From contig NZ_AULM01000002.1 of NCBI RefSeq assembly GCF_000422285.1, positions 310,001 through 374,000 of the forward strand: a DNA stretch of 64,000 bases, given 5' to 3'. Source of the stretch: Desulfatiglans anilini DSM 4660. GTDB lineage: Bacteria > Desulfobacterota > DSM-4660 > Desulfatiglandales > Desulfatiglandaceae. A program made the position numbers and the translations under genes. The notes below the pieces were generated by a model. The model did no database searches, was not told the origin of the DNA, and was given only the letters and a program-made list of their open reading frames with translations. Shown here one piece after another: positions 1-64,000 of this stretch (the stretch's first letter is position 1; each line of letters begins with the position of its first letter).

Positions 1-257
1 TTGATCTTGATGACCGCCGTGATGAAGCGCAGGTCCACGGCGACCGGCTGGTGCAGGGCGAGGATCTTGAGGCATTCCTCCTCCACTTCGACCTCGATCT
101 CGTCCACTTCCCGGTCCGCTTTGATGATCTCTCGCGCCAGATCCCCGTCCCGGGTTTCGATGGCCTGGATGGCCATGCGGACCCGGTCCTCCACGAGGGC
201 CCCCAGGGTGAGGATCCGCTTTTTCAGATGTGCCAGTTCACGCTGAAAGTGCCTCAT
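1..257 (-). CDS. phoU: PhoU phosphate-signalling protein, N-terminal part (cut by window edge)
   Basis: The reverse strand reads an ATG at 255-257 and stays open to the window edge, giving about 85 residues that begin MRHFQRELAHLKKRILTLG and contain the helical PhoU repeat pattern (acidic metal-binding stretch around EVDEIEVEVEEECLKI). PhoU links the Pst transporter to the PhoR/PhoB two-component system and represses the Pho regulon when phosphate is plentiful. It lies 172 bases after pstB on the same strand, the usual last position of a pst operon. A small hairpin (GTGTGC/GCACAC, 334-351) sits in the gap. The C-terminal half is outside the window. Confidence 0.88.
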   Translation of the reverse strand, partial: MRHFQRELAHLKKRILTLGALVEDRVRMAIQAIETRDGDLAREIIKADREVDEIEVEVEEECLKILALHQPVAVDLRFITAVIKI

Positions 258-429
258 CGCCCTTCCTTTCGATCGGGTTGAATGGCCGCCGAAAAACGCC
301 CTCCCGGTGCGTCTCGCTCATCCCTTCGCTGCCGTGTGCTCACGGGCACACAGGGTTTCGCGGGATGTTGCGGGGTTCGAATCCGAACATTTTCCTCGGC
401 CTGTGAGCAGTGGGTTTTTCGACGCCCTG

Positions 430-1254
430 TCAACCGAAACGGCCAGTGATGTAATCGGAGGTCTGCTTCAGTTTGGGACGGGTGAAGATGTTTTTGGTTT
501 CGCCGAACTCGATCAGACGGCCCATGTAAAAGAAGGCGGTGCGGTCCGAGATCCTCGCGGCCTGCTGCATGTTGTGGGTGACGATGATGATCGTGTAGTC
601 CCGCTTCAGTTCGTGGACCAGTTCTTCGATCTTCTGGGTTGCAATCGGGTCCAGGGCCGATGCGGGTTCATCCATGAGGAGGACCTCGGGTTCGACGGCC
701 ATGGCGCGCGCGATGCAGAGGCGCTGCTGTTGCCCGCCCGAAAGCCCCAGGGCGGATTCGTTCAGACGGTCCTTGACCTCGTCCCAGAGCGCGGCCCCTT
801 TGAGGCTCTTCTCCACCGCCTCGGAGATCGTTATGCGGTTTTTGACGCCTTTGACCCGGAGGCCGTAGGCCACGTTTTCGAAGATCGTTTTCGGGAAGGG
901 GTTCGGCTTCTGGAACACCATCCCGATGCGCCGGCGGAGGCTGACGACATCGAGATCCGGGTGGTAGATGTCCTGACGGTCGAGCAGGATCTCCCCTTCG
1001 ACCCTCGAAGAGGGAATCAGGTCGTTCATGCGGTTCAGGCATCGCAGAAGGGTGCTTTTCCCGCACCCCGAGGGACCGATCAGGGCGGCCACCTGGTTGC
1101 TGAAAAAGTCCAGGTCGATGTGTTGCAGGGCGTGGAACGGGCCGTAGTAAAAATCGAGGCCGCGAACCTGCATCTTGACCTCTTCCTCGATGCCGGCATC
1201 CGGATCGGCGGCGGTGTTCTCGTTCGCGGCGGGGATCGTGGACATTCGGGTCAC
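430..1254 (-). CDS. pstB: Phosphate ABC transporter ATP-binding protein PstB
   Basis: Cytoplasmic ATPase of the high-affinity phosphate importer, 274 residues, close to the usual 250-280. Visible motifs: Walker [10 protein letters not shown] at about 60-68, Q-loop in [11 protein letters not shown] near 111-121, ABC signature [10 protein letters not shown] at 171-180, Walker B VLLMDEP at 191-197 and the H-loop histidine in VTHNM near 227. The SSRVEGEI and [16 protein letters not shown] stretches are typical of PstB rather than other importer ATPases. The start ATG overlaps the pstA stop by four bases, so translation is probably coupled. The N-terminal 28 residues before KMQVRGL are acidic and longer than in most homologues. 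Confidence 0.97.
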
Positions 1255-2153
1255 CTCTTCCTTTGGAGTCTTGCGCGGTAGATGATCGCCACCAGGTTCA
1301 GGCCCAGGACGAGGGTGATCAGAACGAGGGCCGTCCCATACTGAAGCGGGCGGGTCTGCTCGATTTCCGTCCCCGCGGTGGCCAGGACGTAGATGTGGTA
1401 GGGGAGGGCCATGATCTCGTCGAAGACCGAAGAGGGCATCGACGGAGTGAAAAAGACGGCCGCGGTGAACATGATCGGGGCGGTTTCACCCGCAGCCCGG
1501 CTGAGGCCCAGGATGGCTCCGGTCAATATGCCCGGCAGGGCCGCCGGCAGCACGACCTTCGATATGGTCTGCCACTTGGTGGCACCGAGCCCCAGGGACG
1601 CCTCCCGGTAGGTCTGGGGAACGGCCTTGAGGGCTTCTTCCGCCGATCCGATGATGACCGGCAGGGTCAGGGCCGCCAGCGTCAGAGAGCCGGCCAGGAT
1701 GCTGACGCCCATCTTGAGATAGACGACGAAAAAGGCGAGCCCGAAGAGGCCGAAGACGACCGACGGAACCCCGGCCAGGTTGTTGATTCCCAGGCGGATG
1801 ATCCGCATCGCCCGTCCGGGTTTGGCGTATTCATGCAGGTAGATGGCCGAGGCGACGCCGATTGGAAGGGCGATCACGATGGCGCCGACGCTGAGGCAGA
1901 GGGTGCCGACGATGCAGGGGAGGATGCCGCCCCGCGTCATCGAATCGATGGGCGGCTGCGTGAGGAAGGTCCAGTTGATGGCCTTCCAGCCGTTTTTGAC
2001 CAGGAAGAAGACCACCACGAGCAGCGCGAGGCCGTTGATCAGGGCGGCGCCGCGAAAGAGCCAGAACATGGTGCTCTGGACGAATCGTCTCTTCAGGGAC
2101 AGGCGGCTGTCGGCCCGGGGGTCCAAGGTTGTTCCGGGATGTTTCTGCATCAA
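1251..2153 (-). CDS. pstA: Phosphate ABC transporter permease PstA
   Basis: Inner-membrane permease, 300 residues, with about six hydrophobic helices. The first is near residues 30-55 ([20 protein letters not shown]). The conserved cytoplasmic EAA-type loop is visible as [22 protein letters not shown], followed by [25 protein letters not shown], which is typical of PstA/PstC. Together with PstC it forms the phosphate pore energised by PstB. It overlaps pstC and pstB by ATGA at both ends, consistent with a single polycistronic message controlled from the pstS promoter. Confidence 0.96.
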
Positions 2154-3085
2154 AGTGTCGCGGCTCCGGTCTGTTTGTAGCGATGGGCGACATGGTCGGC
2201 GATCAGGTTGAAAAGGAGCGTGAACAGGAAAAGGACGACGCCGGTCGCAAACAGGGCATAGTAATGGTCGCCCCGGAACGGGGCCTCGGCCATCTCGGCC
2301 GCGATGCTGGCGGGCATGGGCCGCACGGGGTCGAAAAGGGAGGTCGGGATCATGGCCGCCCCGCCGGCAACCATCAGGACCACCATAGTTTCCCCGATCG
2401 CCCGCGACATTCCTAGGATCACCGCCGTGGATATCCCTGAGAGGGAGGCGGGGATGATCACCCGGGCGATGGTCTCCCAGCGGGTGGCACCCAGGGCCAG
2501 GGAGGCCTCCTTGAGTTCACGGGGCACGCTGAAGATGGCGTCCTCCGAGATGCTGCAGATGGTCGGCACCGACATGAAGGCCAGCATCAGGGAGGCGTTG
2601 AACAGATTGAGGCCTGTCGGGAGATTGAAGGTGTTCTGCAGGAACGGGGCGACGATCACCATCCCGAAAAAACCGATGACGACGGAGGGGAGCGCTGCGA
2701 GCAGTTCGACGATGGGCTTGACCCACTGCCTCAGACGGTGCGAGGCCGATTCGGCCAGATAGAGCGCCGTCATGACACCGAGGGGGATGGAGATGGCCGA
2801 GGCGACCAGGGTCACCGAAAGGGACGCGAGGATGAGGGGAAAGATCCCGAAATCCGGCGGATCCGATGTCGGGTACCAGTACCGCCCGAAAAGAAAATCG
2901 GACACCGGTACATCGCGGAAAAGCGGCACGCCCTCGGCGAAGAGAAACAGCATGATGAAGGACAGCGTGGCGATGGAGGCGAGTGCGGTCAGAAAGAAGA
3001 AGACACGGATCGCACGTTCTTTGCGCTGCCTGGCAGAACCGGTGTGGCTGGGATCGGGCTTTGCCATCATAGGGGAACCGTTCAT
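2150..3085 (-). CDS. pstC: Phosphate ABC transporter permease PstC
   Basis: Second permease of the Pst importer, 311 residues. It has a cytoplasmic basic N-terminus, then helices beginning with VFFFLTALASIATLSFIMLF. The permease loop appears as ELKEASLALGATRWETIARVIIPASLSGISTAV, and the block AIGETMVVLMVAGGAAMIP is characteristic of PstC. The ATG at 3085 has only a weak ribosome site; a second ATG pair about 15 bases downstream (reading MMAKPD) is an alternative start. A gap of 126 bases separates it from pstS, without an obvious terminator, so it is probably cotranscribed with pstS. Confidence 0.95.
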   Translation of the reverse strand: MNGSPMMAKPDPSHTGSARQRKERAIRVFFFLTALASIATLSFIMLFLFAEGVPLFRDVPVSDFLFGRYWYPTSDPPDFGIFPLILASLSVTLVASAISIPLGVMTALYLAESASHRLRQWVKPIVELLAALPSVVIGFFGMVIVAPFLQNTFNLPTGLNLFNASLMLAFMSVPTICSISEDAIFSVPRELKEASLALGATRWETIARVIIPASLSGISTAVILGMSRAIGETMVVLMVAGGAAMIPTSLFDPVRPMPASIAAEMAEAPFRGDHYYALFATGVVLFLFTLLFNLIADHVAHRYKQTGAATL

Positions 3086-3211
3086 ACTGCAGATCGCGGC
3101 GGTAGGTCGATTTCACCAATGGGGCCGCATCGTCCGAAGAGAAGCGGCACAGGACGCACCCCAAACCGGTGCGTCCTGCCGCCGTGTCAGATGATGGTGC
3201 ATTCGGGCCGG

Positions 3212-4030
3212 TCAATAAAGCGGAACGAACCCGGCATCTTTGACGTATTTCTGTCCCTTTTCGGGATGCAGGACGAAATTGATGAAGTCGAGGGTGTCGC
3301 CCACAGGCCATCCCTGGGTAAACATGTAAAGGGCGCGGCTGATCGGATAGGTCCCGTTCAGGGTGCTTTCGGGTGTGCCGGCGACGCGGTCGACCATCAG
3401 GGCCTTGACGCTTCCGTCGATGTATCCGATGCCGATGTATCCGATGGCGTTCGGGTTTTTGGAGACCGCCTGGACGATGGCGCCGTTCGAGGCCTGCAGC
3501 AGGGCGGCGGGAAAGACCCGCTCCTTTTGCATGACCTTTTCTTCCCAGACCTCGTAGGTGCCCGACGAGGTGTCGCGGGAGATGACGACGATCGGCCGGT
3601 CGGGGCCGCCGATTTCACGCCAGTTCTTGATCTTGCCCATATAGATGTCCTTGAGCTGCATGAGGGTGATGTTGGCGATGGGGTTGCCAGTGTGCACCAC
3701 GGGGACGATGCAGTCATAGGCCACCGCGAAGGGAACCGGGTAACGGCCCTTTTCCACGGCGAGCTTGACTTCTTTGTCCTTGATGAACCGGGAGCTGTTG
3801 GCGATGTCGGTGGACCCGTCGATCAGGGCCTTGATCCCGTTGCCGGACCCGCCCCCGGACAGGGAGATTTTCACGTCCGGGAACTGCTGCATGTACGCCT
3901 CGGACACCTTCTGGGCGACGGGCAGGACGGTGGTGGATCCCTTGATGGTGATGCTGCCGGCCCATGCGGATCCCGCTATGAGGCAAAAAACTGCCAAAAA
4001 ACTCAAAATGATCACGATTTTCTGTCGCAT
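3212..4030 (-). CDS. pstS: Periplasmic phosphate-binding protein PstS
   Basis: 272 residues starting at the ATG 4028-4030, chosen because AGGAGG lies seven bases upstream and the first 25 residues form a classical Sec signal peptide (MRQKIVIILSFLAVFCLIA, cleavage near SAWA/GS). The open frame continues upstream to 4276 but that extension is low-complexity Pro/Gly-rich and not PstS-like. The mature protein shows phosphate-binding loops: ITIKGSTTVLPV, LSGGGSGNGIKALIDGSTDIANSSR and RDTSSGTYEVWE. It captures phosphate in the periplasm for PstCAB. First gene of the operon, so it should be the most highly expressed under phosphate starvation. Confidence 0.96.
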   Translation of the reverse strand: MRQKIVIILSFLAVFCLIAGSAWAGSITIKGSTTVLPVAQKVSEAYMQQFPDVKISLSGGGSGNGIKALIDGSTDIANSSRFIKDKEVKLAVEKGRYPVPFAVAYDCIVPVVHTGNPIANITLMQLKDIYMGKIKNWREIGGPDRPIVVISRDTSSGTYEVWEEKVMQKERVFPAALLQASNGAIVQAVSKNPNAIGYIGIGYIDGSVKALMVDRVAGTPESTLNGTYPISRALYMFTQGWPVGDTLDFINFVLHPEKGQKYVKDAGFVPLY

Positions 4031-4126
4031 GAATGGTCCTCCTGAAATGGGATATCGCTCCTGTGTCCTCATCGACGGCGCGGCCTCTTTGCCGCTTCCG
4101 GGATCAGGCGGCTGGCCCGGGCATCC

Positions 4127-4157
4127 GCCGCCGCCCTCCGCCTCGAGGGGCGGCGGC
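4127..4157. other. GC-rich hairpin in the pstS leader
   Basis: GCCGCCGCCCT at 4127-4137 can pair with AGGGGCGGCGGC at 4146-4157, with one bulged base and a short loop. It sits between the Pho-box repeats and the pstS ribosome site, in what would be a long untranslated leader. No U-run follows, so a simple terminator is unlikely; an attenuator or processing/stability element is possible. Confidence 0.35.
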
Positions 4158-4297
4158 AGGCACGTCGGATATTCGTTCGGCTTGAAGGTCGCCGTCCCCT
4201 GAACCGCCGCCGGGGAGCATCCGTTGGTTTTTTGAAACGCTTTGTACCGGGAGCCTGCCCGCAATCGGACGATCACCCCGTATTCAAAGCCAGATAT

Positions 4298-4324
4298 GTT
4301 AGAATTCGGTTAGCATTGGGTTAG
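4298..4324 (-). promoter_or_regulatory. Pho-box-like PhoB binding site upstream of pstS (three 11-bp direct repeats)
   Basis: On the minus strand CTAAC occurs three times at exactly 11-base steps (plus-strand GTTAG at 4298, 4309 and 4320), each followed by an A-rich four- to six-base spacer (CTAACCCAAT, CTAACCGAAT, CTAACATATC). PhoB binds tandem direct repeats with 11-base spacing, one helical turn each, upstream of pst operons. Position 268 bases before the pstS start implies a long leader. The half-site is CTAAC rather than the enterobacterial CTGTCAT, so the assignment rests on spacing and location. Confidence 0.6.
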
Positions 4325-4330
4325 GATTTC

Positions 4331-4759
4331 GTGGGAGGCCTGTTCCGCATCTCCCGTACCCCCTTTCAGTTTCGTTGCCTCCAAACGGTCTCAGAAATAA
4401 GTTTGGCCTGGGGGGAGCCCCAGGCCCTGTCCTTCCAGGGCGAGGTGTGTTGATTTGGGTGAACCCGGCCAGGAAAGAGTGATGATGGGAAAGACAATGC
4501 GTGTGCGGTGTTCGACCCGTGTTAGCCGAAGATTAAAATTCGATGAAGGCGGCACATCATGGAGAAAAATGCTGAGGGCGGATAAACCTGGACGTTGCTC
4601 CGTCGAGTGGATGCCGCAAGGGCGGGAGCCGTCATTGGTCCGGGTCCGAAGGCTGGCAGGCTTGAACTCGAGGCTGTGCGTCTCTCTCCGGCCCGGAGAG
4701 AGATGCCCGTTTGCCGGGCAGTGAAGGCCGAACTCCGCGGCGGGGTCCGCAAGAGACGG
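4331..4759. other. Non-coding region between the pst operon and pyruvate kinase, with two inverted repeats
   Basis: No convincing gene is seen. Two strong inverted repeats stand out: GGCCTGGGG/CCCCAGGCC with a four-base loop at 4405-4426, and a near-perfect 23-base palindrome at 4681-4703 with arms TCTCTCTCCGG/CCGGAGAGAGA around one base. The second lies about 60 bases past the pyk stop on the minus strand and may help end pyk transcription, although no U-run follows. Neither can be assigned a function. Confidence 0.4.
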
Positions 4760-6169
4760 CTAAAGGTATCGGACTTTGACCATATTGGTCGAACCGGGCA
4801 CCCATACCGGATGACCGGCCGTGATGACCACCAGGTCCTTTTCCCTGACGTTGCCTGAATCGAGCGCCGCAGCGGCGGCCTTGTCGAACATGTCGTCGGT
4901 GTCGGAAGGCCTTGCGACCAGGATCGGGAGGCAGCCCCAGCAGAGGGTGAGTCTCCTGACGGTCTCCTCGGAGGGGGAGACCGCGATCAGGTGGTTTCTG
5001 GGGCGGAAACTCGAGATGAGGCGTGCGGTCTGGCCGGACCGGGTAGGTGCGATGATGGCAGCGGCATGCAGCCGTTCGGCCAGGGTGCAGGAGGCATGGG
5101 CCACCGCTTCCGGGATGTCGCCGCCTACCGGGCGCTCCAGGTACCTGGCATGGGGAAAGTGGATTTCGGTCTGTTGAAGGATCTGCGCCATGAACCGGAC
5201 CGCTTCCACTGGATATCGTCCGCTGGCCGTTTCCTCCGAGAGCATGACCGCATCCGTCCCGTCCAGCACCGCATTGGCCACATCCGTCGCTTCGGCCCGT
5301 GTCGGACGGGGCGAGTCGACCATGGACCGCAGCATCTGGGTGGCGGTGATGACCGGTTTTCCCAGACGGTTGGCCTTTTCGATGATCTCTTTCTGGATCA
5401 TGGGGACTTCATAGAGCGGGATTTCCACCCCCAAATCCCCGCGCGCTACCATGACCCCGTCGGCCGCCCGCAGGATTTCGTCGATGCGCTGAACGGCCTC
5501 GTGCTTTTCGATCTTGGCGATCACAGGCGTGTCCTTGCCGGCCTGGGCGATCATCTCCCTGACCTGGTCGATCTCCTGCCGGCTCCGGACGAAGGAAAGG
5601 GCGACACAGTCGACCTCCTGCTCCAGCCCGAAGCGGAGGTCGTGTTTGTCCTTTGCGGTGATGGACGGCGTGCTGATGGTTCGGGAGGGGAGATTGACGC
5701 CCTTGTGCGAGGTCAGGATGCCTCCGGTGATGACCTCGCAGATGATTCGTGGGGGAACGACCTCCAGAACCTTGAGTTCGAGAAAGCCGTCGGCCAGCAG
5801 AATCCGGTCCCCGGGCTTCGCTTCGTCGGGCAGGGTGGGGTAGGAGATGGACACCTGGACAGCCGTTCCGTCGATCTTTTCGGAGGTGAGGATGAAGCGC
5901 TGGCCGGCCTTCAGGGTGATGCCGGGGTCCGGGATCCTGCCGACGCGGATCTTCGGTCCACCGAGGTCCTGCAGGATTCCGACGGGCTTCTTCAGTTCAG
6001 CGGATAAAGCGCGGAGGGCCTTGATCTTGGCGGCATGGTCCCTGTGGGTCCCATGCGAGAAATTCAGCCTGGCGACGCTCATGCCATTCAGAAGAAGGGC
6101 TCTCAGGATCTCGGGCGATTCGCTGGCCGGACCGATGGTGCAGACGATCTTGGTCTTCGGAAAGGGCAT
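4760..6169 (-). CDS. pyk: Pyruvate kinase
   Basis: 469 residues, the normal length for bacterial pyruvate kinase, which converts phosphoenolpyruvate and ADP to pyruvate and ATP. The start at 6167-6169 follows AAGGAACT. The frame remains open far upstream, but only from MPFPKTKIVCTIGPASES does it match the family. Visible signatures: RLNFSHGTHRDH (substrate and K+ site), LQDLGGPKIRVG, the active-site block ADGVMVARGDLGVEIP, TQMLRSM and EATDVANAVLDGTDAVMLSEETASG, and the C-terminal allosteric domain with APTRSGQTARLIS. The host also has PPDK (33101), so both directions at the PEP/pyruvate node are present. Confidence 0.97.
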   Translation of the reverse strand: MPFPKTKIVCTIGPASESPEILRALLLNGMSVARLNFSHGTHRDHAAKIKALRALSAELKKPVGILQDLGGPKIRVGRIPDPGITLKAGQRFILTSEKIDGTAVQVSISYPTLPDEAKPGDRILLADGFLELKVLEVVPPRIICEVITGGILTSHKGVNLPSRTISTPSITAKDKHDLRFGLEQEVDCVALSFVRSRQEIDQVREMIAQAGKDTPVIAKIEKHEAVQRIDEILRAADGVMVARGDLGVEIPLYEVPMIQKEIIEKANRLGKPVITATQMLRSMVDSPRPTRAEATDVANAVLDGTDAVMLSEETASGRYPVEAVRFMAQILQQTEIHFPHARYLERPVGGDIPEAVAHASCTLAERLHAAAIIAPTRSGQTARLISSFRPRNHLIAVSPSEETVRRLTLCWGCLPILVARPSDTDDMFDKAAAAALDSGNVREKDLVVITAGHPVWVPGSTNMVKVRYL

Positions 6170-6238
6170 CGGAGTTCCTTTCTTCGACGGATCACGCGGG
6201 CCGATGCTGCGGCTGAGGAAGCACGGATGGGAGACGAA

Positions 6239-6262
6239 AGAGGGGGAACGCATTCCCCCTCT
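6239..6262 (-). terminator. Probable terminator after tRNA-His
   Basis: Perfect hairpin AGAGGGGGAA / TTCCCCCTCT with a four-base loop. On the minus strand it lies 20 bases downstream of the tRNA-His 3' end and is followed by TTTCGTC, a short T-run consistent with intrinsic termination. It also sits in the 5' leader region of pyk. Confidence 0.55.
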
Positions 6263-6281
6263 GGGTGATCTGAGAATATGA

Positions 6282-6358
6282 TGGGGTGAGTGAAGGGATT
6301 TGAACCCTCGACCGCTGGGGCCACAACCCAGTGCTCTGCCAGCTGAGCTACACTCACC
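6282..6358 (-). tRNA. tRNA-His (anticodon GTG)
   Basis: The reverse strand folds as a standard cloverleaf: acceptor GGTGAGTG paired with CACTCACC, D-arm GCTCAGCTGGCAGAGC, anticodon arm CTGGGTTGTGGCCCCAG with GTG at the centre, and T-arm GAGGGTTCAAATCCCTT, followed by an encoded CCA. The extra 5' G (G-1) opposite C73 is the identity mark of histidine tRNA. Confidence 0.96.
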
Positions 6359-6511
6359 ATCGACATCGACCATCCTTCTACCACAGGTGCCGGGGCCGAG
6401 GCAAGCGCAAAGTTTGATCCGGGCCTCCAGGGGACGCCCTCCTCTCTTTCCGTTGGATATCCGCGTTCCGGACTCCGGCCCCGGCAGGGGTTTTGGCCGG
6501 AGGAATGGACA

Positions 6512-6540
6512 TTGACGGATCGGAGGAGGTCTTTTATAGT
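6512..6540 (+). promoter_or_regulatory. Sigma-70-type promoter for selA
   Basis: TTGACG (6512-6517), a 17-base spacer and TATAGT (6535-6540), five of six matches in each box. It lies 35 bases before the selA start, leaving a short leader containing the AAGGAG ribosome site. Confidence 0.7.
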
Positions 6541-6574
6541 CTTCATCGACACGATCCACGAAAGGAGCGTTTGA

Positions 6575-7993
6575 GTGGGCAACGAAGACAGACAGATTTT
6601 CTTGCGGAAGATCCCCGGCGTCGATCGGCTCCTCGGAAGCGAGGAGATTCAGGGCCTGGCGCGGACCCACCCCCGGGCGCTGATTTTGAAGGCGATTCAT
6701 CAAGTTCTGGAAGATCTCCGTGCCCGGATACTCGAGGGCGGGATCGAGGACCCGAAGGATCTCGATATCGCGGCCGTTTTGACGAAGGTCCGGGAACGGG
6801 TCGAGGACCTTGCCCGGCCCAGCCTCCGGCCTGTCATCAATGCGACGGGGGTGGTGGCCCACACGAACCTCGGGCGGTCCATCCTGGCCGAACGGGTGAT
6901 CGACCGCTTCCGTTCCCTCGCCGGAGGGTACAGCAATCTCGAATACGATTTGAAGGAAGGCCGGCGCGGCAGCCGCTATGTGCACGTAGAGGGGATCCTC
7001 AGGGAGTTGACCTCGGCCGAAGCGGCCATGGTCGTGAACAACAACGCCGCGGCGGTGCTCATCGCCCTCGAGACGCTGGCCAAGGGCCGTGAAGTGATCG
7101 TCTCCCGCGGGCAGCTCGTCGAGATCGGCGGGTCGTTCCGGATCCCCGACGTCATGCGCAAGAGCGGCGCCACGATGATCGAAGTGGGAACCACCAACAA
7201 GACCCATCTGAAGGATTATGAAGAGGCGATCCGCCCCGAGACCGCGTTGCTTTTGAAGGTGCACACGAGCAATTTCCAGGTGATCGGCTTCACCAAAGAG
7301 GTCCCCCTGGCTGAACTCGCGGAGCTGGGACGCCGTTACGGGCTGCCGGTGATGGAGGACCTCGGGAGCGGCTGTTTCGTCGACCTCGACGCATTCGGGC
7401 TCTCGCGGGAGCCCACCGTCCAGGAGGTGCTCGCCCAGGGTGCGGATCTGGTGACGTTCAGCGGGGACAAGCTGCTCGGGGGGCCTCAGGCCGGGATCAT
7501 CCTGGGGCGGCGCGACCTGGTCGAGGCGATTCGGGGCAATCAGCTCAACCGGGCGCTGAGGATCGACAAGCTGACCCTTCTGGCCCTGGAGGAGACGCTC
7601 AGGCTTTACCGCGATCCCAAAGAGGCCATCCAGGAGATCCCGACGCTCCGGATGATCCTGCAGCCGCTGGAAGAGCTGCGCCGGAAGGCCCGAAGCCTGA
7701 TGGACATGATCGGCCTCGGAGAGGGGGCTGCTCTCGGGGTGAGCCTGTGCGACGGGTCGTCCAAGGTGGGCGGGGGGGCGTTGCCCCTCCTCGAATTGCC
7801 GACTTGTCTGGTCTGCCTCGATCCAGGAAAGATGACGGCGCAGTCTCTGGAAAAGGCCCTTCGCGCCTCCGACCCTCCGGTGATCGCCAGGGTGGAGCAC
7901 GAGCGGGTCATGCTGGATGTGCGGACGATTCAGACGGGGGAGATGACGATCGTCGCCCAAACCATCCACCGGATAGCACGCGGGATGCGGTGA
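6575..7993 (+). CDS. selA: L-seryl-tRNA(Sec) selenium transferase SelA
   Basis: 472 residues. SelA is a PLP enzyme that converts Ser-tRNA(Sec) to Sec-tRNA(Sec) with selenophosphate. The GTG start is supported by AAAGGAG eight bases upstream. Family features: N-terminal helical region (IPGVDRLLGSEEI), RPVINATGVVAHTNLGRS, YSNLEYDLKEGRRGSRY, the NNNAAAVLIAL cofactor loop and the PLP-lysine block FSGDKLLGGPQAG (Lys299). Presence of selA implies that the genome decodes UGA as selenocysteine somewhere. selB, selC and selD are not in this window, and no nearby gene needs a recoded UGA. It is transcribed alone between tRNA-His and the HU gene. Confidence 0.96.
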   Translation: MGNEDRQIFLRKIPGVDRLLGSEEIQGLARTHPRALILKAIHQVLEDLRARILEGGIEDPKDLDIAAVLTKVRERVEDLARPSLRPVINATGVVAHTNLGRSILAERVIDRFRSLAGGYSNLEYDLKEGRRGSRYVHVEGILRELTSAEAAMVVNNNAAAVLIALETLAKGREVIVSRGQLVEIGGSFRIPDVMRKSGATMIEVGTTNKTHLKDYEEAIRPETALLLKVHTSNFQVIGFTKEVPLAELAELGRRYGLPVMEDLGSGCFVDLDAFGLSREPTVQEVLAQGADLVTFSGDKLLGGPQAGIILGRRDLVEAIRGNQLNRALRIDKLTLLALEETLRLYRDPKEAIQEIPTLRMILQPLEELRRKARSLMDMIGLGEGAALGVSLCDGSSKVGGGALPLLELPTCLVCLDPGKMTAQSLEKALRASDPPVIARVEHERVMLDVRTIQTGEMTIVAQTIHRIARGMR

Positions 7994-8032
7994 GGGAGAA
8001 GAGGGCGCGGGTCTTCATCGAAAAGCGACCAC

Positions 8033-8066
8033 AAAAAAAGCGGGTCTGAAAACCCGCTTTTTTTTT
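8033..8066. terminator. Bidirectional intrinsic terminator between selA and hup
   Basis: A-run, stem AAGCGGGT/ACCCGCTT with a six-base loop, then nine T residues. The symmetrical A and T tracts allow it to stop both selA (plus) and the convergent HU gene (minus). Confidence 0.9.
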
Positions 8067-8084
8067 GGAGATATGTCGATATGT

Positions 8085-8354
8085 TTAAACGCTTTCTTTG
8101 AGGGCCTTTCCGGGTCGGAATTTAACCACATTCTTTGCCTTGATATTGATGGTTTTTCCTGTCTGGGGATTTCTGCCTTTCCGTGCTTTTCTCTTGGCGA
8201 CCACAAAAGAACCAAACCCAGCGAGAGCCAGTTTCTTGTCTTTTTTGAGGGTCTTCTTGGCGACATCGATGAATGAGTTGAGTGCTTTTTCAGCGTCTGA
8301 CTTCGATAGCTGGGAATTCTTGGCGATTTCTGCCACTAACTCGGCCTTTGTCAT
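8085..8354 (-). CDS. hup: HU-family DNA-binding protein
   Basis: 89 residues, the standard HU length. HU is a homodimeric nucleoid protein that bends DNA. The sequence shows the N-terminal helices (MTKAELVAEIAKNSQLSKSDAEKAL), the saddle strand LALAGFGSFVVAKRKAR, and the beta-arm core GRNPQTGKTINIKAKNVVKF with the DNA-intercalating proline in RNPQTG. The C-terminus KALKESV is typical. Ribosome site GAAGGGGGG lies before the ATG, and a TATACT -10-like hexamer occurs at 8407-8412 on the minus strand. Single-gene unit. Confidence 0.95.
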   Translation of the reverse strand: MTKAELVAEIAKNSQLSKSDAEKALNSFIDVAKKTLKKDKKLALAGFGSFVVAKRKARKGRNPQTGKTINIKAKNVVKFRPGKALKESV

Positions 8355-8777
8355 GGTGTCCCCCCTTCTGTGTCGCTGATCGGGTTTCGAAAGATCATTC
8401 TTCCTCAGTATAGCTTCTTCCTTTCTCTTTCCCCCCTTTCATCCCCAGAATGATAAACGGTCCATAAAATGACGGATACCGCTTAAACCCACCCCATCCT
8501 CATGTCTCTGCGAAAATCGTCAGTAACAATGCTAATTTTGGCCTTTCTAGCACATGAAATACACCTTTTCAATAAAAAATAATCAAAAAGTGCCGTGAAA
8601 ACCCCTAAAAACAAGGAAAAAATTGCATTCACTCCGGGTGGGGGCTTCTGGGAGCGGGTCCGGGGATGCAACGGAGTGCGCGGCGCCCTGCCGGCGGACC
8701 CCCCGATCAGGTCATCGTCGACTATCCCTGTCTTTCGATTCCATGAGGAGGGGGGCCGGCCATCGGCTTCGCTCCGG
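8355..8777. other. AT-richer non-coding spacer between hup and the gmhA operon
   Basis: No gene is supported. The stretch 8500-8640 is clearly AT-rich compared with the surrounding DNA (for example AATAAAAAATAATCAAAAAG near 8570), while 8640-8770 returns to high GC. It should contain the hup promoter on the minus strand; the gmhA promoter follows immediately on the plus strand. Confidence 0.5.
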
Positions 8778-8806
8778 TTGACATCGCGGGCGGCAGGTCA
8801 TACATT
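8778..8806 (+). promoter_or_regulatory. Sigma-70-type promoter for the gmhA operon
   Basis: TTGACA (8778-8783), 17-base spacer, TACATT (8801-8806). It lies about 120 bases before gmhA and points into the long plus-strand gene run up to uvrB. Confidence 0.6.
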
Positions 8807-8928
8807 ATCGGTCGAATCAACCGCTTTACGGCCTTGGAAACGGATTCCCGCGGAAGTGCCGATGCGAAGACGGGCAAGGCTTTTTCCGGCTCCTGTGAAC
8901 TGAATCGAATCGAGGAAAGGGGACATCC

Positions 8929-9516
8929 TTGGAGCGTATCATCAAGGACATCCTGGTGGAGAGCATCGAGGTCAAGGAGGCCTTCATCCGCGAACAGGGT
9001 GCGCAGATCGCGGCGCTCGCCGAGAAGATCGCCTCGGCCTTCACCGGGGACCGCAAGCTGCTGCTTTGCGGAAACGGCGGCAGCGCCGCAGATGCCCAGC
9101 ATCTGGCCGCGGAGTTTGTCAACCGTTTTCAGTTGGAGCGCCCTCCCCTGCCCGCGCTTGCGCTGACGACGGACACATCGGTTCTGACCAGCATCGCCAA
9201 CGACTACGACTTCGATCAGGTTTTTTCAAAGCAGGTCGCAGCGCTGGGCGCAGCGGGGGATGTCCTCCTGGTGCTGACGACGAGCGGCCGTTCGAAGAAC
9301 ATCGTGAAGGCGGTCGAGGCGGCGCGCAAGGCCGGGCTCTATACGGCCGCCCTCCTGGGCGGAGACGGGGGGGAGGTCCGCCGGATGGCGGACCTGGCCA
9401 TGGTGGTCAAGAGCAAGACCACCGCCAGGGTGCAGGAAGCCCATATTTTGGCTGGACATATGCTGTGCCATCTGGTTGATTATATCCTTTTTCAGAGGCA
9501 CTTGAACGAGAGTTGA
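8929..9516 (+). CDS. gmhA: Phosphoheptose isomerase GmhA (SIS domain)
   Basis: 195 residues, the family length. GmhA converts sedoheptulose 7-phosphate to D-glycero-D-manno-heptose 7-phosphate, the first step to ADP-heptose for lipopolysaccharide core. The TTG start at 8929 is preceded by GAGGAAAGGGG. SIS-domain signatures: LLLCGNGGSAADAQHLAAEFVNRF, LTTDTSVLTSIANDYDFDQVFSKQV, VLLVLTTSGRSKNIVKAVEAAR and the C-terminal VQEAHILAGHMLCHLVD, which carries the metal or catalytic His/Glu residues. It supports a Gram-negative, LPS-bearing host. It overlaps the next gene by four bases. Confidence 0.93.
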   Translation: MERIIKDILVESIEVKEAFIREQGAQIAALAEKIASAFTGDRKLLLCGNGGSAADAQHLAAEFVNRFQLERPPLPALALTTDTSVLTSIANDYDFDQVFSKQVAALGAAGDVLLVLTTSGRSKNIVKAVEAARKAGLYTAALLGGDGGEVRRMADLAMVVKSKTTARVQEAHILAGHMLCHLVDYILFQRHLNES

Positions 9517-10520
9517 CCATTGCGATGACGCTTTTTGATCCTATCGAGCTGGCCGGCGTTCGCTCTTATCCCCTGTCGGAGCGCAAGAGCATCGTGTGCC
9601 GGGACGATTTCGCCCGGCCGTGGCGGGCCGGTGGTTCGGTCAAGGAATGGCTGGCCTCCCTGCCGCGCATCCTGGCGGCGAAGGATCTGCTGGAGATCGC
9701 CAGCGGCATCGTGGGTGCGATCGGACGGGACCGGCCTGTCATCCTCGCCATGGGGGCGCATGCCATCAAGGTGGGGCTCAACCCCGTCATCATCGATCTG
9801 ATGCGCCGAGGGGCGATCAGCGCCCTTGCATTGAACGGGGCCGGGATCATCCACGACAGCGAACTGGCGATGGTGGGTTCCACCTCCGAAGATGTCGCGG
9901 CCGAGCTCGGTTCCGGCCGTTTCGGGATGGCGGAGGAGACCGGCGCCTATCTCAACAGGGCCATCCGGGAGGGGGCGGCCCATGATCTGGGGCTTGGGCG
10001 GGCCGTCGGGGCCATGCTCGAGCGGGAACGTTTCCCTCACTGCGACCAGAGTCTGCTGGCACAGGCCTGCCGCCTGGATATCCCGGTCACGGTCCACGTG
10101 GCCCTGGGCACCGACATCATCCACTTCCACCCGAGCGTGGACGGAGCGGCTATCGGCAAGACATCCCACCGGGATTTCCGGGTCTTTGCGCGCGCGGTTT
10201 CGATGCTGGAAGGCGGAGTCTATATCAACCTCGGCTCGGCTGTCATCCTTCCGGAGGTCTTTTTGAAGGCGCTCAGCCTCGTCAGGAATCTGGGGCACCG
10301 CGTGCAGCATTTTACAACGGTGAATATGGATTTCATCCGCCACTATCGACCCGTGACCAATGTCGTCAACCGTCCGACGCTGGACGGCGGAAAGGGCTAC
10401 AACCTGGTCGGCCACCACGAAATCATGTTCCCGCTTCTGGCTGCAGCCGTGATCGAAGGGCTTGACGAGGCCGGGGGCGCAGGAAACGGACCGCCGCCGG
10501 ACAGCCGGCGGGACATCTGA
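9513..10520 (+). CDS. Conserved protein resembling the deoxyhypusine synthase fold family; function unknown
   Basis: 335 residues from TTG 9513 (ATG at 9525 is an alternative). The recognisable core is ILAMGAHAIKVGLNPVIIDLM, ALALNGAGIIHDSELAMVGSTSEDV, GIPVTVHVALGTDIIHFHP, a glycine-rich VYINLGSAVILPEVFLKAL block and a late TGHHEIMFPLLAAAV-like segment (here GHHEIMFPLLAAAVIE). Proteins of this type occur in deltaproteobacteria and are sometimes labelled deoxyhypusine-synthase-like because of a Rossmann NAD-binding core, but bacteria lack the eIF5A substrate. I recall that assignment and could not test it. Coupled by overlap to gmhA, so a role in sugar or envelope metabolism is possible. No signal peptide or membrane segment. 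Confidence 0.6.
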   Translation: MTIAMTLFDPIELAGVRSYPLSERKSIVCRDDFARPWRAGGSVKEWLASLPRILAAKDLLEIASGIVGAIGRDRPVILAMGAHAIKVGLNPVIIDLMRRGAISALALNGAGIIHDSELAMVGSTSEDVAAELGSGRFGMAEETGAYLNRAIREGAAHDLGLGRAVGAMLERERFPHCDQSLLAQACRLDIPVTVHVALGTDIIHFHPSVDGAAIGKTSHRDFRVFARAVSMLEGGVYINLGSAVILPEVFLKALSLVRNLGHRVQHFTTVNMDFIRHYRPVTNVVNRPTLDGGKGYNLVGHHEIMFPLLAAAVIEGLDEAGGAGNGPPPDSRRDI

Positions 10521-10590
10521 CTACACATGTACCGGTGCTCATCGGGTGTTTGGCGATGGGCACGAGTGATTTTTGGAAGGGATCAATCAT

Positions 10591-10809
10591 ATGCCTATCT
10601 ATGAATATCGATGCAAAGCATGCGACCGCGAGTTCGAAGCCCTGGTCTTTTCGGGCGACAGCCAGATCGCCTGCCCCCACTGCAAAGGGACCGATGTGAC
10701 GCGCCTCATGTCCGCCTGCGGATTCAAGAGCGACAGCGGCTTTACACCGTCCTCCGGGTCTTCGGGATGCGCCTCCTGTTCCGGAGGCAGCTGCAGCAGT
10801 TGTCATTGA
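10591..10809 (+). CDS. FmdB-family zinc-ribbon protein
   Basis: 72 residues starting MPIYEYRCKACDREFEAL at the ATG 10591; GGAAGG is upstream. Two CxxC pairs (CKAC near 9-12, CPHC near 30-33) form the regulatory-type zinc ribbon of the FmdB/CxxC_CxxC_SSSS family, followed by the usual Ser/Cys/Gly-rich tail (GCASCSGGSCSSCH). The function of the family is not established; some members regulate amidase genes. A second, longer member lies at 32083. It sits between the deoxyhypusine-synthase-like gene and ispF. Confidence 0.85.
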   Translation: MPIYEYRCKACDREFEALVFSGDSQIACPHCKGTDVTRLMSACGFKSDSGFTPSSGSSGCASCSGGSCSSCH

Positions 10810-10825
10810 GGCCGGCCGGGGGAAA

Positions 10826-11344
10826 ATGGGTCCCGTGAATCATGAAACACCGCTCGTGCGCGTAGGCTTCGGGTACGATGTGCATGCCCTTGCGCCGGAC
10901 CGCGCCCTCATCCTGGGCGGGGTCCATGTCCCTTTCCCGGCGGGGCTGGCAGGGCATTCGGATGCGGATGTCCTGATCCACGCCGTGATGGACGCCATCG
11001 TCGGGGCCCTGGGCCTGGGGGACATCGGACGCCACTTCCCGGACAGCGATCCGGCACTCGAGGGGATCTCCAGCCTGATTCTGCTGGATGAGGTCCATGA
11101 CATGCTGATGCAGCAGGGCTGGTGCATCAACAACCTGGATGCCACGGTCGTGGCCGAGCGGCCGAAGCTCGCACCCTTTGTCCCCGAGATGCGGGAACGG
11201 ATCGCCCGCACCCTTCAGACGCCTGCCGAATGCATCAACATCAAGGCGACGACGACCGAAGGCCTCGGCTTCTGCGGCCGGGGGGAGGGGATCGCCGCCT
11301 ATGCGATCGTGAGTCTGCGCCCGGTCGGGGCGGGAACGCCATAG
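10826..11344 (+). CDS. ispF: 2-C-methyl-D-erythritol 2,4-cyclodiphosphate synthase IspF
   Basis: 172 residues; IspF closes the cyclodiphosphate ring in the MEP isoprenoid pathway. The metal site is visible: D18 and H20 in RVGFGYDVHAL and a third histidine, H52, in GHSDADVLIHAVMDAI. The substrate loops DIGRHFPDSDP and ATTTEGLGFCGRGEGIAAYA are intact. About ten extra N-terminal residues precede the usual RVGFGYD start. It is followed by cysS, a pairing common in many bacteria where ispD/ispF neighbour cysS; ispD itself is absent here. Confidence 0.95.
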   Translation: MGPVNHETPLVRVGFGYDVHALAPDRALILGGVHVPFPAGLAGHSDADVLIHAVMDAIVGALGLGDIGRHFPDSDPALEGISSLILLDEVHDMLMQQGWCINNLDATVVAERPKLAPFVPEMRERIARTLQTPAECINIKATTTEGLGFCGRGEGIAAYAIVSLRPVGAGTP

Positions 11345-11385
11345 AGCCGCCTGCCGGCGCAGGCCCTTCATAAAGGAGAAAATCG

Positions 11386-12834
11386 TTGACGTTACAGCTT
11401 TACAACACCGCGACGCGGAGAAAAGAACCCTTCACGCCCCGCGAACCCGGCAAGGTCGGCCTGTATGTGTGCGGGGTTACGGTCTACGATCTTTGCCACA
11501 TCGGACATGCGCGCTCCGCGATCGTCTTCGATGTGCTCGTGCGCTATCTCCGGGCCAAAGGGCTCGAGGTGACCTACGTCCGGAACTTCACCGACGTGGA
11601 TGACAAGATCATCGATCGGGCCGCCCAGCTCGGGGAGGACCCGGGCGTTCTGGCGCAGCGCTTCATCGACGCCTTTTACGAAGACATGGGGCGGCTCGGC
11701 GTGCTCGAGGCCGACATCGAACCGCGGGCCACCGAACATGTCGAAGGGATGATCGCGATGATCGAGGCCCTTCTGGAAAAGGGGCTGGCCTATGCAGTCG
11801 ACGGTGATGTGTTCTACTCGGTCGAGGCGTTTCAGGGGTACGGTGCGCTTTCAGGCCGGAAGCTGGAGGACATGAAGGCGGGCAGCCGGATCGCCGTGGA
11901 CGAGAAGAAGCGGCACCCCATGGATTTCGCCCTCTGGAAGAGCGCCAAACCGGGGGAGCCGCAGTGGTCCAGCCCGTGGGGGCCGGGCCGGCCGGGTTGG
12001 CACCTCGAGTGCTCGGTCATGAGCAACCGGTACCTGGGGCCGTCTTTCGACATCCACGGCGGGGGGCGCGATTTGCTGTTCCCCCACCACGAAAACGAGC
12101 GGGCCCAGTCCATCGGCGCCAACGGAGGCGAGTTCGCCCGCTACTGGGTGCACAACGGCTTCGTGACGGTCGAAGGGGAAAAGATGTCGAAGTCGCTGGG
12201 CAACTTCCTGACCATCCGCGATGCGGTCGAGCAGTACCACCCGCAGGTGTTGAGGTTGTTCCTGCTGTCCAAGCATTACCGGAGCCCCCTCGATTTCAGC
12301 AAAGGCGCCGTCCTCGGCCAGCAGTCCGGCCTGGTCCGCATCTACCGGACGCTGAAGCGCCTGGAGGAGGAGGCGGGTCCTCCGGAGGGCCTCCCCGATT
12401 TCGGGACCCTGGCGGAGGGGCAGCAGGACGATACGACCTTTCTGGGCGCGTTCGTGCACGCTATGGACGATGACTTGAACACCGCCGGAGCGATCGGAAT
12501 CCTCTTCGAAAAGGTCCGGGACCTGAACCGCATCCTGGACGCCGGGCCGGCGGAAAACCGCGTGGAACAGCTGCAGACGGGCCGCGGCGAACTGCTTGCG
12601 GCCGCCTCCGTGCTCGGGCTGCTGGAGACGCCGCCGGATGTCTTTTTCGACGAGATGGCCGGCAGGGGGTTGTCTGCCGACCGGTCCGAAATCGACGCCC
12701 TGGTCGAGGAGCGCATGCAGGCCCGGGCAGGCAAGGATTGGGCGAAGGCCGACAGGATCCGCGACCGGCTCAAGGAGATGGGGGTCGTCCTCGAAGACGG
12801 GCCAGGCGGGACGACCTGGAGGCTGGATGTTTGA
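11386..12834 (+). CDS. cysS: Cysteinyl-tRNA synthetase
   Basis: 482 residues, class I synthetase charging tRNA-Cys. TTG start at 11386 with AAAGGAG nine bases before. Signatures: [19 protein letters not shown] with the zinc cysteine C29 and the HIGH motif at 38-41, [26 protein letters not shown] (zinc ligands) and [11 protein letters not shown] (KMSKS). The C-terminal helical domain ends with [29 protein letters not shown], the standard CysS end. The last eight bases overlap uvrB. Confidence 0.97.
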
Positions 12835-14821
12835 GATCGTTACGGATCTCTCCCCTTGCGGCGATCAGCCTCAGGCGATCGATGCGCTCGCGGGCGGGCT
12901 GGAAGAGGGGTTGACCCACCAGGTCCTCCTCGGGGTGACGGGCTCCGGGAAGACGTTCAGCATCGCGCAGGTGATCGACCGCGTGCAGAAGACGACGCTC
13001 GTCATCGCACCGAACAAGACGCTGGCGGGCCAGCTCTACGGGGAACTCAAACACCTCTTCCCCCGCAACGCCGTGGAGTATTTCGTCAGTTATTACGATT
13101 ACTACCAGCCCGAGGCCTACATCCCCCAGTCCGACACCTATATCCAGAAAGATTCGCACATCAACGACCAGATCGACAAGATGCGCCACGCCGCCACCCG
13201 CTCGCTCCTCGATCGGGACGATGTCATCATCGTAGCCAGCGTCTCCTGCATCTACGGCCTCGGATCGCCCGAGGCCTACCAGGACATGCTGCTCTATGTG
13301 GAGCGGGGCGTGGAGCTCTCCCGGGAAGCGGCGGTCAGGAAGCTGGTGGAGATCCAGTACGAACGGGGCGATCTGGATTTTTACCGGGGGCGCTTCCGGG
13401 CGCGGGGCGATGTGCTGGACATCTACCCGGTGCACGAGGAGGAGCGGGCCGTTCGGATCTGCTTCTTCGGCGACGAAGTGGAGGCGATCCAGGAGATCGA
13501 CCCGTTGACGGGAAAGACCCTCGGCCACATGAACCGGGTGACGATCTACCCCGCCAGCCATTACGTCACCAGCGTCGAGATCCGCGAGAAGGCGATCGAG
13601 GCGATCAAGGTGGAACTGGGGGAGCGGGTGGATGCGTTCCGGGAGCAGGGCAAGCTCCTCGAGGCCCAGCGGATCGAGGAGCGGACCCGGTTCGATCTCG
13701 AGATGATGATCGAGATGGGGTACTGCCACGGGATCGAAAACTACTCCCGCCATCTGACGGGCCGCGCGGCCGGCGAACCCCCTCCTACGCTGCTCGACTA
13801 TTTTCCGAAAGATTTCCTGGTGGTCATCGATGAGAGCCACATTACCGTTCCTCAGCTGAGGGGCATGTACAACGGAGACCGCTCTCGGAAAGAGACCCTG
13901 GTGGAGTACGGGTTCAGGCTGCCGTCGGCGCTCGACAACCGGCCGCTCCGGTTCGAGGAGTTCGAGCGCAAGATCAACCAGGCCATCTATGTCTCGGCGA
14001 CGCCCGGCCCTTATGAATTGGCGAAGGCGGAGCGGGTGGCGGAGCAGATCATCCGGCCGACCGGGCTGATGGACCCCGTGATCGAGGTGCGCCCGGCCGC
14101 CGAGCAGGTGGACGATCTGCTGGCGCGCATCCGGGAGCGGGTCGATCGGGGCGAGCGCGTGCTGGTGACGACCCTCACCAAGAAGATGGCCGAGGATCTG
14201 ACGGACTACCTGGCGGACCTCGGTGTGCGGGTGCGCTACATGCATTCGGACATCAAGACCATCGAGCGGATGGATATCATCCGGGACCTCCGGCTGGGGG
14301 CCTTCGATGTACTGGTCGGGATCAACCTGCTCAGGGAGGGGCTCGATCTGCCGGAGGTGTCCCTGGTGGCGATCCTGGATGCCGACAAGGAGGGGTTTCT
14401 CCGCTCCGAGCGTTCCCTGATCCAGACCTGCGGGCGGGCCGCCCGCAATGTCAACGGCAAGGTCATCCTCTATGCGGACACCGTCACGGAGTCCATGGCC
14501 CGGGCCATAGAGGAGAGCACACGCCGGCGCGAGATCCAGGAGGCCTACAACCGGGAGCATCACATCACGCCGGCGACGATCCGGAAGAACATCGACCACG
14601 GCCTGTGGAGCGAGGTCGAAGCCGATTACTTCACGGTCCCCGCCGTTGCGGAGGCAGCCGGTACCTTCCGGTCACCGGACGAGATCGAACGGGAGATCGA
14701 GGACTTGACGGACAAAATGATGGCTGCGGCGCAGGACCTCGCGTTCGAAGAGGCGGCGGGGTTTCGCGACCGTATCCGTGCCCTGGAGCAGCAGGCCATG
14801 GCCCAGATGGAGCCGGTCTGA
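12827..14821 (+). CDS. uvrB: Excinuclease ABC subunit B
   Basis: 664 residues from ATG 12827, overlapping the end of cysS; nucleotide excision repair damage-verification helicase. Visible: [17 protein letters not shown] start, Walker [11 protein letters not shown], the beta-hairpin region with [24 protein letters not shown]-like motif VVIDESH, motif VSATPGPYE, helicase C-terminal [31 protein letters not shown] (split here: motif [11 protein letters not shown] and motif [11 protein letters not shown]), and the UVR domain [27 protein letters not shown] at the end that binds UvrC. Last gene of the gmhA-to-uvrB run. Confidence 0.97.
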
Positions 14822-14903
14822 AGCGGGGTGTCTCCGGGCGCCCGGGCAGGAGTGAGGTCGTGGCTGTGCTCGGCCGGCCCCGGACACGAGAGGTGAAGAT
14901 CCC

Positions 14904-16628
<1,725 letters not shown>

Positions 16629-16781
16629 ACCGGCGGACGGACCCGGCCGCTGCAGCCGCCGCCGCGCAGGCAGACCGGCCGAGACTGCATGTGGACCCCA
16701 TCAGGAGCGCTCGGGGTGCCGGCTTTTTATGCTGAACGGTCCTTTCGGTCGAAGGGCCGCTCCTCCGCACCGACGTCCGCT

Positions 16782-17615
16782 TCAGCCCGCCGCCTCGCAA
16801 AGGATCTGGCGGAGCCGTTCGCTCAGGAAGATGATGGACTCGATGTCGAGGTGTTCGGTGACGGTGACGTCGAAGAGGAGCTTCGCCTTCGCCCCGAACG
16901 GCTCCCCCGGCAGTTCATCCCAGAAGAGCAGCAGCACGGGGATGCGCGGCAAAGGGGTGAAGAGGATCGCCAGATCGGCATCCTGCGCCGAATCCCCGAG
17001 ATCTTTTCCGCCCGCTTCGTGCGCCGCCCGCCGCAGGTCCTCCCTGCGGCCCCGGAAGTGTTCGACCAGCGGCGTCTCCACCTGCTCCCGCATCGATACG
17101 ATCTTGGAGACCGTGTTGGGGATCTCTTCGAGGGCCTTCCATATCCCCTTGGGCGGGGTCCGCCCGCCCTGGGCCATGTGGTTGTAAAGGAAGACCTGCT
17201 CCCAGCGCCCCAGCGGCGCGCCGTCCATCCTGAAGATGCCCCGCTCCGAGACGCGGATGACATCGGTGAAATAGGGGATTTCCATGTACTGGCCCCCGTT
17301 TTCCTCCGTGATTTTTCCCCCGATCCGCTGCGACACGGCCTCGAGGGTCATGGAAGAGGCCCGTTCGCGCGCCCACTTCAGGGCGTCGGCGGCCAGATCC
17401 TTCTTGGTCCACTTGCCCTGGGCGTACTGTTCGTCCAGTTCGGCCTGGACTTTCTCGACCAGGTCGGGCGCGAGATGCGGGCAGTTGGCGATCGGGAGCT
17501 TCTCGGATACGACCATGCTCGCGAAGGCGAAGCAGGTCGGGAAGCCGCAGTCGCGGCAGTTGGTTCGAGGAAGCACCTTGCGATAGAGATCCACGATCGA
17601 TAAAGGCAAAGGCAT
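16782..17615 (-). CDS. DUF3786 protein with N-terminal four-cysteine Fe-S motif
   Basis: 277 residues. The N-terminus has the pattern NCRDCGFPTCFAFA followed by a fourth cysteine in IANCPHL, the 4Fe-4S motif (PF04060 type) shared with the acetyl-CoA synthase/CODH gamma subunit. The remainder is a DUF3786 domain (IPYFTDVIRVSERGIFR, PLPRIPVLLLFWDELPGEPFGAKAKLLFD). The family is common in anaerobes that carry Wood-Ljungdahl enzymes; its function is not established. ATG at 17615 follows GGGAGG. Convergent with the sensor kinase. Confidence 0.8.
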   Translation of the reverse strand: MPLPLSIVDLYRKVLPRTNCRDCGFPTCFAFASMVVSEKLPIANCPHLAPDLVEKVQAELDEQYAQGKWTKKDLAADALKWARERASSMTLEAVSQRIGGKITEENGGQYMEIPYFTDVIRVSERGIFRMDGAPLGRWEQVFLYNHMAQGGRTPPKGIWKALEEIPNTVSKIVSMREQVETPLVEHFRGRREDLRRAAHEAGGKDLGDSAQDADLAILFTPLPRIPVLLLFWDELPGEPFGAKAKLLFDVTVTEHLDIESIIFLSERLRQILCEAAG

Positions 17616-17691
17616 GACCTCCCAATGGATGCCGGACGCCCTTCAGGGGCTTGCGGCGGACGGGTTTTGTGCGTGACGGGGCGGACGGTCC

Positions 17692-17916
17692 TCAGTGCGC
17701 CGTCATAGCCCCTTTCAGTCTTTCGATGAAGCGTTCCCGGGCCCCTGCGTCATTTCTGATCTGTTCCTTGACGGCCTTCCAGGCCGGGGAGCAATCCTTG
17801 TAAGGGACGTCCACCAGGGAATGGACGATCCGGTCGACGCTCTGTTTGTTTTCGGCCGTGATGACGATACCGGCCTCTTCGAGGACATCCTTCATGTGCC
17901 GGAAATAGCAGGACAT
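17692..17916 (-). CDS. Small conserved protein of unknown function (MSCYFRHMKD type)
   Basis: 74 residues from the ATG at 17916 (GGAGATGCCCT upstream; the frame continues upstream but without family-like sequence). It begins MSCYFRHMKDVLEEAGIVIT and contains a conserved VDRIVHSLVDVPYKDCSPAWK segment. Similar short proteins occur in anaerobic bacteria and some archaea. Two cysteines (C3 and one in KDCSP) could bind metal, but nothing more can be said. It sits between DUF3786 and TIGR02444 genes on the same strand. Confidence 0.72.
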   Translation of the reverse strand: MSCYFRHMKDVLEEAGIVITAENKQSVDRIVHSLVDVPYKDCSPAWKAVKEQIRNDAGARERFIERLKGAMTAH

Positions 17917-17990
17917 AGGGCATCTCCGTTCCGATGGGTGCAGGCCCTGGCGGCACATTTCGGGGCCGCCTCCGGCGAGGGGGTCTTCCC

Positions 17991-18605
17991 TCAAACGGGG
18001 GCCGGTCTTGAAAAGGATGTGTCGATCAGGCTGGCCAGAGCATCGGCGTCCGAGTGCGGAAAACAGGCGCGAAGCAAAACCCCGATGGGCGCTTTCAGTC
18101 CGGCCGGGAGGACGGTGGGCGGGGCGCTGCCGCCTGCCCGGCAGGATGCCTCGAAATGCAGAAAAAGGTACCGGGTCAGGTTTTCGAGGGCATCGGCTTC
18201 ACGCACCCTGTCAGCGGCTGCGGCATCGATTTCGAAAGGCGCCAGGGCGGCGATCTGCAGCTGCTCCATGTGCTCCGCGTCCAGTTCGGCGGCGATCAGC
18301 GCCCGGCGCAGGGGCTCCGTGAACTCCACCGGGAAGTCGCCGAAGCGGGGTTTGAGTTTCCGGCGGGCGGTCCATACGGGGCGGACGATCTCGTTCTGCC
18401 AGCCGCTCGAGCCCTCCATGATCCGCAGCAGGTCCTCCCTGCGGGCGGGGCCGCCGCCTGCGGCGCCTCTCCAGCAGCAGTAAAAGAGGATGTTGACGTC
18501 GATGGCATGATCGACCTGCATGGCCAGGCAGGCCTCGTGAACGCCGGCATGGCCATGCACCTTAATCGAAAAATCCCAGAACGGGTGCTCGGGAAAATCC
18601 ATCAT
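17991..18605 (-). CDS. TIGR02444-family protein
   Basis: 204 residues. The start (ATG ATG, AAAGGAGAC upstream) gives HPFWDFSIKVHGHAGVHEACLAMQ, then HAIDVNILFYCCW, which match the TIGR02444 pattern of WxFxxxxYxxxGVxxxCLxLQ and DVNxLLxCLW. Members are small soluble proteins of unknown role in proteobacteria. Here the C-terminal part (residues 120-204) is longer than the usual ~120-160 residue members. Probably cotranscribed with the flanking minus-strand genes. Confidence 0.7.
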   Translation of the reverse strand: MMDFPEHPFWDFSIKVHGHAGVHEACLAMQVDHAIDVNILFYCCWRGAAGGGPARREDLLRIMEGSSGWQNEIVRPVWTARRKLKPRFGDFPVEFTEPLRRALIAAELDAEHMEQLQIAALAPFEIDAAAADRVREADALENLTRYLFLHFEASCRAGGSAPPTVLPAGLKAPIGVLLRACFPHSDADALASLIDTSFSRPAPV

Positions 18606-18671
18606 GTCTCCTTTTACGGGTGGCGGCCGACGGTTTGAAACGCGTCGGATTTTGCGCGTGGGACGGGCCTT

Positions 18672-19178
18672 TCAATGCCTCCTGGGTGAAGGAGGCGCAT
18701 CCATGGCCTCTTCCACGAGCGATTCGGGCGCCAGGATCTCATAGGCGACTCCTAGCCTGCGGGCAAGCTGCATGAAGGAGCCCGGCAAAGGAACCTCCCG
18801 TTCCCTCAGCAGGAGGTTCAAGGCATCGGCCCGGGCCAGGACCTTTCCGCTGTCGACGCCCTCGTGGCTGTCGCAAAAGAATTGGATCCGCAGGGCGTCG
18901 GTGAGCGGGATGCGCATCTCGGGCATGGTTGCGGCGAAGAGGTGCAGCTCGGCCGTAATGCGCGGCTCTTGCTCTTCTCTGAAGGCCGTGAACGATGGGT
19001 CGAGGTTGGGCGTTCCGAAAAGCTCGTTGACCATGGCACCGCACAGTTTGACCGTGAAATCCATGGACTGCAGCGGATGCCGCTCGATCTGCCGGTTTCT
19101 CAGGTTTGTGTAGACAATGGCTTTGATGATCTCGACGCCTTGCCGCAGCGTGGCGACGAGTCCCGGTTCGATGTCCAT
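18672..19178 (-). CDS. Conserved hypothetical protein
   Basis: 168 residues from the ATG at 19178, supported by AAGGAG eight bases upstream. No family recognised. The protein is soluble, mostly helical, with MDFTVKLCGAMVNELFGTPN and a C-terminal block (LARADALNLLLREREVPLPGSF) resembling degenerate DNA-processing or cofactor-binding helices, which I cannot assign. First gene of the 19178-16782 minus-strand run; a TTGACA-containing promoter is just upstream. Confidence 0.65.
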   Translation of the reverse strand: MDIEPGLVATLRQGVEIIKAIVYTNLRNRQIERHPLQSMDFTVKLCGAMVNELFGTPNLDPSFTAFREEQEPRITAELHLFAATMPEMRIPLTDALRIQFFCDSHEGVDSGKVLARADALNLLLREREVPLPGSFMQLARRLGVAYEILAPESLVEEAMDAPPSPRRH

Positions 19179-19199
19179 ATCCGACTCCTTCCGCACAAC

Positions 19200-19229
19200 A
19201 GTGTTTTCGATTCCGGGTCGCTTTGTCAA
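19200..19229 (-). promoter_or_regulatory. Possible promoter for the 19178-16782 gene run
   Basis: On the minus strand TTGACA (19229-19224), 18-base spacer, AACACT (19205-19200). The -35 box is perfect and the -10 box is weak. The rest of the 19179-19657 gap holds no gene that I can support. Confidence 0.4.
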
Positions 19230-19657
19230 TGCCTTTCCATCGATGGCAAACCCCCTCGCCGGATGCATGGCGACGCTCCGGCTCACCGTCACGAAGAGCT
19301 CCCGACCGAGAACCCGTTCCCGACGTCCAACGCTCCTCCGGAGCGCTGCAGGTGCTTGAAGCGATTGCAGGCCTCTGAAGGGCGCCTCTGCATGAGGGGG
19401 TATGGAGGGAAGTGGGACCGGCCGGAGGGCGCTGCTTGCCCGCGGCACCGATTTCTGTTATCAAACGGATAGAGGCGTAGAGCCCGACGGCCTGGAGATG
19501 TCGGTGGGCAGGACGAATGGTCGACAGACAACGGGCCTGAAACCACTCAGTCGGGCTGGCGGGGAGAAAGCCTCCCCAGACGAACCGGAATAACAGGACC
19601 GGTCTTCGGTCGGCCGGATGCTGTCCCCTGGTGACGTAGACTGAAAAAGGAGGAAGA

Positions 19658-19978
19658 ATGGATCTCTGTGCTCAGATTTATGAATTTGCGTCCTCGGCCG
19701 GCGCGCTCGAAGGGTATGTCTACCGGAGGCAGGGCCTCGACGCGAAGTCTTTGGAGAACTGGGTCGGTCATCTGGTCAAGGCCTACGAACTGATGCCGGC
19801 CGAAGAGCGGCGCCTGCTCCAGCCATCCATCGACCAGACGATCGGCCGTGCCGTCCGTTCCCTGGAGGGCTTGTCCGGCCCCGAGGCGGAGCGGCTCGCC
19901 TCCGTCCTGCGGGCGGTGGTGAAAGGTCCGATGCCGGCATCCCCGGATGATTTCCAGAAGCAGAAGTGGTTCGAGTAG
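19658..19978 (+). CDS. Conserved small protein of unknown function
   Basis: 106 residues, ATG preceded by AAAGGAGGAAGA, a very strong ribosome site. Composition is helical and acidic (LENWVGHLVKAYELMPAEERRLLQPSIDQTIGRAV), without membrane segments or cysteine motifs beyond one N-terminal Cys. Short spacing (33 bases) to the DUF120 gene suggests one operon with it and the HAD phosphatase. Confidence 0.7.
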   Translation: MDLCAQIYEFASSAGALEGYVYRRQGLDAKSLENWVGHLVKAYELMPAEERRLLQPSIDQTIGRAVRSLEGLSGPEAERLASVLRAVVKGPMPASPDDFQKQKWFE

Positions 19979-20011
19979 TCTGTTCCGTCATTCCATATCG
20001 AAGGGGCGATC

Positions 20012-20443
20012 ATGGCAGCAATATGGACACTGACCGGCTCGATCGTGAGCGGAGTCGGCCAGGCGGCCTTTTTCACCCGGCTCGACTGGGTGCAGGAGCA
20101 GTGTGAGGCCAAGCTCGGCTTCCGGCCGTATCCTGGCACCCTGAATATCGAATCGGACCAGGAGAGCGAGGCGCTTCTGGGGGCGATCATGGATGCCGAG
20201 GCGATCGTTCTCGAGCCGCCGGATCCGCAGTTCTGTGTCGGGCGGGTGCTGCCGGCGCACATCGGGGGAATCGAGGCGGCCTTGATCATTCCGGAGGAGC
20301 GCGTGAACGTCCACGGCTCGCGGGTTTTCGAGATCATGGCGCCGGTGGGCATCAAGGACGCCCTGCGCCTGGACGACGGAGACCGGGTCGAGGTGGTTGT
20401 CCGGGCGCCGCGGGATGACGATGCACGGGGCGCAGCTGTTTGA
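20012..20443 (+). CDS. DUF120 protein, CTP-dependent riboflavin kinase-like
   Basis: 143 residues. The sequence shows the hallmarks of the archaeal CTP-dependent riboflavin kinase family (PF01982): a GSIVSGVGQAAFFTRL start, LGFRPYPGTLNIE (substrate loop with PGTLN), and the terminal VFEIMAPVGIKDALRLDDGDRVEV barrel strand block. The archaeal enzyme makes FMN from riboflavin and CTP. Bacteria normally use RibF with ATP, so a bacterial member may have a different substrate; activity cannot be judged by eye. It is coupled to the following HAD phosphatase by near overlap. Confidence 0.78.
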   Translation: MAAIWTLTGSIVSGVGQAAFFTRLDWVQEQCEAKLGFRPYPGTLNIESDQESEALLGAIMDAEAIVLEPPDPQFCVGRVLPAHIGGIEAALIIPEERVNVHGSRVFEIMAPVGIKDALRLDDGDRVEVVVRAPRDDDARGAAV

Positions 20444-20475
20444 ACCGTGAAAGCGTGTCGAGGGAGGGGTGGCGG

Positions 20476-21174
20476 GTGCAGGGAGAACGCTTCAAAGGAA
20501 GGGTGGAGGCGGTGTCCTTCGATCTCGACGGGACCCTGATCGATTCCATCGGGACCTACATCACGATCGTCAATCAGGCCTTTCCTGCAGTCGGGCTGCC
20601 GCCTGTCCCGAGGGAGGCCCTGCTGGAGGCCATCCGCTACGGCGGGTTTGACTGGGAAAAGGTCCTCCCGCTGGACATCGGGGCTCAGAAGGAATCGACC
20701 ATCGAAACGGCGCGGAAGGCGATTCTGGCGATTTACCGGGAGACCTTCCGGCGCGAGACGCGCATGTTCCCGGGGGCCGCCGAGATCCTGCACGAGGTGG
20801 CGCGCATGGGCTACCGGATCGGGCTGGTGACGGCCACCCAGCGGATCTTCCTCTCCGACAAACTCCACGCGCTGCGGATGGCCGGCGCCGAGAGGCTGCT
20901 GGAGGTGATGATCACGACCGATGACGTGGAGCGGCAGAAGCCCGCGCCCGACCCCTTGATTCTCTGTGCGGAGCGGCTCCAGGTCGAAGCGGGCAGGATG
21001 GTCTACATCGGGGATTCCCGGGTGGACATCCAGGCCGGCAAGGCCGCCGGCAGCCTGACGGTCGGCGTTTTGTCCGGCGTGGAGGACCGGGACACGCTCG
21101 TCGCCGAGGAGGCCGATCATATTCTCGAAACCGTCGGGGATCTCCTGCCGCTCCTGGAGCAGTGGCGGCGGTAG
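20476..21174 (+). CDS. HAD-family phosphatase (Gph/PpaX-like)
   Basis: 232 residues from GTG 20476, chosen because AGGGAGGGG precedes it by six bases; a TTG at 20440 overlapping the previous stop is an alternative. HAD motifs: motif I SFDLDGTLIDS, motif II GLVTATQRIF, motif III lysine in DDVERQKPAPDPL, motif IV YIGDSRVDIQAGKAAG. A helical cap lies between motifs I and II, as in phosphoglycolate phosphatase and pyrophosphatase PpaX. The location after a putative riboflavin kinase makes a flavin-phosphate or nucleotide substrate conceivable, but this is only context. Confidence 0.88.
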   Translation: MQGERFKGRVEAVSFDLDGTLIDSIGTYITIVNQAFPAVGLPPVPREALLEAIRYGGFDWEKVLPLDIGAQKESTIETARKAILAIYRETFRRETRMFPGAAEILHEVARMGYRIGLVTATQRIFLSDKLHALRMAGAERLLEVMITTDDVERQKPAPDPLILCAERLQVEAGRMVYIGDSRVDIQAGKAAGSLTVGVLSGVEDRDTLVAEEADHILETVGDLLPLLEQWRR

Positions 21175-21245
21175 AAACGGGCCGGCTCGATTTTGTCCTG
21201 AAGTGGATCGGCCCGGCTTGAGAGAGGGGGCTGATTTTTTTCGAG

Positions 21246-21271
21246 CAGGCCTGTTTTTTTGGAGAGGCCTG
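21246..21271 (+). terminator. Possible terminator after the HAD gene
   Basis: Inverted repeat CAGGCCT/AGGCCTG with a T-rich loop, followed by GTTTT. Stem is short, so termination strength is uncertain. It separates the HAD operon from the ECF promoter about 50 bases further on. Confidence 0.35.
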
Positions 21272-21319
21272 GTTTTAAGGGTGGGATTGACCGGTGAAAC
21301 GGATCGTTTCCCGTGCGCC

Positions 21320-21348
21320 GGGAACTTTTTCGCTCCAGGATGGTCCAA
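21320..21348 (+). promoter_or_regulatory. ECF-sigma promoter in front of the sigma factor gene
   Basis: GGGAACTTTT with the -35 core GGAACT at 21321-21326, a 16-base gap and GTCCAA at 21343-21348. GGAAC is the classical -35 of ECF sigma factors. The same 12 bases (CCGGGAACTTTT), the same 16-base spacing and the same GTCCAA recur before the VIT/VWA gene at 23103-23131. This indicates autoregulation by the sigma factor encoded directly downstream. Confidence 0.72.
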
Positions 21349-21360
21349 GAGATGGGGGGG

Positions 21361-21963
21361 GTGGAAGGGGTCGTGGACGGTCGGGACCAGGACGATGTGC
21401 AGGTGCGGGCGGCCCAGCGCGGAGACCGGAAGGCCTTCGAGGCCCTCGTGATCCGCTACCAGGACCGCATCTACAACGCCTGCTTCCGCGTCATGGGGGA
21501 CGGCGAGGAGGCCCGGGACTGCGCCCAGGAGACGTTCATCAAGGCCTATCGATCTCTGAAGACCTTCCGATTCGAGGCCGCCTTCGGGACCTGGCTCTAT
21601 GCCATCGCCGTCAATACCTGCCGGAACCGGCTGCAGTCGGCCGCATATCGCGCCAAGCGCAAAACCGTCCCCTTGCATGCCCCTGCCGACGAAGACCCGG
21701 GGGGATGCATGGCCGAGTTGCAGGACCCTTCGCTCTCCCCTTTGGAGCAGCTGAGCCGAAAGGAGGGGGAGCGCCGTCTGCAGCGCGCCATTGCCGCCCT
21801 GCCCGACGCGCCCCGCACCCTCATCGTGCTGCGGGACATCGAGGGTCTGAGCTATGAGGAGGTGGCGCAGGCCACCGGGCTGGAACTCGGGACGGTCAAA
21901 TCGGGGCTCGCACGGGCACGGGCCCGGCTTCGAGAAAACCTCAAAGGGGAGGCAACGGGATGA
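21361..21963 (+). CDS. ECF RNA polymerase sigma factor (RpoE-like)
   Basis: 200 residues from GTG 21361; the frame is open from 21313 but the ECF promoter overlaps that part, so a downstream start is more likely. Sigma region 2 is seen in AFEALVIRYQDRIYNACFRVMGDGEEARDCAQETFIKAYRSL and the -10 recognition part in FGTWLYAIAVNTCRNRL. Region 4 helix-turn-helix is LPDAPRTLIVLRDIEGLSYEEVAQATGLELGTVKSGLARARARL (given here in pieces: LSYEEVAQATG, LGTVKSGLARARARL). Its stop overlaps the anti-sigma gene by ATGA. It should drive its own promoter and that of the VIT/VWA gene. Confidence 0.94.
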   Translation: MEGVVDGRDQDDVQVRAAQRGDRKAFEALVIRYQDRIYNACFRVMGDGEEARDCAQETFIKAYRSLKTFRFEAAFGTWLYAIAVNTCRNRLQSAAYRAKRKTVPLHAPADEDPGGCMAELQDPSLSPLEQLSRKEGERRLQRAIAALPDAPRTLIVLRDIEGLSYEEVAQATGLELGTVKSGLARARARLRENLKGEATG

Positions 21964-22949
21964 CCTGCCGGGAGATCCAGGAACAGCTGTCTCTCTATGT
22001 GGATCATGAACTGGATGCCGAGGACGAGGCGGCCGTCAGGGAGCATCTCGAGGGGTGCCCGGCCTGCCGCGAGGCCCTCCGGGATCTCGAGCTCTGCCTG
22101 CAGGCGATGCGCGATATGCCACGGCATTCGGCGCCTCCCGGCTTTCTCGAAGGGGTGAGCGATCGTCTGGAAGCAGGGGGCCGTTGGAAGCGCCGGCTCG
22201 AAGGCGTTTGGGAACTGCTGCGCTCGAAGAGGCCCTTGGAGGTCGTGGGTGTCCTCGCGACGGCGGTGGTTGTGGTCTTGGCCTATCAGGTTTTCGACGG
22301 CCGCCAGAAGACGCTCCTGTCGCCGCCCGACGATGCCGTGGCCCCGCCCAGGGCGGCCTACGAACGCTCCCTCGAGCTTGCCGAGGCCCCCGTGGCGGAG
22401 CAGGTCACCCGGGTCAGGGATGCCCCGCCTCTCCTGCGCCTGCGGGTGGTGAAGACCGTTGGACCTGAGGCGGCCGGCGGCTCCGCGGAGCCGGGGGGGC
22501 GGGCGGACTCGCAGGCGGCGGGCGATGGTTTCGAGAGGCACACACGCGAGAAGGCGGCACGCTCGGTCGGGGCGCCGGAGGCCGATGTTGCGGCGGATGG
22601 TCTCGAACCGCTCAGCCTCGCGAAGGTGCGTGAAAAACCGCCGGTTCTCTCGCAGGCCGCCTTGGAGGAGAAGCTCGAATCCGCGGAGAAAAAGCCTGCC
22701 CTCAGCCCGGATGCACTCCTTTCGGCGGTCGAGGCGGCGATCCTCGGGTGCGGCGGGACGCTGATCGGGGTCGAGCCCGGACCGGACCATCCCGATTCGC
22801 GCGTGCTTTCTTTCCGTGTTCCCGCCGAGCGATACGATGCGCTCCTTCAGGAACTCCGTCCGCTCGGGCGTCTGGAGATCCAGGAGCCGGCCGGCCTCGC
22901 GCGCGGGGCGGGTGAGCCGTGGCATTTGGAACTGATCTTACAGCCTTGA
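21960..22949 (+). CDS. Zinc-finger anti-sigma factor with periplasmic DUF4349-like domain
   Basis: 329 residues. The cytoplasmic N-terminus has the ZAS zinc-binding pattern (His29, Cys33, Cys36 in REHLEGCPACREAL, with Cys3). A single transmembrane helix lies at about 92-112 (VVGVLATAVVVVLAYQVF). The periplasmic region is low-complexity in the middle and ends with a folded block (LLSAVEAAILGCGGTLIGVEP, FRVPAERYDALLQELRPLG) resembling DUF4349 sensory domains. It probably holds the sigma factor at the membrane until an envelope signal releases it. Translationally coupled to the sigma gene. Confidence 0.88.
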   Translation: MTCREIQEQLSLYVDHELDAEDEAAVREHLEGCPACREALRDLELCLQAMRDMPRHSAPPGFLEGVSDRLEAGGRWKRRLEGVWELLRSKRPLEVVGVLATAVVVVLAYQVFDGRQKTLLSPPDDAVAPPRAAYERSLELAEAPVAEQVTRVRDAPPLLRLRVVKTVGPEAAGGSAEPGGRADSQAAGDGFERHTREKAARSVGAPEADVAADGLEPLSLAKVREKPPVLSQAALEEKLESAEKKPALSPDALLSAVEAAILGCGGTLIGVEPGPDHPDSRVLSFRVPAERYDALLQELRPLGRLEIQEPAGLARGAGEPWHLELILQP

Positions 22950-23102
22950 CCCTGCGGGGTGTCTCCTGGCCCGCAGAGGCGTCTTTCCATCCTGTTCGAA
23001 ACCTCCTTTTCTGATCGAACCGGCGGCTCATGCATAGTTCAGGCCCATGGCATGGACGAGCAAAGCCGGATCTTCCGCCGCGCCTCCAGCCTCGAAAAAT
23101 CC

Positions 23103-23131
23103 GGGAACTTTTCCGTTGCTGTCCTGTCCAA
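23103..23131 (+). promoter_or_regulatory. ECF-sigma promoter in front of the VIT/VWA gene
   Basis: GGGAACTTTT (GGAACT at 23104-23109), 16-base gap, GTCCAA at 23126-23131, matching the promoter before the sigma gene in both boxes and in spacing. The expected transcript starts around 23138 and gives a short leader with GAGGAGG at the ribosome site. Confidence 0.72.
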
Positions 23132-23173
23132 TCGGATAAAGGATGATAAAACCCGAAAAAGAGGAGGACAGCC

Positions 23174-25666
23174 ATGAAGGAAAAAAAGGGTCTGATGTCG
23201 AAGAGCGGAATTTTCTCGGACGCGGGTGCGCAGGCGCGTCGTGTCGGTTTTTGGGCGGCGGTCTTGATGCTCCTGGCCTGGGCGGCATTCCCGGCATCCT
23301 GGACGCTGCCGCCGGTCTGGGGGGCGGCGGAGGGCGGGGATGAGGCGGGGCGCACCCTCTCGCCCTATTTCGTGGTGGTGAACGGGGAGCCGGGAGTGGA
23401 TGCCCTGCCGCTGAAGGAGACCCGGGCGGAGGTCGACATCGCCGGGGTCATCGCCGATGTCCGTGTGACGCAGGTCTACCGGAACGAGGGACGCCGGGCG
23501 ATCGAGGCCCTCTATGTCTTCCCGGGCTCGACACGCTCCGCGGTCTATGCGATGAAGATGACCATCGGAGAGCGGGTGATCGAGGCCCGGATCGAGAAGC
23601 GCGAGGCCGCGCGCAAGGCGTATGAACAGGCGCGCGACGAGGGCCGGACGGCCTCGCTCCTCGAGCAGCACCGCCCCAACGTCTTCCAGATGAATGTTGC
23701 GAACATCCTGCCCGGCGACGAGATCCGGGTCGAGATGTCCTATACGGAGATCCTGGTCCCGGAGGACCGGGTCTACACCTTCCTCTACCCGACCGTGGTG
23801 GGGCCGCGCTATCAGCGTCCGTCCGAGGCGGAGGGCGAAGGCGCGGAAGGGTGGGTCCAGAACCCCTATCTCCATGAGGGCGAGCCGGCTCCCTATGATT
23901 TCGACATCCGGGTCGCCCTGAACGCGGGGATGCCGATCCGCGAGGCGAAGTGCGGCACCCACCGGGTGGACATCCGCTACGAGGGCGATTCGCGCGCGCT
24001 CATCCGCCTCCATGACACCGAACGGCAGGGCGGCGACCGCGACTTCGTGCTCCGCTACCGGCTTGCCGGCGATGCCGTCCACTCCGGGCTCCTGCTCTAC
24101 GAGGGCCCGGAGGAGAACTTCTTCCTCCTGATGGCGCAGCCCCCCGAGCGGACGGTCCTTGCAGAGGTCCCGCCGCGGGAGGTGATCTTCGTCGTGGACG
24201 TCTCGGGCTCGATGCACGGCTTCCCGCTGGATGTCTCCAAACGGATGCTCCGTGAGCTGATCTCCGGGCTGCGGCCGAGCGACTGCTTCAACGTCCTGCT
24301 CTTCGCGGGCGGCTCCATGGTCCTGGCGGAGCAATCCCTCCCCGCCACCGCTGAAAACATCCAGAAGGCCATCGCCCGGATCGAGGAAGAGCGGGGAGGA
24401 GGGGGGACCGAACTCCTGCCGGCCCTCGAGCGCGCCATGGCCCTGCCGCGCTCCGAAGGCTTTTCGAGGTCGATCCTCCTGGTGACGGACGGCTATGTCA
24501 GCGCGGAGCCCGAGGCCTTCGATCTCGTGCGGCGGGGCCTCGGGGAGGCCAACCTGTTCGTGTTCGGCATCGGTTCGAGCGTCAACCGGCACCTCGTGGA
24601 GGGGCTCGCCCGGGTCGGCATGGGTGAACCGTTCGTCGTCCTGCGGGAAGGCGAGGCCGCGGAGACGGCCGCGCGCTTCCGCCGGCTCGTGCAGTGGCCC
24701 GTGATGACCCGCCTGCACATGGCTTTCCCTGGGTTCGACGCCTATGATGTGGAGCCTCCGGCGATCCCGGACCTGATGGCGGATCGCCCTATCGTGTTGG
24801 TCGGCAAGTGGCGCGGGAAGGCCGAGGGTGCGGTGACCCTCGAGGGGTTGACTGGCGCGGGGAAGCCGTATCGGATGAGAATCCCGGTAGAAAAGGCCCG
24901 GACGGCGGCCTCGTGCAGGGCCCTGCGCTACCTGTGGGCCCGGCAGCGGGTGGCCCTCCTCTCCGACTACAACCGGCTGCAGCCGTCGGACGAGCGGATC
25001 GAGGAGGTCACCGAACTCGGCCTCCGGTACCATCTGCTGACGGCCTACACCTCCTTCGTGGCTGTGGATTCCGTGGTGCGTGAGGAAAGCGGGGAGCGGA
25101 CGACCGTCAAACAGCCTCTGCCCCTCCCGGCGGGCGTATCGGACCTGGCCGTCGGCGGCATGGCCCCGATGGGCTCGGCCAAGATGTTGAGCCTGGCGCG
25201 TACGACGGCCGCCCCGCAGGCGGCGCACGAAGAAGCCGCCCCCGGGGTGGCGGGCGGACCCGACCGGAACGGCGCGGCTGAGGGGCGGAACGATGAGGCG
25301 GTCGAACCGTCGATCGTCGGCGAAAAAAGGCCCGCAGAGCAGGCCCGATGGGCCATCGGAGCGATCACGGCCCCGGATGGGCTCGATGAGGCCGAGGTGC
25401 GGCGCGTGGTGGCCGGGCAGATCGAGGTCTGGGCCGCCTGCCTGGATGGAAAAGGGATTGCGGCCCGCAAAGGGGACCGCGTCACGGTCCGGTTCCGCAT
25501 CGATCCGTCCGGGCGGGTGAAGGACGTGTCCTGGAGCGGGCTGTCGGGGGAGACGGAGGCGTTCCGCCGCTGCCTCGAGCAGGCGGTGGAGGCCTGCCGC
25601 TTTGCGGCGCGGCTGGGAGGGGAGACGCTGAAGGTTGAAGTCATCCTCGAGCGGATGAACGGATAA
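23174..25666 (+). CDS. Exported VIT and von Willebrand factor A domain protein
   Basis: 830 residues. N-terminal signal or anchor (WAAVLMLLAWAAFPAS near 30-45), a vault-inter-alpha-trypsin VIT domain at about 75-210 (AEVDIAGVIADVRVTQVYRNEG, KREAARKAYEQARDEGRTASLLEQ), then a VWA domain from about 335 with an intact MIDAS start DVSGSMHG and later GGGTELLPAL and VTDGYVSAE. The C-terminal 100 residues (QIEVWAACLDGKG, VTVRFRIDPSGRVKDVSW, FRRCLEQAV) match the AgmX/PglI/TonB-like C-terminal domain. No sortase LPXTG end is seen. Under control of the adjacent ECF sigma factor, so probably an envelope-stress surface or periplasmic protein; ligand unknown. Confidence 0.88.
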   Translation: MKEKKGLMSKSGIFSDAGAQARRVGFWAAVLMLLAWAAFPASWTLPPVWGAAEGGDEAGRTLSPYFVVVNGEPGVDALPLKETRAEVDIAGVIADVRVTQVYRNEGRRAIEALYVFPGSTRSAVYAMKMTIGERVIEARIEKREAARKAYEQARDEGRTASLLEQHRPNVFQMNVANILPGDEIRVEMSYTEILVPEDRVYTFLYPTVVGPRYQRPSEAEGEGAEGWVQNPYLHEGEPAPYDFDIRVALNAGMPIREAKCGTHRVDIRYEGDSRALIRLHDTERQGGDRDFVLRYRLAGDAVHSGLLLYEGPEENFFLLMAQPPERTVLAEVPPREVIFVVDVSGSMHGFPLDVSKRMLRELISGLRPSDCFNVLLFAGGSMVLAEQSLPATAENIQKAIARIEEERGGGGTELLPALERAMALPRSEGFSRSILLVTDGYVSAEPEAFDLVRRGLGEANLFVFGIGSSVNRHLVEGLARVGMGEPFVVLREGEAAETAARFRRLVQWPVMTRLHMAFPGFDAYDVEPPAIPDLMADRPIVLVGKWRGKAEGAVTLEGLTGAGKPYRMRIPVEKARTAASCRALRYLWARQRVALLSDYNRLQPSDERIEEVTELGLRYHLLTAYTSFVAVDSVVREESGERTTVKQPLPLPAGVSDLAVGGMAPMGSAKMLSLARTTAAPQAAHEEAAPGVAGGPDRNGAAEGRNDEAVEPSIVGEKRPAEQARWAIGAITAPDGLDEAEVRRVVAGQIEVWAACLDGKGIAARKGDRVTVRFRIDPSGRVKDVSWSGLSGETEAFRRCLEQAVEACRFAARLGGETLKVEVILERMNG

Positions 25667-25694
25667 GCGACAGACAGGCCCAGGGATGGGAAGC

Positions 25695-25733
25695 GGCCGC
25701 CTGCGGCGGGGATGTCACCCCTCGCAGGCGGCC
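25695..25733. terminator. Long GC hairpin between convergent genes
   Basis: GGCCGCCTGCG (25695-25705) pairs perfectly with CGCAGGCGGCC (25723-25733), with an inner GGGG/CCCC stem. It lies exactly between the ends of the convergent VIT/VWA and SIMPL genes, so it probably stops both; no long T-run on either side. Confidence 0.6.
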
Positions 25734-25737
25734 GGTC

Positions 25738-26490
25738 TCATTTCTGGATGGCGTACTGGATGGTCACGACGGCCTTGACGCTCTTTTCAATGGAACTGGT
25801 GTCGTACATCCCGTAGCTGGAGATCTCGGTCGAGTGGACGGGGGTGACCTGAAAGACGCCCTGGGAGGCGGACTTCAAGTCGCCGACGTGGATCCCGCTG
25901 CTCCCGGCGAACTGCTCGGCCCTGAGGCGGGCGTTGCTCGTGGCTTCCCAGAGGAGATCGATCTTGATCCGATCGAACTCCGAGGTGTAGTACTCGGGCG
26001 GGAAGGAAGTGAACGCGATCCCCTCGCTGATGAGGGAGGTGGCGTCCTTCGAGAGCTGCGCGATTTTCCGGACATCCGGGGAGTTGACGGTCAGGGACTG
26101 CTCGAGGACGTAGCCGGCGATCTCGTGGGTCTGGTATCCCTTTTCGTTCTGACGGTACTGCGTCATGGTGTTGACGGAGGACAGCTCGATCTGTCCGGGC
26201 TCGAGCCCGTTCTGGACGAGATAGGCCCGCGCCCGCTCCATGTCCCTCGAAAGGGTCTCGTAGCATGCCCTCAGGTCCTCGCCCCGGGCGGTCACCTGCC
26301 CTCTCCAGACGGCGATGTCCGAGGTGACCCGCCGTTCGGCGAACCCCTTGACGGTGATCGTTTCATTCGAGCGCTTCAGCCGCTCCAGGGTCGTCGTCAC
26401 CAGGAAGGCCGTGGCGATCATGCCGAAGGCGAGCGACAGACCGAGCAGCAGCAGGCCTAGACGGTCGTAAGGGCGGTGGATATCGTTCAT
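25738..26490 (-). CDS. SIMPL (DUF541) domain protein, membrane-anchored
   Basis: 250 residues. One N-terminal transmembrane helix (LGLLLLGLSLAFGMIATAFLV, about 11-31), then an outward-facing SIMPL domain: ITVKGFAERRVTSDIAVW, LSSVNTMTQYRQNEKG, YVLEQSLTVNSPDVRKI and LLWEATSNARLRAEQFA. Family members such as E. coli YggE are periplasmic proteins linked to oxidative stress, without a known biochemical activity. Single gene; the start has no clear strong ribosome site within the surrounding sequence. Confidence 0.87.
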   Translation of the reverse strand: MNDIHRPYDRLGLLLLGLSLAFGMIATAFLVTTTLERLKRSNETITVKGFAERRVTSDIAVWRGQVTARGEDLRACYETLSRDMERARAYLVQNGLEPGQIELSSVNTMTQYRQNEKGYQTHEIAGYVLEQSLTVNSPDVRKIAQLSKDATSLISEGIAFTSFPPEYYTSEFDRIKIDLLWEATSNARLRAEQFAGSSGIHVGDLKSASQGVFQVTPVHSTEISSYGMYDTSSIEKSVKAVVTIQYAIQK

Positions 26491-26637
26491 CCGGGGCCTC
26501 CGTGCGAAAGGGTTCGACCATTGCGTGGGGCCAGGCGTCGTGCGGTGAAAGGCGGAAGAGGCCGATCGTCGAAAAGCCCCCGGCGATGCCGTCGGAAATC
26601 CGGCATCCCCGGGGGTTCGATCTCGATCCGGCGGGGT

Positions 26638-27570
26638 TTAAACCTGAGGCCTCGGAAGCATGCCGGCCCTTTCGGCGATTTCGGGCACGCGGTGCTCCCA
26701 CTCGATCGCCATCAGGTGCACGCCCGCGACGCCTTCCATCTGCTTGAACTCCTCGATCTGCTCGAGGGCGAAGAGGATGCCCTCCTCGGCGACCTTCCCT
26801 TTGCCGGCGCCGCGCAGGCGCTTCAGCAGCGAGTCCGGGACATCCATGCCGGGGACCTGTTTCGCCATGTACGTCGCCATACCGACGCTTTTCATCGGGG
26901 TGACGCCGGCGAGGATGTAGCACTTTTCGTGCAGGCCCATGTCGACCACCTGCTTCATGAAGGCGCGGAATTTATCCATATTGTAGATGCACTGGGTCTG
27001 GATGAAATCCGCTCCGGCGGCGATCTTCTTGGCGAGCCGGTAGACCCGGAACTCGAAGGGGTCGGCGAAAGGGTTGGAGGCCGCTCCGATAAAGAGCTTC
27101 GGGGGTACGTCGACGTCCTGCCCGTTCAGGAACTTGCCGTCGTCCCGCATGGTCTTGACCAGGTTGATCAGCTGCATGGAATCGATGTCGAAGACATTCT
27201 TCGATTCAGGATGGTTGCCGAACTTCTGGTGGTCCCCGGACAGGCAGAGCATGTTGCGGATTCCGTGGCTGTAAACGCCCAGGATGTCGCTCTGCATGGC
27301 GAGGCGGTTGCGGTCGCGGCAGACCATCTGGAAGTTCGGTTCGATCCCTTCCTGAAGCAGGATCAGCGACGCGGCCCAGCTGGACATCCGCACGACAGCG
27401 GTCTGGTTGTCCGTGACGTTGACGGCGTCGACGACGCCTTTCAGATGATGGGCTTTTTCCTTCAGGTGCTCGACATTGGCCCCCATGGGAGGTCCACACT
27501 CACCGGTAAAGGCGAAATGTCCCGCTTTCAGTACCTTTTCAAGATTGCTGCCTGATTTGTATTCGCTCAT
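26638..27570 (-). CDS. metF: Methylenetetrahydrofolate reductase, MetF subunit
   Basis: 310 residues from ATG 27570 (GGAGCTGGTAAA upstream; overlaps metV by ATGA). The TIM-barrel flavoprotein pattern is clear: FTGECGPPMGAN (catalytic Glu region), AVNVTDNQ, CLSGDH, FIGAASNPFADP, AGADFIQTQCIYNMD (Gln substrate site) and the closing GVHLMAIEWEH. It reduces methylene-THF to methyl-THF in the methyl branch of the Wood-Ljungdahl pathway. The MetV partner and HdrA/MvhD next to it match the acetogen-type complex, in which reduction may be coupled to other redox carriers. Confidence 0.94.
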   Translation of the reverse strand: MSEYKSGSNLEKVLKAGHFAFTGECGPPMGANVEHLKEKAHHLKGVVDAVNVTDNQTAVVRMSSWAASLILLQEGIEPNFQMVCRDRNRLAMQSDILGVYSHGIRNMLCLSGDHQKFGNHPESKNVFDIDSMQLINLVKTMRDDGKFLNGQDVDVPPKLFIGAASNPFADPFEFRVYRLAKKIAAGADFIQTQCIYNMDKFRAFMKQVVDMGLHEKCYILAGVTPMKSVGMATYMAKQVPGMDVPDSLLKRLRGAGKGKVAEEGILFALEQIEEFKQMEGVAGVHLMAIEWEHRVPEIAERAGMLPRPQV

Positions 27571-28235
27571 TTTACCAGCTCCTCCCTGAACAGTTTGCGC
27601 GGGCCTCCGTCCCGGGCCGTGGTCCAACTCTTGGGCGGTCTGAATTGGAGGAGGTCTTCAAGACGCCCCTGAGCCATCAGCTTCCGGACGATCAGATCCC
27701 ACACGCAGTCGACGTCCTTGGCAATCTCGCACTTGCCTCTGGCGGATCCGCCGCAGGGGCCGTTCATCAGACTCTTGGAACAGCGTGCGATCGGACACAT
27801 CCCGCCGAAAAAGTGGATGACGCAGGTGCCGCAGCCGGCGCAGCGCTCTTCCCAGATGCCGTGCTGGACAGCTCCCCCCATAAACCGCGTGTTGACTCCG
27901 GGGAAGATCCGCTTTTCCGGGTAGCGCTCCGAGAGAAACTGGGGGCCGACGCCGCACGCGATGGAGACCACTCCGTCATAGCCCTCGATCCTGTCCTTGA
28001 CTTCTTCGATGTATTCCGGATCGCACTGCCGCTCGAGCGTGTGCTCGCCGACCTCGATCCGACGTCCGGCTTTGGCGGCGGCGATTCTGAGCGCGGAGGC
28101 CAGGATGCCCACCTCTTTCGAGCCTCCGACGTTGCAGACCGTGACACAGCCTTTGCACCCGATGACCAGGACCCTGCTGCAGTCCTTGACCATCTCGACC
28201 ACTTCTTTGATGGGCTTTGGTTCAGCGACTATCAT
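27567..28235 (-). CDS. metV: MetV subunit (MTHFR-associated, cysteine-rich zinc/Fe-S protein)
   Basis: 222 residues. N-terminal Rossmann-like part with VLVIGCKGCVTVCNVGGSKEV, and a C-terminal cysteine-rich block ERCAGCGTCVIHFFGGMCPIARCSKSLMNGPCGGSARGKCEI (at least eight Cys; quoted parts: CAGCGTC, CPIARCSKS, GPCGG). This is the MTHFR_C / MetV domain found with MetF in acetogens and sulfate reducers. MetV connects MetF to electron donors. Four-base overlap with metF shows a tight MetVF pair. Confidence 0.92.
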   Translation of the reverse strand: MIVAEPKPIKEVVEMVKDCSRVLVIGCKGCVTVCNVGGSKEVGILASALRIAAAKAGRRIEVGEHTLERQCDPEYIEEVKDRIEGYDGVVSIACGVGPQFLSERYPEKRIFPGVNTRFMGGAVQHGIWEERCAGCGTCVIHFFGGMCPIARCSKSLMNGPCGGSARGKCEIAKDVDCVWDLIVRKLMAQGRLEDLLQFRPPKSWTTARDGGPRKLFREELVK

Positions 28236-28256
28236 TACTTGTACCTCGCAGAGTAT

Positions 28257-28673
28257 CTAGGGTTTCACGCGTACTGGGTTGGGACCGAGCTCCTTGATCC
28301 GGTTCAGCATCTCATGGGCGACGTCCACGAAACGCCGTCCCCTTCCGGCGGAGAGATTGTAGATCTCGATACGTTCCGGCTCCATGTCCAGTTCCTCCAG
28401 CACCTTTTTGACCTGGGCGACCCGCTTGGCCGCCTGCGAGATGCCGGAGATGTATTGACAGCTGTCCGTCTGGCAGCCGGCGACATAGACACCGTCCGCG
28501 CCGTTCTCGAAGGCCTTGAGAAGGTGGAGGGTCTCGAGCCTTCCAGTGCATGGAACCTGAACGACCTTGACGTTGTCCGGCATGGTCAGCGACATGCTTT
28601 CCGCGACGGTGGCCGCCGATGAGGCGCAGTTCGAACAACAAAAAGCGATGATTTGGGGTTCAAAATCAGTCAT
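28257..28673 (-). CDS. mvhD: MvhD/FrhD-like iron-sulfur electron-transfer protein
   Basis: 138 residues from ATG 28673 (AAAGGAGATGCTGCA upstream). It begins FEPQIIAFCCSNCASSAATVAE and contains VPCTGRLETLHLLKAFENGADGVYVAGCQTDSCQY, the five-cysteine pattern of the MvhD 2Fe-2S delta subunit that hands electrons to HdrA. No in-frame UGA is needed at the cysteine positions, so this copy is not a selenoprotein. Lies directly between hdrA and metVF, consistent with one complex. Confidence 0.92.
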   Translation of the reverse strand: MTDFEPQIIAFCCSNCASSAATVAESMSLTMPDNVKVVQVPCTGRLETLHLLKAFENGADGVYVAGCQTDSCQYISGISQAAKRVAQVKKVLEELDMEPERIEIYNLSAGRGRRFVDVAHEMLNRIKELGPNPVRVKP

Positions 28674-28730
28674 TGCAGCATCTCCTTTAAACACCTGGTG
28701 TCATTGACCTCTCTAATGCGGGGACACCGG

Positions 28731-31463
28731 TTAGTTCGTTTCCATGAGGATGGAAGGCGCCTGGTTCAGCATCTGATCGGAGACGCCGGGCATTACAATG
28801 GCTTTGCCGGGGCATTCCGCGACGCACATACCGCAGCCTTGGCACAACGCGGGGTCGATATAGGCGGCTCCGCGATCGTGATCGATATAGGGCACGTGGA
28901 ACGGACAGGTCCGCACACAGGTGCAGCAGACCGCGCATTTTTCGGGCCGCACCTCGGCCACGAGGACCGCCGCCTGGACGGTGTCCTGCTTCAGGGTCTC
29001 CAGGGCCCGGCCTGCAGCGGCCTTGGCCTGGGCGATGCTGGCGAGGGTGTCCTTCGGGTAGTGCGCCAGGCCCGCCTGGAAGATGCCTTTGATCGTCGTA
29101 TCGGAGGGCTTCATCTTTTCGGGCGATTCGGCGAGGAAGCCGTCCTCATCCAGGCCGACCCGGAAAAGCGTCGGCAGGGCGGCGTTGTTGGGGGCCGTGA
29201 TGGCGGTCTGGAGCGAGATGAACTCCGCCGGGAGGGCCAGGTCTTTGCCGAGGATCGGATCGAAGACCGTCACCGTGAGCCTGCCGTCGGCAGCCGTGAC
29301 CGCCGGTTTGTGCTCGAGGTCGTAGCGGATGAAGACCACGCCCTTCTGGCGGGCGGTCCGGTAGAGTTCCTCGCGTTCGCCGAAGGTCCGCATCTCCCGG
29401 TACAGGATGTAGATATCCATGTTCGGGTTCTTTTCCTTGAGGTCGATGGCGGTCCGTACGGCGAACCCGCAGCAGAGGTTGCTGCAGTGGGGCCGTTCGG
29501 GCTCCCTCGATCCCACGCACTGGATGAAGACACCCGATGAGGCCGACTCGAGCGCCTTCGGGTCCTTCAAGAGCTTCGTGCTGAGCTCGTTCCACAGGTA
29601 GACCTGGTCATTCCGACCGTAGAGATACTCGACGGCCGGGACCGGATCGCCGCCCGTCGCGAGCACGGTCACACCGTGGGCGAGCGGCAGGGTCTTGCCT
29701 CCCTGCTCCAGGGTGCTCAGGAACTGCCCTTCGAAGCCGTGGCTTTCCTTGACCGTGGCGCCGGTCAGGACGGTGATGAGGCTGTTCTTCTGAACGGATG
29801 CGAGCAGGTCCTTCAGGTAGGCCTGAACATCGTAGCCCTGCCAGGTGGACCGGACGTGAAGCGCGTGTCCCCCCAGGGCGGCGTCTTTTTCGACCAGCGT
29901 CACCGGGAACCCTTCCCGTGCGATCGCCAGAGCGCTTTCCATCCCGGCCAGACCCCCGCCGACGACGAGCGCCTGCTTGGTCACGGGGACTTCCCGGACC
30001 GGGGTGGGGGTGCTCAGGGCGGCGCGGGCGACGCCCATGCGCAGCCGATCATTCAACTGGGTGTCGGCAGCGATGTCGAGCACCCGCAGGTCGACCAACT
30101 CGAACAGGGCCGGATTCAGGCCGCTGCGCTTGAGCGCCTCTTCGAGCAGGGCCTTGTGGATGAGCGGCGTGCAGCTGGCGAAGACCAGGCGGTTGGCGCC
30201 GGCGGACTGGATCGACTGGACGAGCTGATCCAGGAATGTGCCCTCCATGCCGGCGACGGAGGCCACCTTCGGGAGCTTGGACGTGAAGGCCTCGATGCGC
30301 TTGCCGATGCCGGGATCCATGCCAGGGCAGAGATGGTAGGCGACGAGGATCTTGGGCTCCGCGTCAGGGTCGGCAACGATCTGCGGATACATGACGGGAG
30401 GGGCGAGGGCCGCCGGGTCCAGGACCGCTGCGATCTCGGCCGCCACGGCGTTGGCCTGGGTGATGGACTGGCCGATATCCAGAGGGCCGGACATTCCGCC
30501 GCAGGTAAAGACGCCCGGGAGACTGGTGCCGACCGGCTGGAAGGGGGGCGTGGCCAGGAAGCGGTCGGGGCTCAGCTGCAGCCCCATCTTCTCCGCCAGG
30601 GCGATCGCGTCCGCCGCCGGTTTGAGGCCCACTGAGAGGACGATCATGTTGAAGGTCTCTTCTTGCAGCGTGCCGGCTTCGTCGGCGTAGGTCAGTTTCA
30701 GGTCGTCGCTTCCGGGCTCGGGGTCCACCGTGTGGATCCGGCTGCGGACGAGGCGGATGCCGCGGGCCTTGGCATCGTTCAGGTAGGCCTCGAAGCCCTT
30801 GCCGTGGGTGCGCATGTCCATGTAGAAGATGACGGGTTCGACGTTTTCGTCGACGTCGACGCTGTTGACGGCCTCCTTGAGGGCGTACATGCAGCAGACC
30901 GACGAACAGTAGGGGGCGTCGCAGCGGTTGATGTCACGCGATCCGACGCACTGGAGCCAGGCGATCTTCTGCGGGGACTGCCCGTCCGACGGCCTCTTGA
31001 CGATGCCTTTCCCCTGGCCGGTCGGCTTCTGGAGCTGTTCGTATTCAACGCTGGTGACGACGTTCGGGTAGCGGTGATAGGCGTAGGTGTCGTGCTGGGA
31101 AGGATCGAAGGCCTCGATGCCCGCTGCAAAGACTACGGCGCCGGCCTCGAGCTGTTTGGCGACGCCGCCTTGTTCCACGTTCAGGGTGAATCGGCCCAGT
31201 TCGCCCGATATTCCGGTGACCTGAGTGTCGGTCAGGACGTTGACATTGGGGTTTTGCTGGCACGCGGCGATCTTGGGGTTCACCTTGCAGCAGGCGCAGA
31301 GGGGGTAGAACCGGTGGAGATTGGGGATCATCCCGCCCAGGGTTGCCATACGTTCGACCACGTGGACACCATATCCTGCGTCAGCAAGGGAAAGGGCGGC
31401 CTGTATTCCCGCGATGCCGCCCCCGATAACCGCTACAGAGCCCTTGGGTTTATTTTGACTCAT
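28731..31463 (-). CDS. hdrA: Heterodisulfide reductase subunit A-like flavoprotein, internally duplicated
   Basis: 910 residues from ATG 31463 (GCAGGAGAAAG upstream). Two HdrA-like halves are visible. The first has FAD motif AVIGGGIAGIQAALSLADAG (residues 10-29), a Cys cluster at 56-68 (CACCKVNPKIAAC) and CDAPYCSSVCCMYALKEAV. The second starts again with VVGGGLAGMESALAIAREGFP and has CSNLCCGFAVRTAIDLKE. The C-terminus has a double 4Fe-4S ferredoxin domain (CAVCCTCVRTCPFHVP, CQGCGMCVAECPGKA). Duplicated HdrA proteins act in flavin-based electron bifurcation complexes. HdrB and HdrC are not in the window; the neighbours are MvhD and MetVF. Confidence 0.93.
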   Translation of the reverse strand: MSQNKPKGSVAVIGGGIAGIQAALSLADAGYGVHVVERMATLGGMIPNLHRFYPLCACCKVNPKIAACQQNPNVNVLTDTQVTGISGELGRFTLNVEQGGVAKQLEAGAVVFAAGIEAFDPSQHDTYAYHRYPNVVTSVEYEQLQKPTGQGKGIVKRPSDGQSPQKIAWLQCVGSRDINRCDAPYCSSVCCMYALKEAVNSVDVDENVEPVIFYMDMRTHGKGFEAYLNDAKARGIRLVRSRIHTVDPEPGSDDLKLTYADEAGTLQEETFNMIVLSVGLKPAADAIALAEKMGLQLSPDRFLATPPFQPVGTSLPGVFTCGGMSGPLDIGQSITQANAVAAEIAAVLDPAALAPPVMYPQIVADPDAEPKILVAYHLCPGMDPGIGKRIEAFTSKLPKVASVAGMEGTFLDQLVQSIQSAGANRLVFASCTPLIHKALLEEALKRSGLNPALFELVDLRVLDIAADTQLNDRLRMGVARAALSTPTPVREVPVTKQALVVGGGLAGMESALAIAREGFPVTLVEKDAALGGHALHVRSTWQGYDVQAYLKDLLASVQKNSLITVLTGATVKESHGFEGQFLSTLEQGGKTLPLAHGVTVLATGGDPVPAVEYLYGRNDQVYLWNELSTKLLKDPKALESASSGVFIQCVGSREPERPHCSNLCCGFAVRTAIDLKEKNPNMDIYILYREMRTFGEREELYRTARQKGVVFIRYDLEHKPAVTAADGRLTVTVFDPILGKDLALPAEFISLQTAITAPNNAALPTLFRVGLDEDGFLAESPEKMKPSDTTIKGIFQAGLAHYPKDTLASIAQAKAAAGRALETLKQDTVQAAVLVAEVRPEKCAVCCTCVRTCPFHVPYIDHDRGAAYIDPALCQGCGMCVAECPGKAIVMPGVSDQMLNQAPSILMETN

Positions 31464-32082
31464 GACATTCTTTCTCCTGCTTCTCAGCGTTGAAGTGTTG
31501 TTTCGAGAGATTCGTCTCGAAGTCGGTAAAATCGGATACCTCGATGCGAAGGAGCGGTTCCCGCCTTCGCGCAAACCCGGCGCCCCTCAGGAGCCGCGGA
31601 GAAATCGGCCGACCTGTGCTCTCTTCCGCGTCCGCCCGAAAGGGCATGAAATACCCATTTGGGGCATTATGTCACTTGTGAAAATCGTTACATGCCACAA
31701 GGGCTGGGAGGTGTCAAGGGAAATGTGTCTCGACGACAGGGGCCCGGATGCCGCGGCGGCGTTGGGTAATCGCTTGATAAATGACCGGGAATTTGATAAA
31801 AAGTCTGCATGCGCAAACGGTCTTTTCAGGATCGCGCTCAGTCCCGTCCCTTCGGGGCGGACCCCGGTTTCTTCGCGCCCTTCGGGCACTCAGCCCCACC
31901 GCCTCGCGGCGGGGCCCGGTGGCCGCTCGGCCTTTGGCGCTCGGTCTCGGGGGTGGCGGCGGATTTCACGGTGGCTGAGCGCAGCCCCGTCGAGCGTGTG
32001 GTTTATGGCGGACTGCCGCCCGCGCGAAGGCTGCAGGGCCAGGCGGGGGCGGACGGCGAATGTGCAAGGGGGATGATGGAAC
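31464..32082. other. Non-coding region between hdrA and the FmdB-PPDK run, with several small hairpins
   Basis: No gene is supported. At 31840-31930 three close hairpins occur: around CCCTTCGGGG (31854-31863), GCCCTTCGGGC near 31879-31889, and CCGCCTCGCGG near 31906-31916. Upstream of hdrA on the minus strand are an inverted CTTGTG/CACAAG pair (31675-31680, 31696-31701) and two direct TTGATAAA copies 19 bases apart (31774 and 31793, plus-strand orientation). Some of these may regulate the hdrA-metF operon. Confidence 0.4.
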
Positions 32083-32424
32083 GTGCCCATATATGAATAT
32101 GAATGTCGGCAATGCGCCAGGACTTTCCAGGCGTTGATCATGAAGAAAGAGGACGAAGAGGGCCTTTCGTGCCCCGGCTGCGGGGGGAAACAGTGGAAGC
32201 GGCTCATTTCACGCGTCAGTTTCCACGTCTCGGAGCAAGACCGGCTCTCCTCTTTCGATCCGTCCGCCCGCAAGGATGACGGATTTTTCAAGGATTCGCG
32301 CAATATCGGCCTCCATGCCAAGAAGAGGGCACAGGAGATGGGCGTCGACCTCGGGCGCGGCTTCGAAGAGAAGCTCGAAAAACTACGGACCGATCCGGGA
32401 AGCGTCATCCGGGATTCGGAATAA
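32083..32424 (+). CDS. FmdB-family zinc-ribbon protein, longer form
   Basis: 113 residues from GTG 32083. Starts MPIYEYECRQCARTFQAL with CxxC pairs at about 8-11 and in LSCPGCGGK, the FmdB zinc ribbon. Unlike the copy at 10591 the Ser/Cys tail is replaced by a charged helical extension (HAKKRAQEMGVDLGRGFEEKLEKL). Function unknown. Short spacing to the next genes suggests cotranscription toward ppdK. Confidence 0.8.
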   Translation: MPIYEYECRQCARTFQALIMKKEDEEGLSCPGCGGKQWKRLISRVSFHVSEQDRLSSFDPSARKDDGFFKDSRNIGLHAKKRAQEMGVDLGRGFEEKLEKLRTDPGSVIRDSE

Positions 32425-32505
32425 GAGCGGCGGATGCGGCCCCCCGCCTGAAACCCGCTCGGGCGTCTTGTCCGCCCCGGCCGGCCGGGGGTGAGGAGTG
32501 AGGTC

Positions 32506-32835
32506 ATGATGAAGCGGAAACCGGGGGATGTCATCCTCGTCTATTACCAGGATGCCCCCGCCATTTACGCCCGCATCGAGGCGATCGAACCCGATGTGAA
32601 GCCGGGGTGGTGCCAGGTGACGCTCCTTTTCCTGAGTGTGCCGAGCCAGGTCGTCCGGTGGATCCTGCGCGAGTCTTACGTGGACGGCGAGTCTTTCACC
32701 ATGGGAGGCCAGGCTGTCCGCCTCGAAGAGGTCAGGGCAACGCCGCCGGCGACGGCGCCGGAGGGCCCGCCGGCCGAAAACGGGGAAGGGCGGAAGGGTG
32801 CCGCCCGCGTCATTCCTTTCAAGAAACCCTCCTGA
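32506..32835 (+). CDS. Conserved hypothetical protein (deltaproteobacterial type)
   Basis: 109 residues from ATG 32506, with GAGGAG eight bases before. The first 75 residues look folded: KPGDVILVYYQDAPAIYARIEAIEPDVKPGWCQVTLLFLSVPSQVVRWILRESYVDG (quoted only as landmarks GDVILVYYQ and WCQVTLLFLSVP), suggesting a small beta-barrel. The last 30 residues are Pro/Ala/Gly-rich and end RVIPFKKPS. No function recognised. Confidence 0.7.
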   Translation: MMKRKPGDVILVYYQDAPAIYARIEAIEPDVKPGWCQVTLLFLSVPSQVVRWILRESYVDGESFTMGGQAVRLEEVRATPPATAPEGPPAENGEGRKGAARVIPFKKPS

Positions 32836-32921
32836 TTGAAAGGAGGCGCTATGCCCGGGGGCCGAGTCCGCAGGGGAGGCTGCCCCGGCGTGTTCACGGG
32901 TGGAGAACGGAGCTGCGAAAC

Positions 32922-33104
32922 ATGGGAAAATGGGAGATGTTCATCATTCGGCTCGTGCTGGCCGTGGGGATCGCGATCCTCATCGGCCGATTCTTCTTGC
33001 AGGGCCGTTCGTTCTGGTGGACGCTGCTGCTGGCGGTTGTCCTGCTGGGGTTGGCCTATTTACAGGAGTATTTCAGGTTGCGCGACAGAAGGGGGAACCC
33101 ATGA
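32922..33104 (+). CDS. Small two-helix membrane protein
   Basis: 60 residues from ATG 32922. Two hydrophobic stretches (MFIIRLVLAVGIAILIGRFFL and WWTLLLAVVLLGLAYL) separated by a short polar turn, and a basic C-terminus (RLRDRRGNP). Its stop overlaps the ppdK start (ATGA), so it is likely translated with PPDK. No family recognised; it may simply anchor or regulate an envelope process. Confidence 0.62.
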   Translation: MGKWEMFIIRLVLAVGIAILIGRFFLQGRSFWWTLLLAVVLLGLAYLQEYFRLRDRRGNP

Positions 33105-35896
33105 CCACGAAAAAGTTCGTCTATGCATTTGAGGCGGGGGACAGCAAGAACAAGAAACTCCTGGGGGGCAAAGGGGCCAATCTCTGCGACATGACGCAGA
33201 TCGGGCTTCCGGTTCCGCCGGGGTTCGTCATCACCACCGAGGCGTGCCTGGCTTACCTGGCCCAGAAGAAGAAGGGGCTCGACGCGGAGCTGATGGGGCA
33301 GATCAAAGGGGCGATGGCGGACCTCGAACAGAAGACCGGCAAACGCTTCGGGGATCCGAAGAACCCGCTGCTGGTCTCCGTTCGCTCCGGTGCGGCCATC
33401 TCCATGCCCGGGATGATGGACACCATCCTGAACCTCGGATTGAACGAGGAGACGCTGCCCGGGCTCATCGAGCAGACGCAGAACGAACGGTTCGTCTACG
33501 ACGCCTACCGGCGCGTGATCCAGTTGTTCAGCTCGGTCGGGCTGGGGCTCGGCGACGAGCTCTTCGACGAGATCTTCGAGGCGGTCAAGAAGAAGTACAA
33601 GGCGGCCCAGGACATCGATCTGGATGCCGAGGGCCTGCGGGAGATCTGCGGCCGTTTTCTGCACGCCGTGCAGGAAAAGACGGGCGCACCGTTTCCGCAG
33701 GACCCCTATGTGCAGCTCGAGATGGCCGTCGAGGCCGTCTTCCGCTCCTGGATGGGGAAGCGCGCCGTCGACTACCGCAGGGAGTTCGGGATCACCAATG
33801 AGATGGCCAACGGGACGGCGGTGAACATCTGCACCATGGTCTTCGGAAACATGGGCAACGACTGCGCGACCGGTGTGGCCTTCACGCGGAACCCCGCCAC
33901 CGGTGAGAACCGCCTCTACGGCGAGTACATGCTGAACGCGCAGGGGGAGGACGTCGTCGCGGGCATCCGCACCCCGAAGCCGATCCGGGAGCTGCGCCGC
34001 GAGATGCCCGAGGTCTACCAGGAGCTGGAGAAGCTCCGGCACACCCTGGAGAAGCGCTACCGCGAGGTGCAGGACTTCGAGTTCACGATCGAGAAGAACA
34101 AGCTCTACTGCCTCCAGACCCGGAACGGAAAGATGAACGCGGCGGCCTTCATCAAGACCTCCATCGACATGGTGAACGAGGGGCTCATCACCGAAGACCA
34201 GGCGATTCTGCGCATCAAACCGGACATGCTGGCCCAGCTTCTCTATCCGCGGCTGGACCCCGAAGCGAAGGTGGACGTGCTGGCGACCGGCCTGCCCGCC
34301 TCTCCCGGCGCCGCTTGGGGCAAGATCGTCTTCGACGCCGACCGGGCCGAGAGCAAGGCCAAGCTGGGCGAGAAGGTCATCCTGGTCCGCGAGGAGACCA
34401 AACCCGACGACATCCACGGCTTCTTCGCCGCCCAGGGGATCCTGACGAGCCGCGGCGGCAAGACCAGCCACGCGGCCGTGGTCGCCCGCGCCATGGGCAA
34501 ACCGTGCGTCTCGGGCTGCGAGACCATGGTGATCAACTACGCCGCGCGCGAGGCCGTGCTCGCCGGAGTCCCGCTGCGGGAAGGCGATGTGCTCACGATC
34601 GACGGGACGACCGGAAACGTCTTCCAGGGAAGGGTCCCCACGATCGAACCGGAGTTCGTCGAGGATCTGCTCGTACTGCTCGAATGGGCGGACGAGATCA
34701 GCGAGCTGGAGGTGATGGCGAACGCCGACACGCCCGAGGCGGTCAAGAAGGCCAAGAAGTACGGCGCGATGGGCATCGGCCTGTGCCGGACGGAGCGGAT
34801 GTTCAACCAGCCGGACCGTCTGCCGATCGTCCAGGAGATGATCCTGGCTGAGACCACCGACGAGCGGCAGGCTTCGATCAACCGTCTGCTGCCTATCCAG
34901 CGCGAGGATTTCAAGGAGATCTTCCGCATCATGAACGGCTATCCGGTGACGATCCGTCTGCTGGACCCGCCGATCCACGAGTTCCTGCCCTCCGCCGACG
35001 AGCTGATCCAGGAGATCACCCACCTCCGCGAGCTGCGCAAGACCATCGAGGGGATGGCGACCCTCCCGGACACCCTCAAGATGCTGGATCCGCAGCTGCA
35101 CGAACGGTATTCGGCCAACCTCGAGGCGATCACGCTCGGCCTGGAGGAGCTCAAGAACAAACACCTGGCGGAGACCCTGATCGACAACAAGGAGGTGATC
35201 CTGAGGAAAGTGCGCGCCCTGGCCGAGACGAACCCGATGCTCGGTCACCGCGGCGTCCGCCTGGGGATCACCTACCCGGAGATCTACGCCATGCAGATCC
35301 GGGCGATCCTCGAGGCCGCCGCCGAGCACATCAAGACCGGCGGGCGGATCAGCCCCGAGATCATGGTCCCGCAGGTCTGCACGCTCGAGGAGCTCAAGTG
35401 GGTGCACCGCTACGTGAGCCAGATCCACAAGGAGGTGGAGAAGAAGTTCAAGATCAATGTGCCGTTCCACTTCGGCACCATGATCGAGGTGGTGCGGGCC
35501 TGCATGCGCGCCGGGCGGATCGCGGAGCTGGCGGAGTTCATGTCCTTCGGAACCAACGATTTGACCCAGGCGACCTTTTCCTTCTCGCGGGAGGACGCCG
35601 AGAACAAGTTCCTGCCGCTTTACAAGCAGCACGAGATCCTGCAGCACAACCCGTTCGAGGTCCTGGACATCAAGGGCGTCGGCCGGCTGATGATGATCAC
35701 GATCGAGTGGGCCCGCAAGACCCGCCCCGACATGAAGGTCGGCATCTGCGGAGAGCAGGGCGGGCATCCGGACGCCATCCGCTTCTGCCACTACATCAAG
35801 ATGACCTACGTGTCGTGCTCCCCGCCCCGGGTCCCCATCGCCCGGCTGGCCGCGGCGCATGCCAAACTGACGGAGGCGGAGTTCAGCGTGGTGTAG
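33101..35896 (+). CDS. ppdK: Pyruvate, phosphate dikinase
   Basis: 931 residues from ATG 33101 (GGGGGAA upstream). Interconverts pyruvate, ATP and phosphate with PEP, AMP and pyrophosphate. N-terminal ATP-grasp part (LLGGKGANLCDMTQIGLPVPPGFVIT, VRSGAAISMPGMMDTILNLG), central phosphohistidine domain (LTSRGGKTSHAAVVARAMGKPCV, swivelling His in TSHAA) and C-terminal PEP-binding barrel with GLCRTERMF, FGTNDLTQ and the catalytic Cys in GICGEQGGHP. It is slightly longer than the usual 870-890. Typical of anaerobes using reversible PEP-pyruvate conversion. Confidence 0.97.
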   Translation: MTTKKFVYAFEAGDSKNKKLLGGKGANLCDMTQIGLPVPPGFVITTEACLAYLAQKKKGLDAELMGQIKGAMADLEQKTGKRFGDPKNPLLVSVRSGAAISMPGMMDTILNLGLNEETLPGLIEQTQNERFVYDAYRRVIQLFSSVGLGLGDELFDEIFEAVKKKYKAAQDIDLDAEGLREICGRFLHAVQEKTGAPFPQDPYVQLEMAVEAVFRSWMGKRAVDYRREFGITNEMANGTAVNICTMVFGNMGNDCATGVAFTRNPATGENRLYGEYMLNAQGEDVVAGIRTPKPIRELRREMPEVYQELEKLRHTLEKRYREVQDFEFTIEKNKLYCLQTRNGKMNAAAFIKTSIDMVNEGLITEDQAILRIKPDMLAQLLYPRLDPEAKVDVLATGLPASPGAAWGKIVFDADRAESKAKLGEKVILVREETKPDDIHGFFAAQGILTSRGGKTSHAAVVARAMGKPCVSGCETMVINYAAREAVLAGVPLREGDVLTIDGTTGNVFQGRVPTIEPEFVEDLLVLLEWADEISELEVMANADTPEAVKKAKKYGAMGIGLCRTERMFNQPDRLPIVQEMILAETTDERQASINRLLPIQREDFKEIFRIMNGYPVTIRLLDPPIHEFLPSADELIQEITHLRELRKTIEGMATLPDTLKMLDPQLHERYSANLEAITLGLEELKNKHLAETLIDNKEVILRKVRALAETNPMLGHRGVRLGITYPEIYAMQIRAILEAAAEHIKTGGRISPEIMVPQVCTLEELKWVHRYVSQIHKEVEKKFKINVPFHFGTMIEVVRACMRAGRIAELAEFMSFGTNDLTQATFSFSREDAENKFLPLYKQHEILQHNPFEVLDIKGVGRLMMITIEWARKTRPDMKVGICGEQGGHPDAIRFCHYIKMTYVSCSPPRVPIARLAAAHAKLTEAEFSVV

Positions 35897-35929
35897 CCCC
35901 GCCGGAATCCGCTCGAAGGCGACAGGAAA

Positions 35930-35977
35930 AGGCCGGAGGTTCTTCCCCTGCTCGATCAGGGGAAGGGCCTCCGGCCT
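35930..35977. terminator. Strong hairpin terminator between ppdK and plsB
   Basis: Long perfect stem: AGGCCGGAGG with CCTCCGGCCT outside and CTTCCCCTG with CAGGGGAAG inside. It follows the ppdK stop by about 30 bases and is followed by CTTGCTT; the convergent plsB gene ends 116 bases further on, so it may serve both strands. Confidence 0.75.
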
Positions 35978-36092
35978 CTTGCTTCCGATCCGGCTCCTTT
36001 GGCGCAGACCGCCTCTTTACCGTCGTTCCGGGCGGAACGGGAATCCCGCTTCGGGCGGTGGGATCCCGGGGGGGCCTGTTCACCCCGGCGGG

Positions 36093-38651
36093 TCAGTAAG
36101 CATAGTGGAAAAGGTCGTAGATCCGCTGGGCAAGCCGGTGGAGATCCCGCTCGTCTTCCGGGAAGGAAGGCGCCGAATCGTCCAGGGACTTGAGGATGTG
36201 CTGGTCGATCAGCTGCGCCGCGTTCTTGAAGGTGACCTGCGAGAGGGCCTCCAGGTTGCGGATGATGCCGAGCTTGTGGTAGCGCAGTCCGAGGTTTTTC
36301 ATCCGCTTGAGGGCGTCCCCCTTCTGACGGCGTTCGCCTTCGTCCCGGAGCGCTGCGCGCACGGCGACCCAGTAGGCCTCGAGGAACGTGCGGGCGAACC
36401 CCGCCCAGATGCGGAGCATCTCGATCCCCTCCGCCCTGACGCGGTATCCCTCCGATTCCCGCTCATAGAAGATCAGCCGCTTTTCCTGGAAATAATCCAG
36501 CCCCGAGGCCACGGCCGCGACATCGTCGTGCGTCTCCTCGAAGATGAATTCATATTGGAAGAGCCTTCTCAGAAAGCGGTAATCCTCCAGGACCCCTTGG
36601 TGGGTCTTGATCTCTTCGGGCCGGCTGATGAGGGAGACGCCCACGAAGGCGTGCGAGATGAACCAGTGGATGATGCTGTTCTTGTAGTATTCGAGTTCGA
36701 GCTCCCGCTCCTTTTCGATGAAGTAGAAGGTCTCCTCCCCGGAGACGTCCTCCAGCTGGTTCACCACCTTCCAGCCGATCAGCAGGTTCAGGGTCTCCTC
36801 CACCGCCTCGTCGAAGGATGACAGGCTGCCGGCGACGGGGACCTTCTGCCCGCCGAGGAACTCCAGGAACTCCCCGGCGGTGGCCTTCAGTTGGCTCAGG
36901 AGGAAACCGTGCCGGTGCCCGGTGAGCAGCGCGGCGGCTATGAGCGCCAGCGGGGTGGCCAGCGTCACGTGGTTGATGGCCTGGATCAGATGGGAGGCCA
37001 GCCGCCGGTGGTCGCCCGGTTCGAGCTCCCGCCCGGAGGCGCGGATGTAGTCGCTGAGAGAGATGGGCTGTCCGAAGCGGATGTAGATCTTGCCGTACTT
37101 GCGTTTGAGGAAGCGCCGGGCCTTCAGGATCTGGAAAAAGCTCTCCCGCTCCTTTTCCCCCCCGCTCAATTCCTTCAGATAGGCCTTCTCTTCGAGGATC
37201 CGGTCGTAGCTGATCGAGGCCGGGACGAACAGCAGGTCTTCACAGAAGCCCTCCTGGTAGGCCTCGAGCAGGATCGACAGGAAGCCGATCTTGGGGATGA
37301 TCAGCTTGCCGCTGCGGCTTCGTCCCCCTTCGATGAAGAACTCCAGCGGGTAGCCTTCCTTCAGCAGGGCCTTGATGTACCGGGCGAAGATGGTCGCGTA
37401 GAGGCGCGCCCCCTTGAAGGTCCTGCGTATGAAAAAGGCCCCGGACTTCCGGAACATGTGCCCCATGGGCCAGAAGGCCAGGTTCTGCCCCGCGGCGACC
37501 CGGGGGATGTGCATGTTGTAATCGTAGAGGATGTAGTTGAGCACGAGGTAATCGACGTGGCTCTTGTGGGAGGGGATGTAGATGAGCGGGCCCTGGCCGG
37601 CGGCCTTTCTCACCCTGGCGAGCTCGTTCGGCTCGACTTCGATCCCCTCGTAGATCTTCTTCCACAGCCAGCTCAGCGTCAGGTGGAAAAACTGGATGTA
37701 GGCGCTGTTGTAGTCGGCCGCGATCTCCTCGTAGTGGGCGGCCGCCTTTTTCTTGACCTGTTTCACGGCCCTGGGGTTCCCCTTCGCGCTGTGCTCGATC
37801 AGCTGCATGACCTTCGGGTCCCGCAGGACGATCTCCTTCAGCTGCTGGTGCGATTTCATGATGGGGCCGAGGATGACCCGCTTCTGCTGGTCGATGCGGT
37901 TGATCATCTCCTGCCGGATCTCCGCGGCCGCTGCCTCGGGGGAGAGGTCGGCCGCGCTCGCGGCGAGGTATTCCTGCAGATTCAGCGGCTGCCCGAAGTC
38001 GATGAAGGCCCGGCGGTGGTAGCGGAAGAAGAGGACGATCTTGCGGATGATCCCGGGGTTTTCCTTGAAACCGAAGAAGATGTCCAGGATGCCGGGGTGC
38101 TCCTTTTCCGGGGCCTTCTTGTAAAGGATGAGCTGCGGGATCATGAAGATGGGGCGGTCCATGGTCTTCTGGGTCTCGATCAGCAGCTGCATCGGGTCCT
38201 TTTCGGCGTGGATGAACTGCCGCCGGAACCGCTTGGGGCTCAGCAGCGGGAGGAGGGCCGTGTCCCCCGAGAGGATCGCGTCCCGGAAAAAGGCGCTTTC
38301 GTAAGGGTCGGCAAACTTGCCGTTCTTGAAGAAGTGCCCGACTTGAAAGCGGAGCCAGCGGAAAAGCTGCCGAAGCGGAAGCAGCAGGACCATGTTGAGA
38401 TCGAAGGCGATCTTGGGGTAGGGCAGGCGGCTTCTCAGGAAGCGGTAATGATAGAGGAGATATTCGAGTCTGCCGCGGTACTTGATGGCGTAGACCACGG
38501 TCCCGTCGCGGTTCATCTGCCTGAGCTCTTCGGTCATGTTCTCGTCGAAGCGCACGTGGCGGAAGAGCCGATAGAGCAGCCAGCTCAGGAAGAAACCGGG
38601 CTTGTAATCCAGGACGAAGGGGAAAAAAGGCCCTTTCTGCTTCTGATTCAT
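36093..38651 (-). CDS. plsB: Glycerol-3-phosphate acyltransferase PlsB-type
   Basis: 852 residues from ATG 38651 (AGGTGAG upstream), close to E. coli PlsB (about 807). The acyltransferase core has the HX4D block YIPSHKSHVDYL, GAFFIRRTF, FIEGGRSRSGK and LLFVPASISYD. A large N-terminal half (residues 1-300) carries a second set of degenerate acyltransferase-like features (LPYPKIAFDLNMVLLLPL, FIDFGQPLNL), as in this enzyme family. It starts membrane phospholipid synthesis by acylating glycerol-3-phosphate. C-terminal 300 residues are helical. Probably transcribed with UPF0210 and UPF0237 upstream. Confidence 0.92.
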   Translation of the reverse strand: MNQKQKGPFFPFVLDYKPGFFLSWLLYRLFRHVRFDENMTEELRQMNRDGTVVYAIKYRGRLEYLLYHYRFLRSRLPYPKIAFDLNMVLLLPLRQLFRWLRFQVGHFFKNGKFADPYESAFFRDAILSGDTALLPLLSPKRFRRQFIHAEKDPMQLLIETQKTMDRPIFMIPQLILYKKAPEKEHPGILDIFFGFKENPGIIRKIVLFFRYHRRAFIDFGQPLNLQEYLAASAADLSPEAAAAEIRQEMINRIDQQKRVILGPIMKSHQQLKEIVLRDPKVMQLIEHSAKGNPRAVKQVKKKAAAHYEEIAADYNSAYIQFFHLTLSWLWKKIYEGIEVEPNELARVRKAAGQGPLIYIPSHKSHVDYLVLNYILYDYNMHIPRVAAGQNLAFWPMGHMFRKSGAFFIRRTFKGARLYATIFARYIKALLKEGYPLEFFIEGGRSRSGKLIIPKIGFLSILLEAYQEGFCEDLLFVPASISYDRILEEKAYLKELSGGEKERESFFQILKARRFLKRKYGKIYIRFGQPISLSDYIRASGRELEPGDHRRLASHLIQAINHVTLATPLALIAAALLTGHRHGFLLSQLKATAGEFLEFLGGQKVPVAGSLSSFDEAVEETLNLLIGWKVVNQLEDVSGEETFYFIEKERELELEYYKNSIIHWFISHAFVGVSLISRPEEIKTHQGVLEDYRFLRRLFQYEFIFEETHDDVAAVASGLDYFQEKRLIFYERESEGYRVRAEGIEMLRIWAGFARTFLEAYWVAVRAALRDEGERRQKGDALKRMKNLGLRYHKLGIIRNLEALSQVTFKNAAQLIDQHILKSLDDSAPSFPEDERDLHRLAQRIYDLFHYAY

Positions 38652-38671
38652 GAGATGCTCACCTTTCCGTG

Positions 38672-40045
38672 TCAATTCACGAGGCTTTGCGTGGGCGCCG
38701 GGATCCTGCCGCCCAGGCGGATGAAGGTGGGGTCTCCATTGGCGCCGTTGACCGGCATGATGGTGGCCTCCCCCAGCAGCCCCCCGAAGAACGCCTTTTC
38801 CCCGGCCCGCTTCCCGGGCACCGGGATGAGGCGGGCGGCGGTGGTCTTCTTGTTGACGACGCCGATCGCCATCTCGTCGGCGATGATCGCGGCAAGCGTT
38901 TCGGCCGATACATCCCCCGGCACGGCGACCATGTCGAGCCCCACCGAACAGACGCTCGTCATGGCCTCGAGTTTTTCGAGGCTCAGGAGGCCGCTGCGCG
39001 CGGCCTCGGCGATGTTGCTGTCCTCGCTGACCGGGATGAAGGCGCCGCTCAGCCCCCCCACATAGGAGCTCGCGAAGGCCCCGCCCTTTTTCACGGCGTC
39101 GTTCAGAAGCGCCAGCAGGGCCGTCGAGCCAGGCACCCCGATGGCCTGCAGCCCGAGGCTCTGGAAGATCTCCCCGACGCTGTCGCCCACGTCGGGGGTC
39201 GGGGCGAGGGAGAGGTCCACCACGCCGAACGGGACCCCCAGCCGCTCGGCCACCTCACGCCCGATCAGTTCGCCGGCCCGCGTGACCTTGAAGGCGGTCC
39301 GCTTGATCAGCTCCGAAAGCCTTCCGAGGTCGAGGCTGGGCTCCACCGCGCGGGCGCGGTCGATGGCGCGTTTGACGACGCCCGGTCCGCTCACGCCGAT
39401 GTTGATGACGGCGTCCGGCTCCCCGACACCGAGATAGGCGCCGGCCATGAAGGGGATGTCCTGCGGGATGTTGGCGAAGACGCACAGCTTGGCGCAGGCG
39501 ATGCCGTCCGCCCCGGCCGAGGCCGCTGCCGCGGCCTTGATCGTGCGCCCCATGAGGTAGACCGCGTCCATGTTGATGCCCGCCCGCGTCGAGGCCACGT
39601 TCACGGAGGCGCAGAGGCGCTCCGTGCGGGAAAGGGCCTCCGGGAGGCTCTCGATCAGGGCCCGGTCGCCCCTCGAAAACCCCTTTTCGACGAGGGCGCT
39701 GAACCCGCCGATGAAGTCCACGCCGACCTCCCGGGCGGTCCGGTCGAGGGCCTCCGCGATCCGCACGAAGCCGGGCGCGGAAAAAGGGGCGCCCGCCACG
39801 GCGAGGGGGCTGACCGCGATCCGCTTGTTCACGACCGGGATCCCGTATTTCTCGCCGACCTCGGCGCAGACCTGCACCAGGGGGGCCGCCAGGCCTAAAA
39901 TCTTCTCCCGAATCCGCGCCATGAACCGGTCCGGATCGTCGCTGGCGCAGTCGAACAGGCTGATGCCGAGGGTCACCGTGCGCACGTCCAGGTGCTCCAC
40001 CTTGAGCATCTCCAGCGTGGCCAATATATCCTGGTCATTGATCAT
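38672..40045 (-). CDS. UPF0210 (DUF711, PFL-like) protein
   Basis: 457 residues, the family length. Ribosome site GGAGAGACCC before the ATG. Characteristic parts: VRTVTLGISLFDCAS, VNKRIAVSPLAV, DFIGGFSALVEKG, a glycine-rich INIGVSGPGVVKRA and FGVVDLSLAPTPDVGDSVGEI near the middle. The fold resembles the pyruvate formate-lyase barrel without a glycyl radical motif; the role is not established. It nearly always pairs with a UPF0237 ACT protein, as it does here 49 bases upstream. Confidence 0.9.
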   Translation of the reverse strand: MINDQDILATLEMLKVEHLDVRTVTLGISLFDCASDDPDRFMARIREKILGLAAPLVQVCAEVGEKYGIPVVNKRIAVSPLAVAGAPFSAPGFVRIAEALDRTAREVGVDFIGGFSALVEKGFSRGDRALIESLPEALSRTERLCASVNVASTRAGINMDAVYLMGRTIKAAAAASAGADGIACAKLCVFANIPQDIPFMAGAYLGVGEPDAVINIGVSGPGVVKRAIDRARAVEPSLDLGRLSELIKRTAFKVTRAGELIGREVAERLGVPFGVVDLSLAPTPDVGDSVGEIFQSLGLQAIGVPGSTALLALLNDAVKKGGAFASSYVGGLSGAFIPVSEDSNIAEAARSGLLSLEKLEAMTSVCSVGLDMVAVPGDVSAETLAAIIADEMAIGVVNKKTTAARLIPVPGKRAGEKAFFGGLLGEATIMPVNGANGDPTFIRLGGRIPAPTQSLVN

Positions 40046-40094
40046 GATCGGGTCTCTCCATCTTTAATCTTATAGGAGGCGGAGCGGCGCTCGC

Positions 40095-40649
40095 TCAGAT
40101 GCGGTGCAGGGCGTCGAAGATGTTCCTGTGCTGCAGGCTGAGGGCGAGCCCCAGCTCCTCGGCCCGGGCGTGAAGCGCCTTGCGGAAGGCGGCCGGATCG
40201 GTGTACACGGGCACATCCACTTCGTAGATCATCGTGTTGCGCCGGGGATCCTCTCCGCCGCGGAAGATGGCCTTGAGGTTCACGATGTTGGCCCCGAAGG
40301 CCGCCATGACCTCGCTGATCCCGGCGATCAGACCGATGCGGTCCGCCCCCATGGTGGTGACGATGAAGGGCTGGCTGGCCGCCGGAGGGGCAGGGGGGAC
40401 GCTCTTGTCGAGCGGCCTCGCGAAGGTGCTCAGCCCCATCGGTCGAAGGGCCCGGTCGAGGGCCGCCTCGATCCCGTCGAGGGCCGCCGCCTCGGGCAGG
40501 GAGACGATGACCACTCCTGCGAACTCCGTCTGGAGGATGGTCTGGCTGACATCTTCGATGTTGCAGCCGTTGTCGGAGAGGGTCCTCGATATGGCCGCCA
40601 TGATGCCGGGCCTGTCGGTGCCGAGCACCGAGATGATCGCCTTTTCCAT
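40095..40649 (-). CDS. UPF0237 ACT-domain protein (GcvR-like)
   Basis: 184 residues from ATG 40649; the frame continues upstream but family similarity begins at MEKAIISVLGTDRPGIMAAISRTL. Two ACT domains: residues 1-75 (GTDRPGIMAAI, NIEDVSQTILQ) and about 95-175 (FIVTTMGADRIGLIAGISEVMAAFGANI, NTMIYEVDVP). E. coli GcvR has the same architecture, but the usual UPF0237 protein is a single ACT domain of about 90 residues, so this is a two-domain form. ACT domains bind amino acids. Co-located with UPF0210. Confidence 0.85.
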   Translation of the reverse strand: MEKAIISVLGTDRPGIMAAISRTLSDNGCNIEDVSQTILQTEFAGVVIVSLPEAAALDGIEAALDRALRPMGLSTFARPLDKSVPPAPPAASQPFIVTTMGADRIGLIAGISEVMAAFGANIVNLKAIFRGGEDPRRNTMIYEVDVPVYTDPAAFRKALHARAEELGLALSLQHRNIFDALHRI

Positions 40650-40704
40650 GGGGGGTCTGTTCCTCCGGCCGGGAAGAAGGTGTAGTGTTTCCAAAGACCG
40701 GTAC

Positions 40705-40733
40705 ACGCTATGCCGACCGTCCGAAAATGTCAA
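40705..40733 (-). promoter_or_regulatory. Possible promoter for UPF0237-UPF0210-plsB
   Basis: Minus strand TTGACA (40733-40728), 17-base spacer, TAGCGT (40710-40705). Perfect -35, poor -10. It lies 56 bases before the UPF0237 start. Confidence 0.42.
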
Positions 40734-40795
40734 TCCTGACGGTTCCGCAACGCGTTCGCGGGCCCTTCCCGGAAGGCGCTCATTGGACTGCCTTG

Positions 40796-40824
40796 TTGAC
40801 AAACGAAGGCGTATGTTTAAGAAT
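40796..40824 (+). promoter_or_regulatory. Promoter for the DUF151 nuclease gene
   Basis: TTGACA at 40796-40801. With a 17-base spacer the -10 is AAGAAT (40819-40824), with 16 TAAGAA. The -10 region lies inside the palindrome at 40811-40838. The gene starts 44 bases downstream. Confidence 0.55.
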
Positions 40825-40838
40825 AAACTTAAACATAC
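40811..40838. promoter_or_regulatory. Perfect 11-bp inverted repeat overlapping the -10 region: likely operator
   Basis: GTATGTTTAAG (40811-40821), six-base AATAAA, CTTAAACATAC (40828-40838), a perfect palindrome of AT-rich arms in otherwise GC-rich DNA. It covers the predicted -10 and transcription start of the DUF151 gene, as expected for a repressor operator. In RNA it could also form a 5' hairpin. The cognate regulator is not identifiable here. Confidence 0.6.
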
Positions 40839-40867
40839 CGATGCGCACGCATCCCTTGGAGGGAGCC

Positions 40868-41365
40868 ATGTACAAACCCATGGTGATATCCGGACTGACG
40901 GTCGACCCGGTGACCAACAGCCCGATTGTCATATTGAAAGAGATCGACGGCGAGGAGACCCTTCCGATCTGGATCGGGCTTCTGGAGGCTACGGCTATCG
41001 CCAGCGAGCTCGAAGGGATCAAGTTTTCCAGGCCCATGACCCATGACCTGTTCCGGAATCTCCTGGAGATGGTCGGGGTCAAGATCCAGAAGGTGGAGGT
41101 CTGCGACCTGAAAGACAATACGTACTTTGCCATGATCCATTTCTTGCATGAGGGCAAGGAGATGACCATCGACGCGCGGCCGAGCGATGCGCTGGCGGTT
41201 TCCCTGCGGGCCAAGGCGCCCATCTTCGTATCCGACGAGGTGATTCGGAAGTCGGGACAGATCGATCTCAAGGCGGAGGCGGAGGACAAGTCCGAAAAGG
41301 GCAAGAAGTGGCAGGAGATCCTCGAAGGATTGAACCCGGAGGACTTCGGCAAATACAAGATGTAG
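40868..41365 (+). CDS. Bifunctional nuclease family protein (DUF151)
   Basis: 165 residues from ATG 40868, with TTGGAGGGAG upstream. The DUF151 domain is recognisable: MVISGLTVDPVTNSPIVILKE, LPIWIGLLEATAIASELEG, RPMTHDLFRNLLEMVG and IDARPSDALAVSLRAKAPIFV. Members include plant bifunctional nucleases (BBD) and many bacterial proteins whose physiological role is unknown. About 30 extra C-terminal charged residues follow the domain (KAEAEDKSEKGKKWQEILE). Expression appears controlled by the palindrome at its promoter. Confidence 0.9.
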   Translation: MYKPMVISGLTVDPVTNSPIVILKEIDGEETLPIWIGLLEATAIASELEGIKFSRPMTHDLFRNLLEMVGVKIQKVEVCDLKDNTYFAMIHFLHEGKEMTIDARPSDALAVSLRAKAPIFVSDEVIRKSGQIDLKAEAEDKSEKGKKWQEILEGLNPEDFGKYKM

Positions 41366-41464
41366 CGGCGGCCTTCGCCGGTTCGGGACCCCGCGGGTTC
41401 CCGCGAAATGAGCCCCTCCTGCGTCCCGGGGCCGAGGCATTCAATCGCTGCGAGGTCCGGCCCC

Positions 41465-42529
41465 ATGTTCGAAGTCGTCGGAAACCTTCACATCCACTCC
41501 CGCCATTCGGACGGCACCGCCGAGGTGCCGGAGATCGCCCGGGACGCGGCCCGCGCCGGATGCGATTTCATCCTGATGAACGACCACGCCCACATGGCCG
41601 GCGGGTTGCACCTCGATGAGGCCGGCTATTACGGACGTGTCCTCGTCCTCATCGGCCAGGAGATCGGCCACCGCTTCCACCACTACCTGGCCTACAACCT
41701 CAACGAGTGGATTCCGGGGCATGCCGACGGCCCCCAGACCACCATCGACCGCGTCAAGGCGCAGGGCGGGATCGGCTTTCTCGCCCATCCCTTCGAGAAA
41801 GGCATGCCCTTCAGAGACGGCGGGATCGCCTACACCTGGAACGACCTGACCGTCAGGGACTTTACAGGCATCTGCATCTGGAATTTTTCCTCCCGCTGGA
41901 AGGAGCGCGTCAAAGACATCCCGACCGCCCTCTACTGCCTCCTCTTCAAGGCCTTGAGCCTGAAAGGACCCAGCGAAGAAACACTCGCCTATTATGACCG
42001 CTGCTGCCTCGAGCGCCGTGTGACGGCGATTGGCGGCTCCGACGCCCACGGCTCCTTTTTCCGATTGGGCCTCCTCCGTTTCAGGCCCTTCTCTTACCGC
42101 CGGCTTCTCCGCTCCATCGATGTGCACCTCCTTCTCGATGCGCCCCTTTCCCGAGACGTAGACACCGCAGCCCTCCAGATCTACCGGGCCCTCCAGAAGG
42201 GAAGCCTTTACGTGGCCCACGACGGCCTGAAACCCGCCAAAGGCTTCCGGTTCGCCTTCGTCCCCGATGAAGGCGACCCCCTCCCGATGGGTGCGGAGGC
42301 CCCCTTCCGCCCCGGCCGCCTCCAGATCAACCTGCCGCGCCCCTCCCTCGTCCGAATCATCCGCAACGGCCGCCTCTTGCAGGAGCGGACCCTCCTCGAT
42401 GCTCACCTTCCCGTACCAGGCCCCGGCGTCTACCGCCTCGAGGCCTGCCTCCGCCGCCCCCTTTTCGGCCTCCGCCCATGGATCTTCTCGAACCCCATCT
42501 ACCTCCGCACCCCCTCTCCGGATCGTTGA
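41465..42529 (+). CDS. PHP-domain metal-dependent phosphoesterase-like protein
   Basis: 354 residues from ATG 41465 (MFEVVGNLHIHSRHSDGTAEVPEI); the frame is open slightly upstream without matching sequence. PHP motifs: HIHSRHSDGT, MNDHAHMA (NDH variant of TDH), IGQEIG, a LAHPFE block and GGSDAHG near 225. The C-terminal third (RPSLVRIIRNGRLLQE) is a small all-beta domain. Members act as phosphoesterases; substrate unknown. The stop codon overlaps the tRNA-Leu promoter -35 box. Confidence 0.88.
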   Translation: MFEVVGNLHIHSRHSDGTAEVPEIARDAARAGCDFILMNDHAHMAGGLHLDEAGYYGRVLVLIGQEIGHRFHHYLAYNLNEWIPGHADGPQTTIDRVKAQGGIGFLAHPFEKGMPFRDGGIAYTWNDLTVRDFTGICIWNFSSRWKERVKDIPTALYCLLFKALSLKGPSEETLAYYDRCCLERRVTAIGGSDAHGSFFRLGLLRFRPFSYRRLLRSIDVHLLLDAPLSRDVDTAALQIYRALQKGSLYVAHDGLKPAKGFRFAFVPDEGDPLPMGAEAPFRPGRLQINLPRPSLVRIIRNGRLLQERTLLDAHLPVPGPGVYRLEACLRRPLFGLRPWIFSNPIYLRTPSPDR

Positions 42530-42553
42530 CACACCCCGCCCCCCTGTGCTAAT
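42526..42553 (+). promoter_or_regulatory. Promoter for tRNA-Leu
   Basis: TTGACA (42526-42531), 16-base spacer, GCTAAT (42548-42553), about 115 bases before the tRNA gene. The remaining sequence to 42668 shows no gene. Confidence 0.5.
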
Positions 42554-42668
42554 GAAAAGCCTATCCCCCCGATCCAGGGACACTCGGACGGCGCCCCTCA
42601 CCGCCCCGGCTTCCCCGAAATCGTCGGAGGCTTCCCGCTTTCTCTCTCCATAAGGTGAAACACCCCCT

Positions 42669-42756
42669 GCCTGGGTGGCGGAACTGGTAGACGCAAGGGA
42701 CTTAAAATCCCTCGGTCCTTAGGGCTGTACGGGTTCGATTCCCGTCCCAGGCACCA
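42669..42756 (+). tRNA. tRNA-Leu (anticodon TAA); probable prophage integration site
   Basis: Class II tRNA of 88 bases with CCA encoded: acceptor GCCTGGG/CCCAGGC, D-arm with GGCGGAACTGGTAGACGC, anticodon stem AGGGACTTAAAATCCCT with TAA, a long variable arm and T-arm CGGGTTCGATTCCCG. The prophage genes begin directly after its 3' end, the preferred target of many phage integrases. The matching att half beyond the right side of the window cannot be checked. Confidence 0.95.
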
Positions 42757-42821
42757 ATAAGATCAATAACTTACGATACAACAAGCAGTGAATTTTTGTT
42801 TTTCGAGCAGCTGTGGCGAAT

Positions 42822-42913
42822 ATTTTGCGATATCGCGGGCAGGGGCAGCCCATTGTGAACACTTCTTAGCAGGTCAATTTATTCTGCGACACGTTGAAAT
42901 GAATTTTGCGACA
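42822..42913 (+). repeat. Three direct copies of ATTYTGCGAYA near the tRNA end of the prophage
   Basis: ATTTTGCGATA (42822-42832), ATTCTGCGACA (42881-42891) and ATTTTGCGACA (42903-42913), all on the plus strand inside an AT-rich non-coding strip. Integrase arm-type sites look like this (short direct repeats beside the core att), which fits the location just inside the element. No gene is seen between 42757 and 43004. Confidence 0.5.
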
Positions 42914-43004
42914 GAAAATCCGCCCCCGGTCGCAGGGCGCAAAAAACCTGTTCGATTCGGCACCCCGAATCGACAGGCCAAATCCACTCACCTTTTTAAA
43001 GAGT

Positions 43005-43763
43005 TCAGAAGTTTCTGATAAGCAATTCCTTTCCGTCTGTCAGTCCTTTTTCAGCCACCGAATACTTCAACTCAATAGGCTGAACATCGAACCGCCTGAA
43101 GCATTTTCGCATTTCCTGATGATCATTGATGCTCAGTATGAACCTGGATTTGATCCCGCCCAGAATCTCCGCCATCTCCTGGTAATCCGCCAGGACGAGA
43201 TTATGGGCGTAAAAAGGTGCCTTGAAATAGGGCGGATCCAAGTAAAAAAGGGTTTCACTCCTATCGTATTTCTTGATGAAGTTCTGCCAGGACAGATTTT
43301 CAATCGTCACTGCTGCAAGCCTCAGATGAACCTCGGATAGCTCTTCCTCTATACGAACCAGGTTGATCCTTGGCCTGCTCATTGGCGCCGTTCCGAATGT
43401 CCTTCCTCTTACCCGACCCCCAAAGCAAAGCCGCTGCACATAATAGTAGCGGGCAGCACGCTGGATATCTGTCAGGCCTCCGGCCGGCAGCTGGCGCTTC
43501 CAGTCTTCGAACCATTCCCGGGATGCCAGGACCCATTTGAACTGGCGCAGGAACTCCTCGAGGTGGTTCTGGAGCACCCGGTAGAAGGCTACGAGGTCGC
43601 TGTCGAGGTCATTGATTACCTCGTACTTCGAGGGCGGTTTCCGGAAAAACACCAAGGCCGCCCCCGCGAAAACCTCGCAGTAGGACTTATGCTCCGGCAT
43701 CATCTCGATTATCATCTTGGACAGCTTTGATTTTCCGCCGATATAGGCAAGTGGGCTGTTCAC
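43005..43763 (-). CDS. Phage DNA adenine methylase (D12 class)
   Basis: 252 residues from the GTG at 43763 (GGGGGGAG upstream). N6-adenine methyltransferase: SAM motif LAYIGGKSKL at 6-14 (the FxGxG loop), SYCEVFAGAALVFFRK, NDLDSDLVAFYR, and the catalytic DPPY at 176-179 in FYLDPPYFKAPF. No restriction partner is adjacent, so it is likely an orphan anti-restriction or regulatory methylase. It is the last gene before the tRNA end. The GalNAc-transferase-like gene upstream ends in TGA and the frame stays open from there to this start. Confidence 0.92.
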   Translation of the reverse strand: MNSPLAYIGGKSKLSKMIIEMMPEHKSYCEVFAGAALVFFRKPPSKYEVINDLDSDLVAFYRVLQNHLEEFLRQFKWVLASREWFEDWKRQLPAGGLTDIQRAARYYYVQRLCFGGRVRGRTFGTAPMSRPRINLVRIEEELSEVHLRLAAVTIENLSWQNFIKKYDRSETLFYLDPPYFKAPFYAHNLVLADYQEMAEILGGIKSRFILSINDHQEMRKCFRRFDVQPIELKYSVAEKGLTDGKELLIRNF

Positions 43764-43928
43764 ATCTCCCCCCTTTACATGCGATGCCGCTTCTGCATAA
43801 AATGCCTCCCGCCCGGCCGGGCACAGGGGCAGCAGCTTCGGCTGTGATCCGTTGTTGGCGCAACGGGTCGGTGGGGAGGTTGTGCTCCCTGCCTGCTCCT
43901 GATAAACTTCAAATCTCTTTCGGATTTT

Positions 43929-44882
43929 TCATGCTGCTCCTGGAGCCACATTGACCCAGTGCTGCATCCAGTCCTCGATGTCCATCACCTGTTGGGATTT
44001 GATATGCCGTCTTTGCTCACCGCACCGAATGACCACGTCATCAAGAATCGACGATAAAACCTCGGGGCGACCTTTCACATAGGCCATAAATCTCCCCGCG
44101 AAATCCCGGCCGCCATGAAGATATGCCGCGATGCAGCGGTTTCGCACCCAATCAGTGTGGTTCCACCTGTATCCCCTTTTTTCCGCGTAGTGGTAGAGCG
44201 GCGGGCCCGGTATGATGTTGATGTGGTAACCGAGCACGGCCAGGCAGAAGTTCAGGAAATTCTCCCCGCCCCCGTAAATCCCCAGCTCCGCCGGCCAGCC
44301 CCCAAGCCGGTCAACCAGGATTTCGCGCGTGATCATCACTCCGCATGTGCTCATGCAGGGCACCCGGTACGGCTTTTCCGCCGGCCGGTAGCGGCTGAAG
44401 GAATAATGGGCAACGCCCTTTTCCGCATCGGCAACCAGTTTGTAGATCAATTCCCGGCCCGTCCGCTCGAGCATGTAGGAAAGGGGCAGATGCAGGGTTC
44501 CGTGAAGTGCCTCGTGGTGCGCCTCGTAATATCGGTACATCCCCACCAAAGCTCCTTGGCTCAAGATGCAGTGCCCGTCGCAGAAGAACAAAAAAGGCGC
44601 GTCGGTAGCCCGCACGGCCGCCATTTTGGCGTTCCAGTGGGACAGCTTGTCCGAATAAGATAGACAGGTTACCCTCTCTTGAATCCGTGCGATCTCGGCC
44701 ATATACTGGCCGCCTTTATCCGCCGGCCGGCCCTGGGCAGCGACCTCCTGGCAGTAGTTGTCAACGGCAATGATCTTGTAGTCGATCCCAGACCCATTGA
44801 GCTCACACATGAGGTTTTGGACTGTGAAGGCGATCTGCGGGTACTCGTTGACAAATGGTATGACGATGGCCAGTTCGGTCAC
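43929..44882 (-). CDS. GT-A glycosyltransferase with polypeptide GalNAc-transferase-like motifs
   Basis: 317 residues. GT2-type start (LAIVIPFVNEYPQIAFTVQNLM). The metal-binding triplet is D-G-H at 102-104 in FFCDGHCILSQGAL. DxH, rather than DxD, is the hallmark of the animal polypeptide GalNAc-transferases (GT27) that start O-glycosylation on Ser/Thr. A second match is GGWPAELGIYGGGENFL (GGGEN at 204-208), similar to the GT27 WGGEN block, followed by IIPGPPLYHYAEKRGY. Overlaps the methyltransferase gene by ATGA. Probably the first sugar-adding enzyme for the phage virion proteins with TTTT tails; acceptor not proven. Confidence 0.82.
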   Translation of the reverse strand: MTELAIVIPFVNEYPQIAFTVQNLMCELNGSGIDYKIIAVDNYCQEVAAQGRPADKGGQYMAEIARIQERVTCLSYSDKLSHWNAKMAAVRATDAPFLFFCDGHCILSQGALVGMYRYYEAHHEALHGTLHLPLSYMLERTGRELIYKLVADAEKGVAHYSFSRYRPAEKPYRVPCMSTCGVMITREILVDRLGGWPAELGIYGGGENFLNFCLAVLGYHINIIPGPPLYHYAEKRGYRWNHTDWVRNRCIAAYLHGGRDFAGRFMAYVKGRPEVLSSILDDVVIRCGEQRRHIKSQQVMDIEDWMQHWVNVAPGAA

Positions 44883-45457
44883 GGCTTTACCCCCTCCACT
44901 CGAAAATCACGGTTTCCCATGCCGTGGGTCCGACCATGCCCGACATGGACGACTCTAAAGCCGCAGGATATCATCAGCTCTGCCGCGGTTTCTTTCGTGT
45001 AGCCCCATCGGTGGCTCCATTCATCACCCCACTTGTCCACGTGGGGCTGATTTCCGTAGAGCCCGCAGATCAAGCCTGCAATGTCATTTCCGTAGTGCTG
45101 GTACATGCCGAGGATGTCCGGCCCCTCGAGGATGAGGCGCCCGCCTGGGCGAAGGAGAGCGAAGCAATCCTGCAGCATCTTCTTGGCTCCGGGCGGCCGG
45201 AAGTGCTCCACCACGTGGGAGCTCAGAATCCCGGCGAACACCCCAGCAGGGAGAATATCCGCCACGGCTTCGATGCGCCCTATGACATCGGTGCAAAGGC
45301 CGCCGCGCTGGAACTCGGTCATGTCGTAGTTGATATGGTCGGTCTTGAGCATTTCACCGGATCCCAGGTTAAGCCTCGGATCCGCGAGGCATCGCTTCTG
45401 ATCCACCGACCCGGGTGCACACCCCCTCCTGCAGACCGCACAAAGCTCGTCGTTCAA
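44879..45457 (-). CDS. SAM-dependent methyltransferase (class I)
   Basis: 192 residues from TTG 45457 (GGAAAGGGG before; the much longer upstream open frame runs antisense-like through the GT9 gene and is not protein-like). Methyltransf_11 pattern: RLNLGSGEML, YDMTEFQRGG, ILSSHVVEHFRP (motif II-like SSHVVEH) and LLRPGGRLILEGPDI (motif III). Probably methylates a sugar, as small methyltransferases beside glycosyltransferases commonly do. Its start overlaps the GT9 stop (TTGA) and its stop overlaps the next glycosyltransferase (ATGA). Confidence 0.85.
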   Translation of the reverse strand: MNDELCAVCRRGCAPGSVDQKRCLADPRLNLGSGEMLKTDHINYDMTEFQRGGLCTDVIGRIEAVADILPAGVFAGILSSHVVEHFRPPGAKKMLQDCFALLRPGGRLILEGPDILGMYQHYGNDIAGLICGLYGNQPHVDKWGDEWSHRWGYTKETAAELMISCGFRVVHVGHGRTHGMGNRDFRVEGVKP

Positions 45458-46206
45458 CGGGCACCCCTTTCCGCGGCCTCCTGGGCCGCTGCAGCCACTT
45501 GGGCCACGGTGATTTCCTTCATGCACCGGCGTTCCAGAAAATCCACGCACGGATCCGGGTTGTAGCAATAGCTGCATGGCAGCGGGTTGCAGATGTTCAC
45601 CTGCTCCTCGTATCCGTTCCAGGCCGGATCCGCAAACCCGCCGAAGACAACCACAGCGGGGACCCCGAGGGCCCGGGCAATGTGGCTGAGCCCTCCCTCG
45701 GCGCAGACCACGGCCCGGTAGGAGCCGACCACGCGCACCAGGTCGGCCACTGTTTGGCATCGCGGGATCGGCTCGAATCCAGGCATACCGGATAATTCCA
45801 GGAACCCAGGCCAAACCTTTTTGTTCCACCAATGTCCCTTGTGTCTCACCTGGACTCCGACCCGGGAACGCCAAACCTCCCGCTCCCACCCTCCGGCGAG
45901 ATAGATCTCCGGTTTGAGCTCCGGGGGCTCGAGTTCCAGCCCGTAGGCCTTCGAGACAATCTCCCAATCACTCAGGATGTGGTGCCGGGTTGGCAGAACC
46001 CGGTGAATCGGATCCGGGTAGCCGAGGAACACCCCGTCCCGCCCCTCGTTGATGCCGTCCACAAAGGGGCTGGCCGCGAGGATTGCCGGGTGATTTGTGT
46101 TTACCACCACTCTGGCTCCCGGGCAGGTCTCCTTGATCCGCCGCAGAGTCGGTGTCAAGAAGAGCAGGTCGCCGATGCCGTTGAAACTCTTGATCCTAAT
46201 TTCCAC
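45454..46206 (-). CDS. Glycosyltransferase family 9-like (heptosyltransferase fold)
   Basis: 250 residues from GTG 46206 (GGAGGAGACGC upstream, inside the end of the previous gene). GT9 features: IRIKSFNGIGDLLFLTPTLRRIKE at the start, VVVNTNHPAILAASPFVDG, and the nucleotide-sugar block VVCAEGGLSHIARALGVPAVVVFGGFADP near 200. GT9 enzymes use ADP-heptose; the host carries gmhA, so that donor should exist. A Cys-rich tail (CSYCYNPDPCVDFLERRC) is unusual and may bind metal. Part of the four-gene sugar operon. Confidence 0.87.
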   Translation of the reverse strand: MEIRIKSFNGIGDLLFLTPTLRRIKETCPGARVVVNTNHPAILAASPFVDGINEGRDGVFLGYPDPIHRVLPTRHHILSDWEIVSKAYGLELEPPELKPEIYLAGGWEREVWRSRVGVQVRHKGHWWNKKVWPGFLELSGMPGFEPIPRCQTVADLVRVVGSYRAVVCAEGGLSHIARALGVPAVVVFGGFADPAWNGYEEQVNICNPLPCSYCYNPDPCVDFLERRCMKEITVAQVAAAAQEAAERGAR

Positions 46207-47467
46207 GCGTCTCCTCCAGCATCGGCAGATATTCATTGTGATAGAGCCAATCCCAGTTGTACCGACGCCTGGCATAGTCCCTGGCGCTGATGCTCAGATC
46301 CCGGCGCATCCGGTCCAATATGTCGCGCGCGATTCCGGCGAAATACTCCTCCGGGGCAGCAATCACATATTTCTGTCGGTGGCTCCCGAAGTGATAGAAC
46401 AGGGCCCGGCCACCGGCGACCTCCCTCTGCATGGGGAGGCTCTCGTTGAGCACCAGGAGACATCCGGCCAGGGCGGCCTCGGGTACTACCAGGCCGAAGG
46501 TCTCTTCCTTCGTCGGGAAAATGAACAGGTTCGAACAGGCAAAGAGTTCCCGGACCATCCGCTTGGGGATCCCGATTTCCCATTCCGGCCGCAGCCGGCA
46601 GGTGAACGTGACCTCTTGCCCGACGATCAGCCCTTGCTCGACGGCCCAGACCTCGAGGCCCGCAATCGCTGTCTTGCGCTCCGGCGTGGTTGCGTGCTGA
46701 GCTGCGATCAGAAGACAGACGCTGGCCCCCTGGCTTTTGAGAGCCGCGAAGATTTGGATGACCTCTCGCGCCCGCTTGGCGTGCAGGCGGTCGGCGCCGG
46801 CCGGCAGGATCTGAACCACCTCGGCCTGAAGCAGCCCCGGCACCCGAGCGATCACCTCGCAGGTCTCGGGGCTGAAGTCATGAAAGGTCCGGAGGTCCTT
46901 GACATGGTGGATTGCCAGAACATCCTCGGGCCCGCCGCGGTATTTGTTGATCACGCGCGGGAGGTCCGTTTTATTTGGGTATACCACCTTGTGGTTGCCG
47001 ATCGGCTTGTACTCCCGGATCCGCCGCCAGTGCCTATCATTGGCCGGCACACTGTGGATCCAGTGGAACCACCGTACCTCCGGCAGATGCGGCCCGGCCT
47101 GCTTGACGCCCTGACCGTAGGGCACGTTCCAGCCGGTGTAGATCCAGTCATGCGTGAAGGCGGCGTCAAATCCTGACAGCGCTCCCTCAAGGAAGGCCTG
47201 GGTTCGATCGGCAAGGACCTGGCCTTCCGGCTTGAGGGGTTCCATGTGTTTGTAGTCGATCAAGGGCGCCGCAGGCACCTCCCTGCGCAAAGTGACGCCG
47301 GCCGGCAGGTCGAAGGGCCAGGCCTCCACCAGGTCGAATTTCTCTGAAACGAACAGATGAACCTCATGATCATAGGCAGCTAGCATCCGGGCCTGGTCCA
47401 GCACAATGCCTGTCAGGCTGTAGCCCGGGTTCATCCGCTTGAAGTTGGTCAGGATGGCGATCTTCAC
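46196..47467 (-). CDS. Glycosyltransferase family 4 (GT-B)
   Basis: 423 residues from GTG 47467 (GGGGGTG upstream; overlaps the previous stop as GTGA). GT-B fold with KIAILTNFKRMNPGYSLTGI at the start and the C-terminal donor-binding part VVQILPAGADRLHAKRAREVIQIF and LFIFPTKEETFGLVVPEAALAGC (E-x7-E motif). The end WDWLYHNEYLPMLEETR is typical of GT4. First gene of the GT4-GT9-methyltransferase-GT operon at the end of the phage structural block. Confidence 0.9.
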   Translation of the reverse strand: MKIAILTNFKRMNPGYSLTGIVLDQARMLAAYDHEVHLFVSEKFDLVEAWPFDLPAGVTLRREVPAAPLIDYKHMEPLKPEGQVLADRTQAFLEGALSGFDAAFTHDWIYTGWNVPYGQGVKQAGPHLPEVRWFHWIHSVPANDRHWRRIREYKPIGNHKVVYPNKTDLPRVINKYRGGPEDVLAIHHVKDLRTFHDFSPETCEVIARVPGLLQAEVVQILPAGADRLHAKRAREVIQIFAALKSQGASVCLLIAAQHATTPERKTAIAGLEVWAVEQGLIVGQEVTFTCRLRPEWEIGIPKRMVRELFACSNLFIFPTKEETFGLVVPEAALAGCLLVLNESLPMQREVAGGRALFYHFGSHRQKYVIAAPEEYFAGIARDILDRMRRDLSISARDYARRRYNWDWLYHNEYLPMLEETRGN

Positions 47468-47685
47468 TTCGGCACCCCCGGCACCACCGGCTTCCATTTC
47501 CCGGATCCGGCATGATAGGCCAGGATATCCCCGTCAGCCCGGCCGGATATATCGACGTCCAGGAGAGCGCTCAGATAGAGCAGCGTGTTGTTGAGCCTTT
47601 CCCAGTTGCCGTTATGATGCTCCAGCCAGTCAGTATCGCCGTACTCGGTTGTTTTCAGCCCGCTCGGGCTCAAGGTCGTCGCCAT
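47464..47685 (-). CDS. Small tail-associated protein, paralogue 1 of 3
   Basis: 73 residues from ATG 47685 (AGGAGAGATTGC upstream). Contains NGNWERLNNTLLYLSALLDVD, a short RADGDIL segment and SGKWKPV, the module also present in the next two genes. Such modules are common at the ends of phage tail-fibre proteins. No acidic Thr tail in this copy. Function unknown; probably a virion or fibre-assembly component. Confidence 0.68.
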   Translation of the reverse strand: MATTLSPSGLKTTEYGDTDWLEHHNGNWERLNNTLLYLSALLDVDISGRADGDILAYHAGSGKWKPVVPGVPK

Positions 47686-47695
47686 GCAATCTCTC

Positions 47696-47902
47696 CTATA
47701 AAACGACCGCTTCCCATTTTGCGGATTCGGAATTCCAGCGCAGCACGGCGCCATCGGCAAGGCTGGTCGCGTCGACATCCAGCAAGGCGCTGATTTTGAG
47801 CAGTTTCTGATTCAGCAGATCCACGTTTTTATTGTAGATCGCCACCCAGTAAGGCTGCCCGTAATCGGCGGTTTCAAGCTTTGTGGCGGCCAAGATCGTC
47901 AT
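47696..47902 (-). CDS. Small tail-associated protein, paralogue 2 of 3
   Basis: 68 residues. Same module as its neighbours: NVDLLNQKLLKISALLDVD, LADGAVLRWN, SAKWEAV. The middle copy of a tandem triplet and the shortest version; ends directly after the KW motif, with no acidic Thr tail. Confidence 0.68.
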   Translation of the reverse strand: MTILAATKLETADYGQPYWVAIYNKNVDLLNQKLLKISALLDVDATSLADGAVLRWNSESAKWEAVVL

Positions 47903-47911
47903 GCTGTGCCT

Positions 47912-48151
47912 CTAAGTTGTTGTGGTTTCCTCTTCGAAGATATCGTCCCAAGGCGTTGCCACCCATTTCTGCGAGCTGGCATTCCACACCAGGACAGCCC
48001 CATCCTCGAGCGTGCTCAGATCCGCATCGAGCATCCCGGAGATCTTAAGCAGGGCATCGTTCAGCTTCCGCATGTTGTCACTCAGGATCTGATTCCAGCC
48101 CTGAGCATTCAATGTCAGCTTCTCCAGTTCTGTCGGCATCACTTTGGGCAT
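47912..48151 (-). CDS. Small tail-associated protein, paralogue 3 of 3, with EEETTTT tail
   Basis: 79 residues. Module NMRKLNDALLKISGMLDAD, LEDGAVLVWN, QKWVAT as in the two following genes, then DDIFEEETTTT as the very last residues. The tail is the shortest instance of the acidic/threonine tag seen on four larger virion proteins. Lies directly downstream of the tail hub gene. Confidence 0.72.
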   Translation of the reverse strand: MPKVMPTELEKLTLNAQGWNQILSDNMRKLNDALLKISGMLDADLSTLEDGAVLVWNASSQKWVATPWDDIFEEETTTT

Positions 48152-48160
48152 TTTTCTCCC

Positions 48161-50473
48161 CTACGCAACTGGTCCTATGTAGCTCTTGCCAACTTCATCT
48201 CCCACGTCGATGGAAATCACCTCGCCCAAGTACTGCCCCTCCCTGCGGGGCTGCATGTAGAGGGTGAAATTGCCGTTCATCGAGTATTCGCCGTAGTAGG
48301 GCCCATAAGGCACAATGATCCAATAGTGGACCCCATAGACGGAGTCCCAGATCTCGAAGCTGGTATCCGTATCCCACAGGAAAGGCTCCTGATCGGTCTG
48401 GTTCTCCGCGGCCACGGCGCCGGCGCCCTGTTTCGTTTGGTTCGTGGGCCAGATTCTGATATGCAGGGTGAAGTAATCCTGCCTGTAAACCTCGACCCTG
48501 CAGGGAGACCAGGGCTTTGCGGCCTTGTAGGCCTTCACGGTATGGATCGCTGTCGCATCAGCCGGGTTGAGGACCTTGGCTCCAACCTTCGGCAGCATTT
48601 TGGTGTAGAAGTTGCTCCCCGGTACAACTTGTCCGAAGGTGGTGTATTCCCCTTCGCCGACAACATTGTCCGCCAGAGTGGTGAGCCAGATCACGGATCC
48701 GGCTCCATGCGTTTCGACGGGCGTGTTGTAGATCCCGCGCATGCAACCTGTCAGTCGATAGCTGGATTCTCCCTCTGGTGTGACGTTCTGAAAGCCGATG
48801 ATCTCGTTTCCTATGATGGCAATCCGAGGGGTGGAGAAAAGGGCCTCCCTCGATATTGTCCCGAAAACCGGGTCATTCCTCGCCGGCGTGTAAAGGATGC
48901 CGACCTCGTCATCGATGGCCGGCGTATCAGAGGGATAATCTTCATCCAGAGTGCCACGCTGAGAGAAGGTGCCCACGGTGCCGAGGTTTGTGTAATCCGT
49001 ACCGTTTATGCTCACCAGGACCACGAATCCGTTTTCATAGGCGGTTCTGCGCTGAGCCAGCAGCACAAAGGCCGGGTATCTTCCAAAGCTGCTGTTGTAT
49101 GGCAGCTCAAAGATGGCCTGGTGCAGCAGGGCCTGAGGCTGGTAGTCGGGAGGCTCCCATTCAGGATCACCACTGTCGACGTATCCGTCGTCAAATAGCT
49201 TGCTCGTCACCTGTTCGGCCTGGAAGGTCAGTTCGTTCCGATCGATTTCGGAGACATCCTTACGGGTGATCCAGTAGTCGACTCCCTCGAGGCCGTAACG
49301 CGAGTGGTTAATCCTGACGATGTGCCCTACGTTCAGGCGGGCGCATTTCATGTGGGTCTTGAAGGTGAGGTTGGCGCCCGGGAAACTCTCGTGCTTCATG
49401 ATTTCCCAGAGCCGCTTGCTGGCTGTGGTCACATCCCGAAAACACGTGAGGTCGACGCTCAGAGGAATCTGGCGCCCCACAAGCCGGATGTTCGCCGGGT
49501 TGTAGCAGGAAACGGTTCTGGTGCTGTAGAGCTGATTCTCGTCGATATAGCTCCCTCGGAAAAAGTTGTGGGTATCGAGCCAATGCTTCCTTGTGATCGT
49601 GAAATCAAGGAAATCGTCGTTATCATCGCTCAATTCCATAAAGGGCTCTTCGCTGGGATCGAAGGCCTTGATGATGAACTTATCCTCCTCGTCGACCCCG
49701 AAGGCGCCGCCCACCCACTCAAGGACCTTGGCGATGTGCTTCTTGATTTCCTTCTGCTCCCGCAGCTCGACGTTGATCCCGTAGCCTCGCTCGTACCAGT
49801 AATCTGCAGCCTCATTGAATTTATCGAGATTGATCCAGGTACCTCCCGCCCCTGCCTGCAGCAGCATGTCGTAGATGACCGCCGCCGGGTTCAAACCCTT
49901 TTCCATGACGGCATGGTTGACCGGGCTATCTTCGAGAGGTGCGTCCACGGTGTAATGGATGGTCGGGACAAAGGTTACGTTTTCACCAAGGTAGAGCCTC
50001 TTGAAAAAGACATGGGCGACATCCGGGATCCGGTTGGCGTGTTCTCCGGGCTCCGACGGGAAATCCGGCTCGGACCCGTCGTTCAGCGTAATGGTTGTAG
50101 CGCTTGGGGTGCGTTTGTCGTCCTGGACGTAGTATTCGACAATCTGCATCCCGCCGCGGCTTGCACAGATCGCCTGCCACACGTCCAGGTAATAGTAATA
50201 TCCAACCGTTACTTCACTTTCATCCCCCTTACCTCCGGCGGTCTGAGTGTGCGCCACAGCCTCGAGGTTTCCGTACCAGATGATGTTCCCCGAAACCCTC
50301 CGCCGGCCATAGATGACGGGAACAACGGCCCCTTCCTGGGCGGTCGTGACATTGAAATCATCCAGCGATGCCGGCGCCATGTCGGTTTTGGCAGCCTTCT
50401 TGGCGGCATACATCCCTAAGGCCACCCCTAGTCCGGCCATCATGGTCACGCCGACTATAATCCAGACGCCCAC
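48161..50473 (-). CDS. Phage tail hub / host-specificity protein (GTA gp15-like)
   Basis: About 770 residues from GTG 50473 (GGGGG upstream; TTG 50479 is an alternative). N-terminal hydrophobic helix (IIVGVTMMAGLGVALGMYA), then EGAVVPVIYGRRRVSGNIIW, a phrase typical of tail-tip proteins of the RcGTA gp15 and lambda J kinds, and long beta-rich regions. It follows NlpC/P60 and DUF2163 genes in the same order as in gene transfer agents. It likely forms the central hub that contacts the host surface. No Thr tail. Confidence 0.8.
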   Translation of the reverse strand: MGVWIIVGVTMMAGLGVALGMYAAKKAAKTDMAPASLDDFNVTTAQEGAVVPVIYGRRRVSGNIIWYGNLEAVAHTQTAGGKGDESEVTVGYYYYLDVWQAICASRGGMQIVEYYVQDDKRTPSATTITLNDGSEPDFPSEPGEHANRIPDVAHVFFKRLYLGENVTFVPTIHYTVDAPLEDSPVNHAVMEKGLNPAAVIYDMLLQAGAGGTWINLDKFNEAADYWYERGYGINVELREQKEIKKHIAKVLEWVGGAFGVDEEDKFIIKAFDPSEEPFMELSDDNDDFLDFTITRKHWLDTHNFFRGSYIDENQLYSTRTVSCYNPANIRLVGRQIPLSVDLTCFRDVTTASKRLWEIMKHESFPGANLTFKTHMKCARLNVGHIVRINHSRYGLEGVDYWITRKDVSEIDRNELTFQAEQVTSKLFDDGYVDSGDPEWEPPDYQPQALLHQAIFELPYNSSFGRYPAFVLLAQRRTAYENGFVVLVSINGTDYTNLGTVGTFSQRGTLDEDYPSDTPAIDDEVGILYTPARNDPVFGTISREALFSTPRIAIIGNEIIGFQNVTPEGESSYRLTGCMRGIYNTPVETHGAGSVIWLTTLADNVVGEGEYTTFGQVVPGSNFYTKMLPKVGAKVLNPADATAIHTVKAYKAAKPWSPCRVEVYRQDYFTLHIRIWPTNQTKQGAGAVAAENQTDQEPFLWDTDTSFEIWDSVYGVHYWIIVPYGPYYGEYSMNGNFTLYMQPRREGQYLGEVISIDVGDEVGKSYIGPVA

Positions 50474-50475
50474 GG

Positions 50476-50967
50476 TCAATTCCCCCGCATGATTCGGAAT
50501 GAATGCGTCATTTGGTCGATCCAACCCTGGCGCAACTTCAGGTAACAGAAGCCACGTCCGTTGATCGCGTTTGCGAATCTGCCGTCTCCCAGGAAGATTC
50601 CGGCATGATTTGAAACGAGCGTTTTCACTGTCGAGAAAACGAGGACATCCCCCCTGTAAAGTCTTTCGGCGTGAGCGTCGACCTCCGCAATCGTAAAGCC
50701 GTGGGCAAGATGGTTCCGAAAATGCCGTTCGAAGCTCTCGAGGATGAGTTCCTGGCTTGTGTGCACGTGCCAATCCCGGGGGTAATAATCGTGCTCAACC
50801 CGCAGAAGGATCCCGGCCTCGATGAGGCATCCGCCGATGAAAAGCGTGCAGTCGGCCTCCCGGCCCTTCGTCATCCCAAGGTGTTTATAGGGCGTGCCCT
50901 CCCAGGAATCGATAATCCGGAGAAATCTCTCCCACGCCCGATCATCCTCAAAATATGGCACCATCAT
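50476..50967 (-). CDS. NlpC/P60-like tail-tip peptidase
   Basis: 163 residues. Cys40 in EADCTLFIGGCLIEAG and His121 in SNHAGIFLGDGRFANAI are the Cys-His pair of the NlpC/P60 fold; the RGDVLVF strand precedes the His as in the family. In gene transfer agents and many siphoviruses this enzyme sits in the tail tip and cuts peptidoglycan on entry. Located between DUF2163 and hub genes, with a four-base overlap to each. Confidence 0.85.
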   Translation of the reverse strand: MMVPYFEDDRAWERFLRIIDSWEGTPYKHLGMTKGREADCTLFIGGCLIEAGILLRVEHDYYPRDWHVHTSQELILESFERHFRNHLAHGFTIAEVDAHAERLYRGDVLVFSTVKTLVSNHAGIFLGDGRFANAINGRGFCYLKLRQGWIDQMTHSFRIMRGN

Positions 50968-51761
50968 GCTACCCCCCAGACGACCGGGTTCTTGGAGGGA
51001 ATGTAGGGGAACCCCTGGAATCCGTCTTCGAAATTGTTGAATTTGTTCTTACAGGTCGAGGGGCTCCCGTCACATCCAGGGAATACTTTCACCGACGCAC
51101 CAGATGCTACGCGCGAATCAAACGGCACGTGGAGGTTGATCGTGCCGCCCTCGTGTCTTGTGATCATCCTCATGTCATTTCGGATCTGGACATGTCCGCC
51201 GGTGAAATACCCATCAGGGAAGGCTGCAAAATCCGCGCTTTCCATCTGGGATCCATCTACGTCAACGGTTGTCTCGACCTGGTAGTCCTCCTGTGTAAGA
51301 CCACAGCCACTGTCGAACACCATGTGATTGCAGTAGCTCTGGTAAACGACCCTGGGAATGATCACGTCAAGCACGGCCGCCTTGGTGGTTGCGACGGCAG
51401 AAGCCACTCCGTTCCGCGCTGAGATCCGCCGGATTTGGCCGGCAAAGATGACCACGAAATCCGAGAGATCATCGGCAAGTGCCCGATAGATCTTGACGCT
51501 GATCGGCTCCACGGGCTGATTGGCGATGTGAGCGGCCATGAGGTCTGTGATCGGCGCCGTGATGGTGACCTGAACAGCACCAAAATCGGCATCGATGCTG
51601 AATCCGGATCGATGAATGTCGACGGCCTGGAACCGGTACCCCAAAAAGCTCAAGCACTTTCCCCAGGAAGTGACCCGTTCGTGGTCGGTGCCGCTTTCGA
51701 AGGCGTAGAGTTCCGGAAGCCCCGCCTGTTCTACCGCAGACAGGTTGCTCTCATAGGTCAT
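50964..51761 (-). CDS. DUF2163 / phage BR0599 family tail-tip protein
   Basis: 265 residues. The family end is clear: GCDGSPSTCKNKF followed by FNNFEDGFQGFPYIPSKNP. Earlier parts include a beta-rich N-terminus (YAFESGTDHERVTSW) and FDSGCGLTQEDYQVETTV. In RcGTA the equivalent (gp13) is an iron-sulfur containing hub protein, and cysteines in this copy (CNHMVFDSGC, GCDGSPSTC) agree with that. Overlaps the NlpC/P60 gene. Confidence 0.88.
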   Translation of the reverse strand: MTYESNLSAVEQAGLPELYAFESGTDHERVTSWGKCLSFLGYRFQAVDIHRSGFSIDADFGAVQVTITAPITDLMAAHIANQPVEPISVKIYRALADDLSDFVVIFAGQIRRISARNGVASAVATTKAAVLDVIIPRVVYQSYCNHMVFDSGCGLTQEDYQVETTVDVDGSQMESADFAAFPDGYFTGGHVQIRNDMRMITRHEGGTINLHVPFDSRVASGASVKVFPGCDGSPSTCKNKFNNFEDGFQGFPYIPSKNPVVWGVA

Positions 51762-52381
51762 GACGGGTACTCCTGCACCAGTTCTGTGAACCGGCCCTCC
51801 GCATCGGCCAGATGGGAGGTCATAAACTCCAGTTTCAGCGCATCGGTCTCGAATCGGACCAGGTAGAGCATCCCGATCCGGTAGTGGTTCGTGGGCGTGA
51901 TTTCCCGGTCGAGTCCCATCGCAAACAGAAGCTGCAGGCGGCTGTTTTCCTCCCGGTCATCCGTGATGCCGGTGATCTTCCGCGTGATGAGGTCTCCTCC
52001 GTGGGCCTCGATGTAAATCCGCTCATAGCCTTGGTATAACTGCAAGAATCCGTTATCGTGCACCCATAAGTGGGATGCCCCCGCAGCCGAGGCTGCTTGC
52101 AGCGTGAAGGCCGTTTTGGGTCCCTTGAGCCAGAATTTCTTGAGGCGCCCAAGCCGGCCAACGAAGAAGTCCAGGAGTTCATATTCCTCGTCCTTGTCCG
52201 TTCCGAAGCCGGCGCGCAGTCGAAAGGCGGCCGGATCCATGATCGCATCAAGGCCCTGTACGGTCCCGGTGTACTGTCTGAGATCCCGGATCAGCATCGG
52301 ATCGAGCTCGGGTTCGGTAGTCCAGTCCGGCTCGAGCGGGAAGATGGGAAAACCCCCGAGGTCTTGAAGGTCATCAGCCAC
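51758..52381 (-). CDS. Minor tail protein (distal-tail type)
   Basis: 207 residues. The ordering before DUF2163 matches the DUF2460-type distal tail protein of gene transfer agents. The sequence shows FRLRAGFGTDKDEEYELLDFFVGRLGRLKKFWL, where the G-R-L-x-x-F-W part is reminiscent of DUF2460 (short landmarks only: LLDFFVGRLG, KKFWLKGP). Family membership is not certain. Overlaps both neighbours. Confidence 0.65.
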   Translation of the reverse strand: MADDLQDLGGFPIFPLEPDWTTEPELDPMLIRDLRQYTGTVQGLDAIMDPAAFRLRAGFGTDKDEEYELLDFFVGRLGRLKKFWLKGPKTAFTLQAASAAGASHLWVHDNGFLQLYQGYERIYIEAHGGDLITRKITGITDDREENSRLQLLFAMGLDREITPTNHYRIGMLYLVRFETDALKLEFMTSHLADAEGRFTELVQEYPS

Positions 52382-53438
52382 GCAGGTATTCCTCCACCTG
52401 AATCTCTACTGCATCAATGCCATCGACCAGGCTCCGCTCTTTCACGCCTGTGATGAGCCCTGGAAACATCGGGTACAGCACCGGATCCGCATACGCCCCC
52501 GATATGGCCCGTCCAACCGTGAGAGTCTGGCCAACGATGGATACCAAAGCGACGATCTCCCCGGTCATGGTTTCCGTCTCAAGGACCGCGATGAACTCGC
52601 AGAGATTGTTCAGGTTCCAGTACTTTGAGGCATCGTTCAGGATCTCGATTTCTGTCTGTCCGGTAATCGATCCCGCGGGCTGGAGCGGCTCGCTGTATAT
52701 CGGTACCCCGACGACCTTGTCCTTGGCATAGGCCAGAAGGTTGTGTATTTTCTGGGCATTCAGCCCGAAAGCTGTCACCGTGAAGCTCTCTTGGCGATAG
52801 GGCTCGAGCAGAAGTGGCCGGCGCTGCTCGGAAAGCTTTCGGCCCTGTGCGATCACAGTCTGGAAATTCAGCGTCAAGCTCACCGGTTCATCCCATTCGG
52901 GCTCTGACGGGATCAAAAGGACACGGGTTCCAAGGACTCGGCTCCGGAGCTCAAGGCCCTCGACGGTAAAGACAAAAGCCGTGTCCTGCACCGCAGGGCC
53001 CTCCCGGTAAATGGTTAGAGGGACGCTGATTTCCTCGTTCGTGCCGAGAGGAAAAGGGGGCTCCTGGTGATCCAGGAAGGTCCCCTCCGGCCTCAGTTCC
53101 TCGATGCCCTCGACGGTGACGGATCTGTCCAACCATGCATTCCAGAGGTTCAGAAAGGTGTGGATGTCATCCAGGATGATCCCGCAGTCGATGAGTTCCG
53201 GGCGCAGCCAGACACGGTCGTAGATTTTGGTCAGAGTAAAATCTTCGGGCACGATCATGGCGGGTTTGCGGGAGCTGGTGTCTGTGAAGCCCCGGGAAAG
53301 ATCTTCCTCTGAGAATATGCAGGCAAAGTTCGGCAGGGGCTCGGCGCCGATCTCAAAATCGATACCTACCGGCCGGCTCATCCCAGGAAAAGGCGCTTCC
53401 CCCAGACCCTCGCGCAAAAAGTCAGCTCCCGGAATCAT
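52374..53438 (-). CDS. Phage virion protein, probable minor tail protein
   Basis: 354 residues, acidic, beta-rich, without recognised motifs. Landmarks: KIYDRVWLRPELIDCG, VEGLELRSRVLGTRVLLIP and FPGLITGVKERSLVDGIDAVEIQVEEYL. Genomic position between the tape measure/tail module and the distal tail gene suggests a tail-shaft-end or fibre-attachment protein. No Thr tail. Confidence 0.6.
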   Translation of the reverse strand: MIPGADFLREGLGEAPFPGMSRPVGIDFEIGAEPLPNFACIFSEEDLSRGFTDTSSRKPAMIVPEDFTLTKIYDRVWLRPELIDCGIILDDIHTFLNLWNAWLDRSVTVEGIEELRPEGTFLDHQEPPFPLGTNEEISVPLTIYREGPAVQDTAFVFTVEGLELRSRVLGTRVLLIPSEPEWDEPVSLTLNFQTVIAQGRKLSEQRRPLLLEPYRQESFTVTAFGLNAQKIHNLLAYAKDKVVGVPIYSEPLQPAGSITGQTEIEILNDASKYWNLNNLCEFIAVLETETMTGEIVALVSIVGQTLTVGRAISGAYADPVLYPMFPGLITGVKERSLVDGIDAVEIQVEEYLRG

Positions 53439-53442
53439 CAGG

Positions 53443-53664
53443 TCAGCCCTCCTGAATCGTCCGGCGCCGGCCCATCAGCAGGTGGAAGAAGAAGGGAAGC
53501 ACGGCTGCAACCCCAGTCCCAGCAGACTCTGGCAACCCGGCGTCGATCGCTTCCATCAGGATCAGGGCCGGCAGAACACTAAACGCTCCGCCCGCGTATC
53601 TCTCGGCGGCAGGAAAGCCTGCCCGGCCCGCTTCTACCTGGAAATCGGCTAACGGGATCATCAA
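53443..53664 (-). CDS. Small hydrophobic phage protein
   Basis: 73 residues, with one probable transmembrane stretch (GGAFSVLPALILMEAIDAGLP and GVAAVLPFFFHLLMG), beginning MMIPLADFQVEAG and ending in a basic RRRTIQEG. Overlaps the preceding gene by ATGA. Not a recognised holin family; the position inside the tail operon is unusual for one, so function is open. Confidence 0.55.
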   Translation of the reverse strand: MMIPLADFQVEAGRAGFPAAERYAGGAFSVLPALILMEAIDAGLPESAGTGVAAVLPFFFHLLMGRRRTIQEG

Positions 53665-54668
53665 GCCACCCGAAAAGCTATGCCACGGTCGGTGGTGTAA
53701 GGGCCAACAGGAAACACGAGGTATTCCTCATCGCCGTAGACCAGCAGTTCGCCCGGAGAAAGCCCTTGGAAATTGCAGAAGTAGCACGGCGTTTGACAGA
53801 TGGGTTCCCAGACGGAATCCTCCGCACGCTTGTGAAAGTAGACCTGTTTCAACAACACCCTCCGGCCGGAAAAATTGTTCCTGACGAGGGCATTTTGATA
53901 CTGATGGATGAATGCGAAGACACTGAGCTTTTGCTCCTCATATAAAGTCCCGCCAATGGCATTGTTTGGATAAAGAGTAAGATCACGTCCCCCAAACCAG
54001 ATGCCAAATGGCCTTTGGAAGTAGCCGCTAACAGATTCTCTATTGAGTCCTATTTGACTAAAAAACCCTGAAAATAGGGCACTCCCTGCAACAAAATCAT
54101 CCCATTCTTTATGAGGGTATCCCCACATCCCGATCCTACCCGTAACATCCCCTTCGGTTGGGTTATCATCGAACATTTCGAAAGAGCCGAAATGCATCAG
54201 GTTAAAAATACTTCCGTTGATGTTCACCAAGGCACAGATCCATTTTTCGTCGCCAAATATCCATATCCGTTCCATTTGAGAAGCTGGGAGTGACCAGCCG
54301 TAAAACCCTGAACTATTCGGAACCTGGTTAAGGTCGACTTTGGTATTCTGGCGAAAAGGATAGGCTGAGCTCAGAGTGTACTCTTTCGAAGAACACATAT
54401 TGCAGCAAATAGTTGGCCCCATATCTGGACCGGCCACACGAAGTTCCAGCTTGGCGATAAGGCTCTGGCTGCCATATCCAAGACTCGAAAGACAAAGGTA
54501 GTCTCCATTGGAATCGTTCAACCAGCCATATGGCGAAGAAGTGTTCCATAGCTTGTCTTGTTGCCATTCCTCCTGCACCCAGCCCTGGGAAACAGCGAAG
54601 GCCCGAATCTTATCAAGGACATCTTTGATGCCTGTGGGATTGGCCTGTTCAACGTAATTCAAAAGCAT
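53661..54668 (-). CDS. Phage virion protein of unknown function, lower GC
   Basis: 335 residues: LLNYVEQANPTGIKDVLDKIRAF start, several aromatic-rich strands (YGWLNDSNGDYLCLSS, IWIFGDEKWICALVNING, VFPVGPYTTDRGIAFRV). Overall layout resembles the next gene (54693), so they may be distant paralogues. The coding DNA is clearly AT-richer than its neighbours (roughly 53690-54640), consistent with recent exchange, as is common for receptor-binding tail proteins. No Thr tail. Confidence 0.6.
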   Translation of the reverse strand: MLLNYVEQANPTGIKDVLDKIRAFAVSQGWVQEEWQQDKLWNTSSPYGWLNDSNGDYLCLSSLGYGSQSLIAKLELRVAGPDMGPTICCNMCSSKEYTLSSAYPFRQNTKVDLNQVPNSSGFYGWSLPASQMERIWIFGDEKWICALVNINGSIFNLMHFGSFEMFDDNPTEGDVTGRIGMWGYPHKEWDDFVAGSALFSGFFSQIGLNRESVSGYFQRPFGIWFGGRDLTLYPNNAIGGTLYEEQKLSVFAFIHQYQNALVRNNFSGRRVLLKQVYFHKRAEDSVWEPICQTPCYFCNFQGLSPGELLVYGDEEYLVFPVGPYTTDRGIAFRVA

Positions 54669-54692
54669 TTTGCCCCCCGGTACCGTTTCAGG

Positions 54693-55706
54693 TTATTCTC
54701 CTGATGTGGTGGTTTCCTCTTCAGTGGTGGTCGTCTCTTCCTCGGTCGTCGTGGTTGCATCTTCGGTGGTTGTTGTTTCCTCGGTCTCTTCCTGAACAGC
54801 CATGAACGAGTAGTTGTACGTCTCGGCCGCTTGCTGGAAGATCCTGAAATCGCCTTCCGCCGCTTCGTATAAATCCTCCGATTGCATGCTCAGCATGCGC
54901 GGCGCGTAGACCCCCTGGAGGCTCATCAGAAGATCGCCGTCGGCCAGGACATAACACGGCAAGAGCAGCCCCTTGCCATTCGGGGCAACATCGATGGCCC
55001 TGTTGTCCGAGTCTCCCTGCATGGGGATCACTCTGGGCGTGGAGCCCGTCCTGAAGAGGTTACCGGGCGATACCACAAAGAAGGATCCCGCGATGGGTCT
55101 CACAGGCCCATAACCGCCGGCTTGATAGCTTCTGTTCCCAAACCAGGATCCGGCGACCAGCAGAGGGAACGGGTATTCGGAGGGGCTCCCCAAGCGGTAG
55201 CCCAGCCCAAGGTAACAGGCAAAATACGAGGACCCCACCTTGACGATCACCACGATCCGTTCCTTGGTGGAGTAGATCCAGTAGTACATGGTGGAATCGA
55301 AGAGCTGCAGGATCGGTAGGCCCGAGGTCGTTCCGCTCGCCCAGTGCTTCCAGGTGGAATCGTAGGAGGTGAATCCGGTGTCGTTCTTGTTCCCGGCCCA
55401 GGAAGAGGGAACATCCAGATACCCGTTCAGGTCCCAGCCCCAGGCGTTTCCAGCCACGTATTTCCACTCCCGGATCCCGATCAGGATCTGCTCGTTGCCG
55501 GATAGCCCGGTGTTTTTGAGGATCACCTCACGAAGATTGTCCTCGGGGAAGGCATCGGTTATCCCGTCTGATCCCTTGGAGTTCTGGTCGAGTTTCAGGG
55601 TCCAGTCCCGGCCGGGGCCCGCATCGGCGCAACAAAAATCGATCAAGGCCTGCAGCAGGCCGTTTGCGCCTGAAAAAGCACTGCAGCTTCCACTGGTTTG
55701 AGGCAT
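54693..55706 (-). CDS. Phage virion protein with long acidic/threonine C-terminal tail
   Basis: 337 residues. The body is aromatic and Gly-rich with YYWIYSTKERIVVIVKVGSSYFACYLGLG and a SGNEQILIGIREW segment. The last ~32 residues are tail: EETEETTTTEDATTTTEEE, then TTTTEEETTTSGE. The end EEETTTSGE is identical to the head decoration protein. It is separated from the body by VQE. Located beside the tape measure gene, so probably a tail-exterior protein. Confidence 0.68.
   Translation of the reverse strand: MPQTSGSCSAFSGANGLLQALIDFCCADAGPGRDWTLKLDQNSKGSDGITDAFPEDNLREVILKNTGLSGNEQILIGIREWKYVAGNAWGWDLNGYLDVPSSWAGNKNDTGFTSYDSTWKHWASGTTSGLPILQLFDSTMYYWIYSTKERIVVIVKVGSSYFACYLGLGYRLGSPSEYPFPLLVAGSWFGNRSYQAGGYGPVRPIAGSFFVVSPGNLFRTGSTPRVIPMQGDSDNRAIDVAPNGKGLLLPCYVLADGDLLMSLQGVYAPRMLSMQSEDLYEAAEGDFRIFQQAAETYNYSFMAVQEETEETTTTEDATTTTEEETTTTEEETTTSGE
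54696..54791 (-). repeat. Seven-codon repeats encoding the acidic/threonine tail of the 54693 gene
   Basis: Minus-strand reading gives four Thr runs (TTTT, TTTT, TTTT, TTTS) spaced seven codons apart by E-E/D-E or D-A variants. The period is 21 bases, with only minor codon differences (GTCGTGGT-type blocks on the plus strand). Confidence 0.75.
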
Positions 55707-55717
55707 AGGTTCCTCCT

Positions 55718-58700
55718 CTAGGAAATCTCCAAGGCTCGACGCACCTGGAACGAATTTTCACTGATAAAATTGAGCATGCTCCGCCGGCCGGAGCTGGTCG
55801 CCATGTACCGATCGAAAAGTTGCGGATCGATGATGTTGACGATGTCCATCCCTTTTTCCCTCGAGTCACCGCGTCCATCCTGCGGGGCAAGGGCCTCGAA
55901 GGTCGCCGCCGGGGAGATCTGTCCTCCGGCTGCAAGCGCAAACGCTGGCGGCCCCGGCATCAATGGAACGCTGATTGTCTGGATTAGGGCCTGCAGGCTC
56001 TCCCGGGGGATCATCTTCCGGCGAATCGCCTCCATGACCCGGACTCCGTAGTACCGCACGGCACTGACCGGGTGCATGTATTCGCCCGCCGTCGCCAAAA
56101 TCGGCACGTTGTCGGCCGTTTCGGTCGGGCTCGACCCTGCTATCCTCCCCCCAGCCGTTTGCTTTCGTACGGGCCGGACAGGGCCGCCAAAGGCGAGCTT
56201 CTGCGCCACGATCGAAGCCACCCGGACCATGCCGAGCGCGTATTGCACTCCAGCCATGATGGGCCCCATGTAGGGCCCGCCTTCTGCGAGGGCCTTTGAC
56301 GCTGCGAGGTGTGCGTTGATCATGGCCTCAGCAATCGCGGCGGCTTTCTGGAGGTAGAAAAGCTCCTTGACGCTCTTGCCCGTCAGGTCGTAGAGGGTTC
56401 CAAAGATCTCCGACATCCCGGATGCGACGTCTTGCGCCATCGTGAGCCGGGCTTCCATCAGGCGCTGTTCCTGATCGGCCAAGAGCTGGTCTTTTTCCTG
56501 TTTCTGGATCCGGTAAAGCTCGTCTATGGCCGCGCGCTGCTCGTAATAGGACATTTCGGCGCCGAGCTTATCGTTTAGGAGCGACATGAAACTTTCACGT
56601 TCATCGGCATGCCGGCGGTCCATCTCTCCCAATTCGGTTTGGAATGTCGCACCCAGCCCCTGGCCGACCGCTCCCTGATCGGCTCGCAGTCGCATGTCAG
56701 CCAGGAGGTTGTCGAGATCCTTTTTTGACTCTATCAAGCGTTTTTCAGCCGCGGTCTGCTCTCCTGTCAGTTCGATCAGGGCCTGCTTATAGGCGATCTC
56801 CTTCTCGTAGATTTGATCCTCGATCGCCAGCAGTTCATTCTTGTCCTTTTGAAGGACAGCCAAGGCCTTCAGGGATTCGATCTCGGTGGTGTATTGCTCA
56901 TCGATAATCGCCCGGCGCCTGGTAAAATACGCCTGCAGGCTGACCTTGCCTTGGTCGTAGAGCTGCTCGAGCTTGGCCAGTTCCAGTGACAGGTCGGCCT
57001 CGCTCCGGGTGACGCGGCTTTGCGCTCTGGCCTCTGTTGTCTCTCTGGCCTCTTCCTCGTTGATCCGCTTAAGGCTGGCGGCGTAGTTTTGTTCGATCTG
57101 AAGGAGCAGATCCTTCTGGCCGTGAGCCATTGCCAGTTGGGCCTCGTAATGAAGCCTCGCCTGATTGCGGAGGACCTGCCATTTGTTTGCATCGAGACGG
57201 GCCAGGTCAGCGTTGAGCTGCTCCTGCAGACGTTTTTGGTCAGCCTCGATCTTGTTCACTTCTTCGGGATCAGGAGGCGCGGCCTTTGGAGTCATATCGA
57301 TTTTTGACCCGCCAGCTTTTTTGATCGCTGCCTCCAATTCCTCGATGCGTCTTTTGACGCCGACGATTTCCATCTGGGCAGCGCGGGCCTCTTCTGTTGG
57401 GCTTCCAAACCAGTTTGTCGCCCGCGCCTGGACCTGCAATTCACGGAGTTCAGCGCTCCAGTAGGCCTTGGCCTTCCTCAAGTTTTCCTCGATGACCTTC
57501 AGGTCCGCGTCTGTCTGATCCTCCAGCTTTACGGGGATCTGGATGTCCTTGAAGGCCTCGTACTTCTGCTTATTTTTGGCTGTCGCTTCGAGCAGCTCGC
57601 CCTCCGCCTCTTTGGCTTCCTTGGCAGCTTTGCGCCACTCCTGCATTGCTCTGACAAGCTTATAAATCTGGATCGCGGCATACGCTGCGGCGCCGGCCAA
57701 GGTCGCCCTGAGAGCCACACCGGCAATGCCAGCCTGCGTCGCCACACCGGCCAGAGCGGCGCGAAGGGCCGCCAGCACACCCGAGATGCTGGCCCCCTGT
57801 TTAAGGATCCCCAGTGCAACGGCCAAGGCTTTGATCTGGTTAGCGAGGGTGAGCGGCAGACCGATGAACACCGCGAAGGCGGTCTTGAGGATCACCATGT
57901 AGGTCACGGTCTGGACAATGGCGGGCAGAAAAGGGCCAAGGGTATCCAGGATCTTTAGAATGACTTCCGCCACGCGTATCCCGGCGATCGCCAAGTTGGC
58001 CATGATATCAGCCACTCGACCGACCCATGTATCGAGGTTTTGGCCTGCCCCTTCAATGAGATTGGCTATCGCCTCATCGACACGGGCCAGAGCAGCGACG
58101 ATTTTATCGTTGAAGGTGAACGTGCCGGCCTCTTCATCGATGGTGACGATAGCATCCCGCAATCTGAGCAGCAGGCCGGTCGTTTTGTTAAATGCATCAT
58201 CAAGCCCCCTTCCAAGGGCCATCTGAATGGCATCGGCAAGGTTGCTCGTGGCGCCCTGGAATGTTTTTGCAGTCTCCTCCCCGGCGGCGCCAAACTCCTT
58301 CAGTTTGCCGACCAAATAATCATAGAGCTCCCCACTCTTGGCCAGTTCCTTGACTTTTTCGTTGGTCAGGCCCAGGGCCCTGGCAATCCGGGCATTGCGG
58401 TCGATGGTTCCATCCATGATTGCCCGGAGTTCCTGTCCGAGCTGATCCATCGGGAGGCTTATGCCGGCGGCTGCTTGCACCATGAGGCTCGTAAATCTGA
58501 CGATCTGCTGAGGATCGAAACCGGCCTTGAAAGCTGGCCCGATGCCTTCCTGAAGCGCGCGCAGGAGTTCCTCGTAGGTAGCTGTTGTCTTCAGGCCCTC
58601 AATCTGCAGCTGCCGCTGAATCTGCGTTGCAATCTGGACACTTTCTTTGTAGGCCGTGGTGGCATCGACGGCCCGCCCCTCAGCGTCGGTGAAATCGTTG

Positions 58701-58993
58701 AAAGTCCGGACCAGGGCGGCGATCCCGATCCGGCTTTGCTCAATGGTGGAGTTGAAAGAAATGGCTGATGCAGCTGCGCGTCTGAATATATCGACTCCGC
58801 CTGCCAGGGCCGCCAGGCGGAGCATCCCCCCGACAAAGCTCTGCTGCGCCGTGTTCATCTGGGCGATGGTCGCACGGTAGGCTTGTCCGGCAGCGTTCAC
58901 ACGCCCGAGCCCCCTGACAGTCTTGTCAAGGACCTCGGCCCCGGTCTGCTTGAGGGCGATGATGATCTGGAGGATTTTGGAGTCCGCGGCCAT
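55718..58993 (-). CDS. Phage tail tape measure protein
   Basis: 1091 residues. N-terminus LQIIIALKQTGAEVLDKTVRGLG and a helical scaffold, followed by long coiled-coil and hydrophobic central segments (LAIAGIRVAEVILKILDTL, TVTYMVILKTAFAVFIGLPLTLAN) that act as membrane-crossing parts, then extended coiled coil (LQEQLNADLARLDANKWQVL). Tape measure length sets tail length, so a tail of average siphovirus size is expected. It lies immediately downstream of the tail assembly genes. Confidence 0.92.
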   Translation of the reverse strand: MAADSKILQIIIALKQTGAEVLDKTVRGLGRVNAAGQAYRATIAQMNTAQQSFVGGMLRLAALAGGVDIFRRAAASAISFNSTIEQSRIGIAALVRTFNDFTDAEGRAVDATTAYKESVQIATQIQRQLQIEGLKTTATYEELLRALQEGIGPAFKAGFDPQQIVRFTSLMVQAAAGISLPMDQLGQELRAIMDGTIDRNARIARALGLTNEKVKELAKSGELYDYLVGKLKEFGAAGEETAKTFQGATSNLADAIQMALGRGLDDAFNKTTGLLLRLRDAIVTIDEEAGTFTFNDKIVAALARVDEAIANLIEGAGQNLDTWVGRVADIMANLAIAGIRVAEVILKILDTLGPFLPAIVQTVTYMVILKTAFAVFIGLPLTLANQIKALAVALGILKQGASISGVLAALRAALAGVATQAGIAGVALRATLAGAAAYAAIQIYKLVRAMQEWRKAAKEAKEAEGELLEATAKNKQKYEAFKDIQIPVKLEDQTDADLKVIEENLRKAKAYWSAELRELQVQARATNWFGSPTEEARAAQMEIVGVKRRIEELEAAIKKAGGSKIDMTPKAAPPDPEEVNKIEADQKRLQEQLNADLARLDANKWQVLRNQARLHYEAQLAMAHGQKDLLLQIEQNYAASLKRINEEEARETTEARAQSRVTRSEADLSLELAKLEQLYDQGKVSLQAYFTRRRAIIDEQYTTEIESLKALAVLQKDKNELLAIEDQIYEKEIAYKQALIELTGEQTAAEKRLIESKKDLDNLLADMRLRADQGAVGQGLGATFQTELGEMDRRHADERESFMSLLNDKLGAEMSYYEQRAAIDELYRIQKQEKDQLLADQEQRLMEARLTMAQDVASGMSEIFGTLYDLTGKSVKELFYLQKAAAIAEAMINAHLAASKALAEGGPYMGPIMAGVQYALGMVRVASIVAQKLAFGGPVRPVRKQTAGGRIAGSSPTETADNVPILATAGEYMHPVSAVRYYGVRVMEAIRRKMIPRESLQALIQTISVPLMPGPPAFALAAGGQISPAATFEALAPQDGRGDSREKGMDIVNIIDPQLFDRYMATSSGRRSMLNFISENSFQVRRALEIS

Positions 58994-58996
58994 CGG

Positions 58997-59215
58997 CTAT
59001 TTCTTGCCTTTGCCTTTCTTACGCAGGGTGTTGATTCTGGTTATCAGGGCTGTTGCCGGGAGCTTGCCCATGTGTGGGTCGCGTTTCTTTGCCATCGCGG
59101 TTGCCCAGGCCCTCTTGTCGGCGTGAAACCCCAGCCGGCAAGCAAGTGCAGCATCTTGAAAATCTGCATGGCGCGTTTCGCTGTAGGTCTCGAGGGCGTC
59201 TAGAAAAAAGCTCAC
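58997..59215 (-). CDS. Small basic phage protein between tail assembly and tape measure genes
   Basis: 72 residues starting MSFFLDALETYSETRHADFQDAALACRLGF and ending LRKKGKGKK. It lies three bases before the tape measure start, the position normally taken by the second (frameshifted) tail assembly chaperone product. It has its own start; whether it is also reached by frameshifting from the 59233 gene cannot be judged. Confidence 0.6.
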   Translation of the reverse strand: MSFFLDALETYSETRHADFQDAALACRLGFHADKRAWATAMAKKRDPHMGKLPATALITRINTLRKKGKGKK

Positions 59216-59232
59216 CCCGTAGTCCGCTGCGG

Positions 59233-59622
59233 CTATGTGCCCGGCTTCAATGAGGCGGCAAAGATTTTTCCGAATTCCCCGGACAGTGAACTTTTCAGCT
59301 CCTGGGTGATGATTTCCTTGAACTCCACGGCCATCTTGCCCAGACCCAGGGTCTGGGCCATGCCGAAAAAAGCCGCATTCACCTCCTTGAAGGCATCCCA
59401 GATGCTCTGGAGCTCCGAAGGGGCCATCTCGCAGAAGTCCATCAGCCTGGCATCCGTAGCGCGACTGAGGTAATCGTCTATCAGTTCGGTCAGGGATTTC
59501 TTTTCGCCCCCGGCTTTTTCGTTTGCCTCGACCGCCTCCATTATTTCGATGAAATCCTTGATTTTCAGCTCCTTGACCGTGATTTCCCGGTCATCGATCT
59601 TGACCACTTTGTGCCGTCGCAT
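59233..59622 (-). CDS. Phage tail assembly chaperone-like protein
   Basis: 129 residues from ATG 59622 (AAGGAGG before; another ATG directly upstream). Begins MRRHKVVKIDDREITVKELKIKDFIEIMEAV, the KELKIKDF pattern of tail assembly chaperones, then an acidic helical body (LTELIDDYLSRATDARLMDFCEM). Such proteins bind the tape measure during tail assembly and are not in the mature virion. Positioned directly before the tape measure module. Confidence 0.66.
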   Translation of the reverse strand: MRRHKVVKIDDREITVKELKIKDFIEIMEAVEANEKAGGEKKSLTELIDDYLSRATDARLMDFCEMAPSELQSIWDAFKEVNAAFFGMAQTLGLGKMAVEFKEIITQELKSSLSGEFGKIFAASLKPGT

Positions 59623-59738
59623 CATGCCTCCTTGGCTAGTCTGGTTCCTAAACAACATCAGTGCCTGCTGGAACACCTTGCACACCTGGCACATCCAATG
59701 CTACTGGCCGAATCGATACGGGGTCCAGCCACGGCCCC

Positions 59739-60440
59739 TCACTCGGGTTGCGCTACATACCGCACTCCTGCTTCAAAACAGGCCCAGAAATCATTCGTCA
59801 CATACGCCACCGATCCAAACGCGAAAAACATCTTTCTCACTTGCCCATCAATGCGGTAGGCAAGGCATAGTCTTTCGGTAGCCCCACTGTAAAACAGTCC
59901 TACCGTTCCCTCTTTTGCCGTGTCTCTCCCGGTGTTATAGGTGCCCGATGACAGCATCGTCACTTCATCGTCAACATTTTGGACCTTTAATGCGATGCCT
60001 ACCGGATGAGTGAGCGCAGCACTTAACGCCTTCATCCCTATAGAAGTCGTACTACCCCCCAGGGTAGTTAACCCACCTGCAGAAGAAGCGTATCTGGAAA
60101 ACGTGAAAAATGGGTTTATTGTCGCGGCGTAGAAATCGGCTACAGCTTGACTGAGCGCAGCAACTGTGGGGCTGGTAACAATCACCGTCCCCGATGTAAT
60201 GCCGTGAGTTGCGATGTCGTCTCCAACGACTTCCTCCAGCCATTGGAAATCGCTGATTGAGTCAACGTGCGCCTTGATAAAATCCCGGTGTGTCGTTCCG
60301 TCATCGGCCACCAATCTGTGGTATAAAATTGGTATTTTGTTGCCACCTGCACTCCACACCAGCTCACCGCCGAGATAGACCGCCTCAACGGCTTTGCCGC
60401 CCAGGTATAGAGCCGCTGCATCGCTCAGGAGAGGCATCAC
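59739..60440 (-). CDS. Phage virion (tail) protein
   Basis: 233 residues. Starts LSDAAALYLGGKAVEAVYLGGELVW, a phrase common to phage structural proteins (two LYLGG repeats), then a Ser/Thr/Gly-rich domain (GGLTTLGGSTTSIGMKAL) and FFAFGSVAYVTNDFWACFEAGV. Its start overlaps the preceding gene's stop. No acidic tail. Position beside the fibre-like gene suggests a tail-exterior role. Confidence 0.6.
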   Translation of the reverse strand: MMPLLSDAAALYLGGKAVEAVYLGGELVWSAGGNKIPILYHRLVADDGTTHRDFIKAHVDSISDFQWLEEVVGDDIATHGITSGTVIVTSPTVAALSQAVADFYAATINPFFTFSRYASSAGGLTTLGGSTTSIGMKALSAALTHPVGIALKVQNVDDEVTMLSSGTYNTGRDTAKEGTVGLFYSGATERLCLAYRIDGQVRKMFFAFGSVAYVTNDFWACFEAGVRYVAQPE

Positions 60441-60838
60441 GCGCCCCCCGTCGTGGTCGTCTCATCTTCGGGCACGATCACATAGAGCTTGGCGGAGTCC
60501 GGGCCGGGCGCCAGGGCGTCGTACTCGTCTTGGGTGAGAGACACGATTTGGGAGATCGTGGCCGATGTGACCATGCCGGTGTGGGTGTGGCTTGCGGCAG
60601 CCTTTCCGGCCAGATCCTGCCCGATCTTTTGGGCACTCCAGGCCTTGTCGCCAGCCGTGCTCTCATCGTCGATCTGCGCGCCTGCAGGCGGCAAATCCGG
60701 GATCTTCACCCGCAGGGCATTTCGCTCTTCGTCAAAAACCGCGTTCAGGGCCTGTTGGGAAGACAGGAGCCCGGTCAGGCTCCCGTCCCCATCGGTCGAA
60801 AACACACGGTTCAGAATTTTCTGGATGCTATGCAGCAT
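60437..60838 (-). CDS. Phage fibre-like protein with DETTTTGGA end
   Basis: 133 residues. Contains tail-fibre type phrases: DDESTAGDKAWSAQKIGQDLA, HTHTGMVTSATISQIVSLTQDEYDALA and DSAKLYVIVPEDETTTTGGA. LTQDEYDAL...LYVIV is a common short end domain of phage fibres, normally followed by nothing. Here a single TTTT tag is added, followed by GGA rather than a full repeat. The N-terminal 35 residues are helical. Confidence 0.7.
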   Translation of the reverse strand: MLHSIQKILNRVFSTDGDGSLTGLLSSQQALNAVFDEERNALRVKIPDLPPAGAQIDDESTAGDKAWSAQKIGQDLAGKAAASHTHTGMVTSATISQIVSLTQDEYDALAPGPDSAKLYVIVPEDETTTTGGA

Positions 60839-60850
60839 GGCAGTCCTCTG

Positions 60851-61426
60851 TTACACCGTGGTCGTCGTCTCTTCCTCGGTCGTTGTGGTCTCTTCATCGT
60901 CTTGAGCATCGACGTCGAAGAATGGACTGGTGGGATGGTTGGCAACATCGGAGAGTCCTTCGCCCGCGTGCGGCAGTGTCATCCATTCTTCTCCGATCAA
61001 GGAGCCGGCGCCGTTCGGGCGCAGCTTCACCCGCCAGAAATCCCACTGGCGGTTCGGCCCTTCGGCGTTGTCGGAGATGAACCGTATCCAAACCTCACGC
61101 TGGGTGTTGGTGAGGCCGGCGATTTTGTCGCCCACAGCCGTTCCCATCAGAAACCGCTCGAGGTTCTTGGTGGCCATTTCATCCAGGCTGAAATTGAGCT
61201 TGTAGCCCTTCTGGATCGTGGTGGATTTGTCGAGGTTCTTTGCGCCGGACCGGCTGGAGTAGTGCTCTTTCTCCTCGACAGAGAGCTCCAGGCCTAACTC
61301 GGGGCAGTTGCCCACGTCGCCCAGATCGCCCTCGTCGGGTGGCGTGGCGCCGTCCCAGTCGGCCATGTACATGATGCCCTTACCGATGGTGTAGAGCTCG
61401 GTGCTCGGGCTGGTTGCAATAGGCAT
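60851..61426 (-). CDS. Major tail tube protein with acidic/threonine C-terminal tail
   Basis: 191 residues from ATG 61426 (AGAGGAGGGAC before). Begins ATSPSTELYTIGKGIMYMADWDG, with GLELSVEEKEHYSSRSG and TTIQKGYKLNFSLDEMATKNL, the tail-tube pattern of long-tailed phages. Last residues DDEETTTTEEETTTTV give two tandem TTTT units. The tail tube is present in many copies per virion, so a tagged C-terminus would repeat along the whole tail surface. Lies downstream of head-tail joining genes. Confidence 0.82.
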   Translation of the reverse strand: MPIATSPSTELYTIGKGIMYMADWDGATPPDEGDLGDVGNCPELGLELSVEEKEHYSSRSGAKNLDKSTTIQKGYKLNFSLDEMATKNLERFLMGTAVGDKIAGLTNTQREVWIRFISDNAEGPNRQWDFWRVKLRPNGAGSLIGEEWMTLPHAGEGLSDVANHPTSPFFDVDAQDDEETTTTEEETTTTV

Positions 61427-61472
61427 GGTGTCCCTCCTCTTTGCGCCCAAGGGGGCGCTCGCCATTCCTTGT

Positions 61473-61922
61473 TTATGCCGGTTTCACCGACTTCAGTTCG
61501 TAATGGGCCGAATAGACGCAGAGGCTTTCTCTCGGTGCGTAAACCAAAGGCTCTTCCCGCATCAGCTTCAATGGCGTCCAGCCATCCAAAACGCGCACAC
61601 CTGCCAGACGTCCTCGGACTCCGAGCAGGAGTTCATATACGCCAGGGCTCGATGCATCCCCCCTGGCGGCACTCCGGCTGCCACGCACATTCCGGTCCCC
61701 GACAATGATCGAAACCCCCATCCCATAGTGCCGATATCGGTTGATCTCTTCGGAACTCAGGTCTGAGGCGATCACATAGCAGCATGGGAATTGGAGTGTC
61801 AGGTCATCAAGGGCTTCCACGTCCATCTGGCCTGAGTAAGTATCGAGCGTTTTGAGCCCGATCTCCTTCAGGGCTTCGAGACGCCCCAAAATGGCATTTT
61901 CCACGGCTTCGAATTCATGCAT
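61473..61922 (-). CDS. DUF1834 (Mu gp37-like) head-tail joining protein
   Basis: 149 residues: FEAVENAILGRLEALKEIGLKTLDTYSGQMD, then CCYVIASDLSSEE and GVYELLLGVRGRLAGVRV, matching the DUF1834 pattern of Mu gp37/gp68 (terminator-type proteins that close the tail or connector). It lies between DUF1320 and the tail tube genes in the normal order. No Thr tail. Confidence 0.8.
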   Translation of the reverse strand: MHEFEAVENAILGRLEALKEIGLKTLDTYSGQMDVEALDDLTLQFPCCYVIASDLSSEEINRYRHYGMGVSIIVGDRNVRGSRSAARGDASSPGVYELLLGVRGRLAGVRVLDGWTPLKLMREEPLVYAPRESLCVYSAHYELKSVKPA

Positions 61923-61925
61923 GGG

Positions 61926-62366
61926 TCAGTATTTCTCCATCGTGGTGGTGCCGAAATCCTGTGGCCGCGCGCTGATTCGGGCTCCGTTTTCATATTCGCC
62001 GGTGCCTGGGGGCCCCGGGGGAGGCTGAATCCCCAGGGAGATTTTCCCCGCGGCTACCTGCTCCAGGAAGCGCACCGCGTTCTTGTACCGGTCCTCCCGA
62101 GTCTGGGGGATTTCCTCCTTGACACGCGAATAGAGGTTGTAGATCGCAACGTCTGCGTTCAGTTTAGACAGGATCGGTGGCACCGTATCGCTGATGGGGA
62201 GCTTGTAGCGGCCCCCGATATAGGCATCAATTTCACGGGCGGCCGAGTCCAAGGCCTCCTGAACGACGCCCGGAATCACTGCCCCGAGGCCGTCATCATC
62301 CGTCAGCCGGATCAGGACTGCCTCGGGTAGCACGCTCTTCAGCTCTTCCAGGGTGCAGTAGGCCAT
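61926..62366 (-). CDS. DUF1320 (Mu gp36-like) head-tail adaptor
   Basis: 146 residues from ATG 62366. The DUF1320 start is clear (AYCTLEELKSVLPEAVLIRLTDDDGLG), then DSAAREIDAYIGGRYKLPI and LNADVAIYNLYSRV. The last part has GPPGTGEYENGARISARPQDFG, a common tail of these adaptors. It overlaps the capsid gene stop. Joins the head to the tail. Confidence 0.88.
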   Translation of the reverse strand: MAYCTLEELKSVLPEAVLIRLTDDDGLGAVIPGVVQEALDSAAREIDAYIGGRYKLPISDTVPPILSKLNADVAIYNLYSRVKEEIPQTREDRYKNAVRFLEQVAAGKISLGIQPPPGPPGTGEYENGARISARPQDFGTTTMEKY

Positions 62367-63376
62367 CAGACCACCTTCGCGTAGATCACGGCCCCAGGGC
62401 GCTGAAGCACCGGAAGCGGCCTCGATTCGACCTTGACCCACCGCCCGGAGGGATCCGGCACTTTCCAGGACTTCGAGAAAAAGAGCACCCCATTCCCGTT
62501 TTCATCGATGTTGCCGACCCCGCCCGGAGCCTCGTCATCCACGATCGGGGCGTAGGGGACGTCCACCAGGTCATCGCAAAGACCGACGAGAAGCATGTAC
62601 TTCTCGTCGATGAATCTCCGGCGGGTATTGCTGTCGTCCAGGAAGCTGCCGTTATATTCGGTCAGCTCCACCTCAGCCAGGCGCTCTATCCGCCCACTTG
62701 CCGCCATCTGGCTGCCTTTGTCGTACTTCAGGAAGTCGAGCACGGAGCTGTGGGCCAGGAGGGCATCCATGACCTCTGAGCCCAGGAAGGCGATCCATCC
62801 GGTGATGGCTGTAAGGGCGTCATCCTCGATGGTTTTCTTGAAGGCACGGATCCGGTTGAGCGGTTTCGAATCGGCGTGAGTCCAAAGATTCGTGTTCGTA
62901 AGGGTCACCAGGTGGGTAGCATCGAGGCCATAGTCCACCAGCACCGTCGACAGATCGGCGTCGTAGATCTTCCCGCGGAGGGCGTTGGCTGCCCAGAACT
63001 CCATCGTTCGGTCGATCTCGTTTCGCATATCGCGCTGCTCCCGGGCGATCCGGGTGCTCATGAGTTCGGCTTGTACCTGGCTGCCATACGCCCGCAAGGC
63101 ATTGAGCTCAGCCGTGTGAATGAGCCTCTTCTGGGCGAGCCTGGGGGCCTCGAGGGTCACCACCTTGCGGCCGGTTTTATCGCGCACCTGGGCCGGCGCG
63201 TAAACCGAGAGGTTCTTGAGGATCTTCTGGCTTCCGGTATGGATCTCGAAGGCCAGCCGATCCGAAGGCTCCAGGTGCTCCTTCCCCCTGAAAATGCGGT
63301 TGTAGATCACCATTGACGGAGCCGTCATGGCGTTTACAGCCGCGGTCAATACCCTGATTTTAAACAGATCATCCAT
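62366..63376 (-). CDS. Major capsid protein (lambda gpE / PF03864 type)
   Basis: 336 residues. Starts DDLFKIRVLTAAVNAMTAPSMVIYN, with APRLAQKRLIHTAELNALRAYG, YDADLSTVLVDYGLDATHL and WMAFLGSEVMDAL-like part (GWIAFLGSEVMDALLAHSSV). HK97-fold gpE-type major capsid. It follows the decoration protein gene, as in lambda (D then E). No Thr tail on this protein, so only the decoration protein is tagged on the head. Confidence 0.9.
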   Translation of the reverse strand: MDDLFKIRVLTAAVNAMTAPSMVIYNRIFRGKEHLEPSDRLAFEIHTGSQKILKNLSVYAPAQVRDKTGRKVVTLEAPRLAQKRLIHTAELNALRAYGSQVQAELMSTRIAREQRDMRNEIDRTMEFWAANALRGKIYDADLSTVLVDYGLDATHLVTLTNTNLWTHADSKPLNRIRAFKKTIEDDALTAITGWIAFLGSEVMDALLAHSSVLDFLKYDKGSQMAASGRIERLAEVELTEYNGSFLDDSNTRRRFIDEKYMLLVGLCDDLVDVPYAPIVDDEAPGGVGNIDENGNGVLFFSKSWKVPDPSGRWVKVESRPLPVLQRPGAVIYAKVV

Positions 63377-63430
63377 AGTCTATCTCCCTCCAGGACCAAC
63401 CGAGGCATGCGCCCCAGGCCGTGCTGTTTG

Positions 63431-63928
63431 TTACTCGCCAGATGTCGTCGTTTCCTCTTCCGTGGTGGTCGTCTCGTCCTCGGTTGTCGTGGTTTCCTCT
63501 TCAGTCGTGGTCGTCTCGTCCTCGGTTGTCGTGGTTTCGTCCTCGGCAGCATCGAGGATCGTCTCATCGATGACGATGCCGCGATCCTGCAGGGCCACGA
63601 TGGCCGTACGCTTCTGGGTGGCCGATATCCCATCGGGCCAAACGAGATCGGAGGCCCGGTATTTCCCCACGAAATAGGCCTGCTTTTTCTGTATGGCATC
63701 CGAATCCGCGGCGGCTTCACACAGGATGGCCCTGGCGTTGGATCCGTCCTCTGCCTGCAGCTGTTGCCATTGCCCCGAGGTCACGCTCACCATTTCGAGC
63801 ACGGTTCCGCGGGCCAGGGCCCCGGCCGATGCCTTGAGATTGATGTCGCGCTGAATACAGCCCTCGCCCGCCACAAGCTGGGAGAGTTCCGCGCTCTCGT
63901 TTACGGTGACTCCGAATGTCCCTGCCAT
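63431..63928 (-). CDS. Head decoration protein (lambda gpD-like) with five-unit acidic/threonine tail
   Basis: 165 residues. The body is a gpD-like fold: INLKASAGALARGTVLEMVS, GSNARAILCEAAADSD, KKQAYFVGKYRASDLVW. The last 37 residues are tail: EDETTTTEDETTTT, EEETTTTEDETTTT, EEETTTSGE. Decoration proteins are exposed trimers on the capsid, about 400 copies in a lambda-sized head, so the tag would cover the outside. Adjacent to the major capsid gene. Confidence 0.82.
   Translation of the reverse strand: MAGTFGVTVNESAELSQLVAGEGCIQRDINLKASAGALARGTVLEMVSVTSGQWQQLQAEDGSNARAILCEAAADSDAIQKKQAYFVGKYRASDLVWPDGISATQKRTAIVALQDRGIVIDETILDAAEDETTTTEDETTTTEEETTTTEDETTTTEEETTTSGE
63434..63544 (-). repeat. 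21-base tandem repeats encoding the EDETTTT tail of the decoration protein
   Basis: Five imperfect units, each seven codons (E-D/E-E-T-T-T-T), recognisable on the plus strand as GTCGTGGT-type Thr blocks separated by CTC[G/T]TC[C/T]TC-type acidic blocks. Codons differ between units, so the repeat is maintained at the protein level as well as by DNA. Confidence 0.8.
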
Positions 63929-63976
63929 CGTTGGTCCTCCATTCCCCGGGGTCTGAGGCCCTGGGACGCTGGTCGG

Positions 63977-64000
63977 TTAATAGGTCTTCGCGGCTATCCG
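63977..64000 (-). CDS. 3' end of an upstream phage gene (cut by window edge)
   Basis: Minus strand reads RIAAKTY then TAA. Only eight codons are in the window. Position before the decoration and capsid genes would fit a capsid protease/scaffold or portal-side gene, but the residues shown do not identify it. Confidence 0.4.
   Translation of the reverse strand, partial: RIAAKTY

Follow-up and report, generated by a model that had tools for sequence, protein, structure and literature searches.

A gene in a prophage of Desulfatiglans anilini DSM 4660 raises the question of whether a phage can encode a close relative of the enzymes that initiate mucin-type glycosylation in animals and, if so, whether its acceptors would be the virion's own proteins. 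The gene lies in a 64,000-nucleotide stretch of contig NZ_AULM01000002.1 (positions 310,001 to 374,000), here called the window, and coordinates are window positions unless a record is named. The original prediction, made from the letters alone, saw in the product two motif blocks of glycosyltransferase family 27 (GT27), the polypeptide GalNAc-transferases, and proposed it as the best candidate for the initiating enzyme.

Sequence and fold of the enzyme

The minus strand of the segment is a real open reading frame, with a GTG start and a TGA stop, whereas its plus-strand translation has internal stops and is not an open frame. Both predicted motifs, DGH (residues 102–104) and GGGEN (residues 204–208), are present; they sit within DGHC (residues 102–105) and YGGGEN (residues 203–208), and the product also carries H231 and Y238. 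Because D102, H104, G205, G206, E207, H231, and Y238 are invariant in all 58 aligned family members, the motifs are, on this alignment, not due to chance. Y203 occurs in 55 and N208 in 41 of the 58. The counterpart here of the GT27 block WGGEN is Y-G-G-G-E-N, in which GGE is invariant (58/58), Tyr203 replaces the GT27 Trp, and there is one extra Gly.

With Pfam, the product matched Glycos_transf_2 alone (23.6 bits against a cut-off of 23.3). It received no PHROG assignment, and its weak PHROG matches were to GtrB-like families. Single-sequence searches returned no matches in viral and genome contigs, weak and largely plain GT2 proteins in the phylum, and GalNAc-T9 as the best of the solved structures (E = 0.025). 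Relatives were then gathered from viral contigs, and a profile was built from 11 phage proteins, with zero eukaryotic or cellular relatives in it. The best PDB matches of this phage-only profile were GalNAc-T10 (1.4e-13) and GalNAc-T9 (8e-12), then T4 and T12. In both the sequence search and the profile alignment, H231 aligned with the His of GHIFRKR in GalNAc-T9, which is the third metal ligand in established GT27 structures.

AlphaFold2 gave a pLDDT of 36 from the single sequence and a usable model once 10 relatives had been added to the alignment (pLDDT 91.2, pTM 0.91). When this model was compared with the PDB using Foldseek, the first 43 rows were all polypeptide GalNAc-transferases. In VIA-align, 29 GalNAc-T entries led with Z scores of 24.0 to 27.8 over approximately 280 of the 317 residues, and the next fold followed at 20.1. 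The remaining GT-A families scored lower in VIA-align and BFVD, and may still be distant kin of the enzyme. Sequence profiles, Foldseek, and VIA-align each placed GT27 first, which upholds the predicted kinship, and the GT27 alignments cover all three motif regions (DxH, GGE, and the His at the third metal site); the outcome set beforehand as counting against the prediction, namely a best match to a plain GT2 enzyme with DxD chemistry and nothing of GT27 around GGGEN, was not obtained. The anticipated absence of a lectin domain also holds, as the 317 residues align to the GalNAc-T catalytic domain only.

GT27 enzymes are retaining transferases that move GalNAc from UDP-GalNAc onto Ser/Thr in peptides, and a C-terminal ricin-type lectin domain is usual in animal members, if not strictly defining. 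Compared with the GT27 enzymes T2, T9, T10, T12, and Toxoplasma GalNAc-T3, the phage enzyme shares the GT-A fold throughout, the DxH site, the GGE block, the third metal-site His, and the loop Tyr, but it is soluble and phage-encoded, with 14 to 17% identity. Because of Tyr203 in place of Trp, the extra Gly, the variable Asn208, and the lack of a lectin domain and a membrane anchor, we call it, on sequence and model evidence, GT27-like and not a proven GT27 member. TarP (6h1j), a glycosyltransferase from a Staphylococcus aureus prophage whose acceptor is a glycopolymer, is likewise a phage-encoded GT-A enzyme and was the first non-GT27 structure in both the profile and the Foldseek lists. Its sequence match was confined to the N-terminal half, and its TM score in Foldseek was 0.52, against about 0.7 for the GalNAc-Ts.

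The cassette and the Thr-tagged proteins

The GT27-like gene is the last of a four-gene cassette running from 47467 to 43929, in which successive genes overlap by 4 to 11 bases (Table 1). None of the four enzymes has a 19-residue window above 1.7 on the Kyte–Doolittle scale, the signal used for membrane segments.

Table 1. Cassette genes and Thr-tagged open reading frames in the window
Feature	Coordinates	Strand	Evidence
GT27-like GT-A glycosyltransferase, 317 aa	43929..44882	-	Profile and fold searches, 58-member conservation
SAM-dependent methyltransferase, TTG start	44879..45457	-	Weak Methyltransf_23 and Methyltransf_11 matches
GT9-like (heptosyltransferase-like) glycosyltransferase	45454..46206	-	PF01075 over cut-off
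GT4-like glycosyltransferase	46196..47467	-	Sub-cut-off Glyco_trans_1_4, PHROG glycosyltransferase
79-aa protein ending EEETTTT	47912..48151	-	Tag; homologue with poly-Thr tail in L235
phrog_687 structural protein ending TTTT[acidic]3 repeats	54693..55706	-	Thr-tailed homologues in L206 and L238
Tail-protein-like ORF ending EDETTTTGGA	60437..60838	-	Weak PHROG tail match, tag
Tail tube (major tail) protein ending DEETTTTEEETTTTV	60851..61465	-	phrog_807, Thr-tailed homologues
Head decoration protein ending in five ETTTT-type units	63431..63928	-	phrog_49; poly-Thr-tailed homologue in L178

Upstream of the cassette, on the same strand, lie tail genes and then the genes for the tape measure, tail tube, major head, and head decoration proteins. 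The same contig continues past the window with terminase, MuF-like, MuB-like, and Mu transposase genes, and ends there. From this head and tail gene order and the Mu genes up to the contig end, it follows that the element is a Mu-like prophage that the end of the contig cuts short and whose right end lies close to the cassette. A search for minus-strand promoters between 42500 and 49000 gave no matches, which fits with, but does not prove, late co-transcription of the cassette with the tail genes. Three small paralogous open reading frames, one tagged and two untagged, stand in a row (47464–48151) after the large tail protein and ahead of the cassette, and their relatives elsewhere likewise include tagged and untagged copies. 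The prophage early region, beyond the window, encodes an AAA_28/NadR-like P-loop protein (L011:13003–14058).

Five open reading frames on the strand of the enzyme gene end in C-terminal acidic-TTTT units; the major head protein, the tape measure protein, and the large terminase have no such tags. At the DNA level, the tag pattern occurs six times in the window, against 0 expected, and every occurrence of a stricter pattern in the 4.67 Mb genome falls inside this prophage. All four Thr codons are used in the prophage tags, and 79 tails from related contigs contain a mean of 3.5 kinds of Thr codon, their longest identical run having a median of 2. Because the codons are mixed, the tails look maintained at the protein level, as far as codon usage tells, and nucleotide slippage, considered as an origin of the tails, is argued against by the same mixing.

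No viral contig contained the exact TTTT[DE]3TTTT pattern in a DNA search. In homologues of three tagged proteins (head decoration, phrog_687, and 79-aa), poly-Thr ends stand where the prophage has ETTTT units; most contigs with these homologues were found via the poly-Thr pattern and are thus selected for tails. Judging from these sequences, the acidic form looks peculiar to this phage, its relatives having poly-Thr or Ser/Thr tails.

Association of the gene with tails, and its proposed role

The original prediction had made much of the enzyme adjoining Thr-tagged virion proteins, and this pairing recurs well outside the window, in dozens of uncultivated phages: 34 of 56 viral loci have, no farther than about 10 kb from the gene, a Thr tail or a tract rich in Ser/Thr (at least 20 of 30 residues). 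Among control loci of similar total length picked by an arbitrary 15-mer, 3 of 120 were positive (Fisher p = 4e-18, a value that assumes independent loci, which these are not), and two of these three look, in our reading, like non-coding frames. Loci picked by a Mu-type terminase gave 0 of 37. Both controls reject a general viral background as the source of the tails. Grouping of the loci by shared non-cassette proteins yielded 12 groups, nine of which have a positive locus; the whole contig of L037 adds a tenth.

Of 12 gene-bearing contigs longer than 50 kb that were examined over all or nearly all of their length, 11 have tails or tracts, often on several proteins and up to seven per whole contig, with G458 as the exception. 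This sample was not chosen in favor of the result, because most of its members were picked for having no tract near the gene. G445, too, has the gene without tails. Tail-tube homologues are Thr-tailed in the gene-bearing contigs G443, G444, G446, G456, G461, and G534 and have no Thr tails in eight other genomes of the phylum; the enzyme itself was not found in 394 other genomes searched.

The association is weaker in the reverse direction: the enzyme is present in 3 of 29 contigs selected for genuine poly-Thr tails, the others being mostly short fragments. G485 ends shortly past its tailed genes. Among contigs with other pattern matches, 1 of 50 has the enzyme; this contig, G534, carries a full cassette along with five tails. 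The 83-kb contig G472 combines tails with a GT4-like gene and has no GT27-like gene, from which it appears that tails can occur with another enzyme set; the enzyme set may thus be swappable. By our reading of the sequences, G472 (L431:10421–15775) also has genes for a different GT-A-like enzyme, an SQD1-like epimerase, and a sulfotransferase-like protein.

Over 57 GT27-like loci, the recurring neighbors are GT4-like genes (43), a 252-aa family (29), a 376-aa family (27), methyltransferases (27), GT2 (14), hexapeptide acyltransferase-like genes (12), and epimerases (6). GT9-like homologues occur at six loci, with identities up to 57%, and a homologue of the cassette methyltransferase adjoins the GT27-like gene in L032. 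Neither the 252-aa family (L083:8570–9328) nor the 376-aa family (L063:6136–7266) has a Pfam match; both are probably unrecognized glycan enzymes. Where a contig is nearly complete, the two glycosyltransferase genes (GT4-like and GT27-like) almost always co-occur. G455 has tails and the GT27-like gene, and a GT4-like gene was not detected there.

These data make it probable that the gene belongs to a phage-encoded, mucin-like O-glycosylation module for virion surface proteins, and we consider it quite likely that the module glycosylates the Thr/Ser tails. The GT27-like enzyme would act in the host cytoplasm, using a nucleotide-donor sugar and a DxH...H metal site, and would place the sugar on threonines of the C-terminal ETTTT tags of head decoration, tail tube, and other tail proteins; ETTTTEEETTTT is a tag peptide and candidate acceptor. 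The GT4-like and GT9-like enzymes would then lengthen the glycan, and the methyltransferase would cap or modify it. If this building takes place before or during virion assembly, assembled virions would carry glycosylated tails jutting from head and tail, with a possible role in shielding or adhesion. The model builds on the GT27-like fold, the conserved metal-site residues, the restriction of tags to virion-type proteins, the packing of the cassette, and the recurrence of enzyme and tails in diverse phages, and from these we infer catalysis, acceptor, donor, order of steps, and role.

We lean toward the GT27-like rather than the GT4-like enzyme as the one that makes the first sugar–protein bond. 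Because conservation is about equal in the GT4-like partner, which could itself catalyze the first step, the GT27-like enzyme is best described as the putative initiating enzyme. The strongest rival explanation accordingly keeps the same system and reverses the order, with the GT4-like enzyme putting the first sugar on the Thr tags and the GT27-like enzyme adding a later one. Among the partners, the GT4-like gene is conserved best (43 of 57 loci); it heads the cassette directly behind the tailed gene, it accompanies tails in G472, where the GT27-like gene is missing, and GtfA, a GT4 enzyme acting on serine-rich-repeat adhesins, provides a precedent. We nevertheless consider this order unlikely, given that the solved GT27 structures matching the enzyme best are of proteins known for O-transfer to peptides, and that G455 combines tails with the GT27-like gene and no detected GT4-like gene.

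Two further explanations fit poorly. Prophage glycosyltransferases commonly modify the host surface, and the cassette could serve O-antigen or LPS conversion that excludes other phages, the Thr tails being unrelated flexible linkers or adhesive tails; the heptosyltransferase-like GT9 gene and the weak matches to GtrB-like families point that way. Serotype-conversion (gtr) clusters, however, have a membrane-bound glycosyltransferase and a GtrA flippase, and the cassette shows neither a membrane-segment signal in its four enzymes nor a flippase ORF. Its close packing after the tail genes on the late strand, the absence of a separate promoter match, and the strong tail association relative to the controls make this explanation improbable. 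We give hardly any weight to glycosylation of modified bases in the phage DNA: phage glycosyltransferases acting on hydroxymethylated DNA do exist, but the partners here are sugar and methyl tailoring enzymes, and the ORFs scanned outside the window include Mu transposase, AAA ATPases, and a MuF-like protein and no base-hydroxylation gene.

Known systems and spread of the family

O-glycosylation of virion proteins by the module proposed here would resemble two known systems. GtfA/GtfB (GT4) O-glycosylate serine-rich-repeat adhesins; they likewise modify long Ser/Thr tracts in the cytoplasm through clustered glycosyltransferases, and a GT4-like gene is present here too, but their targets are Gram-positive cell-surface adhesins, and the system has no GT27-like enzyme or virion proteins. 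A few mycobacteriophages are also reported to use phage-encoded glycosyltransferases for virion proteins: according to PMC12363180 (citing Freeman et al. 2023), those of Che8 and Corndog modify capsid and tail tube proteins. Che8 gp108–110 matched the HMM of the GT27-like family at E values of 0.03 or worse, that is, with no detectable kinship, and the Che8 capsid and tail proteins have no Thr tails of this kind. Phage-encoded virion glycosylation is thus already known, and in the open-access literature searched no account of phages pairing a GT27-like enzyme with Thr-tailed virion proteins was found, which is weak evidence of novelty.

A broader claim, that a GT27-type lineage performs mucin-type O-glycosylation in bacteria, initiating on phage poly-Thr tails and mucin-like Ser/Thr tracts, seems to us evenly balanced between right and wrong. 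Diverse phages would, by this account, have added such tails or tracts to otherwise ordinary decoration, tube, and fiber proteins. If it is true, phage “mucins” would coat virions generally, and phages would harbor near kin of the enzymes that initiate mucin glycans in animals. Apart from this claim, phage O-glycosylation becomes predictable and testable, since in dozens of phages the sequence directly shows a GT27-like enzyme together with its likely substrates, which are short, modular Thr tails on virion proteins of named kinds. The family also offers small, soluble, lectin-free GT27-like enzymes for use in bacteria and bears on the origin of mucin-type glycosylation.

The family appears close to phage-specific in the sequences searched. 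The bacterial genome contigs contained one close relative, from a Deltaproteobacteria MAG that also has Thr tails and a cassette resembling this one. A distant member (approximately 21% identity, with a DNHC site) is gp2 of the cultured Tunturiibacter phage Tunturi_4 (L002:1567–2565); its gene lies between those for terminase and portal, and the 50 kb examined contain no Thr tails. In G449, G452, and G455, the GT27-like match crosses one in-frame TGA each, which may reflect an alignment overrunning the gene end. Three records (L032, L039, and L054; 142, 224, and 277 kb) apparently represent one large phage, in which proteins of about 1,290 residues with internal Thr/Ser tracts adjoin the GT27-like gene.
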